Virus record (IMG/VR): IMGVR_UViG_3300034004_000012
Span: 1 to 28,534 of that record
DNA length: 28,534 nt
Source of the DNA: a virus
Direction: 5' to 3' (one strand)
The position numbers and the translations under genes were made by a program. Of the stretch, positions 1 through 28,534 are shown one piece after another. Under the pieces are notes generated by a model that saw only the letters and a program-made list of their open reading frames with translations, had not been told where the DNA came from and did no database searches. How positions within the stretch are numbered: the first letter of the stretch is position 1; each line of letters starts with the position of its first letter.

Positions 1-231
1 GCCGATGTCGTGCTCTTCGTCTACCGCGAGCAGTACTACCTCGAGCGCAGCGAACCCGATCCGCACGACAAGAAGCGGGCCGATTGGGAGGTCTCGATGA
101 GCGCCGCGCGGGACCGCGTCGAGCTGATCGCGGCGAAGGTGCGCAACGGCCGCATCGGCAAGCGCAACTGTCACTTCTTCGCCGAGCACCAGGCGGTGCG
201 CGGGTCGGACTTCTTCTCGGGACACCGCTGA
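1..231 (+). CDS. Replicative DNA helicase, DnaB-like, C-terminal fragment
   Basis: The frame is open from the first base, so the gene begins outside the window; only about 76 residues are present. The strand ADVVLFVYREQYY, the charged loop after it, and the segment AAKVRNGRIGKRN match the end of the RecA-like domain of DnaB helicases, where the family has a conserved AKQRNGPxG stretch before the last strand. DnaB-type helicases unwind the fork as hexamers. The Walker motifs are outside the window, so catalytic competence cannot be judged. The stop codon overlaps the ATG of the next gene (TGATG), indicating translational coupling to the DUF1376 replication protein. It could also be a RepA/DnaB-like phage helicase of another subfamily. 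Confidence 0.8.
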   Translation, partial: ADVVLFVYREQYYLERSEPDPHDKKRADWEVSMSAARDRVELIAAKVRNGRIGKRNCHFFAEHQAVRGSDFFSGHR

Positions 232-1193
232 TGACACTCAACGCGGGCGAGTTGCCTGATCCTCTCACGCCACCGGATTGCGACTTGCGAGGGCTCGAGT
301 TCATGGCGCTCGACACCGTCCGGCTGCTCGACAGCGACCTCTTCGCGGTGTCGACCGGCGACGAGTTCAAGGCCGCGCTCGCGCTGTGGTGCAAGTCGTG
401 GACGCAGGTACCTGCCGCCAGTTTGCCGGACGACGATCGGGTCCTCGCTCATCTGTCCGGCGCCGGCGCGCGGTGGAAGAAACTCAAGCCCATGGCGCTG
501 AAGAGCTGGGTCAGGTGCTCCGACGGCCGCCTGTATCATCCCGTGGTGGCCGAGAAGGCCATGGAGGCCCTGCCGCGCCGCCAGGCGTTTGCCGCCAACA
601 AGACGGCAGAGGCGCAGCGTAAAGAGGTCGAGCGCGCAGATCGCAAGCGCATGTTCCAGGACCTTCGTGAGGCCGGAATCGTCCTGCCATTCGACACGAA
701 AACGTCCGAGCTGCGCTCACGACATGAGCGGCTCGCGTCACGGTCGGAGGATGTGACCAGTCACGGACAGAGCGTGACAAGTCACGTGACAGGTCACGCA
801 CCTGTCACGGCTAAGAGAGGGACAGGGACAGGGACAGGGACAATACCCCCTACCCCCATAGCGGTCACGCCCGGACCCTGCCGGTCGGACCTCGCCGCCG
901 TGATCGATGCAGCAGGCATGTCGGCACCACCGATCGATCACCAGATGCTCGGCGAGTGGCTCGCCCTGCCGAACATGGAGCTCGAGCGCGACGTCCTGCC
1001 CGTGGTGCGCCGGGTCGCTGAGCGGGTGCTGGCCGAGACCGGTCGCGCCCCGTTCAAGCTCCGGTTGTTCGATGCTGCGGTGCGCCAGAAGCACGCCGAG
1101 GACGAGGCGGAGATGACACGGCTGCGCAGGGGCCGTGAGCGCATCGAACGGCAGGTCCGCGAGCAGGACGAGGAACGGCGGATGGCGTCGTGA
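231..1193 (+). CDS. DUF1376-type phage replication protein (initiator or loader-like)
   Basis: The predicted protein has 320 residues. An ATG at 231 overlaps the helicase stop, which makes it a better start than the upstream in-frame codons. Residues about 15-110 have the DUF1376/YdaU pattern (FMALDTVRLLDSDLF, ALALWCKSWTQVPAASLPDDD, WVRCSDGRLYHPVVAEKA), a winged-helix-like domain found in phage replication proteins. The middle (about 165-225) is a low-complexity linker encoded by GTGAC/GTCAC and GGGACA repeats. The C-terminal part is helical and ends in a highly charged R/E-rich tail. Established: such proteins sit beside helicases in phage replication modules. Inference: it binds origin DNA and recruits the helicase, as lambda O and P do. 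The exact role is unproven. Confidence 0.75.
   Translation: MTLNAGELPDPLTPPDCDLRGLEFMALDTVRLLDSDLFAVSTGDEFKAALALWCKSWTQVPAASLPDDDRVLAHLSGAGARWKKLKPMALKSWVRCSDGRLYHPVVAEKAMEALPRRQAFAANKTAEAQRKEVERADRKRMFQDLREAGIVLPFDTKTSELRSRHERLASRSEDVTSHGQSVTSHVTGHAPVTAKRGTGTGTGTIPPTPIAVTPGPCRSDLAAVIDAAGMSAPPIDHQMLGEWLALPNMELERDVLPVVRRVAERVLAETGRAPFKLRLFDAAVRQKHAEDEAEMTRLRRGRERIERQVREQDEERRMAS
737..808 (+). repeat. Iteron-like GTGAC/GTCAC cluster, candidate replication origin
   Basis: Within 72 bp there are eight copies of GTCAC or GTGAC (starts at 737, 753, 760, 774, 781, 786, 793, 804), with a ninth at 864. Six of them form three 12-bp inverted units GTGAC-NN-GTCAC at 753-764, 774-785 and 786-797; the last two touch to make a perfect palindrome GTCACGTGAC at 781-790. 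They lie in the linker region of the replication gene. The lambda origin iterons also lie inside gene O, between its DNA-binding and partner-binding halves. The repeat also encodes a repeated V-T-S-H peptide, so selection on protein is an alternative. Confidence 0.5.
819..842 (+). repeat. Four tandem GGGACA hexamers
   Basis: Four perfect GGGACA units run head to tail directly after the GTGAC/GTCAC cluster and encode an alternating Gly-Thr linker. As the unit is six bases, changes in copy number would lengthen or shorten the linker without a frameshift. It is followed by a C-rich run (about 844-857). It may be part of the origin or merely a slippage-prone linker. Confidence 0.7.
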
Positions 1194-1202
1194 GGGGGCA
1201 GC

Positions 1203-1493
1203 ATGGGGAGGGGCAAACGCTCGCCCGACACGGGCATGGTTCGACCGTACCGGCCGGTGCCGGCCGACTTCCGCGAGGTTTTCCTGCGGCTAGGCTGGAG
1301 CAAGGAAATCGAGGAGCATTACCGGACCAATTACCGCTGCATCGCCCGTTGGGTGGAGGAGTCCGGCGGCGAGGATCTACGCGCCGAGCGCTCGCGGGTT
1401 TCGGGGGGGTTCGTTCGTCCGCTGCAGCGTTCGAAAAGGTACATCCGGGGGCTGACACTGACGGCGGTAAAGCCCCGCGATCCGAGAGCCTAG
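1203..1493 (+). CDS. Small helix-turn-helix protein, possible regulator
   Basis: The predicted protein has 96 residues. The ATG at 1203 is preceded by a G-rich Shine-Dalgarno stretch (GAGGGGG). Residues 12-60 (RPYRPVPADF, then LGWSKEIEEHYRTNYRCIARWVEE) look like a homeodomain-like DNA-binding fold in which RTNYRCIARWV would be the recognition helix. I recognise the general pattern of small phage proteins between replication and packaging genes but not a named family. The 3' end contains the first copy of the TGACGGCGGTAAC element, and its TAG stop coincides with the downstream box. Since it is the only plausible small DNA-binding protein directly before the late genes, it is a candidate late regulator; that is inference only. 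Confidence 0.65.
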   Translation: MGRGKRSPDTGMVRPYRPVPADFREVFLRLGWSKEIEEHYRTNYRCIARWVEESGGEDLRAERSRVSGGFVRPLQRSKRYIRGLTLTAVKPRDPRA

Positions 1494-1494
1494 G
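1459..1494 (+). promoter_or_regulatory. Late-unit element copy 1 (before terS)
   Basis: The 13-mer reads TGACGGCGGTAAA (one mismatch to the consensus, last base A). A CCTAGG box follows 17 nt after the GGTAAA segment. The element begins 45 nt before the terS ATG and is embedded in the end of the preceding gene. Unlike copies 2-4 and 7, the downstream gene also has a GGAG ribosome binding site, so this copy may be degenerate or act differently. Confidence 0.55.
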
Positions 1495-1503
1495 AGCACC
1501 GCC

Positions 1504-1929
1504 ATGCCAGCGCTGAAGAACGCCCGCCATGAGCGGTTTGCTCAGGAACTGGCGAAGGGCGCCGCGGCGTCCCACGCCTATGCCGCCGCCGGGTACAAGC
1601 CGAGCGACCAAGCTGCGTCGCGAATGACGAGGAATATCAAGGTTGCGGCTCGTATCGAGGAGTTGAAGGAGCGCGCCGCCGAGCGCACGGTCGTCACGGT
1701 CGCCAATCTGACCGACCGCCTGCTGAAGATTGCGGAGAAGGGCGAGGCCAGCACGGAAGCCCCGATGCTCTCCGTCGCTCGCGCTTCGATCATGGACGCG
1801 GCCAAGCTCAACGGGCTCGTGATCGATCGTACCCAGCGCGAGCTATCCGAGGAGCAGCTCAAGGCGGTGCTTGAAATGGTCGCCGCTCAGCCAGGTGCCG
1901 CGGAGCAGCTGCTCGCCCGACTGACCTGA
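1504..1929 (+). CDS. Terminase small subunit
   Basis: The protein is 141 residues. The N-terminal segment (NARHERFAQELAKGAAASHAYAAAGYKPSDQAASRM) is the typical helix-turn-helix opening of Terminase_2-type small subunits, followed by the helical segment IEELKERAAERTVVTVANLTDRLLKI used for oligomerisation. It recognises phage DNA and directs the large subunit to the packaging site. GGAG lies 6 nt upstream of the ATG. The gene ends three bases before the large-subunit GTG start, so the two are co-expressed as a packaging pair. Confidence 0.88.
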   Translation: MPALKNARHERFAQELAKGAAASHAYAAAGYKPSDQAASRMTRNIKVAARIEELKERAAERTVVTVANLTDRLLKIAEKGEASTEAPMLSVARASIMDAAKLNGLVIDRTQRELSEEQLKAVLEMVAAQPGAAEQLLARLT

Positions 1930-1932
1930 CGG

Positions 1933-3420
1933 GTGGAGCCGCTGTCCATCCTGCGCGAGCCGGCGAATCGGCGGCGGCTGATGCACGGCCTGCGCGCCAT
2001 CGCGGCGGCTGAGCGGGAGTCCGCTGATCAGGCCGAGCACAGGCAACGCAGGGCGCAGAACCGCGATGCCGACGCCGACCGGGAACGCCAGCTCCGGGGC
2101 GAACCGACGCAGGCATTCCAGCGCACCGACAAGCAGGTGGAGCAGGCCGCCGCAGCCGCCGGCGCGGCGCGCCACATCCTCGCCTATGGCGGGTCACGCT
2201 CAGGCAAGACCTTTGGATTTTGCGAGGTGGTGGCCGAGCGCGCGCTGGTCGCGCCAGGCAGCCGCCACCTGATCGCGCGCCGCCACAACATCGATGTCCG
2301 CCAGTCGGTCATGCTCGATACCTGGCCGAAGATGATGCGGCTGGCCTTCCCCGACGTGCCGTACGCGGTGAACAAGACGGACCAGTTCGTCACGATGGGC
2401 GACGCGTCGGAGGTCTGGTTCGGCGGGCTGGACGACAAGGAGCGGGTCGAGAAGATCCTCGGCAAGGAATACGCGACGATCTACTCGAACGAGGTCTCGC
2501 AGATCGCGTACGAGACGATCCTGATGCTGCGGACCCGGTTGGCCCAAGCCGGGTTCCTGCGCGACGGGAGCCGGCTGCCGCTGAAGGCGCTGTACGACCT
2601 CAACCCGACTGGTCGTGGGCATTGGACCTATCGGGAGTTCGTCGAAGGCGTACGCCCAGAGAACGGCGTTCCGATCGAGCCGGGCAGCCGGGCTTGGGTG
2701 ATGATGAACCCGACCGACAATCCGCATCTCCCGCCAGAGTACCACGCCGAGCTTGACGGGCTCCCGGATCGCCAGCGCCAGCGCTTCCGCGACGGCAAAT
2801 ACCTGAGCGAGGTGCCGGGCGCGCTGTGGTCGCTCTCCAATCGTGAGGCCGAGGACGGGAAGGCGGTGCCCGGCATCGAGCGCCTGCGCCGTTCGGAGCA
2901 CCCGCCCCTGTCCCGCGTCGTGGTCGGCGTCGACCCCTCCGGCTCGGACGGCACGGGCGGCGATGCTCAGGGCATCGTTGCGGCGGGCTTGGGCACTGAC
3001 GGACACGCCTATGTGCTGGCGGACCGCTCCTGCCGCTTGTCGCCCGACGGATGGGCGCAGGTGGTAAAAAAGGCGGCGCGGGACTTCGGAGCCGACAAGG
3101 TCGTGGCCGAGCGCAACTTCGGCGGGGCAATGGTCGAGAGCACGATCCGCACCGCGGACGCGAACCTGCCGGTGAAGCTGGTCACTGCGTCTCGCGGCAA
3201 GGTGTTGCGGGCCGAACCGATCGCGGCGCTGTATGAGCAGGGCAAGGTCCACCACGTCGGCAACTTCGCTGATCTGGAGGAGCAGATGACGATGACCACG
3301 ACCGCTGGGTTTCAGGGCGGCGGGTCGCCGGACCGTATGGACGCGCTGGTGTGGGCGCTGACCGAGCTGATGTTGGGCGGGGGGTATGACTACGCGGGGG
3401 CGCTGCGGTCGGCGCTATGA
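1933..3420 (+). CDS. Terminase large subunit
   Basis: The protein has 495 residues and starts at GTG. A Walker A P-loop GGSRSGKT is at residues 86-93, and the Walker B region TIYSNEVS, with its acidic residue at E187, is near 182-189. A C-terminal RNase H-like nuclease is shown by VVVGVDPSG (D334), VVAERNFGG (E393) and SPDRMDALVWAL (D467/D470). The N-terminal 80 residues are a charged, Arg/Glu-rich helical extension. The enzyme cuts concatemeric DNA and drives ATP-dependent packaging through the portal. All expected motifs are present and length is typical, so it should be active. The next gene is convergent, only three bases after the stop codon, with no obvious terminator between them. Confidence 0.95.
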   Translation: MEPLSILREPANRRRLMHGLRAIAAAERESADQAEHRQRRAQNRDADADRERQLRGEPTQAFQRTDKQVEQAAAAAGAARHILAYGGSRSGKTFGFCEVVAERALVAPGSRHLIARRHNIDVRQSVMLDTWPKMMRLAFPDVPYAVNKTDQFVTMGDASEVWFGGLDDKERVEKILGKEYATIYSNEVSQIAYETILMLRTRLAQAGFLRDGSRLPLKALYDLNPTGRGHWTYREFVEGVRPENGVPIEPGSRAWVMMNPTDNPHLPPEYHAELDGLPDRQRQRFRDGKYLSEVPGALWSLSNREAEDGKAVPGIERLRRSEHPPLSRVVVGVDPSGSDGTGGDAQGIVAAGLGTDGHAYVLADRSCRLSPDGWAQVVKKAARDFGADKVVAERNFGGAMVESTIRTADANLPVKLVTASRGKVLRAEPIAALYEQGKVHHVGNFADLEEQMTMTTTAGFQGGGSPDRMDALVWALTELMLGGGYDYAGALRSAL

Positions 3421-3423
3421 TCG

Positions 3424-3894
3424 CTAGCCCTTCAGCGCCCTGATCTCGCTAACAACACCCGCTTCAACGCTCCGGCACAAATGCACTAGGTGTGTCTGGG
3501 TGGCCTTACCGACCGCAAGCCGCCGCTTGTCCCTATCCGGCTCCTTGAAAATCACCTCGATCTCCTGCTCAAATACCTTCCTGTAATCGGAGAAGAAGCC
3601 CAGCTGGTCCGGAAAGTATGTTGCTACAATAGCAAACATCTTCCGGTAATCTTCGAAGGCGGGATGCGTGGTTTCAACGGGATCACGATCGAAAGAGAGG
3701 AGCCCCATGCCCTTGGAGTTCGACCTCACATTCGCAATTAGAACGAAGAGCTCCTCTCCCTTTTGACGCTTCAGGGTGGCTTGCGCCATCGCATGCTCAT
3801 CCCGTCGCTGTCGCGACTGCATGAACGGCCCGAGATAGGCCCCTCCGAGCGCAAACAGGCCGCCGAGAGCCACGCTAAGGAAATCAGCTGCCAT
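3424..3894 (-). CDS. Accessory membrane-anchored protein of unknown function
   Basis: The predicted protein is 156 residues. I chose the ATG at 3894 because it has a purine-rich site (GAGGGAG) just upstream and avoids overlapping the portal gene; a longer frame to 4008 exists. Residues 5-24 (FLSVALGGLFALGGAYLGPFM) form one membrane segment, followed by a basic SRQRR stretch and a mostly helical cytoplasmic part with no motif I recognise. The gene lies opposite to all neighbouring late genes, and its bases are visibly less GC-rich than the terminase gene. It separates terL from the portal gene, a common site for moron insertion. A superinfection-exclusion or host-modifying role is possible but unsupported. 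Confidence 0.65.
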   Translation of the reverse strand: MAADFLSVALGGLFALGGAYLGPFMQSRQRRDEHAMAQATLKRQKGEELFVLIANVRSNSKGMGLLSFDRDPVETTHPAFEDYRKMFAIVATYFPDQLGFFSDYRKVFEQEIEVIFKEPDRDKRRLAVGKATQTHLVHLCRSVEAGVVSEIRALKG

Positions 3895-3922
3895 CGATCG
3901 CTCCCTCTTCTGTGGAGCAACC

Positions 3923-3958
3923 TGACGGCGGTAACCCCGAGCGGCAACCCCCGCCACA
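3923..3958 (+). promoter_or_regulatory. Late-unit element copy 2 (before portal)
   Basis: A perfect TGACGGCGGTAAC begins 45 nt before the portal ATG. The downstream box is weak here (GCCACA). A second GGCAACC follows about 13 nt after GGTAACC, so this copy looks partly duplicated. The bases before the ATG are C-rich with no Shine-Dalgarno sequence. The element lies 29 nt from the start of the divergent gene at 3894. Confidence 0.6.
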
Positions 3959-3967
3959 TCCCGCGGC

Positions 3968-6400
3968 ATGGCCGCCCTCCTCCGACGCATCGCCGACGGC
4001 CTCACCAACGTGATAACGGGCCTCGGGACCAGCGCCGACGCGCGCCGCGGTCGCGCCTACACCCCCAACATCATCACCGAGGACCAGGTCGCGGCCGCCT
4101 ATTCAGGCTCCGCGATGCTCCGCAAAGCGATCCGCATTCCCGCGCTCGACATGACGCGGGAGTGGCGCGATTGGCAGGCCGAGGCCAAGCAGATCGAGGC
4201 GCTGGAGGCCGAGGAGCGCCGCCTGAGCGTGCAGGCCAAGGTGCTGCAGGCGGAGGTGCTGCGCGGGCTCGGTGGCGGTGCGCTGATCCTTGGCGCGCCC
4301 GGCAACCCCGCCTCCCCGATCGGCGCAGTCGGCAAGGGCGGGCTGGCCTACCTCCACGTGGTCTCGCGCTGGCAACTCGGCCTCGGTCGGCAGGTCATGG
4401 ATCCCGCTGACCTGCTATTCGGCGGACCCGAGCACTTCACGCTCAGCACGACCGGCGGTCAGGTCCAGCTCCACCCCTCGCGCGTGGTCGCGTTCCGGGG
4501 CGAGCCGCTGCCGCTCCACACCGCCATCATGGGCGACGACTGGTTCTGGGGAGATGGCCGCGTCGGCACGCTGATCGACCCGGCGATGAACCTGGACGAG
4601 GCGCTGGCCAGCTTCGCCGCGCTGATCAAGGACGCGCGCAATATCGACATCGGCGTGCCCAAGCTGATGGAGATGGTCGCCACCGTCGATGGCGAGGCGA
4701 CGCTGACCAAGCGGCTGCAGCTCGTTGCGGCGGGTCAGTCCGTGATCCGGGCGACCGTGTACGACGCCGGCGATGGTGAGGGTAAGGGCGGCGAGACGAT
4801 CAGCCGGCATCAGGTGACCTGGACCGGCATACCGGACGTCATCAGCGCCTATGCCCAAGCGCTGGCGGCCGCGTCGGATATCCCCGTCACACGGCTGTGG
4901 GGCACGTCGGCGAAGGGCCTGAACGCCACCGGAGAAGGCGACGACCGCGACTGGAACAAGATGGTCGGAGCGCGGCAGCGCATCGAGCTGCGCCCCTGCC
5001 TCGATCAGATCGATGCGTTGCTGATCCCGTCGGCGCTCGGCTCCCGGCCGGCAGAGATCTGGTGGAAGTTCGCGCCGCTCTCGATCCCGACCGAGAAGGA
5101 AGAGGCCGATCGCTTCAAGACCACGATGGAGGCGGCGGAGAAGCTGCAGACCACCGGCGCGATTCCGGACGTCGCCTTCACCAAGGGCATGCAGAACCTC
5201 ATGAGCGAAGAGGGCTGGATGCCCGGCCTCGACGCTGCGCTCGCCGAGCTGCCTGAAGATGAGCGGTTCGGATTGGGGCAGGACGATCTGGACGCGGACG
5301 AGCCGGACCCAAGCATGCTGCAGGCCGCGAATGAGAACGACCCGGTCGTGCCACGCGCGCGTGCCGCTGCCGATCGCCGGTTCACCGATGCCGCACCGCG
5401 CACGCTATACGTGCAGCGCAAGCTCCTCAATGCGGCCGACCTGATCCGCTGGGCCAAGGCGCAGGGTTTCGAGACAACCACGCCGGCCGACGAGATGCAC
5501 GTCACGATCGCGTACTCGCGCCAGGCGCTGGACTGGATGCAGATCGGGGCGGACTGGTCGAGCGATGCGGCCGGCCACCTCACCGTCGCCGCCGGCGGGC
5601 CGCGCATCGTGGAGCCGCTCGGCGATAAGGGCGCGGTGGTGCTGCTCTTCGGTTCGCAGGACCTGACCTACCGTCATCAGCGCATCCTTGAAGCGGGCGC
5701 GAGTTTCGACTTCGCCGAATACCAGCCGCACGTCACGATCACTTATTCGGCACCACCGGGTTTTGACCCGTCGAAGGTCGAGCCATTCGTCGGGCCCCTG
5801 AAGTTCGGGCCGGAGCTGTTCAGCGAGATCGACGAGGATTGGGCCAGCGGCATCACGGAAGACCAGGAGGTGGGCGACAGGCCGGGCCTCCCTTTCGTTG
5901 ATGCGAAACGGACGACCAAGGCGGGCCGGCTCGCCCGTCGCGTGGTCGGCAAAGGGTTCGATGTCGATCAGCCGCGCGACCGGCACGGCAAGTGGATACC
6001 CGCTGGGGCGCGAAACCTAATCTCCGACGCTGCAGCCGGGCGGACATCGGGCAAGTCCGTCGTGATCGGCAGGGTTGGCGCGCGAGCTGAGCGGATGGCG
6101 TCCCGCGCCGGCGCGTCGATTGCCGATAAGTCCGTCTCGCTGGACCCGAGCATGACTCGCCACATCATCATCCGGCACGGGGCCGAGCGGCGCTCCGGTC
6201 AGAAGAGCGTCCGAGCTGGGGATATCGCCGCTGCCGCCACCTTGCTCAACGCGGCTCGCACGATGCGCCGGGGACGCCCCGCGAAGAACGGTGCAGCGCG
6301 CTTCTCGACGATGACGATCTCCAAGGGGCAGCGGATCTACGCCGTCTTCGAGGCGCGCAAAACGACGGTGGCCTTGGTCACGATGTGGGTGCGGAAATGA
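3968..6400 (+). CDS. Portal-type protein fused to Acb1-like 2H phosphoesterase and PBECR-like nuclease
   Basis: The protein is 810 residues, nearly twice a simple portal. Residues 1-430 resemble the DUF1073 portal group (NIITEDQVAAAYSGSAMLRKAIRIPALDM; DIPVTRLWGTSAKGLNATGEGDDRDWN). Residues about 475-625 hold two H-x-T motifs, MHVTIAYS (H511/T513) and PHVTITYS (H588/T590), the signature of 2H phosphoesterases such as the anti-CBASS enzyme Acb1, which degrades cyclic oligonucleotide signals. After a DQPRDRHGKW linker (667-676), residues 690-810 (HIIIRHG at 732-738; ISKGQRIYAVFEARK; VALVTMWVRK) resemble PBECR nuclease-like domains found at the ends of phage head proteins. The role as portal is established for the N-terminal family; activity of the other two domains here is inferred. 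No Shine-Dalgarno sequence precedes the ATG. Confidence 0.85.
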   Translation: MAALLRRIADGLTNVITGLGTSADARRGRAYTPNIITEDQVAAAYSGSAMLRKAIRIPALDMTREWRDWQAEAKQIEALEAEERRLSVQAKVLQAEVLRGLGGGALILGAPGNPASPIGAVGKGGLAYLHVVSRWQLGLGRQVMDPADLLFGGPEHFTLSTTGGQVQLHPSRVVAFRGEPLPLHTAIMGDDWFWGDGRVGTLIDPAMNLDEALASFAALIKDARNIDIGVPKLMEMVATVDGEATLTKRLQLVAAGQSVIRATVYDAGDGEGKGGETISRHQVTWTGIPDVISAYAQALAAASDIPVTRLWGTSAKGLNATGEGDDRDWNKMVGARQRIELRPCLDQIDALLIPSALGSRPAEIWWKFAPLSIPTEKEEADRFKTTMEAAEKLQTTGAIPDVAFTKGMQNLMSEEGWMPGLDAALAELPEDERFGLGQDDLDADEPDPSMLQAANENDPVVPRARAAADRRFTDAAPRTLYVQRKLLNAADLIRWAKAQGFETTTPADEMHVTIAYSRQALDWMQIGADWSSDAAGHLTVAAGGPRIVEPLGDKGAVVLLFGSQDLTYRHQRILEAGASFDFAEYQPHVTITYSAPPGFDPSKVEPFVGPLKFGPELFSEIDEDWASGITEDQEVGDRPGLPFVDAKRTTKAGRLARRVVGKGFDVDQPRDRHGKWIPAGARNLISDAAAGRTSGKSVVIGRVGARAERMASRAGASIADKSVSLDPSMTRHIIIRHGAERRSGQKSVRAGDIAAAATLLNAARTMRRGRPAKNGAARFSTMTISKGQRIYAVFEARKTTVALVTMWVRK

Positions 6401-6495
6401 CTGGGATGCCTGATCCGCGAACGACCCAGGCTGTACGGCCGAACCGCCTCCCAGCTGGGGCTGCATATACCATTGCGAGGGTGAAGGATCAATGA
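6397..6495 (+). CDS. 32-codon bridging ORF between portal and next gene
   Basis: The ATG overlaps the portal stop (ATGA at 6397-6400), and its own TGA overlaps the ATG of the next gene (ATGA at 6492-6495), so it joins both genes by two start-stop overlaps. The peptide begins MTGMPDPRTTQAV and ends YTIARVKDQ; no domain is recognisable. The double coupling suggests it is translated, either as a real small protein or as a relay carrying ribosomes to the next gene. A chance open stretch cannot be ruled out. Confidence 0.45.
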   Translation: MTGMPDPRTTQAVRPNRLPAGAAYTIARVKDQ

Positions 6496-6890
6496 CGACG
6501 TTCCACGTCGGTCGCGCGATCGTCACCTTCTACCCCGAAGGCGCGTTCACGACCTACCCCGACGGCGCAACCTTTGCCGCTCAGCCGCACGCCACCCCGC
6601 ACTACCAAGTCATCGCGCACCGCTGCGGCTACGGCGACGACCTGCTGGCGTACTGTCGTGAGCACGAGGTGTGCCGCCACCTGATCGGCGAGGCGCTTTA
6701 CGCCGACGGCCGCTCGCCGGTGCTGTGGAACCTCGCCCACCGGGTCCCGGTCGACGATCGCGAGGCGGCACTGGAGGAGGCGGCGGTAATGACGCTGCAG
6801 CGCTGGCTCCGCGCGGACGAGCGGCCGATCATCGGCGGTGTCGACTGGGATGCGCTGAAGCGCCGCGCCCTAGCGCTGCTGGACGGGTGA
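6492..6890 (+). CDS. Conserved-looking phage protein, unknown function
   Basis: The protein is 132 residues, with an AAGGA site just upstream of the ATG. The N-terminal half is beta-rich with many aromatic residues (FHVGRAIVTFYPEGAFTTYPDG, HYQVIAHRCGYGDDLLAYCREHEVCRHLIGE) and the C-terminal half is helical. Cysteines and histidines cluster around residues 37-62 (H37, H43, C45, C55, H58, C61, H63), which could be a metal site but has no clean spacing. Its place between portal and MuF-like gene suggests a head or head-assembly function. I do not recognise the family. Confidence 0.7.
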   Translation: MTTFHVGRAIVTFYPEGAFTTYPDGATFAAQPHATPHYQVIAHRCGYGDDLLAYCREHEVCRHLIGEALYADGRSPVLWNLAHRVPVDDREAALEEAAVMTLQRWLRADERPIIGGVDWDALKRRALALLDG

Positions 6891-6893
6891 CCC

Positions 6894-7694
6894 GTGCGCT
6901 TCGACCTGCTCGCCCTCGCCCGCCGCGCGACAAACCGACGCCGCCGGACTGTCACCCTGCGGGACGTCGTGCCGCCCGCGGTGCTGGCGACGGACCTGTA
7001 CCGGGCGGTCTACGCGCCGGTCGTCGAGCAGTGGGCGCGCGCAGCAGAACGGCTCGCGGCTGAGTACGCGCGTACGCTGGCGGCCATGACGACGGATGCT
7101 CCCGCCGATCTTGGTACCACGCTGGAGCAAGCTGAGGCCGAGCTGTCGCGCCTGATCCTGCTGCTCCGTCCCGCAATGCGCGTCTGGACACTTCGGGTTG
7201 AGGCATGGCAGCGCGGCAAGTGGGTGGGCGCCGCCCTCGCGGCGTCCGGGGTCAATCTCGCCACCCTGCTCGGGCCGGGCGACGTGCAGGACACGCTGGA
7301 GGCGCTGATCGAGCGCAACGTGGGACTGGTTCGCGACGTCGGCGAGCAAGCCCGGCAGCGAATGGCATCGGCGGTCTTCGAGGGGCTGCGCGCGCGAACT
7401 CCGGCGCGCGAGGTGGCGGCCCAGCTGCGCGAGGCGTCGGCGATGTCGCGGCGCAGATCGGTCAACATCGCCTCGGATCAGCTCACGAAGGCAACCTCGG
7501 CGCTGGCAGACGAACGGCGGCGACAGGCTGGGATAGATGAATGGGAGTGGGTGCATTCCCGCAAGGCGCACCCGCGGTCAGAGCATGTGGCGCGGAACGG
7601 GAAGGTGTACTCGGATACAAGCCCGCCGCCGACGATGCCCGGGCAGGAGCCGTTCTGTGGATGTCGGCAGCGGGCTGTGCTGCGGTTCGACTAA
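6894..7694 (+). CDS. MuF-like minor head protein (head morphogenesis)
   Basis: The protein is 266 residues with a GTG start three bases after the previous stop. A long helical N-terminal and middle part is followed by the diagnostic end: HSRKAHPRSEHVARNGKVY, then TMPGQEPFCGCRQRAVL, the conserved region of Mu gpF/SPP1 gp7 minor head proteins. These bind the portal or internal head and are thought to help early assembly or DNA delivery. The protein ends right after the MuF motif, so it carries no extra toxin domain; the nuclease-like domain sits on the portal-type protein instead. Its end overlaps by four bases the end of the convergent accessory gene. Confidence 0.85.
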   Translation: MRFDLLALARRATNRRRRTVTLRDVVPPAVLATDLYRAVYAPVVEQWARAAERLAAEYARTLAAMTTDAPADLGTTLEQAEAELSRLILLLRPAMRVWTLRVEAWQRGKWVGAALAASGVNLATLLGPGDVQDTLEALIERNVGLVRDVGEQARQRMASAVFEGLRARTPAREVAAQLREASAMSRRRSVNIASDQLTKATSALADERRRQAGIDEWEWVHSRKAHPRSEHVARNGKVYSDTSPPPTMPGQEPFCGCRQRAVLRFD

Positions 7695-7975
7695 TAGGCC
7701 CAAGGATCGGCACGGCTTCCTTCGCGCTCTTCAACGATCAAGGTAACATAGTCCTGCAGGTCGCGCGGATTAAACACCCTGTTTCTGACGGTCCAAACAC
7801 GCCTGTTCGTCGGGTCTGACCTGTCCAGGTGGGAGAGAACACCTGGATCAAGGATGGTGTCACCAATGGCGGGAATCTGACCAGCAAAGCTTTCTATTCC
7901 GAAGGTCTCATTGGTGTCGTGAGCGCGACCTTGCTCGTCCAAGACGTAGATGCGGATGCTGATCTCGTTAGCCAT
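7691..7975 (-). CDS. Accessory protein of unknown function
   Basis: The protein is 94 residues and is convergent with the MuF-like gene. It has no signal peptide or membrane segment. It looks like a small beta-rich cytoplasmic protein (ISIRIYVLDEQGRAH, then RRVWTVRNRVFNPRDLQDYVTLIVEE). The ATG at 7975 lies only 11 nt from the element at 7986, and the ribosome site is poor (GAGTGG). Orientation, isolation and lower GC suggest a moron. I do not recognise a family. Confidence 0.65.
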   Translation of the reverse strand: MANEISIRIYVLDEQGRAHDTNETFGIESFAGQIPAIGDTILDPGVLSHLDRSDPTNRRVWTVRNRVFNPRDLQDYVTLIVEEREGSRADPWAY

Positions 7976-7985
7976 TAAGCCACTC

Positions 7986-8021
7986 TGACGGCGGTAACGA
8001 CCCCGTCAACCCCGCCGTAAT
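7986..8021 (+). promoter_or_regulatory. Late-unit element copy 3 (before capsid protease)
   Basis: A perfect TGACGGCGGTAAC starts 44 nt before the ATG at 8030. The box CGTAAT lies exactly 17 nt after GGTAAC, the best -10-like match in the set. No Shine-Dalgarno sequence precedes the ATG, and the expected transcript start, about 7 nt past the box, falls at or beside the start codon. Confidence 0.65.
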
Positions 8022-8029
8022 CCGCCATC

Positions 8030-9124
8030 ATGTTCCTAGCGGACCGCCTTACCCTGGACGCCCCCCGCCGCACCGCGGACGGCTATCTGGCCGTGCGAGC
8101 AAACGCCGCGCGCACGGGCGTCTACCAGTACTCCGGCCGCGAGGTGGATCCCGAGAACGCGCACGGGCTGCGCGACAAGGCCAGCGTAAATGTGCTGCGC
8201 GAGCCGGACCAGGTGTTCGACGCCCGCTCGCTAGGCAGCTTCGTTGGCAAGCCGATCACCGACGATCACCCCACCGTCGCCGTCACCTCCGCCAATTGGC
8301 GTGACCATGCCCGCGGCGTGATCATGGGCGCGGTGAAGGATGGTGATCACGTCGGCTTTGATCTCGCGTTCCTCGACGCGGCCACGATCGCCAAGGTGGA
8401 CGCTGGCAAGGCTGAGCTTTCGAACGGCTACGACTGCAAGCTCGAGTTCGGCTCCTTCAAGGCCGCGGACGGCACCGCCTGCGAGGCGCGCCAGACCAAC
8501 ATCACCGGCAACCACATCGCGCTCGTTGATCGCGGCCGCGCCGGTTCGACCTGCCGCATCGGCGACGCCGCCTCGTGCGCCGCCCTGCCCTTCACCATCC
8601 TCGATCGGGAGCCTTCGATGCCCAAGACCATGTTGATCGACGGCTTCACCGTCGACGTTTCCAACGCCGACACGGCTGAGGCGACGATCAAGACCGTCCT
8701 CGCCGCGCGCGATGCCGCCACCGCCAAGGTTGCCGGCCTCGAGACGGCGGTCGCGACCAAGGACACCGAGATCGCTGGCCTCAAGACCGAGGTGCAGGGG
8801 CTCAAGGACGCGAAGCCTACGCCGCAGCAGCTGCGCGACGCAGCGGCCGCCTATGCGCGCACGGTCGACAAGGCGAAGGCGCTCGGGGTCGCGGTGACGG
8901 ATGCGATGGACGAACCCGCGATCCAGAAGGCCGTGGTCTCCGCCAAGATGGGCGACACCGCCAAGGATTGGACCGCCGACCAGATCGCCGCATCTTTCGC
9001 GGTCCTCACCAAGGACGCGAAGCCGAGCAACCTCGACAACCGCGTTGTGCCGCTCGGAATGCCGCAGAGCTTCGGCGACACCGCCTCCATCCGTGACGCG
9101 GCTCGTGCCGCCAGCCTGAACTAA
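8030..9124 (+). CDS. Capsid maturation protease with scaffold domain (DUF2213-like)
   Basis: The protein is 364 residues. Residues 1-190 show the DUF2213/U35-like prohead protease pattern: ITDDHP (H80), ELSNGYDC (S131) and NHIALVDRGRAG (H162). These residues would form the Ser-His catalytic centre. Residues 197-364 are helical and coiled-coil rich (VAGLETAVATKDTEIAGLKTEVQGLKD), as in scaffolding domains. An internal in-frame ATG with strong ribosome site could also make the scaffold alone. The protease trims capsid and scaffold during head maturation. The gene lies directly before cement and capsid genes, the usual order. It has no Shine-Dalgarno sequence at its own start. Confidence 0.85.
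   Translation: MFLADRLTLDAPRRTADGYLAVRANAARTGVYQYSGREVDPENAHGLRDKASVNVLREPDQVFDARSLGSFVGKPITDDHPTVAVTSANWRDHARGVIMGAVKDGDHVGFDLAFLDAATIAKVDAGKAELSNGYDCKLEFGSFKAADGTACEARQTNITGNHIALVDRGRAGSTCRIGDAASCAALPFTILDREPSMPKTMLIDGFTVDVSNADTAEATIKTVLAARDAATAKVAGLETAVATKDTEIAGLKTEVQGLKDAKPTPQQLRDAAAAYARTVDKAKALGVAVTDAMDEPAIQKAVVSAKMGDTAKDWTADQIAASFAVLTKDAKPSNLDNRVVPLGMPQSFGDTASIRDAARAASLN
8618..9124 (+). CDS. Internal scaffold product from in-frame start
   Basis: ATG at 8618 (residue 197 of the protease gene) is preceded by GGGAG at 8607-8611 with a 6-nt gap, a far better ribosome site than that of the full gene. The 168-residue product begins MPKTMLIDGFTV and consists almost entirely of the helical scaffold part. 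The lambda C/Nu3 pair has the same nested layout. Translation from this start is inferred. Confidence 0.55.
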   Translation: MPKTMLIDGFTVDVSNADTAEATIKTVLAARDAATAKVAGLETAVATKDTEIAGLKTEVQGLKDAKPTPQQLRDAAAAYARTVDKAKALGVAVTDAMDEPAIQKAVVSAKMGDTAKDWTADQIAASFAVLTKDAKPSNLDNRVVPLGMPQSFGDTASIRDAARAASLN

Positions 9125-9135
9125 GGGGACGCCGA

Positions 9136-9579
9136 ATGGCCGTGCTTCAGACCATCTACGACGCCGACCTGGCACCCGGCTATGCCGGCATGGTTGCCAA
9201 CGGCGAGACCTCCAATCGCATCAGCCGGACCTGCGAGGACGCGGCCGGCATCCCTTTCGGTGTGCCGGTTTATCGGGGCGCTGGTGACCATGGCTGCACG
9301 CGCACGCCGGGTGGTCAGTTCCTCGGCATCAGCATCGCGCACGAGGCGCTCGGCTTTCTCGCCGGGCAGACCGTCGACACGTACCCGCAGTACGAGAGCG
9401 TCGCGATCCTGACGCTTGGCGTCATCTGGGTAGCGGCGGGCGAAGCTGTCACCGACGGGGCGGCAGCCTACGATACGGGCGCCGCGATCGTCGACACCGC
9501 CGGCGCGAACGCCCTCACCGGCTTCACCTTCGACACGACCGGGGCGAACGCCGCCGTGGTCAAGCTCGCCAAGCGCTAA
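9136..9579 (+). CDS. Head cement/decoration protein (DUF2190-like, Gp24 type)
   Basis: The protein is 147 residues with an AAGGGGA ribosome site. The pattern fits structural cement proteins: an N-terminal segment with PGYAGMVANGE, a central GIPFGVPVYRG, then VTDGAAAYDTGAAIVDTAGANALTGFTFDTTGANA near the end. Such proteins bind the outside of the capsid and stabilise it. The position between protease/scaffold and major capsid genes supports this. Small size and beta-rich composition agree. Confidence 0.8.
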   Translation: MAVLQTIYDADLAPGYAGMVANGETSNRISRTCEDAAGIPFGVPVYRGAGDHGCTRTPGGQFLGISIAHEALGFLAGQTVDTYPQYESVAILTLGVIWVAAGEAVTDGAAAYDTGAAIVDTAGANALTGFTFDTTGANAAVVKLAKR

Positions 9580-9594
9580 GGGGGCTCGCAACCG

Positions 9595-10686
9595 ATGTTC
9601 ATTACCTTCTCCGACGCCACCGGTGGCCTGTTCACCGACGCCGCGTCGTTCATCACTGCGGATGCCGCCAAGCAGGAGCTCGCGCTCAAGCGTTGGCAGG
9701 CGTCCGACGCTCGCCAGGCGGCGACGTTCGCCGACAAGGCGGAGGGCTTCTTCGTCGACGCCCAGCTCGGCCGCGCGTTCCTGACGCCCCAACTCCATCG
9801 CATCGAGACGGAAGTTTACATGCGTCGGTATCCCAACTTCGACCTCGACGGCATCGTCTCGGTCAACACTGACGGCGACATGTGGGACGTGGGTGTCGTC
9901 TTCTACTCGATGGACGAGGCGGGCCGCGCGGAGTTCCTGAGCGGTAAGGGCTTCGACATGCCGTTCGCCGCGACGAAGATGGACCAGCACACCAGCGGGT
10001 TCCACCTGGCCGGCATCGGCTACGAGTGGACGACGCAGGAGATGCAGCGTGCCGCCAAGCTCGGCCGCGCGCTGTCGAGCGACAAGGCCAACGCGGCCCG
10101 CAAGGCTGCCCAGGTGTTCAAGCGCTCGGTCGCAATGACGGGCCGCACGCCGGGCGCAACCTCGTCCGAGAAGAACATGGTCGGGCTGATCAACAATCCC
10201 GCCGTGCCGCAGGCCAATGTCGCCGCCGACGGCACCGGCAGCAGCACCACCTGGGCGAGCAAGTCGCCGGACCTGATCAGCCGCGACATCTGGGCCGCGG
10301 TCAACGCGATTGAGACGCAGACCGGCGAGACGCACACTGCGACCACCGTCGCGCTGCCGACCGCGAAGCTGCGCTACATCGAGCAGACCCGCATGTCGGA
10401 CACGGGCTCAACGATTCTGGCCTACATTCGGGGTAACCGAGACGGCGGCGAGAACATCGTGTTCAAGCCGATCCGCGAGCTGGCGGGTGCGGGCGCGGGC
10501 GGAACGGACCGCATGGTCGCGTACGACAACAGCCGCGAGGTGGCGCAATTCCACCTCCCCGGTGACCATGAGTTCCTGCCCGCCTTCCAGAAGTCGAGCA
10601 TGACCTACGAGGTGGGCGGCATCATGAACGTCGGCGGCACCGAAACCCGGTTGCCCAAGGCGATCACCTATCGGGATGGGATCTGA
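9595..10686 (+). CDS. Major capsid protein (DUF2184-like)
   Basis: The protein is 363 residues, preceded by AAGGGG. It has no recognisable membrane or enzyme motif. The sequence (FFVDAQLGRAFLTPQLHRIETEVYMRRYPNF; GYEWTTQEMQRAAKLGRAL; FHLPGDHEFLPAFQKSSMTYEV near the end) resembles the DUF2184 group of HK97-fold capsid proteins found with DUF2190 cement proteins. Position after protease, scaffold and cement genes supports this. It should be the most abundant virion protein, making the head shell. Whether the N-terminus is cleaved by the upstream protease cannot be read from the sequence. Confidence 0.85.
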   Translation: MFITFSDATGGLFTDAASFITADAAKQELALKRWQASDARQAATFADKAEGFFVDAQLGRAFLTPQLHRIETEVYMRRYPNFDLDGIVSVNTDGDMWDVGVVFYSMDEAGRAEFLSGKGFDMPFAATKMDQHTSGFHLAGIGYEWTTQEMQRAAKLGRALSSDKANAARKAAQVFKRSVAMTGRTPGATSSEKNMVGLINNPAVPQANVAADGTGSSTTWASKSPDLISRDIWAAVNAIETQTGETHTATTVALPTAKLRYIEQTRMSDTGSTILAYIRGNRDGGENIVFKPIRELAGAGAGGTDRMVAYDNSREVAQFHLPGDHEFLPAFQKSSMTYEVGGIMNVGGTETRLPKAITYRDGI

Positions 10687-10689
10687 GCC

Positions 10690-11223
10690 ATGGGCACGTA
10701 CAAGGTCAGCAATCCGGAGCGGGGCGCGCGCGGCTTCTACAACGCGGCGGGCGGGCTGGTGATGCTGGAGCCGGGCCAGACGGTCGACAGCGTCGAGGTC
10801 AGCGGTTCGGAGGTGAAATCCGCCACCGCGACGGGCCTGAAGTTCACGCAGGTCGGCGGCGACCCCGAGCCCGCTGATGCGGAGCCCACGGTCGAGCAAG
10901 TGCGCCAGCTCGCCCAACAGATCATGGATCGCGATCGGGCCGAGTTCGACCGGTTGATCGGCGAGGCCCTCGGCCGCGCCAGTTCCGCCGAAACAGAGCG
11001 CGACAGCCTCAAGGACCGTGTCGACGAGCTCACGCGGGAACTCGCAGCACGGGACACGGCTGCGACGTACGAGCGCGACAGCCTCAAGGACATGGCGCTC
11101 GACAAGGCGAACAAGGACCAGCTCCTCGTAATCGCGACGTACGAGCAGGCCGACGTGCCCGAGGGCGATGCCGCGACCAAGGCAGACCTCGTCAAGGCAA
11201 TCGTGGCCAAGCGCAAGAGCTGA
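10690..11223 (+). CDS. Head-associated coiled-coil protein with HeH/LEM-like end
   Basis: The protein is 177 residues, starting three bases after the capsid stop. Residues 1-55 are beta-rich (GFYNAAGGLVMLEPGQTVDSVEVSGSEVK). Residues 66-135 form a coiled coil with a duplicated ERDSLKD segment. Residues 136-177 (KANKDQLLVIATYEQADVPEGDAATKADLVKAIVAKRK) resemble the short helix-extended-helix (HeH/LEM) domains at the end of some phage head proteins. Its place at the end of the capsid block and before a strong terminator suggests a structural or head-completion role. No enzymatic motif is visible. Confidence 0.65.
   Translation: MGTYKVSNPERGARGFYNAAGGLVMLEPGQTVDSVEVSGSEVKSATATGLKFTQVGGDPEPADAEPTVEQVRQLAQQIMDRDRAEFDRLIGEALGRASSAETERDSLKDRVDELTRELAARDTAATYERDSLKDMALDKANKDQLLVIATYEQADVPEGDAATKADLVKAIVAKRKS
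10996..11091 (+). repeat. 21-bp perfect direct repeat within the coiled-coil gene
   Basis: A 21-bp sequence beginning GAGCGCGACAGC occurs at 10996-11016 and again at 11071-11091, exactly 75 bp (25 codons) apart, encoding ERDSLKD twice. Identical codon choice in both copies suggests a recent duplication or recombination within the coiled-coil segment. Confidence 0.8.
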
Positions 11224-11251
11224 ACCGGATCACCCCACCCCCCGGCGTGAT

Positions 11252-11292
11252 GGGCCGTCTCACCTTCGGGTGGGGCGGCCCCTTTCTTTCCG
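11252..11292 (+). terminator. Strong rho-independent terminator with UUCG loop
   Basis: The arms GGGCCGTCTCACC (11252-11264) and GGTGGGGCGGCCC (11269-11281) form a 13-bp stem with two G-U pairs around a TTCG tetraloop, followed by CTTTCTTT. It begins 29 nt after the last gene of the capsid block. The next element copy at 11456 then restarts transcription. Confidence 0.85.
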
Positions 11293-11310
11293 GAAACGCG
11301 GTCGCGCGAA

Positions 11311-11344
11311 AAGGCCGCCGCCCTCGGTCGAGAACGGCGGCCTT
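11311..11344. terminator. Second hairpin, possible back-up or bidirectional terminator
   Basis: The arms AAGGCCGCCG (11311-11320) and CGGCGGCCTT (11335-11344) are perfect 10-bp inverted copies around a 14-nt loop. The T-run on the right is short, while AAAA precedes the left arm, so it could act weakly in either direction. The rest of 11224-11500 holds no gene I can support. Confidence 0.4.
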
Positions 11345-11455
11345 CCCGACCCAGCGCGCGGATGTCTCTCAGGGGGCATATCCGCGCGCCATGCAGACCA
11401 TTGCCTGTCGCTGACTATTGAAACGGCCGCACGCCTGCATGCTGTAGGTCGTCCG

Positions 11456-11491
11456 TGACGGCGGTAACCCGGCCCCGCTCGCTCGGCGCAT
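11456..11491 (+). promoter_or_regulatory. Late-unit element copy 4 (before connector)
   Basis: A perfect TGACGGCGGTAAC starts 45 nt before the ATG at 11501. It is the only copy in a clear intergenic space behind a strong terminator, which makes a promoter role most plausible here. The downstream box (GCGCAT) is weak. No Shine-Dalgarno sequence precedes the ATG. Confidence 0.65.
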
Positions 11492-11500
11492 GACGCCCGC

Positions 11501-11854
11501 ATGGCTGACGCTGCGACCCTGAAGCTGCGCTACCCCGCGTTGGTGGGCGTGGCCGACGCCACCATCAACTACTGGCTCGCCGACGCCGATCGCATCGTGA
11601 CCGCCGGCTGGGGCGCCGACGCGGACCCCGCACGCCTCGCCTATGCGGCTCACCATGCTGCGCTCACCGCGCCAGCCGGGGCCAGCAGCAGCATCCCCGC
11701 CGGCGTTACCTCCTTCCGCAGCGGGTCATTCTCGGTCTCGGTGAGTGAGGCGGCAGCATCTCGCGCGGCGGAGGGCGGGTACGATGCCACCAGCTACGGT
11801 CAGGAGTTCAAGACGCTGCTTCGGCGCCACGTCGGCGGCATGCGGCTGCTATGA
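11501..11854 (+). CDS. Head-tail connector protein (DUF4054-like)
   Basis: The protein is 117 residues. LRYPALVGVADATINYWLADADRIV, then the helix AYAAHHAALT, then TSFRSGSFSVSVSE and a YGQEFKTLLRR end are the order seen in DUF4054 head-tail connector proteins. These form the ring under the portal. It is the first gene after the terminator and element copy 4; its stop overlaps the next start (ATGA). No Shine-Dalgarno sequence is visible, so translation may be leaderless. Confidence 0.75.
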   Translation: MADAATLKLRYPALVGVADATINYWLADADRIVTAGWGADADPARLAYAAHHAALTAPAGASSSIPAGVTSFRSGSFSVSVSEAAASRAAEGGYDATSYGQEFKTLLRRHVGGMRLL

Positions 11855-12222
11855 GCCTGGCGGGTGCCTTCGCGGGGATTGCTGCCCGGTTCTCGGACGC
11901 AATTGGCAGCCCGTACCACGCTGCGATCGTGCACACCGCGTCGGCGCCCGTTCTGGACGACGGCGGCAGCATCGTCACTCCGGGCGCGCCTGTCGAACGT
12001 GACTGCCTGTGCCAGGTCGATGTCGCCAGCGAGCGCATGCGGGCGCAGGTCGGCTACGCGGACAAAGATGTGGCGCTGCTGGTGATCGGGCTCACAGGCG
12101 AGCTGGACACGTCGGCACGGATAGAGGTGACGGCCGGCCCCGGAGCGGGGCTCTACACCGTCCAGTCCGCCGAGCGGGATCCGGGTGGCGTAGGCTGGGC
12201 TGCGCGCGGGCGGCCCGCCTGA
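11851..12222 (+). CDS. Head closure/head-tail joining protein
   Basis: The protein is 123 residues, overlapping the connector by ATGA and the next gene by TGATG. It is beta-rich (CLCQVDVASERMRAQVGY, ALLVIGLTGELDTSARIEVTAGPGAGLYTVQSAERDPGG), a pattern seen in head closure proteins that take a stopper role between connector and tail. The family assignment rests mainly on gene order; direct motif support is weak. Confidence 0.6.
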   Translation: MSLAGAFAGIAARFSDAIGSPYHAAIVHTASAPVLDDGGSIVTPGAPVERDCLCQVDVASERMRAQVGYADKDVALLVIGLTGELDTSARIEVTAGPGAGLYTVQSAERDPGGVGWAARGRPA

Positions 12223-12629
12223 TGGGCATGATCGGCCGCAAGGCACACGTCGCACGCCTGAAACGCCTCTCCGGCCCAGCAATGGAGCGCGAGGTCGGCA
12301 AGGCGCTATTCGCGGCCGGCGAGCGCATTCAGGTCGCAGCGCAGATCAGCATCACGGCCGGCGCGGTCTCGGGAAGGAACCACATTGCCAGTTTACCTGG
12401 CGAGGCTCCGAACCAAGACACGGGCGTGCTCGGCAACAACATCGAGACGGTTCAGGTGAAGCCGCTGCTGGTCGAGGTGTCGAGCAACGCCCCCTATTCC
12501 GCCCCCCTGGAGCTCGGCACGTCCCGGATGGCCGCGCGCCCGTTTATGGCCCCCGCGCGCGATCAGGAGCGTGCAGGCGCGCAGCAGCTGATCTTTGACG
12601 CCGTCAAGCGCGTGACGAGGCGCGGCTGA
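12222..12629 (+). CDS. HK97 gp10-like neck/tail-completion protein
   Basis: The protein is 135 residues. I start it at the ATG overlapping the previous stop rather than at the longer upstream frame. The end segment NAPYSAPLELGTSRMAARPFMAPA is the typical signature of HK97 gp10-type proteins, following a helical AMEREVGKALFAAGERIQVAAQ region. These proteins sit at the head-tail interface and complete the neck. Start and stop overlaps on both sides indicate a tightly coupled operon. Confidence 0.85.
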   Translation: MGMIGRKAHVARLKRLSGPAMEREVGKALFAAGERIQVAAQISITAGAVSGRNHIASLPGEAPNQDTGVLGNNIETVQVKPLLVEVSSNAPYSAPLELGTSRMAARPFMAPARDQERAGAQQLIFDAVKRVTRRG

Positions 12630-13069
12630 TGGCTGGCGATCTGATCCGGGAAACGCGACGGGCGGTGCTCACTTACCTTAAGGCCGCGGCCGAGGTGACT
12701 GCCATCGTTCAGCCCGCCTCGATTCACCCGTCCACCACTCCGCCTTCCCCCGCCTGGCCGTTCGTTCGCTGGGACGCCCCGCGGTCCACGCCGATCGACC
12801 TGAGCAGCGTGGCTGGCGCGACGGTCGCCTTCCTGCTGCACGGCTTCGCCAACGACCGATATGCGGGCTCCGCATTGGTCGAGACCGCCGAGGACCATGC
12901 CTCCCGTCTCGGGTCGGCCATGAAGCTCGCGCTGCACAACCGCCGGCTGCCGCTAGGTGGCGTGACTGGCCTGTTCCGGGTCCGCTCGGTCACCCTAGTT
13001 CGCGACGGTGACGAGGAGAGCGCCTACCACGCCGTCCTGACCTGCGAGGCGCGGGTGCTGGCAGCGTGA
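12629..13069 (+). CDS. Tail completion protein (DUF3168-like)
   Basis: The protein is 146 residues. It shows a short N-terminal helix (RAVLTYLKAAAEVTAIV), a PFVRWDAP strand, the central AFLLHGFANDRYAGSALVETAEDHASRLGSAMKLAL, and an end FRVRSVTLVRDGDEESAYHAVLTCEARV. This order fits DUF3168 tail terminators, which cap the tail tube where it meets the head. Location after the gp10-like gene and before the tail tube agrees. It overlaps both neighbours by one to four bases. Confidence 0.8.
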   Translation: MAGDLIRETRRAVLTYLKAAAEVTAIVQPASIHPSTTPPSPAWPFVRWDAPRSTPIDLSSVAGATVAFLLHGFANDRYAGSALVETAEDHASRLGSAMKLALHNRRLPLGGVTGLFRVRSVTLVRDGDEESAYHAVLTCEARVLAA

Positions 13070-13335
13070 CGGAGGTCGCTTTGATCCGCCCGGGCGTCGA
13101 GCCGGAGATAGATGCCGCGCGGGAGATGCGCGATTGGGCTTGGGCGCAGATCGAGCACCACAGCGCGGGTGCCGGAGTGCCCGCCGCCAGCATCGCCATC
13201 GTGCTGCTCGGCCGCGATCGTCACGGGCGGCATCACGCCACCGTGAACTCCTGGTCCCCGCTCGCCGAAGACACGTCGCGCCTGCAGGTCTGTGCCGCCG
13301 CGGCGGCCCTGCTTCAGCAACGCGCGCTGGAGTAG
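13066..13335 (+). CDS. Small tail-module protein, unknown function
   Basis: The protein is 89 residues from a GTG that overlaps the previous stop (GTGA). A TTG at 13081, with GGAGG five bases upstream, is an equally good start and would give 84 residues. Sequence is compact and alpha/beta (EIDAAREMRDWAWAQIEHH, ASIAIVLLGRDRHGRHHATVNSW). No family is recognised. It lies between tail completion and tail tube genes, so a structural or assembly role is plausible. Confidence 0.55.
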   Translation: MTEVALIRPGVEPEIDAAREMRDWAWAQIEHHSAGAGVPAASIAIVLLGRDRHGRHHATVNSWSPLAEDTSRLQVCAAAAALLQQRALE

Positions 13336-13373
13336 CGCTGGCCGAGCACCGCCCGACCCGCTACGCTGCGGAG

Positions 13374-13616
13374 ATGTCGGCAGACGCCCTGATCATCGCC
13401 CTTGTCGAGCAGCTCGTGCGCAAGGGCGCGCTCAATGCCGACGACGTCGACGCCATGGCCGAGCGTCTCGATGGCGAAGGCGAAGATGAGGCGGCGCATT
13501 GGGCTCGTGCCGCGCTGGTCCAGGCCATGGCCACACCCGCGAGCGAGTGGAGCGCGGATCAGGCCCGATCCCGCTTCCGGATCGTCACCTCTGACGGCGG
13601 TAACCGCGAGGACTGA
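13374..13616 (+). CDS. Small acidic protein, unknown function
   Basis: The protein is 80 residues from the ATG at 13374. It is acidic and helical (ALIIALVEQLVRKGALNADDVDAMAERLDGEGEDEAAHWARAALVQAM), with a repeated D/E pattern. GGAG abuts the ATG, an unusually short spacing. Its last codons contain element copy 5, so the protein end is constrained by, or dispensable to, that element. No function can be assigned. Confidence 0.55.
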   Translation: MSADALIIALVEQLVRKGALNADDVDAMAERLDGEGEDEAAHWARAALVQAMATPASEWSADQARSRFRIVTSDGGNRED

Positions 13617-13627
13617 CGCGGCCTAGC
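13592..13627 (+). promoter_or_regulatory. Late-unit element copy 5 (before tail tube)
   Basis: A perfect TGACGGCGGTAAC with a CCTAGC box 17 nt after GGTAAC. It begins 68 nt before the tail tube ATG. Here the downstream gene has a good GGAG site, consistent with a short untranslated leader if transcription starts about 7 nt past the box. Confidence 0.6.
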
Positions 13628-13659
13628 AGCGGGGCAACCAACCTCCGCTGGAGAGCCCC

Positions 13660-14094
13660 ATGTCGCTGCCCAACGAACCCGATTTCGCCCTGGTCCGCAT
13701 CGGTAGCGGCCCGACGCCTCCGATCGTTTGCGGCATCGAGAGCATCAGCCTCAACCAGACTGCCAACACCTCCGACCGCTTCCGCCGCGACTGCGCGAAG
13801 CCCGGCGAGGTGCCGACGCGCAAGGTTCGGGTCACCGGCAGGCAATGGGACGTCACCGGCTCCGGCGTCATCAACATCGACGAGTTCGACACGTTCGAGG
13901 ACTCGCTGGGCACCTCGAAGGCCTACACCATCGAATTCGGCAAGCGTGACGGCAGCGATGCGGGCGTGATCGTCGGCAAGTTCGTCGGGAACGCCGTGAT
14001 GACCGCGGCCAACCTGAACATGGGCGATGATGAAGGCACGGCCGAGATCACGCTCGCCGGCGAAGGCCCGATCGTCTGGACGCCGACTCCGTGA
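13660..14094 (+). CDS. Major tail tube protein
   Basis: The protein is 144 residues, with GGAG upstream. It is largely beta-strand (RKVRVTGRQWDVTGSGVINIDEFDTFEDSLGTSKAYTIEF, then VGKFVGNAVMTAANLNMGDDEGTAEITLAGEGP), as expected of the tube fold. Position immediately before a GTA gp10-type chaperone and the tape measure supports tail tube identity. Short length fits a single-domain siphovirus tube subunit with no decoration domain. It should be abundant in virions. Confidence 0.8.
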   Translation: MSLPNEPDFALVRIGSGPTPPIVCGIESISLNQTANTSDRFRRDCAKPGEVPTRKVRVTGRQWDVTGSGVINIDEFDTFEDSLGTSKAYTIEFGKRDGSDAGVIVGKFVGNAVMTAANLNMGDDEGTAEITLAGEGPIVWTPTP

Positions 14095-14531
14095 CCGATG
14101 CCCTGACCCTCGACTTCGGCCCGGGACGCTACACCTTCCGCCTCCCCATGGCGCGCATCATCGAGGTCGAGCGGCTCTGCGGCGATAAGTCGATCGTCGC
14201 GATGTACGAGGAGATGTCAGCGGGCATCGGCATCGGTCGGGACGACGACGAGGCGCGGTTTGTCGGCGCCGGAACTGCCCGCATTAAGGACGTCTTCGAG
14301 ATCATCCGCTGTGCCGCCATCGGCGGCGGCGAGGCCGAGATCGCGGGCGAGACCGTCAAGGTCGCTCCCAACGACGCCGCGCGACTGGTCAGCGAGTATG
14401 TCGACGGCCGCCCCTACTCCGAAACGGTGCCCGTCGCCTGGGCCATTCTCCACCACACTGTGATGGACGCCCGGCTCAAAAAAAAAGCGCCGGAGCAGGT
14501 GGGCACAAGCCCTATGACCGCGGCAGCATAA
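14091..14531 (+). CDS. Tail assembly chaperone, GTA gp10-like (short form)
   Basis: The protein is 146 residues and starts at a GTG overlapping the tail tube stop. Residues 8-60 (LDFGPGRYTFRLPMARIIEVERLCGDKSIVAMYEEM), then KDVFEIIRCAAIGGG and VAWAILHHTVM, fit the GTA_gp10 tail assembly chaperone family. The chaperone coats the tape measure during tail assembly. Near the end, nine A residues at 14478-14486 (codons AAA AAA AAA) give a classic slippery site, and the -1 frame continues to 14701. The short form is made by ribosomes that do not slip. Confidence 0.85.
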   Translation: MTDALTLDFGPGRYTFRLPMARIIEVERLCGDKSIVAMYEEMSAGIGIGRDDDEARFVGAGTARIKDVFEIIRCAAIGGGEAEIAGETVKVAPNDAARLVSEYVDGRPYSETVPVAWAILHHTVMDARLKKKAPEQVGTSPMTAAA

Positions 14532-14701
14532 TCGCGTCGTGCGGGGTGCTCCGGCTGGACTGGCGTGACGTCGGTGCGGGCGAGCTGGCGGAGGCTGTGG
14601 AAGCCCACAACGCGGTGAACAGCGGGCCGGCCAAGGACGCCGCCGAACCTGCGTCAGCGGAGTTCAGGGCGTTCATGAAGGGGCGGTTTGGGCGGGGCTA
14701 G
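14091..14701 (+). CDS. Tail assembly chaperone, -1 frameshift long form
   Basis: If ribosomes slip back one base on A-AAA-AAA at 14480-14486, reading continues from AGC at 14486 for 71 codons to TAG at 14699-14701, giving a 203-residue fusion. The downstream frame has no ATG near its beginning, is well composed (HKPYDRGSIIASCGVLRLDWRDVG; AEFRAFMKGRFGRG), and ends in an FMKGRFGRG-type tail. Established: many long-tailed phages make G/GT-like chaperone pairs this way. The slip is inferred from sequence and gene position. Nothing else explains coding potential in 14532-14701. Confidence 0.7.
14478..14487 (+). other. Slippery A9 run for programmed -1 frameshift
   Basis: Nine consecutive A bases followed by G, in frame as three lysine codons. 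The heptamer A-AAA-AAA at 14480-14486 fits the X-XXY-YYZ rule. Such a run is conspicuous in an otherwise GC-rich gene and lies where the -1 frame becomes open. Confidence 0.7.
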
Positions 14702-14749
14702 TCTGCTCAGCAGCGTCCCTGGGCGCGGACCCAAGAGGGGGGTGACACC

Positions 14750-14768
14750 GTTACAGTGCTCACGTAAC
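14750..14768. promoter_or_regulatory. Small inverted repeat before accessory pair
   Basis: GTTAC (14750-14754) and GTAAC (14764-14768) face each other across nine bases, ending 10 nt before the ATG at 14779. The arms are short, so this could be an operator or chance. The ribosome site of the gene itself is weak. Confidence 0.25.
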
Positions 14769-14778
14769 TGGATTGAGC

Positions 14779-15075
14779 ATGAGCACCTTCGCGATTTTAA
14801 CACGTGTGGCGGGGCAGAACCTCGAGGGCTATGTTGCAGCGGCATATCCCGATAATCATTATGTGTGGTCGCCCTCTGTTGTGTTTGTACAATCCTCAGG
14901 CACTGCGCGTGAGATTAGCGAGCGCGTCGGTATCACCCGTAAAGACGCGGCCGGGAACCTGACGGGCGCTATCAATCAGGCTGTCGTCGTAGAGATCAAG
15001 CCGAGCTACTGGGGCTTCACTGACCAGACCCTTTGGGGTTGGCTGAAAAGCTCCTTCGAGACGCCAAACTCATGA
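14779..15075 (+). CDS. Accessory small protein, possibly Cas2-like ferredoxin fold
   Basis: The protein is 98 residues from ATG 14779 (a TTG at 14773 is also in frame). It has the order strand (MSTFAILTRVAG), helix (LEGYVAAAY), strand (VVFVQSSG), helix (TAREISERVGI), strand (AVVVEIKPSYWGF), helix (TLWGWLKSSF). This beta-alpha-beta order resembles small Cas2/SinR-like ferredoxin-fold proteins, though no catalytic residues can be assigned. It is visibly less GC-rich than the tail genes. Its stop overlaps the next ATG (ATGA), so the two genes form a coupled pair inserted between the tail chaperone and the tape measure. The fold call is a guess from pattern only. Confidence 0.6.
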   Translation: MSTFAILTRVAGQNLEGYVAAAYPDNHYVWSPSVVFVQSSGTAREISERVGITRKDAAGNLTGAINQAVVVEIKPSYWGFTDQTLWGWLKSSFETPNS

Positions 15076-15524
15076 GCCGAACGCGCGGCGGATCGGCTCC
15101 AGAAGGCGCGCCCGGAGAGCTGCCACAGGGCGCACCTGAGGAGCTGTTCCCCACGAACAACATCCGATTCGTGATCTGGGAGGTCGCGAGGCTCACCGAA
15201 CGGGTCGACAACATCAGCGCGGCTGTCGACAAGGTCGGAGAATCAATCGCGAAGGGGTTTGACCGTCACTCGGCGGATCTGAAAGAGCGCATTGGCGAGC
15301 TGAAGCAGCCCATGGTCGATCTGCGGGCCGACGTTAAGGAGCGGCACTCTGAACTGAAAAAGCCCATCGAGGACGTGGAATCTGACGTGAAGGGCCTCAG
15401 AACAGAGATCGAGGAAATCGGACGGAAGGTAGCCTTCGTTAAAGGTGCCATGTGGGTTTTGGGCGGACTCTTCGCGATCCTCCTCCTCGTGGCAGCCGCA
15501 TTCCTGCGGAAGCTTTTGGAGTAG
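15072..15524 (+). CDS. Coiled-coil protein with C-terminal membrane anchor
   Basis: The protein is 150 residues from the ATG overlapping the previous stop (start 15072, 13 codons inside the longest frame). Residues 1-30 are Pro/Gly-rich; about 35-120 form a long coiled coil with repeats of the type LKERIGELKQPMVDLRADVKERHSELKKPIEDVE; residues about 125-146 (GAMWVLGGLFAILLLVAAAFL) are a membrane helix, with basic residues after it. It would be a tail-anchored cytoplasmic coiled coil. Coupled translation with the small protein before it suggests that they act together. Superinfection exclusion or defence is a reasonable but untested idea. Confidence 0.7.
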   Translation: MSRTRGGSAPEGAPGELPQGAPEELFPTNNIRFVIWEVARLTERVDNISAAVDKVGESIAKGFDRHSADLKERIGELKQPMVDLRADVKERHSELKKPIEDVESDVKGLRTEIEEIGRKVAFVKGAMWVLGGLFAILLLVAAAFLRKLLE

Positions 15525-15544
15525 CGGGTCGGAAGCCGTGCCGA

Positions 15545-15796
15545 CTAGACCCCGTACCGCTTATTCCCGCCGCTCGTGATGCAATACCGCCCGCCGCGCG
15601 GTCCGATGCAGACATCGCCGCCGTTGCAAGGGCAAGATCCCGCGGTGGTGCCGCGCGAACCGTACGCCGAGTAGCCGCCGGTCTTCGCCCGCTTCGACTT
15701 CTTCGCGTAGCTGTACCGGCGTTTCGCATCCGCCTGCTCCGCAATGCAGCCGGAGAAGGCTAGGGCGAGCGCGCCCAGAGCCAGTGTGATCCGCAT
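15545..15796 (-). CDS. Cys-rich putative lipoprotein with basic adaptor-like end
   Basis: The protein is 83 residues with a GGGGGGAG ribosome site. The first 17 residues form a signal peptide ending LALAFSGC, a plausible lipobox with Cys17. The mature part is basic (KRRYSYAKKSKRAK) and then Cys-rich (C55, C57, C63, C72). The end GPRGGRYCITSGGNKRYGV resembles the short basic adaptor-type motif (PF08789-like GPRGGxYxxxxxGxKxY). It should be exported to the periplasm or outer membrane. It lies on the reverse strand next to another reverse accessory gene. Lipoprotein morons often block superinfection; here that is only inference. Confidence 0.65.
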   Translation of the reverse strand: MRITLALGALALAFSGCIAEQADAKRRYSYAKKSKRAKTGGYSAYGSRGTTAGSCPCNGGDVCIGPRGGRYCITSGGNKRYGV

Positions 15797-15940
15797 TGTC
15801 TGCTCCCCCCGAGTCGATCTGAGGTGAGGCTAACGGCGAAGCGGGCGGCGTCTAGTCCAGCGGCAACCGTGCGTGGCCGAGGCAACAGTCCGGGTCGGGC
15901 AGGTCAGCGGAATGATTACAAGAGATTGCATAAGCCGCGC

Positions 15941-16174
15941 TTACCGGCGGCCAGCGCGCCCTTCCGCTTCTGCTGCGGCCTCTAGCCGATCAGCCTCGCG
16001 CTCAAGGTTCTCTGCCGCCTGCCGCTCGGACATCGCATTGTATGCAGAGTTCACCTCGTCGATCACGCGATCCTGCCTGTTGAGCTCTCCCATGACCGAC
16101 AGGATTAGGACGGCGAGCAGTGCGGTCGCGACATTTCCAAGAAACACGCCCAGTGCGACTCTACCAATGGACAA
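15941..16174 (-). CDS. Accessory membrane protein with coiled-coil tail
   Basis: I start this at TTG 16174 because AAGGAG lies six bases upstream on that strand; a GTG at 16189 and longer frames reaching into the tape measure gene are less likely. The 77-residue product has one membrane helix (RVALGVFLGNVATALLAVLILSVMG, about 5-29) and a charged helical tail (AYNAMSERQAAENLEREADRLEAAAEAE). Its Shine-Dalgarno sequence directly abuts the element copy at 16186. It may be transcribed with the Cys-rich lipoprotein gene 144 bases downstream. Function unknown. Confidence 0.6.
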   Translation of the reverse strand: MSIGRVALGVFLGNVATALLAVLILSVMGELNRQDRVIDEVNSAYNAMSERQAAENLEREADRLEAAAEAEGRAGRR

Positions 16175-16185
16175 GTGCCTCTCCT

Positions 16186-16222
16186 TCACGGCGGTAACGA
16201 TTGGCTGGTCGCATAGCGTAAC
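16186..16222 (+). promoter_or_regulatory. Late-unit element copy 6 (before tape measure)
   Basis: The 13-mer reads TCACGGCGGTAAC (one mismatch, second base). CGTAAC follows 18 nt after GGTAAC. The element begins 62 nt before the tape measure ATG, which has a GGAG site. The mismatch lies where the divergent gene's ribosome site and alternative GTG start begin, so both strands compete for the same bases. Confidence 0.55.
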
Positions 16223-16247
16223 GGGGTGAGGCAACCCCGGAGCCGCC

Positions 16248-19058
16248 ATGCCCACCGTCGATCCTGTGATCCTCCGTCTATCGGTGGAAGCCGGCAACTA
16301 TGAGAGACAGCTTCGTCAGACCACCCTTTCCGCTGACCGTAGCCTTGCCAAGCAGGAGGCCGCATTCACCCGGTTAGAGCGCCAGGTGCGCGCGTCATCG
16401 GGCGACATGAGCGGCAGTCTGAAAGCGCTCGCCGGATCCTTTGCTGCGTACTTCTCCGGGCGCGAGTTGGTCGGCATCATCGACTCGTTCACCCAGTTCC
16501 AGAACAAGCTGCGTGTCGCCGGGGTGGAAGGTTCCGCACTAGGCGAGGTTCAGGATCGGCTGTTCGCATCGGCGCAGCGCTACGGCGTTGAAATCGGCGC
16601 TCTCGGCGGGCTGTTCGGTTCGTTGACGCAGGCGTCGAAGGAACTTGGCGCATCACAGGAGCAGGTGTTCAAGCTGACGGACACCGTCTCGGCCGCCTTG
16701 AAGGTGTCGGGTGCCTCTGCTGGCGAGGCGTCCGGGGCGCTTCAGCAGCTGGGTCAGTCCCTCCGCGGCACGAAGGTGCAAGCCGAAGAATATAATAGCC
16801 TGCTGGATGGTCTCTTTCCCTTGCTGCAGGCGGCTGCAGACGGCTCGGAGAGGTTCGGCGGCTCCGTCGGCAAGCTCACTGCGGCCGTGAAAGATGGAAA
16901 GGTCACGAGTGCGGAGTTCTTCGCGGCGATACTCAATGGCTCGGCGGCACTGGAGGCGAAAGCCGCAAAATCCGTGACGACGGTTTCCCAGGCGTTCACA
17001 CAGCTCGGCAACGCCCTGACCATCTACGTCGGCCAGGCAGCCCAGACGAGTGGGACGCAAGCAGCTCTTGCCGAAGGCATCGGCGCACTAGCGCGCAACA
17101 TCGACGTGATCATTCCGGCGGTCGTGGCTCTCGGTGTCGCACTGGGCGTCGGGTACGTTGCGAATGCCACGAAGGCTGCGATCGCAACCCGGGGTGTGCA
17201 GGGCGCGATGCTCGGCGCGTTCGGTGGGCCAGTTGGACTTTTAATCAGCGGCTTGGTGATCGCGATCGGTGCCCTCTCCGCCGAGGCCACGCGCCACGAT
17301 GCCGTGATCCTCGACATCAATCAGCGTTATGACGAGATGCGGCAGAGGCTCGCGGCGGCGGGCGGCGAAGCTGGTCGTGCGGCGGGTCAGACGACAGGAG
17401 TTGGCTCCGCAGCTGCCGGTGCTGTGCCGGGTGTGGAAAGCCTGACCGGCAAGGTTCGATCGCTTGCAGACGAGCTCTATCGTCAGGCTGACGCGGCGAA
17501 GAAGGCACGGATAGCGACAGCAGCGAAAGCAGTCGCCGATGCGGAGCGGCGAGAGATCGCAGCAGGGAATGAAACCGCAGCGGCAAGAAGCGCGTCAGTC
17601 AGCCAGTTACGACGTGGTGATTTCCTCAATAACATCGGTGTGCTCGGTCGTGCAGTCGTAGGCGGCGCAAGGAATACGCTTTCCGGCGGCCGCACCGATC
17701 GCGAAGCAGCGGCGGCGTATGCCCAAGCGGTTCAGCTCAGCCAGCAGGCGAAAAAGGAGCTGGCAGACGCCTACCGCGGGCCCAACGGCGGCGGCACGAG
17801 TGGCGGCGGCGGTAGAACTGCCGAGCCGAAGAAGACGAAGAAGGGTCGCGCTGGCCTGTCTGCGGAGACGCTGGCCAACCGCGCGGAACGCGAAGCCGAG
17901 CAGCGTCGGGAGGAGCAGCAGCGCATTTCTGACCAGATCGCCACAGCTCAGCTCGGCTATCTGCAGGAACTCGCGAGCACCACGCAATCGGCGGCGGAGC
18001 GAGCGAAGCTGGAGGTCGCCGCAGTTGAGGCGACCCGCGTCGCCAACGAGCAGGATCTGCGCAACAACGAGAAGCTGAATGCTGCGCAACTCGCCCAGCT
18101 CATCTCGATCAACGACCGTACGGCTGCGGTTCGGAAACGACAGGTCGACGAGCGTGAAGCCGAGCGGGTCCGCCTGCAAGCCCTCTCCCTCACCCAAGAC
18201 GCGCTGCGCGCGGAAGATGACCTCCTGCAGTTGCAGTCGGGCCTCGCCGGCTCTCAGTCTGAGCGCCGCGGCATCGAGCTGCGCCGTCTGGACATCGCCG
18301 ATCGGCTTGAGCGAGCGGCTCTAGCGGAGGAGATTGCGGCGGCCGCGATCGCTGGAGATACCGCCCGGTTAGCCGGCGCTCGCAAGCGCCTCGCCGATCT
18401 GGAGGAGAAGAAGGCGCTCCAGACCGAAGACGTACGCCGCGGGACGGAAACGCCCGGCCAGCGCTACAACCGAGAGATCCGCAAGACGGCCGGTGAAATC
18501 AACGAGGACGTCGAGGCGATACAGGTCCGCGGGCTAAACGAGCTCAACGACGGCCTTGCCGACGCGATCATGGGTGCCAAGTCGCTGGGGGAGGCCTTCA
18601 GCAATGTGGCCAATCAGATCATCGGAGACCTCATCCGCATTGCGATCCAGCAGGCAATCATCAAGCCGCTCGCCGGTGCTCTGTTCGGCGGCGGCGCCGG
18701 CGGCGCGCTGAGCTCACTGGGCTCTCTCTTCGGTCGAGCTTCGGGAGGGTACGTCGCGCCGGGCCAGATGGTCCGTGTCAACGAGGCCGGCAGCCCGGGT
18801 CGCGTCGAGGGGTTCCGCCCCGTCGGCGGCGGCACCATTGTCCCGCTCGGCCAGATGAACACACTACCGGCGGGTGGCGGCGCGTCGGGCAACATACTGG
18901 TGCGCGTGATGCTGTCGGATGATCTTCGCGCGGAAGTTGCTCAAGTTCGCAGCGATATGCCGGGTATCGCGGTGGAAGTCGTCAGGGCCAGCGCCCCTGC
19001 CCTCATCGATGCCGCCACGACGACGACCTTCGCCCGCATGCGCAGTCCGACCCTCTGA
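16248..19058 (+). CDS. Tail tape measure protein
   Basis: The protein is 936 residues. Residues 1-250 fit the tape measure N-terminal domain (DPVILRLSVEAGNYERQLRQT; FTQFQNKLRVAGVEGSALGEVQDRLFASAQRYGVEIGAL). Hydrophobic segments at about 280-345 (VIIPAVVALGVALGVGYVA, GPVGLLISGLVIAIGALSA) are typical of tape measures that insert in the host membrane. A long helical charged middle is followed by the lambda-like end (QAIIKPLAGALFGGGAGGA, RASGGYVAPGQMVRVNEAG). It sets tail length and is ejected ahead of DNA. By the usual 0.15 nm per residue rule the tail would be near 140 nm. The stop codon is part of element copy 7. Confidence 0.95.
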   Translation: MPTVDPVILRLSVEAGNYERQLRQTTLSADRSLAKQEAAFTRLERQVRASSGDMSGSLKALAGSFAAYFSGRELVGIIDSFTQFQNKLRVAGVEGSALGEVQDRLFASAQRYGVEIGALGGLFGSLTQASKELGASQEQVFKLTDTVSAALKVSGASAGEASGALQQLGQSLRGTKVQAEEYNSLLDGLFPLLQAAADGSERFGGSVGKLTAAVKDGKVTSAEFFAAILNGSAALEAKAAKSVTTVSQAFTQLGNALTIYVGQAAQTSGTQAALAEGIGALARNIDVIIPAVVALGVALGVGYVANATKAAIATRGVQGAMLGAFGGPVGLLISGLVIAIGALSAEATRHDAVILDINQRYDEMRQRLAAAGGEAGRAAGQTTGVGSAAAGAVPGVESLTGKVRSLADELYRQADAAKKARIATAAKAVADAERREIAAGNETAAARSASVSQLRRGDFLNNIGVLGRAVVGGARNTLSGGRTDREAAAAYAQAVQLSQQAKKELADAYRGPNGGGTSGGGGRTAEPKKTKKGRAGLSAETLANRAEREAEQRREEQQRISDQIATAQLGYLQELASTTQSAAERAKLEVAAVEATRVANEQDLRNNEKLNAAQLAQLISINDRTAAVRKRQVDEREAERVRLQALSLTQDALRAEDDLLQLQSGLAGSQSERRGIELRRLDIADRLERAALAEEIAAAAIAGDTARLAGARKRLADLEEKKALQTEDVRRGTETPGQRYNREIRKTAGEINEDVEAIQVRGLNELNDGLADAIMGAKSLGEAFSNVANQIIGDLIRIAIQQAIIKPLAGALFGGGAGGALSSLGSLFGRASGGYVAPGQMVRVNEAGSPGRVEGFRPVGGGTIVPLGQMNTLPAGGGASGNILVRVMLSDDLRAEVAQVRSDMPGIAVEVVRASAPALIDAATTTTFARMRSPTL

Positions 19059-19091
19059 CGGCGGTAACCCGAGGGCCCCTTGTTCCGTAGC
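19056..19091 (+). promoter_or_regulatory. Late-unit element copy 7 (before distal tail gene)
   Basis: A perfect TGACGGCGGTAAC that begins with the tape measure stop codon TGA. CGTAGC follows 17 nt after GGTAAC. It begins 44 nt before the ATG at 19100, which has no Shine-Dalgarno sequence, so this copy fits the leaderless model well. Confidence 0.65.
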
Positions 19092-19099
19092 TCGCGGCA

Positions 19100-19702
19100 A
19101 TGCCCGAGATCGCCTTCCCCGTCGGGTATGACGTCGTCTCCGAAGAATGGGACATCGATGTTCCCGCCCAAGTCAACCGCTCCGGCTGGACCGGCACACG
19201 TAAGGTGATCGGGCTGCCCGGGGCGCCGATCTGGCGTGCCACGGTAGCGCTGGAGCCGATCGCGACGGAGCTGAGCGAGCGAGCGCTCCGGGCCTTCCTG
19301 CTGAAGCTCAAGGGGGTGCAGAACACGTTTCGCCTTCCGGCCGCATGTTCTCAGACGAATGCTGCAGGCGCGACCGTCAGGACGGGTGCAAACGCAGGCC
19401 TAACGGTACCGCTGCAGGGCCTGCCAGCCAACCAAACGGTGCTCGCCGAAGGTCAATTCCTGACCGTGCTGTTGCCGAGCGGCCATCGCCGCCTGGTGTG
19501 TCTCACGGCCGACCTGAACAGCAACGGCGTCGGCCAAGGTACGGCCACTTTCGAGCCCGAGCTAGGCGAGGTGCCAGCGGCCGGCACCGCAGTCGAGCTG
19601 GCCAACCCCTATGCCCTCATGGCACTCGCCGCGCCGCGCAACGGCTGGTCTCGCGAGAATGGCGTCGCGACCTTCCGCTTTCAGGCGGAAGAAGCCCGGT
19701 GA
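19100..19702 (+). CDS. Distal tail protein (position of GTA gp12)
   Basis: The protein is 200 residues and beta-rich (IAFPVGYDVVSEEWDIDVPAQVNRSGWTGTRKVIGLPGAPIWRATVALEPI; LPSGHRRLVCLTADLNSNGVGQGTATFEPELGEVPAAGTAVEL). It lies immediately after the tape measure, where lambda M and GTA gp12 are placed, and is coupled to the next gene by GTGA. The sequence does not show a clear DUF2460 match, so the role is assigned by order and size. Confidence 0.65.
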   Translation: MPEIAFPVGYDVVSEEWDIDVPAQVNRSGWTGTRKVIGLPGAPIWRATVALEPIATELSERALRAFLLKLKGVQNTFRLPAACSQTNAAGATVRTGANAGLTVPLQGLPANQTVLAEGQFLTVLLPSGHRRLVCLTADLNSNGVGQGTATFEPELGEVPAAGTAVELANPYALMALAAPRNGWSRENGVATFRFQAEEAR

Positions 19703-20358
19703 GCCGCCCCGACGCAACGGCAGCGGCCGCACTTGACGCGCAGGTCATCCGCCCCGTCTTCTTCTGTTACCTCGACATCGTCGGCGACCCGTTGCGCGCG
19801 TGCACGGCAGGCCAGTCGATCGCGTTCGCGCCCGGCGCCACTGGTGAGCCTGATCTCGACGGCCACACCTACGACGGCATCAATCCGCGCTTCATCGACA
19901 TCGGTCCGGTTCGCCAGAAGGACGGCGGTTCAGACTCGATCACCTGCAAGCTGTCGGGCCTGGTCACGCTCGACACGGCGCTGCTCAACATCATCGGCAG
20001 TCCCGCCAACTGGCAAGGGCGGACCGCGCGCCTCTGGCGCACCATCCGCGACGCCGCCGGCACGCAACAGGGCGCGATCCAGCATCTTTTCACCGGCTGG
20101 ATGACCAGCCTCGTCATCGCCGGTTCGCCAGAGGGGCAGACGATCAACCTGACCATCCAGTCGTATCTGGCCGCATTCTCGGGCGCGAGCGGCCGCACCT
20201 ATCTCGACCAGGAACAATTCGACCCGGGCGACCTTTCGGCGCGCGCTTCCATCGCGCTCGCGAACGGGTTGGGCAGCCCGCTGCTCAATGGAACGCCGGC
20301 CTCCACGGATGGCGGTTACGTCCAGCCGCTCCGCTTTGACGGCGGCATGCCATGGTGA
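19699..20358 (+). CDS. Tail-tip/hub protein (position of GTA gp13, DUF2163-like)
   Basis: The protein is 219 residues from a GTG overlapping the previous stop; the upstream extension of the frame overlaps the distal tail gene and is discarded. Features are ALDAQVIRPVFFCYLDIVGDPLRACT, GHTYDGINPRFIDIGPVRQKDGGSDSITCKLSGL and a long beta-rich core ending IQSYLAAFSG. The domain order and size suit the gp13/lambda L-type hub component that binds the distal tail ring. Cysteines are present (C23, C34, C83) but show no iron-sulphur spacing. Overlaps the peptidase-like gene by seven bases. Confidence 0.6.
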   Translation: MSRPDATAAAALDAQVIRPVFFCYLDIVGDPLRACTAGQSIAFAPGATGEPDLDGHTYDGINPRFIDIGPVRQKDGGSDSITCKLSGLVTLDTALLNIIGSPANWQGRTARLWRTIRDAAGTQQGAIQHLFTGWMTSLVIAGSPEGQTINLTIQSYLAAFSGASGRTYLDQEQFDPGDLSARASIALANGLGSPLLNGTPASTDGGYVQPLRFDGGMPW

Positions 20359-20759
20359 GGCTGCCCGATTGGGAAGATCGGCTGCACGCCTACCTCGACC
20401 GGCTCGCCGGCGCAGCGTTCGTGTGGGGCAAGCATGACTGCGCGCTGTTCGCGGCAGGGGCCGTGCAGGCCATAACTGACAGGGATCCCGCAGCAACCTT
20501 CCGCGGCCGGTACACCACGGCGCGCGGTTCCGTTCGCGCGTTGCGGCGGTGGGGAGCGGGAGACCTCGAGAAGACGGTGGCGGCCATGTTTCCAGACCGA
20601 GCGTCTGCGTTCGCCCGCCGCGGAGACCTGGTGCTGGTCGGCGACATGGTCGGTGTCTGCGTGGGCGCGGACGCGCTGCTGGTGGGGGAGGAAGACGGAG
20701 AGCCCGGCCTCGTCCGTGCACCTCGTGCCACTTGGTCCCGCTGCTGGAGCGTCGGCTGA
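20352..20759 (+). CDS. NlpC/P60-like tail peptidase (DUF6950-type)
   Basis: The protein is 135 residues. FVWGKHDCALFAAGAVQAITD contains the Cys of an NlpC/P60-like active site (C30), and ARRGDLVLVGD matches the second conserved region (RxGDLVL). No clean downstream His is obvious in the usual position, so catalytic function is not certain. It sits where lambda K and GTA gp14 lie: between hub and tip proteins. These peptidases help the tail breach peptidoglycan. TGATG overlap couples it to the tip protein gene. Confidence 0.75.
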   Translation: MVRLPDWEDRLHAYLDRLAGAAFVWGKHDCALFAAGAVQAITDRDPAATFRGRYTTARGSVRALRRWGAGDLEKTVAAMFPDRASAFARRGDLVLVGDMVGVCVGADALLVGEEDGEPGLVRAPRATWSRCWSVG

Positions 20760-23700
20760 TGGCGAAGGCGCTCAAGATCGCGGGGATGATCGTCGTCGGC
20801 GGCGCGCTGATCGTCGCGACGGCGGGCGTCGGGGCTGGCCTGCTCGCTGGGGCGAGCCTTGCTGGTGCGATCGGAGCGGTGACCAGCGGCGCTCTCGTAG
20901 CCGGCCTCGGGCTGGGAACGCTGCTCACCATCGGGGCAGGGCTCTCGCTCGGAGCTTCGTTGCTGGCCCCGAAGCCGAAAGCGCCGCAGGTCAGCAGCTC
21001 GACCACTGACCGGCTGACCGCGTCCATCGTGCTGCGCGCGCCGCGCACCTTCGTGTTCGGCCGGACCGCCATGGCGACCGATATCCGCGATCAGGAGCTG
21101 TCAAGCGACAACGTGTTCCTCCACCGGTGGATCGTGGTCGCGAGCCACAAGGTGGCCGCGATCGAGGAGCTGTGGCTCGACGACAAACAGGCCTGGACGC
21201 TGGCCAGTGGCGTGACGTCGGCGTTCGCCGGCTATCTGACGGTCACGCCGGTCGCGGAGGGCAACGCCGGCAATGCGATCCACACTGGCGCGCGCATGGG
21301 GTCGTCGCGGCGCTACACCGGGTGCGCGTATCTCTACCTGAAGTTTCGGCTGACCGGCCTCGACAAGAAGGCGAGCAGCCCCTTTGCCTCATCAGTCCCG
21401 AGCCGCACGACGATCGTCGGCAAGGGTGCGGCGGTCTATGACCCGCGGCTCGACAGCACCGCTGGCGGCTCCGGAACCCAGCGTGCGAACAATCAGGCGA
21501 CGTGGGCGTGGAACGACAGCGCGTCCCGTAATCCAGCGCTCCAGATGCTGACCTACCTGCTCGGGTGGCGCATCAACGGCAAGCTTGCGGTCGGCAAGGG
21601 CATTCCGGCGGCGCGGATTGACCTCGCCAGCTTCATCGCCGGGGCCAATCTGTGCGACGAGAGCGTGGCCCGGGCGGCCGGCGGCACGGAGCCGCGGTAT
21701 CGCGCCGACGGCATCTTCTCGGAAGCGGACGATCTGTCGGTGGTGCTCGACAGCTTCAAAGCGTCGATGAATGCTCTGCTCGACGACGTGGACGGCAAGA
21801 TCCGGGTCACGGTGCTGGCCAACGACCTCGCCGCGCCGATCGGGAGCCTGACCACCGACGACGTGCTCGGCGACTTCACGTGGACGCAGACGCCGCCCCT
21901 GTCGGACAGCTTCAACATCGTGCGGGGCGGATATACCGACCCGAGCACCACATCGCTCTACCAGCTCGTCGACTACCCCGAGGTGGTGATCCCCTCGCCC
22001 GACGGGATCGAGCGCGTCTCGACGGTTAACCTGCCGCTGGTGCAGTCCCCGTCCCAAGCTCAGCGGTTGGCGAAGATGCGGCTGCAGCGCGCGCTCTATG
22101 GCGGCACATTTCAGGCGGTCTTCTCGTCGCGCGCCTGGCTGTTCCAGAAGGGCGACGTGATCCGGCTGACGTTCACGCCGATGGGCTGGGCCGACAAGCT
22201 GTTCCGCATCGCTGATCTGACGGTTCAGATCGACGGCACCGTCCCGATGATGCTGCGCGAGGAAAACGTCGCAATCTACGCTTGGGACGCGAGCGATGCT
22301 GCCGCAGTCGCCGGGGCATTGCCCACGACCTATGATCCGACCCTGTTGCCGATCGTTCAAGGCATCGCCGAAGCGAACGCCACCGGGGTAGCAGCCCAGA
22401 TCGCGGCCAATGCGGCACAAGCCATGGCAGACGCGGCTGCCGCCAATGCCGCAGCCGCCCTGAACGAGATCGACATCATCCAATCCGACGGCTGGCTGTC
22501 GGCGGGCGAAAAGCCTGACATCATCCGTCAGTGGAACGACATCGCAGCCGAGCGTGTGCCGATCCGCGACCAGGCTCTGGCGCTGGGCCTCACGCTTGCC
22601 CCGAGCGGCGTGCCTGTCGACTCTTTCCTCTACGCCTACGACCTGCTTTCGATCTACCTCAGCGGCCTGACCCCTGCGTTCACGAACACCGCCGTGGACA
22701 CCGCGATCGTGCCGGCGACGTTCAACGCCAAGTTCTCCGATTATTATGCGGCACGAACCCGCCTGCTGAACGCAATGGCAGCGCGCGCTGCGCAGACGGC
22801 CGCTTGGGACCAGGTCAGCGGCGCGGGCAAGGATGCGTTGGTTAGCCAGGCGGCAGCCGCCGACGCGAATGCCGCGAGCGCCCTGTCCAAGCTTGGCGTC
22901 ATCGCTTCCGACACCGTCCTGTCGGCCGGCGAGAAGCCCGAGATCATCCGCGAGGTGCAGGTGATCGTGGCCGAGCAGCCGGTGATCTACAACAAGGCGT
23001 CCGCACTGGGGCTGTCCACTGCCGGCGGCTCTGCAGCCGACGTATTCTCCGTCGCCTATGGCGCGCTGACCACCTACCTCAACGGCCTGACGCCCGCCTA
23101 CACCAGCACGACCACCGACACGACGATCGTTCCCACCACCTTCCGCTCCAAGTTCGGTGACTATTATGCGGCGCGCACGGCGCTGATCAACGCGATGGCC
23201 GAGCGGGCCGGTCAGACGGCGCTGTGGGATGAGGTGACCGGAGCCGGGAAGACGGCGCTGATCGCGCAGGCAGCGACGGCTGACACGAATGCCGCAAGCG
23301 CGCTGAGCAAGCTGAACATCGTTGCTGCAGACAATTACCTTTCCGCAGGCGAGAAGGGCGACGTGGTTCGCGAGGTGACGGTGATCACCGCCGAGCGCCC
23401 GATAATCTACGCCAAGGCAGTCGCGCTGGGGGTGCCATCGGGCGGCGGGTCAGTGGCCGACAATTACAGTGTCGCCGCCGACGCCCTGACCTCATACCTC
23501 AATGGCCTCACACCTGCGTACACCAGCCTGACCACGGACACGGTGATCGTCCCCGCGACCTTCCGGAGCAAGTTCGCGGATTATTACGGCGCCCGCACCG
23601 CGCTGATCAACGCTATGGCCGAGAAGGCCGCCACGACCGCCAACAACTCCGGCATCGTCAACGATGACGGCAAGAAGGCGGCGGATTTCGCGGGCACCAC

Positions 23701-24628
23701 GATCAACTTCGCCGCGCAGGGCACCACCACCGGCTACACGCGCCAAGGGAACACGGTCACGCGCGTCGCACCGGGCACGACGGGTGCGTGGAACGGCTCG
23801 TACTTCTCCCGGGAGTCGTTCCGCGACACGGCGTTTTTCTCCGGCCGGATCGAGACACAGCAGACGACGATCGGCATCGCGACAGCACCGGGAACTGCGG
23901 CCGCGCCCGATACGGCCGACCACAATTACCGGCTGAGCTGCCGCGCTCACTGGGGTGTCGACGGCAACTGGTATGTGGGCTTCGGCGCAACGTGGATCAG
24001 CCAGGGCACCGCGAAGAACGGCGTCACCTTCTCGGCCGCAACACAATGGTCAGGCGGGTACGACGGGACGGCCTATTACGTCTTTGCCGACAACATTCTG
24101 ATGCAGCAGGCCACTGCGACGGCCGGCCTGACGCACCAGGCGATGATCGCGCTGGGGGCCAACGGGTCGAAGGTCACGAACTTCCAGTTCGAGGCATGGA
24201 CCATCCGCCCTGCCCCCACGACCTCCCCGCCGATCATGGCCGCCAACCTCGGGTACAAGTTCAACGGCGCGATCAGCTACACCGCGGCAGCAGGTGCGCC
24301 GGCGACCGCGACGATCTCCGTCGGCGCTGGCTCTCTGATCATGGGGTCGAGCAGCGCCGCCTACAGCCCGATGACCGCGAGCGTGACGGGGACCGCCGGC
24401 ACGACCGTCGACCACCATCTCTACGTGCAGGAGAGTGGTGCTTTTCCAACGTGGGGCGGTTCGAAGACGCTGCTCGCCACGACGATCGGCGGCAACATCT
24501 ATGCCGACGACCGGAACGTCTGGATCGGCCTGGTGACGATCGCCTTCCCCTCAGCAGGGACTGGCGGCGGCAGCGGCAGCGGCGGTGGCGGCGGCGGCGC
24601 TGGCGGCAGCGGCGGGCTGCCGTTCTGA
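20759..24628 (+). CDS. Tail tip / host-specificity protein with triplicated domain
   Basis: The protein is 1289 residues from the ATG overlapping the previous stop. Residues 5-72 are glycine-rich and hydrophobic (IVVGGALIVATAGVGAGLLAG and following), as in other tip proteins that contact membranes. Residues about 75-540 form the hub-like core (STTDRLTASIVLRAPRTFVFGRTAM; DSFNIVRGGYTDPS; LFQKGDVIRLTFTPMGWADKLFRI). Residues 563-960 hold three tandem ~140-residue repeats, and the rest is beta-rich, ending in a Gly/Ser-rich tail. It would assemble as a trimer at the tail end and contact the receptor. Position corresponds to lambda J / GTA gp15. Exact receptor is unknown. Confidence 0.85.
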   Translation: MAKALKIAGMIVVGGALIVATAGVGAGLLAGASLAGAIGAVTSGALVAGLGLGTLLTIGAGLSLGASLLAPKPKAPQVSSSTTDRLTASIVLRAPRTFVFGRTAMATDIRDQELSSDNVFLHRWIVVASHKVAAIEELWLDDKQAWTLASGVTSAFAGYLTVTPVAEGNAGNAIHTGARMGSSRRYTGCAYLYLKFRLTGLDKKASSPFASSVPSRTTIVGKGAAVYDPRLDSTAGGSGTQRANNQATWAWNDSASRNPALQMLTYLLGWRINGKLAVGKGIPAARIDLASFIAGANLCDESVARAAGGTEPRYRADGIFSEADDLSVVLDSFKASMNALLDDVDGKIRVTVLANDLAAPIGSLTTDDVLGDFTWTQTPPLSDSFNIVRGGYTDPSTTSLYQLVDYPEVVIPSPDGIERVSTVNLPLVQSPSQAQRLAKMRLQRALYGGTFQAVFSSRAWLFQKGDVIRLTFTPMGWADKLFRIADLTVQIDGTVPMMLREENVAIYAWDASDAAAVAGALPTTYDPTLLPIVQGIAEANATGVAAQIAANAAQAMADAAAANAAAALNEIDIIQSDGWLSAGEKPDIIRQWNDIAAERVPIRDQALALGLTLAPSGVPVDSFLYAYDLLSIYLSGLTPAFTNTAVDTAIVPATFNAKFSDYYAARTRLLNAMAARAAQTAAWDQVSGAGKDALVSQAAAADANAASALSKLGVIASDTVLSAGEKPEIIREVQVIVAEQPVIYNKASALGLSTAGGSAADVFSVAYGALTTYLNGLTPAYTSTTTDTTIVPTTFRSKFGDYYAARTALINAMAERAGQTALWDEVTGAGKTALIAQAATADTNAASALSKLNIVAADNYLSAGEKGDVVREVTVITAERPIIYAKAVALGVPSGGGSVADNYSVAADALTSYLNGLTPAYTSLTTDTVIVPATFRSKFADYYGARTALINAMAEKAATTANNSGIVNDDGKKAADFAGTTINFAAQGTTTGYTRQGNTVTRVAPGTTGAWNGSYFSRESFRDTAFFSGRIETQQTTIGIATAPGTAAAPDTADHNYRLSCRAHWGVDGNWYVGFGATWISQGTAKNGVTFSAATQWSGGYDGTAYYVFADNILMQQATATAGLTHQAMIALGANGSKVTNFQFEAWTIRPAPTTSPPIMAANLGYKFNGAISYTAAAGAPATATISVGAGSLIMGSSSAAYSPMTASVTGTAGTTVDHHLYVQESGAFPTWGGSKTLLATTIGGNIYADDRNVWIGLVTIAFPSAGTGGGSGSGGGGGGAGGSGGLPF
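22445..23640 (+). repeat. Three tandem ~420-bp repeats in the tip gene
   Basis: Repeat units begin at about 22445, 22868 and 23288 (spacings 423 and 420 bp). Each encodes N-A-A-x-A-L, a short hydrophobic turn, LSAGEK, a helix with I(I/V)RE-type pattern, YLNGLTPAYT-like and DYYAARTALINAMA-like motifs. Units two and three are most alike; the third leads into a different end. Such LSAGEK-type repeats occur in phage tip proteins and probably extend the fibre. DNA similarity makes the region prone to recombination or to assembly collapse. Confidence 0.85.
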
Positions 24629-24643
24629 TGAGGAGATCAAGGC

Positions 24644-25105
24644 GTGGGCTATAAGCTACTGGACCCGCAGCCGGGACCGCGCGCGGTCGAGCTCGACTAT
24701 GATCAGCGCGGCCCGGGGCTGTATCCCGGCGAGACGGCGCTGGACCTCGGCAGCCGGCTCTATGTCGCGGTGTCGGTCGAGCCGACGTGGCTCGACAACG
24801 GCGCGGGCGTCGACCTGTGGGGCAATGTGCGCTGGATCGAGAAGAGCGGCGCGACGCACCTCACCGCCGCCGAGCAGCACGTCGAGACCAACATCAGGCA
24901 CAGTGCCCCGGCCGAGTTCCTGAAGGTGCACCCGCTGGAGGTCGTGATGCGGGAGACGCTGCTGCTGCTGATCGGCGAGACGGTCGAGGAACCGGCGGTC
25001 ATGTGGTCGGACGAGGTGCGCGCGCAGGCCAGCATCCGCACGGCTGTGGAATCTGTAAGGCAGGCGAAGGCTCCCGATGCGGCCGCGCTGCTGGGGCTCG
25101 CCTGA
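24644..25105 (+). CDS. Tail-associated protein, unknown function
   Basis: The protein is 153 residues from GTG, with GGAG about 8 nt upstream. It is mixed beta then helical (YKLLDPQPGPRAVELDYDQRGPGLYPGE; AEFLKVHPLEVVMRETLLLLIGETVEEPAVMWSDEVRAQASIRTAVESVRQAK). No domain recognised. It follows the tip protein directly and overlaps the next gene by TGATG, so it may be a small tip or fibre-assembly component. Confidence 0.65.
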   Translation: MGYKLLDPQPGPRAVELDYDQRGPGLYPGETALDLGSRLYVAVSVEPTWLDNGAGVDLWGNVRWIEKSGATHLTAAEQHVETNIRHSAPAEFLKVHPLEVVMRETLLLLIGETVEEPAVMWSDEVRAQASIRTAVESVRQAKAPDAAALLGLA

Positions 25106-25464
25106 TGCCAGCGGCAGCCCTGCCCGACCCCATCAAGGCAGGCACGGTATTGGCCACGCTCGACCCCGGCCAAGCCGCGCTGTTCACCGCGATTTTCGTG
25201 GCGGTCCTCATGAGCGCGATGGCTTTTGCGTTGGCCGTCGCGCTCATCCGGGCGCAGTCCTCAGCGTCAGCGATGGCAGAGCGGTTTCAATCTGCCGCTT
25301 CCACAATGGCCGAACGGTTCCAGTCGGCGGCGTCCAAGCTGGCTGAAGCGACCACGACCCAGGACACGCAGCACGCGGTCCAGCTGGCGCTACTGCAACA
25401 GGGACAGTCAGACCTTAGGCAGCTTCTCGGGGAGGCCCTGGCTATCTTGCGGGCGCGGCAATGA
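25105..25464 (+). CDS. Single-pass membrane protein with repeated coiled coil (lysis candidate)
   Basis: The protein is 119 residues from the ATG overlapping the previous stop. A membrane helix at about 24-50 (ALFTAIFVAVLMSAMAFALAVALIRA) is followed by two copies of an 11-residue unit around MAERFQSAAS and a long helical Gln-rich tail. The architecture of membrane helix plus coiled coil resembles inner-membrane spanins or holin-associated proteins, but no specific motif proves it. Coupled by ATGA to the next gene, at the front of the lysis region. Confidence 0.6.
   Translation: MPAAALPDPIKAGTVLATLDPGQAALFTAIFVAVLMSAMAFALAVALIRAQSSASAMAERFQSAASTMAERFQSAASKLAEATTTQDTQHAVQLALLQQGQSDLRQLLGEALAILRARQ
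25270..25335 (+). repeat. Two tandem 33-bp imperfect repeats
   Basis: Units 25270-25302 and 25303-25335 encode AMAERFQSAAS and TMAERFQSAAS. DNA differs at many third positions while the peptides are nearly identical, so the repeat is maintained at protein level, probably as coiled-coil units. Confidence 0.65.
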
Positions 25465-25667
25465 AGTGTCGCCTGTTCGCCCCCATCGCGGCCATCCTTC
25501 GGGCGGTTCACGCCCCCGGTACGCTGCCTCCGATGCCCTGTGAAATGAAGAGGGCGCTGGCCAGCATAGAGCACCTCGATCGTGTCGCTGACGAAAAGAT
25601 CGCGCGGGTAAAGGCTCGTAATCGGGAGATGGGCCTCGTGGTCGATGATCTGGTGTCGCACCGATGA
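25461..25667 (+). CDS. Small basic protein, unknown function
   Basis: The protein is 68 residues, coupled by ATGA to both the previous and following genes. The N-terminus (MKCRLFAPIAAILRAVHAPG) is moderately hydrophobic with an early Cys; the rest is charged helix (MKRALASIEHLDRVADEKIARVKARNREMG). No clear lipobox, so it is not an obvious outer-membrane spanin. Its tight coupling in the lysis region makes a real gene likely. Confidence 0.5.
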   Translation: MKCRLFAPIAAILRAVHAPGTLPPMPCEMKRALASIEHLDRVADEKIARVKARNREMGLVVDDLVSHR

Positions 25668-26116
25668 CGGCGGCGCTCATCTGGCTGTTCGGTGCTGCGG
25701 CGTGGGGTTCGCTGTGCAACTTCCCGGCGTGGTCAATCTTGCTGGTCGAGCGGCTGCGGGTCTCGACGGAGCCGCTTTACCGCGACCGCTTTGCGCTCGG
25801 CCGGCTCGGCATGGTGCTGATCTCCTTCGGCATCGGCATCGGCTCATGGCAGCGCGGTGCCAGCCTCATGGAGAAGCCTAACGAGCAGATCGGCCTGCTG
25901 CTGTCGTTTTTCGGGTGGCTTCCGCATCCCCTGCCGGAGTGGTCGCCGTTCCTCTGGTCCGGTTCGCTCACCTTGGCGGAAGGCATTTTCGTCTGGATCG
26001 CCGGGCTGAACGCCAAGGCCATCGGTCGGAAGCCGATTGCCTGTCGCATCTATGTTGCTGGGCTGGCCGCGTGGACCGTTGCGGTGCCGGTGTTCTTCGG
26101 CCGGCTGGGCCTGTGA
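25664..26116 (+). CDS. Multi-pass membrane protein, candidate holin
   Basis: The protein is 150 residues with about four hydrophobic segments (2-28, 43-62, 95-115, 126-145), such as ALIWLFGAAAWGSLCNF and IYVAGLAAWTVAVPVFF. It sits in the lysis region just before the lysozyme. Since the lysozyme has no signal sequence, some membrane pore must release it, and this is one of the candidates. No named family recognised; it could also be a membrane-acting accessory protein. Confidence 0.6.
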   Translation: MTAALIWLFGAAAWGSLCNFPAWSILLVERLRVSTEPLYRDRFALGRLGMVLISFGIGIGSWQRGASLMEKPNEQIGLLLSFFGWLPHPLPEWSPFLWSGSLTLAEGIFVWIAGLNAKAIGRKPIACRIYVAGLAAWTVAVPVFFGRLGL

Positions 26117-26156
26117 CGGGCGCCGCGGCGCTGACCTGACCGGTCGTTCCGGTAGC

Positions 26157-26192
26157 TGACGGCGGTAACCGCGCGCGCCGCTGCCGCGCAAC
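26157..26192 (+). promoter_or_regulatory. Late-unit element copy 8 (before lysozyme)
   Basis: A perfect TGACGGCGGTAAC with CGCAAC 17 nt after GGTAAC. It begins 56 nt before the lysozyme ATG, which has a good GGAG site. If transcription starts about 44 nt after the element begins, the leader would be only about 12 nt and would start at that GGAG. Confidence 0.6.
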
Positions 26193-26212
26193 CTCACATC
26201 GGAGAACTGATC

Positions 26213-26692
26213 ATGACGCACCGGGTAGGCCCGCGCGCGATTGCGCTGATGCACGCATTCGAGGGCTGCAGGTTGAAGGCATACCGCTGCCCGGCTGGCA
26301 TATGGACCATCGGGTGGGGAGACACCGGCCCGCACGTGCATGCCGGCCTCGCATGGACGCAGGAGCAGGCCGATGCGGCGTTTGCTGCACGGCTGGAGCG
26401 TGAGTTCGTGCCCGGGGTCGCCAAGGCAATAGGTGACGCGCCGACCACGCCCGCGCAGTTCGGCGCGATGGTGGCGCTGGCGTACAACGTTGGCGTGAAG
26501 GCGTTCACCGGCTCCTCGGCTGCCCGCGAACATCGGGCGGGCAACCACGCGGCAGCCGAAGCGGCGTTCCACCGCTGGAACAAGGCGGGCGGCAGGGTGC
26601 TCACCGGGCTGGTGCGGCGGCGCGCGGCAGAGGCAGCACTGTACCGCGGCGACTTCGCGGCTGTGACCAAGCTGACCGGTGGCAAGGCGTGA
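26213..26692 (+). CDS. Endolysin, GH24 lysozyme with E-C-T active site
   Basis: The protein is 159 residues, typical for phage GH24 lysozymes. FEGCRLKAYRCPAGIWTIGWG gives Glu17, Cys26 and Thr32, spaced as Glu-8-Cys-5-Thr, matching the known E-(D/C)-T triad; here Cys replaces the Asp of T4 lysozyme, as in P1 Lyz. The later helix FGAMVALAYNVGVKAF is also characteristic. It cuts the glycan chain of peptidoglycan. No signal peptide or SAR anchor is visible, so export should need a holin. Expressed from element copy 8 and coupled to the next gene by GTGA. Confidence 0.93.
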   Translation: MTHRVGPRAIALMHAFEGCRLKAYRCPAGIWTIGWGDTGPHVHAGLAWTQEQADAAFAARLEREFVPGVAKAIGDAPTTPAQFGAMVALAYNVGVKAFTGSSAAREHRAGNHAAAEAAFHRWNKAGGRVLTGLVRRRAAEAALYRGDFAAVTKLTGGKA

Positions 26693-26985
26693 CCAAGACG
26701 CACATCCAGTTCGCCGGCCTGATCGTGCTGTCTATGCTTGCGGGCGGTCTGCTGCTGCTGATCGGCTACACCTTCTCCGGCGCGATCGAGAAGGCCACGC
26801 CCGACGGCAAGGTGCCGATCGCCGACGCGGGGCTGTTCACGGCCTACCTACTCTCCTTCCAGCAGACGGTCGGCGCGATCCGCTCGATCTGGGAAAGCCA
26901 GGAGCGAACCGCGCTGGCGGAGGGTCTGTCGAACAGCACGCCCACTCAAAGACCAAACCCGCCGACCGAGGAGCAACCCGCATGA
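26689..26985 (+). CDS. Small membrane protein, holin or spanin candidate
   Basis: The protein is 98 residues from GTG overlapping the lysozyme stop. Residues 6-30 (IQFAGLIVLSMLAGGLLLLIGYTFSGA) are a membrane helix; residues about 46-68 (AGLFTAYLLSFQQTVGAIRSIW) are a weaker hydrophobic or amphipathic helix; the end is Pro/Gln-rich. Coupling to the lysozyme and small size suit a holin, though families cannot be named. It overlaps the next gene by ATGA. Confidence 0.65.
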   Translation: MTKTHIQFAGLIVLSMLAGGLLLLIGYTFSGAIEKATPDGKVPIADAGLFTAYLLSFQQTVGAIRSIWESQERTALAEGLSNSTPTQRPNPPTEEQPA

Positions 26986-27128
26986 AGACCAACCTGAAGA
27001 AGCTCGCCATCGATGTCGCAAAAGTGGCCGGCCCGGTGCTTCTGACCGCGCTGGTCACGAAACAGAGCATCAAGAAAATCGCGATCGCCGCAGCCAAAGA
27101 TGAGCTGGCGAAGCGGATTGGGCGCTAA
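26982..27128 (+). CDS. 48-residue amphipathic/membrane peptide in lysis operon
   Basis: The peptide is 48 residues from the ATG that overlaps the previous stop. It has a basic start (MKTNLKKLAIDVAKVAG), a hydrophobic VLLTALV core and a basic end (IKKIAIAAAKDELAKRIGR). The composition is that of a membrane-active or membrane-bound peptide. A lysis helper or holin regulator is possible. It ends the coupled lysis block. No terminator is evident directly after it; 27129-27271 holds no gene I can support. Confidence 0.5.
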   Translation: MKTNLKKLAIDVAKVAGPVLLTALVTKQSIKKIAIAAAKDELAKRIGR

Positions 27129-27271
27129 GGCTCGGAGTACGGCTTCGCAGTATGTGGCGGCCCGGCATATAGCAAAATCGGGCGCTCACACCATATGCGT
27201 CACATCGCACCTCGTTCCTGAGCAAGTGCGACTGAGAGCAGTATGCTCCCGCTCGAAGCGAGGAGCAGACG

Positions 27272-27487
27272 ATGGCTTTCATGACCGAAGCGCAATATTT
27301 TGCGGGGCGTGCCGTCACTTCTCGGGCGTCAGCCCACGCTGCGATCGACCGATCGGTTGCCCTCGCGCACAACCGGCTTGCGTTGGCATACGACCTGCTA
27401 GCTCAGGAGCGGGCTGGTGGGGCGGACGGAGCTGAGCTCACCTGCATGGATACTGCTACAGTGGCGCTGCCACGCCGCTCCGCATGA
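27272..27487 (+). CDS. Small protein, unknown function
   Basis: The protein is 71 residues, preceded by GAGGAG with normal spacing. It is helical in the middle (ASAHAAIDRSVALAHNRLALAYDLLAQERA) and shows no motif I recognise. It is coupled by ATGA to the HTH-like gene that follows. The pair lies beyond the lysis genes, where phages often carry late-added or conversion genes; it may also lie outside the phage. Confidence 0.5.
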   Translation: MAFMTEAQYFAGRAVTSRASAHAAIDRSVALAHNRLALAYDLLAQERAGGADGAELTCMDTATVALPRRSA

Positions 27488-27654
27488 GTGGCCACCGCCG
27501 CTGGACCAACACCGACCTGGTTGACCTTCGCCGGCGGCTCGGAGATTGCGCAACCACTGCCGAGATCGCCATCGCTACGGATCGGACGCTTGAGACGGTA
27601 TTAGCGATGATGAGGCGCTTGCGTCTTCGCGAGGTCGAACCAAGGAAGGCTTGA
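27484..27654 (+). CDS. 56-residue SANT/Myb-like helix-turn-helix protein
   Basis: ATG at 27484 overlaps the previous stop. The peptide starts MSGHRRWTNTDLVDLRRRLGD, continues TTAEIAIATDRTLETVLAMMRRLRL, and ends EVEPRKA. The Trp, the acidic/Leu helix, the AEIA turn and the final RLRL helix fit the short SANT/GcrA-like helix-turn-helix proteins common in alphaproteobacteria and their phages. It could bind DNA as a regulator. It is too short to be found by typical gene-length cut-offs. Confidence 0.6.
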   Translation: MSGHRRWTNTDLVDLRRRLGDCATTAEIAIATDRTLETVLAMMRRLRLREVEPRKA

Positions 27655-27730
27655 TCTGAGAGGTCGGCTGCAGCCCTCGAGATCATCAGACTCGCTGGCG
27701 CAGCACATAACGGCAAGCCGTCCGTCGAAG

Positions 27731-27910
27731 TCACGACCTCGGCGTAAGCGCGGCCCTAAGCTGTCGCTTGATGGTCTCGCCTTGCAGATGCGACTCGACG
27801 GCATCGAACCGCTCATCGCGCAACGCCTGACGAATGTCGGCAACGGTCCGGCAGCTGCCTCCGCGCGCCAACTCGAATGCTCGTTCGATCGTTGAGCGTC
27901 CGTCCGCCAT
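27731..27910 (-). CDS. Small conserved-looking alphaproteobacterial protein
   Basis: The product is 59 residues from ATG 27910; the frame runs further upstream to a TTG at 28006, which would give 91 residues. The pattern STIERAFELARGGSCRTVADIRQALRDERFDAVESHLQGETIKRQLRAAL is one I recognise from small proteins of unknown function common in sphingomonads: it has a helical region, a Cys-containing turn and a GxxIKRQLRA end. The ribosome site is weak. It is convergent with the HTH-like gene. Confidence 0.6.
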   Translation of the reverse strand: MADGRSTIERAFELARGGSCRTVADIRQALRDERFDAVESHLQGETIKRQLRAALTPRS

Positions 27911-28109
27911 GCTGCTGCGGTAGGGCGCTGCTCGCGTTGAGGCAAGCTGGTGAAGGAGCTGCTCGTTCGGGAGCCGAGATGAAGATCTGGAGGTGTCGGT
28001 AAGCACCCATAGCTTGTGGCGGCGGGCATCGCCGCTCGATCTGAAACCAGACCGCCACGTGATTTAAGTTAGCTCGGGAACGGACGCTCCTCGGCGTGGT
28101 TAGGGTTTG

Positions 28110-28343
28110 ATGCCCACTTATCGCATCACCATCGTCAATGAACATTTCTCCGAGTCAGGAGATCAGGAAGCAGCCGATAACGTCGAGGCGTGGAAGAAGG
28201 CCATCGCCAGCGCCGTAACGATTGCAGCGGACCAGGTCTCGCACGGCAATCCCTTCTTCGGCGCCGAGGTAACTCTCGCAAAGGGCAAAGACCAGATCGG
28301 TCGGTATGTCGTCGCGGTGGGCGCTACGCCGCTGAAGGACTAA
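28110..28343 (+). CDS. Small alpha/beta protein, unknown function
   Basis: The protein is 77 residues from ATG 28110 (a TTG directly before it is in frame). Order: strand (TYRITIVNEHF), acidic turn, helix (NVEAWKKAIASAVTIAADQVS), strand (FFGAEVTLAKG), strand (IGRYVVAVGATPL). It resembles small alphaproteobacterial domains of the DUF6894 kind, though I am not sure of the family. It is followed by a GC-rich hairpin at about 28354-28369. Confidence 0.55.
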   Translation: MPTYRITIVNEHFSESGDQEAADNVEAWKKAIASAVTIAADQVSHGNPFFGAEVTLAKGKDQIGRYVVAVGATPLKD

Positions 28344-28353
28344 GCTCCTTTAC

Positions 28354-28369
28354 CGCCCGGTGTCGGGCG
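28354..28369. other. Short GC hairpin between convergent genes
   Basis: CGCCCG and CGGGCG face each other across GTGT. It lies between two convergent coding regions, where a shared terminator would be expected, but there is no T-run, so termination is uncertain. Confidence 0.3.
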
Positions 28370-28428
28370 CGGTCTGTCCGTCGCCCCCTGCATCCGTCAT
28401 CAAGGGGCGTCGGCGATTGAGACGGGTT

Positions 28429-28534
28429 CTATGGTCTTAGATCGACGATTTCGCCGAAGCTGATCGTATGCAGCACCTGACCAGCTTCATCAGCGATCTC
28501 GACGCGATGGCTCTTGTGCACTGGCTTGCCGCAC
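28429..28534 (-). CDS. Partial small protein, C-terminal end only
   Basis: On the reverse strand the frame is open from the window edge to a TAG at 28429-28431, giving 34 residues, including KSHRVEIADEAGQVLHTISFGEIVDLRP. The pattern of E/D-E-x-G-x-V-L-x-T-I resembles the end of small alphaproteobacterial stress-type proteins (DUF6894-like), but the fragment is too short to assign a role. The gene starts beyond the window. Confidence 0.5.
   Translation of the reverse strand, partial: CGKPVHKSHRVEIADEAGQVLHTISFGEIVDLRP

Follow-up and report, generated by a model that had tools for sequence, protein, structure and literature searches.

Can one viral protein serve as the portal of a phage head and at the same time carry two enzymes, and if so, when would those enzymes work? 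The question is raised by an ATG-initiated open reading frame of 810 aa in a 28,534-base stretch of DNA (hereafter, the window), which represents one virus record without end repeats. A sequence-only reading of the window had divided the product into a portal, a 2H phosphoesterase with H511/T513 and H588/T590 as its two H-x-T motifs, and a PBECR-like end. We found all three parts, namely PF06381, PF23474 and a PBECR3-type tail, and the two motifs lie at the residues given and are conserved in homologues. The features of the window discussed here are collected in Table 1.

Table 1. Positions of the fusion gene, of the parts of its product and of the surrounding head genes in the window.
Feature	Position	Strand	Basis
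Terminase small subunit	1504..1929	+	PF03592
Terminase large subunit	1933..3420	+	PF17289, PF04466, PF03237
Fusion ORF, portal + Acb1-like 2H + PBECR3-like	3968..6400	+	Same triple order in L032, L123, L134, L127/L128
Portal body, residues 1-430 (Phage_portal_3 at 40-392)	3968..5257	+	Pfam E 7.9e-86; 8hds phmmer and structural match
Acb1-like 2H phosphoesterase domain, residues 478-627	5399..5848	+	PF23474 E 4.2e-38; 7t26 superposition
First HxT motif, H511-V-T513 (T4 Acb1 H44/T46)	5498..5506	+	Alignment
Second HxT motif, H588-V-T590 (T4 Acb1 H113/T115)	5729..5737	+	Alignment
Linker, residues 628-703, with D-Q-P-R-D...GKW motif	5849..6076	+	Tail alignment
PBECR3-type C-terminal domain, residues 704-810	6077..6397	+	Pfam, tail alignment, AlphaFold, structural matches
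MuF-like minor head protein, without PBECR tail	6894..7694	+	PF04233
DUF2213 protein, scaffold position as in Pam3	8030..9124	+	PF09979
Cement protein	9136..9579	+	PF22758 (E217 gp24/Pam3 gp6)
Major capsid protein	9595..10686	+	PF09950

The portal body is matched by Phage_portal_3 (PF06381) at 288 bits, against a cutoff of 33.8, and the portal family PHROG 146 spans residues 8-626 of the chain. Since PHROG 146 reaches residue 626, the fusion of portal and 2H itself belongs to a standard phage family. The closest parallel of known structure is the portal of the Pseudanabaena phage Pam3 (8hds, UQS95074.1), in which a portal is likewise followed by a 2H domain; it matches residues 8-629 of the fusion chain (phmmer E 1.9e-100, over 621 aa) with a structural Z of 25.8. 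The Pam3 gene order, TerL-portal-minor capsid-scaffold-cement-capsid, is also that of the window, where the head cluster reads TerS, TerL, fusion gene, 132-aa ORF, MuF, DUF2213, cement and capsid. No second portal gene was found with Pfam among the scanned genes of this cluster. As the sole portal between TerL and MuF in an otherwise normal head cluster, this chain most likely serves as the phage's portal, which bears out the earlier supposition that the portal is built from it. Given general portal biology and the 12 chains of the Pam3 portal-adaptor complex (8hds), about 12 copies of the fusion chain would be expected per particle.

Between terL and the portal gene lies a minus-strand ORF (3424-3894, about 156 aa) with a G+C content of about 0.56 versus 0.69 around it and a hydrophobic N-terminal stretch; it has no Pfam match and looks like an inserted accessory gene. 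The 132-aa ORF between portal and MuF (6492-6890, plus strand) has no Pfam or PHROG match. That its product confers immunity to the PBECR domain is unlikely, as clear homologues occur at L019, L030 and L031 with portals that carry neither 2H nor tail.

The middle part of the chain is assigned to the Acb1 family (PF23474) with 130.8 bits, where the cutoff is 27. AlphaFold, applied to the full-length chain, predicts this domain with pLDDT blocks of 68-90 over about residues 481-620; residues 433-475 and 624 onward have pLDDT below 50, and the long linkers between the domains are accordingly modelled as disordered. Residues 478-622 of the model superpose on Acb1 of Erwinia phage FBB1 (7t26) with a Z of 16.7 and 2.0 A over 132 residues, and the 2H core, whose absence the sequence-only reading had named as decisive against its proposal, is present. 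The superposition and the sequence alignment together predict that H511 and H588 face one cleft. Of the 152 distinct rows in the alignment of homologous 2H domains, 148 retain the HxT/HxT tetrad, with T or S at 590; two others carry one substitution each, and the remaining two are fragments of a single broken copy. Judged from this alignment, catalysis by the 2H domain is very likely intact. In 94% of 9180 protein pairs, conservation is also higher in the 2H domain than in the portal body (mean 58% versus 42%), in a set gathered partly through 2H motifs and so tilted toward that outcome; this fits the expectation for a working enzyme.

How far the likeness to Acb1 extends into the substrate pocket was read against T4 57B, whose reference sequence holds all nine residues of Hobbs et al. 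at their stated numbers (PMC9117128). Alignment equates T4 H44, T46, H113, T115, F107 and W147 with H511, T513, H588, T590, F582 and W625, respectively; T4 Y12 corresponds to Y481 through the common LYV motif, where the automatic alignment is two residues off. Two of the five T4 base contacts (Y12, W74, F107, E141 and W147) are changed in the fusion chain, W74, which stacks on the base, being replaced by V548 and E141, which contacts adenosine, by S619 with E620 adjacent. Related 2H rows that have position 548 show an aliphatic residue or Met there; at position 619, 97 rows have E, 22 have A and 18 have S. The invariant E616 was considered as the counterpart of E141 and rejected, because it aligns with T4 E138 and S619 aligns with E141. 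Base recognition thus appears, on alignment, to differ from that of T4 Acb1, and specificity may differ with it. The earlier identification of an Acb1 enzyme therefore stands for the fold and the intact tetrad; with W74 replaced by V548 and E141 by S619, the Acb1-like substrate is one that we infer. The Acb1 proteins of T4 and FBB1 (7t26, 7t27) share with the window chain the 2H fold, the HxT/HxT tetrad and the counterparts of Y12, F107 and W147, but they are stand-alone proteins of 152 aa, whereas the window enzyme forms part of a portal and carries V548 and S619. The Pam3 portal, unlike the window chain, has H-x-S as its second motif, a His at the F107-type stacking position, and no third domain.

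In the third domain of the window chain, PBECR3 (PF18812) matches residues 704-808 at 16-20.1 bits, below its cutoff of 30; in two homologous triple fusions it scores above the cutoff (L123, 59.1 bits; L134, 45.7 bits), and it falls below again in L032 and L018 (20-23) and in L128 (11.9). Six aligned tails, the others only 22-29% identical to that of the window, share an invariant H-G pair, an invariant D, and a Thr or Ser at the position of T805 near the C-terminus. The His of the pair, H737, ends the predicted N-terminal helix (727-737) and is invariant in all six, as T or S is at the T805 position. This H...T/S pattern is the active-site pattern given for PBECR domains in the main text of Iyer et al. 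(2017; PMC5512222), and H737 and T805 are the predicted catalytic pair. The linker motif D-Q-P-R-D...GKW precedes most of the other PBECR tails too.

Because the full-length AlphaFold model did not resolve the tail, residues 666-810 were modelled separately (pLDDT 88.8, pTM 0.83), yielding helices followed by four C-terminal strands. The best VIA matches of this model are Brucella BrnT (3u97, Z 8.0) and a Salmonella toxin-antitoxin complex (7vd7, Z 7.7), followed by the CDI toxins 7m5f (Z 6.3) and 6cp9 (Z 5.8); further matches include H. pylori HP0892, an MqsR complex and a RelBE complex. A Z of about 8 can be reached by a chance arrangement and is weak alone; a BECR/RelE-type fold is persuasive because nearly all of the first eight VIA matches are such toxins. 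For this model Foldseek by itself returned nothing significant, the tail profile gave one chance match only against the sequences of solved structures, and the C-terminal domain alone as a viral-contig query, as a single sequence or as a three-sequence alignment, drew no relatives; relatives of the tail were reached only through searches with the portal and 2H domains. The PBECR-like end named in the sequence-only reading is supported, with a model nearest to BrnT, CDI and RelE-type toxins and with PBECR3 scores above the cutoff in the homologous chains and below it in the window. The fold is common to BrnT, RelE, HigB and CDI-type RNase toxins at a low identity of 7-17%; unlike these toxins, the window domain is tethered to a portal, and no antitoxin was recognised next to it in the window.

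To place the fusion among its relatives, we used 199 loci, the window included, gathered by scanning viral and genome contigs with portal and 2H queries, some contigs being counted under two locus numbers. The 2H frame is fused to the same portal family in 164 of the 168 collected, a figure that tells how often 2H is fused and not how often portals carry 2H, the second scans having been led by 2H. The four others are L105, L090, L119 (a broken copy) and L177 (cut by a contig end). The first, portal-led scan returned many related portals without 2H, and many related portals have neither 2H nor a PBECR tail. Tails of more than 80 residues occur in a handful of chains only, and the triple portal-2H-PBECR fusion is rare, being found at five distinct loci: the window, L032 (on the same contig as L126), L123, L134 and L127/L128 (identical tails). 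On a FastTree portal tree, a rough count requires at least 10 changes in the presence of 2H and at least 5 in that of PBECR, which fits accessory modules and gives a picture of modules gained and lost at the portal C-terminus.

Variant arrangements were seen in the same collection. L018:3172-5157 encodes a portal, its body about 50% identical to that of the window, that lacks 2H but ends in a PBECR3-like tail. L035:509-2890 and L037:3-2228 each encode one chain in which a Peptidase_S78 prohead protease stands between a portal and an Acb1-type 2H. At L090:5866-6870, on a contig binned as Candidatus Methanoperedens, an Acb1-type 2H is fused to an XkdF-like Peptidase_S78_2 and adjoins MuF. L105:4711-8048 is an independent fusion of 2H to a Mu-type portal (PF06074) in which the first catalytic His is Tyr, and the next gene encodes a MuF with a PBECR2 domain. 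The portal-2H chain at L120:2501-5236 ends in a different tail of 245 aa, for which no Pfam family was matched and which is not PBECR by the tail profile. Rhizobium phage RHph_N28_2 has a PBECR-like frame immediately after its portal, overlapping a gene that is annotated separately. Roseobacter phage DSS3P8 gp129 (L201, KT870145.1 103924-104376), annotated as a prohead protease, was considered as a further fusion and set aside; it is a short stand-alone protein with a 2H match over most of its length, and its label is probably wrong.

The fusion of portal and 2H is not new, having been published in 2017 and being present in PHROGs and the PDB. The main text of Iyer et al. (2017; PMC5512222) already describes pairwise fusions of 2H and of PBECR to portal or MuF, and proposes that they act as RNases or break down nucleotides used in defence. 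That main text makes no mention of a chain with all three parts, portal-2H-PBECR; within the literature text examined, this rare chain is apparently undescribed.

What might such a chain do? We consider it reasonably probable that it is a portal subunit with a 2H cyclic-nucleotide phosphodiesterase and a PBECR3 RNase that act late, in the producing cell. The portal part would build a 12-subunit ring, and flexible linkers would attach the 2H and then the PBECR3-type (RelE/BrnT-like) domain to the portal C-terminus, from which the enzyme domains would hang into the capsid interior. In portals generally, the C-terminus is located at the crown, within the capsid, and the protein stays there instead of being injected. 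The 2H domain would most likely hydrolyse cyclic di- or trinucleotide alarm signals of the CBASS type by metal-independent HxT/HxT catalysis, and the PBECR domain would most likely cleave RNA by means of H737 and T805. For 2H, the likeliest time of action would be the late phase, when portal is made in bulk, before or during assembly. CBASS signals are broken down by T4 Acb1 and by the products of nine further acb1 genes, an activity timed to coincide with CBASS setting in late (PMC9117128); together with a report, cited in PMC12409349, that a prohead protease interacts with a CBASS sensor, this timing makes late action of a portal-borne 2H the more likely. That related 2H domains are joined to other head proteins too (L105, L090, L035) also speaks for the favoured reading.

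The main rival to late action is that a maturation protease cuts 2H and PBECR off the portal inside the capsid and that both are ejected with the DNA to act at the start of infection. We think this unlikely on balance, though several observations are in its favour. Fusion of an effector to portal or MuF is a proposed signature of packaged effectors in the main text of Iyer et al. (2017; PMC5512222); the direct fusions of 2H to prohead-protease domains at L035/L037 and L090 would suit such a release, as would the long linkers predicted to be disordered. In Pam3, moreover, 442 of the 621 portal residues are in the atomic model, the structural alignment stops at chain residue 401, and the 2H domain (chain residues 462-619) is missing from the model, so that it is either flexibly tethered or cleaved. 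A flexible tether, however, explains the missing density equally well, and the match of T4 Acb1 activity to late CBASS onset means that early delivery is not needed. The suggestion of the sequence-only reading that the enzyme could act early in infection is hence possible but unsupported: portals stay in the capsid, the Pam3 model is without 2H, and to act early the domain would have to be released and ejected. Still less likely, in our estimate, is a carrier of two enzymes, in which maturation proteolysis would release a signal-degrading enzyme and an RNase into the capsid, twelve of each, and these, ejected with the DNA, would disarm nucleotide-signalling and RNA-based defences before phage gene expression.

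Late action by a portal-borne enzyme leaves its substrate to be weighed. Rather than countering CBASS, the 2H domain might be an RNA-processing phosphodiesterase, akin to a 2'-5' RNA ligase or Usb1, perhaps working with PBECR on RNA ends; of the readings considered so far we give this one the least credence. A weaker match to 2_5_RNA_ligase2 over the 2H stretch, the label 'RNA ligase' that PHROG 755 places on 2H, the predicted RNase next to it and the two changed base contacts all speak for it, and an RNase role is among the options in the main text of Iyer et al. (2017; PMC5512222). Against it, PF23474 leads 2_5_RNA_ligase2 by about 109 bits, T4's own Acb1, 57B, carries the label 'RNA ligase' too, and the best enzyme structures matched by the domain are FBB1 Acb1 and the BCSR5 phosphodiesterase. 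A structural or regulatory role for the appended domains, in which they might plug or order the DNA close to the portal crown and their catalysis would be vestigial, might be suggested by their permanent attachment, in the gene product, to a structural ring, but is very improbable, given a catalytic tetrad nearly invariant while the portal body diverges, a PBECR His and C-terminal Thr/Ser kept in divergent tails, and the many related portals that lack both domains, neither of which is thus needed for a portal as such.

On the favoured reading, in which portal-borne 2H and PBECR3 domains act late in the producing cell, a counter-defence enzyme would be tied to an essential virion protein, and the enzyme dose would therefore follow virion production. 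The Pam3 structure raises the question of whether its unseen 2H domain is kept on the portal, cut free or carried into the next host. If portal-borne 2H domains do degrade CBASS signals, many records annotated plainly as 'portal protein' would hide an anti-defence enzyme.

Follow-up and report, generated by a model that had tools for sequence, protein, structure and literature searches.

The window analysed here is a 28,534-base IMG/VR virus record; by its sequence the phage is a siphophage with relatives among the prophages of sphingomonads. The interval of interest lies between the tail assembly chaperone and tape measure protein (TMP) genes (Table 1). A sequence-only reading had described about 1.5 kb with two plus-strand and two minus-strand genes at this site. 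Open reading frame (ORF) calls agree, placing small genes A and B on the plus strand and C and D on the minus strand, within 1,547 bp between the end of the chaperone frameshift product (14701) and the TMP start (16248). The same reading took A and B for a coupled pair, as borne out by the overlap of the B start codon with the A stop (ATGA) and by the recurrence of this gene order outside the window. It also assigned membrane or export signals to three of the four products. Hydrophobic 19-residue stretches were indeed found at the C-terminus of B and the N-terminus of D (mean Kyte-Doolittle 2.56 and 2.38), with a weaker one at the N-terminus of C (1.77). GC3 was 0.64, 0.74, 0.83 and 0.67 for A to D and 0.74 for TMP; the values of A, B and D are low for this phage, that of C is not. 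Searching the DNA of the region against phages gave no match.

Table 1. Features in and around the chaperone-TMP interval (window coordinates).
Feature	Position	Strand	Remarks
Promoter-like element ACGGCGGTAAC before MTP gene	13594..13604	+	Probable source of MTP-TAC-T transcript
Major tail protein (MTP)	13660..14094	+	phrog_1407
Tail assembly chaperone, G-type frame	14091..14531	+	Phage_TAC_11, E 8.7e-10
A9 run in CTCAAAAAAAAAG	14478..14486	+	Likely frameshift site into T frame; T-frame stop ends 14701
Gene A, 98 aa	14779..15075	+	First gene of A-B unit; ferredoxin-like alpha/beta fold (weak model)
Gene B, 150 aa	15072..15524	+	Pro-rich start, coiled coil, C-terminal TM segment (127-145)
Gene C, 83 aa	15545..15796	-	Signal-like start, basic linker, C-terminal four-Cys module (phrog_2459)
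Gene D, 77 aa	15941..16174	-	TTG start with SD-like AAGGAGAG; N-terminal TM and charged helix; TMP-proximal
TMP promoter-like element	16188..16220	+	ACGGCGGTAAC at 16188-16198, TA at 16219-16220; right-hand cargo border
Tape measure protein (TMP)	16248..19058	+	TMP_3, E 7.5e-51

Relatives were gathered by TMP searches of viral contigs and genomes and with a profile of ten chaperones, and the interval was measured from the T-frame end to the TMP start. Both genes were present in 74 loci, 60 of them distinct; 40 of these (window included) encode a frameshifting chaperone with an A-run, the feature that defines the set, L015 being retained with an A-run outside the usual context. By a mechanical rule (<200 bp empty, >200 bp occupied), 20 of the 40 intervals were occupied and 20 empty. 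Inspection of L180 revealed a short antisense zinc-ribbon/TM frame, read by eye from the printed sequence, in its 241-bp interval; since the mechanical rule had missed this frame, the count was revised to 21 occupied and 19 empty. A further 20 distinct loci lack the A-run and fall outside the 40 (three intervals under 200 bp, 17 over); several, such as L035 and L040, have another sense gene at the site and were left out of the counts. Chaperone and TMP genes, previously held to be normally adjacent, are so in only 19 of 40 loci, and this generalization does not stand.

Cargo differed even among close relatives. Of the five loci nearest by chaperone (60-74% identity), L182 is empty, while L179, L180, L181 and L183 carry genes unlike those of the window: lipoprotein-like genes of one family in L179 and L181, and a different lipoprotein-like gene in L183. 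Elsewhere the site holds an HNH nuclease (L044; PF01844, E 2.6e-13), two other genes (L081), an antirepressor (L106; phrog_63, E 2e-45) or, by reading of the sequences, HicAB-like pairs (L189, 8616-9091; L210, 8607-9307). The four-gene set of the window was found in none of the five nearest loci, nor in L044 or L081. Presence of the same four genes in all relatives, as a structural role would predict, was looked for in this comparison and not found. The earlier description as an accessory island is thus strongly supported by sequence comparison, with contents ranging from nothing to several unrelated genes. That A-D are structural or assembly genes of the tail, as their position inside the tail module might suggest, is very improbable given the empty loci, the unrelated proteins in the others and the antisense orientation of two of the genes relative to the late strand. 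A moron is an added gene separating backbone genes that adjoin each other in relatives; the genes agree with this definition, and the interval is very probably a moron (cargo) hotspot.

The right-hand border of the cargo was characterized through the strict element ACGGCGGTAAC in 27 loci hand-picked from the phage group of the window. All 45 distinct copies lie on the late strand (45/45). A TA follows exactly 19 nt behind the element in 34 of 44 usable copies, yielding the bipartite motif TGACGGCGGTAAC-N19-TA, and a start codon lies 31-32 nt behind it in 20 of 45 copies, a spacing at which messages would be leaderless. These features suggest a promoter-like motif used phage-wide to produce leaderless late messages. 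Copies in the window, all on the plus strand, lie at 1461 (one mismatch), 3925, 7988, 11458, 13594, 16188, 19058 and 26159. The copy at 16188, listed in the sequence-only reading as the sixth, is slightly off consensus, with TTC before it and a spacer of 20 instead of 19. When the window is aligned with L180, L179 and L006, the match picks up again exactly at 16188, the first base of the element; in L179 and L006 the resumed match is only the 10-11 bases of the element itself.

In most occupied loci the stretch from the antisense start to TMP contains this element or a looser version of it, and many empty loci have one ahead of TMP. Allowing up to one mismatch, the element was found at 9 of 20 occupied versus 8 of 20 empty sites (p = 1); its presence does not predict cargo, and the notion of a promoter element as a precondition for cargo was discarded. 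An earlier claim that the element restarts TMP transcription is upheld by comparison as regards its fixed position before TMP with or without cargo, its promoter activity being predicted from sequence. Across the 19 loci measured, most antisense genes begin 50-74 bp from the TMP start (74 bp between the D and TMP starts), so their promoter would overlap the TMP promoter or lie within the TMP gene. A scan of 14400-16500 for sigma-70 promoters and terminators returned none. None of the literature matches listed for the element string concerns such a promoter, by title.

Orientation of the TMP-proximal cargo gene was uniform, being antisense to TMP in 20/20 mechanically listed loci and 21/21 with L180. 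The 20 genes comprise about nine protein families and hence do not represent 20 independent events. L209 was counted by its antisense HNH frame in place of the sense frame of the gene-caller, and in L106 a sense gene, read as a gp10-type tail gene, lies between the antisense gene and TMP. A TM or signal-like stretch was detected in 18 of 20 proximal cargo proteins (19/21 with L180), the two exceptions being HNH nucleases (L044 by Pfam, L209 by similarity to L044). The same measure gave 6/251 for late-strand backbone ORFs of 100-500 aa and 82/1,130 for antisense ORFs outside the interval (145/1,130 if any start codon is allowed); starts were chosen by hand for the proximal cargo proteins and mechanically for the backbone, which biases the cargo towards signal-like starts. 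No antisense rule for TMP-proximal genes was found among the papers listed for the chaperone-TMP site.

Individual cargo genes were also recorded. A small BLAST-linked, lipoprotein-like family lies directly upstream of and antisense to TMP in L181 (8834-9181), L179 (9184-9735) and L212 (10536-10925, minus). In L103, the first 47 residues encoded by a lipoprotein-like gene just before TMP (5017-5499, minus) match the Cor superinfection exclusion family (E 1.7e-5). Behind the chaperone of L107, sense cargo (6382-7092, minus) encodes a 236-aa TM protein of phrog_12870 (unknown function, E 6.5e-85).

Gene D had one homologue among the 20,978 ORFs of the collected loci, in Sphingomonas sp. Leaf33 (L038, E 8e-7), where it is antisense and near TMP, on its downstream side. 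Searches returned nothing in viral contigs; 298 genomes gave a single weak match, interrupted by a stop. The closest precedent for the site is HK97, whose record places gp15, a 'moron product' absent in HK022, between gp14 and TMP. Cumby et al. (2012) reportedly described gp15 as a moron conferring superinfection exclusion. PMC10883804 presents gp15 as an exclusion protein that is escaped by way of the HK022 tail tube and TMP. D and gp15 are both small TM proteins encoded between a frameshifted chaperone and TMP, with the same N-terminal TM topology and similar size (77 and 62 aa). In contrast to D, which is antisense and accompanied, gp15 is sense, stands alone and has an annotated terminator. 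The two sequences align at 24% over 42 aa (pairwise E 0.035), and 139 of 2,000 segment shuffles scored as high. As this similarity is within chance, D was not accepted as a gp15 homologue.

A second comparison is offered by Pseudomonas phage JBD26, where Tab is an antisense defence gene with its own promoter and TMP as its target, and anti-Tab is a sense gene in the late operon (PMC10884400). Like the window, JBD26 has small morons on either strand, placed at a border within the late region; unlike A-D, Tab and anti-Tab lie between terminase genes, and no homology with A-D was seen. No sign of A or B countering C or D, as in that pair, was seen. At the inner membrane, SNIPE associates with TMPs (PMC13190303), and TMP-linked action is reported for both TP-J34 Ltp and SNIPE (PMC10883804 and PMC13190303). 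Ltp, SNIPE and Cor share with the window cargo products a (predicted) envelope location; in library scans A-D had no sequence match to any of them, the L103 lipoprotein alone touching the Cor family. PADLOC-DB models gave no convincing match (best for B, of coiled-coil type, E 0.005; none for A, C or D), and none for ten A-B homologues. Superinfection exclusion, as proposed in the sequence-only reading, keeps its plausibility from the HK97 site precedent and the envelope targeting, and is weakened by the PADLOC result and the unsupported D-gp15 homology.

Searched directly, gene A had no counterpart among viral contigs, phages or 298 Sphingomonadaceae genomes. A weak full-length plasmid match was obtained in Rhizobium tumorigenes (24.5% over 96%, E 0.3). 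With this relative as query, one weak match was found in 298 genomes and two in 297 genomes, and none in viral contigs, phages or five genomes reached by locus. A itself as query in the order matched twice in 296 genomes (L265, E 8e-6; the other weak, with an internal stop), and an A profile in the class matched two places in one genome of 190. Relatives of A as queries recovered only the same plasmid among plasmids, and nothing among phages. The outside homologues number six (L259, L265, L266, L267 and two in L270), and a profile of four homologues built without A recovers A at E 3e-13.

In all six cases (6/6) the next same-strand gene, adjoining or overlapping, encodes a coiled-coil protein with one TM stretch. 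A profile of four such counterparts detected B of the window with E 4e-5 over its full sequence and 0.11 for the best single domain (20,978 decoy ORFs); for B, shared order and topology therefore weigh more than sequence. On these comparisons A-B is a conserved two-gene unit. B itself had no match in phages. For neither family did Pfam, PHROG or PADLOC return a noteworthy match, although A of L267 touches phrog_1090 (E 0.006). That A-D are chance ORFs or decayed remnants might be argued from the lack of an SD-like motif before A and the low GC3 of A and D; the homologues of A, C and D, and the conservation of the A-B order at six other places, make this scarcely credible. As separate observations, the annotation of Rhizobium plasmid NZ_CP117258 omits the B-type gene of L259 (3264-3578), and a HicAB-like gene pair lies near A-B in L266 (6085-6869, by sequence reading).

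A lysis or toxin-antitoxin module, with B as membrane effector or XhlA-like holin regulator under the soluble control of A, was considered because B combines a coiled coil with a following TM segment and weakly matches an XhlA-like family (phrog_937 'hemolysin', E 3e-4). A-B of L266 also lies near a DUF1515 protein and, by reading, near tail-fibre-like and lysozyme-like frames. This interpretation is unlikely, as no XhlB-like partner was seen, the constant partner of B is A and not a holin, and weak matches abound for coiled coils (33 Pfam and 46 PHROG families with E ≤ 1). An XhlA-XhlB lysis pair was accordingly rejected for B despite the fitting topology.

A ferredoxin-like model of A was obtained by single-sequence prediction at pLDDT 76.9 in one of five models, the other four being about 40. 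Its best Foldseek match had E 0.016 (2ivy, Sso1404, a Cas2 protein), with none below 0.001 among Cas2-type and many other matches; in VIA, Z reached 6.7 at most, all rows lying under Z 8. The structural match gives no more than a common ferredoxin-like arrangement, and the Cas2-type matches are not significant. Sequence searches of solved structures with A or C yielded nothing of use.

Gene C ends in the module CxC-x5-CxGPRGG-x-YC-[IF]-TSGGNKRY. Alignment of 21 proteins showed 18 invariant columns in the last 30 residues, the four Cys among them. In viral contigs, 105 of 119 candidate stretches encode C relatives, of which 80 were kept. Ten large neighbours of C relatives were scanned: five match TMP families (L096, L103, L107, L109 and L118), and the others are two primases, a transposase, a terminase and one unnamed family. 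TMP is also near the C relative of L106, and in both L106 and L107 the C homologue lies antisense between chaperone and TMP, as in the window. In Pasteurella phage Pmp3, one of a series of small genes downstream of the chaperone encodes a module-bearing lipoprotein-like protein, and Acinetobacter phage Aclw_8 has a C-module gene between tail terminator and MTP. Judged by these contexts, the family is often found in tail modules and is not confined to them; many phage-borne exported proteins carry the module, several beside tail genes. Behind the Pmp3 gene lies a HATPase gene with an HSDR_N/PDDEXK-like part (L086:3866-5824), possibly a defence gene.

The phrog_2459/SH3 proteins of Acinetobacter phages (Vieuvirus) have a near-identical C-terminal four-Cys module and are likewise encoded in the tail module; they differ from C in an added SH3 domain and in being sense, between tail terminator and MTP. 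C had been called a Cys-rich, lipoprotein-like protein. Its signal-like start stands, and the lipoprotein call was set aside: Cys-17 sits in AFSGC, which does not fit the canonical lipobox consensus, and the nearest homologues (L088, L105, L106, L107 and L109) lack the Cys while keeping a signal-like start. A structure prediction from the 21 sequences was unusable (mean pLDDT 54, pTM 0.19), and the module string had no match in the literature searched.

The C module also ends longer proteins in 7/298 Sphingomonadaceae genomes (186-267 aa in the five frames read). This occurrence fits lysogenic conversion without phage exclusion, in which cargo would alter the host envelope or stress tolerance and so pay for the prophage; the envelope targeting of most TMP-proximal cargo would likewise suit any envelope function. 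Such conversion leaves unexplained the fixed place beside TMP, a target of several exclusion proteins according to PMC10883804 and PMC13190303, although a permissive border could also explain that place. We regard it as a serious if somewhat unlikely alternative.

We favour a moron hotspot at a transcription-unit border, filled from both sides and likely used for lysogenic conversion against the entry of other phages, to which we assign a probability of roughly 0.55. The left transcription unit would end with the frameshifted chaperone and the right unit would start at the promoter-like element of TMP. Cargo between them would break no tail gene and, given the position of the element in the comparison and its predicted promoter activity, would leave TMP transcription intact. 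Sense A-B behind the chaperone would probably be read with the late transcript; antisense C and D, read away from TMP, would probably be expressed in the lysogen by analogy with tab of JBD26. From their sequences, the predicted site of action is the inner membrane for D and the periplasm or cell surface for C.

The small, mostly membrane-bound or exported cargo proteins probably protect or modify the infected host cell. Most likely they would serve a lysogenic conversion in which entry by other phages is blocked or altered, with D acting in the manner of HK97 gp15. A-B would form a separate membrane module, pairing a soluble alpha/beta partner with a membrane-anchored coiled coil, and most likely serving in an exclusion or abortive role. 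We suggest only tentatively, at slightly worse than even odds, that at least one of A-D acts in phage exclusion. The site also holds HNH nucleases, HicAB-like pairs and an antirepressor, making it a general cargo port and not an exclusion cassette by definition. A more far-reaching proposal is distinctly doubtful: a dedicated exclusion port at the chaperone-TMP border, whose antisense envelope gene is swapped together with the phage's own TMP and closes the lysogen to phages whose TMP-mediated entry its product recognises, with A-B as an additional, undescribed two-gene membrane defence system (ferredoxin-like sensor, membrane-anchored coiled-coil effector) moving as a unit among alphaproteobacterial prophages.

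A moron at the chaperone-TMP site was known from HK97. What is new is the apparent regularity: half of this phage group uses the site, and the cargo gene beside TMP is antisense in every case, with a product nearly always bound for the envelope. Two concrete candidates for testing emerge: the pair A-B and the four-Cys module that ends C. Our scans matched neither to any Pfam family. The regularity provides a simple rule for collecting candidate exclusion genes in phages of little-studied Alphaproteobacteria.
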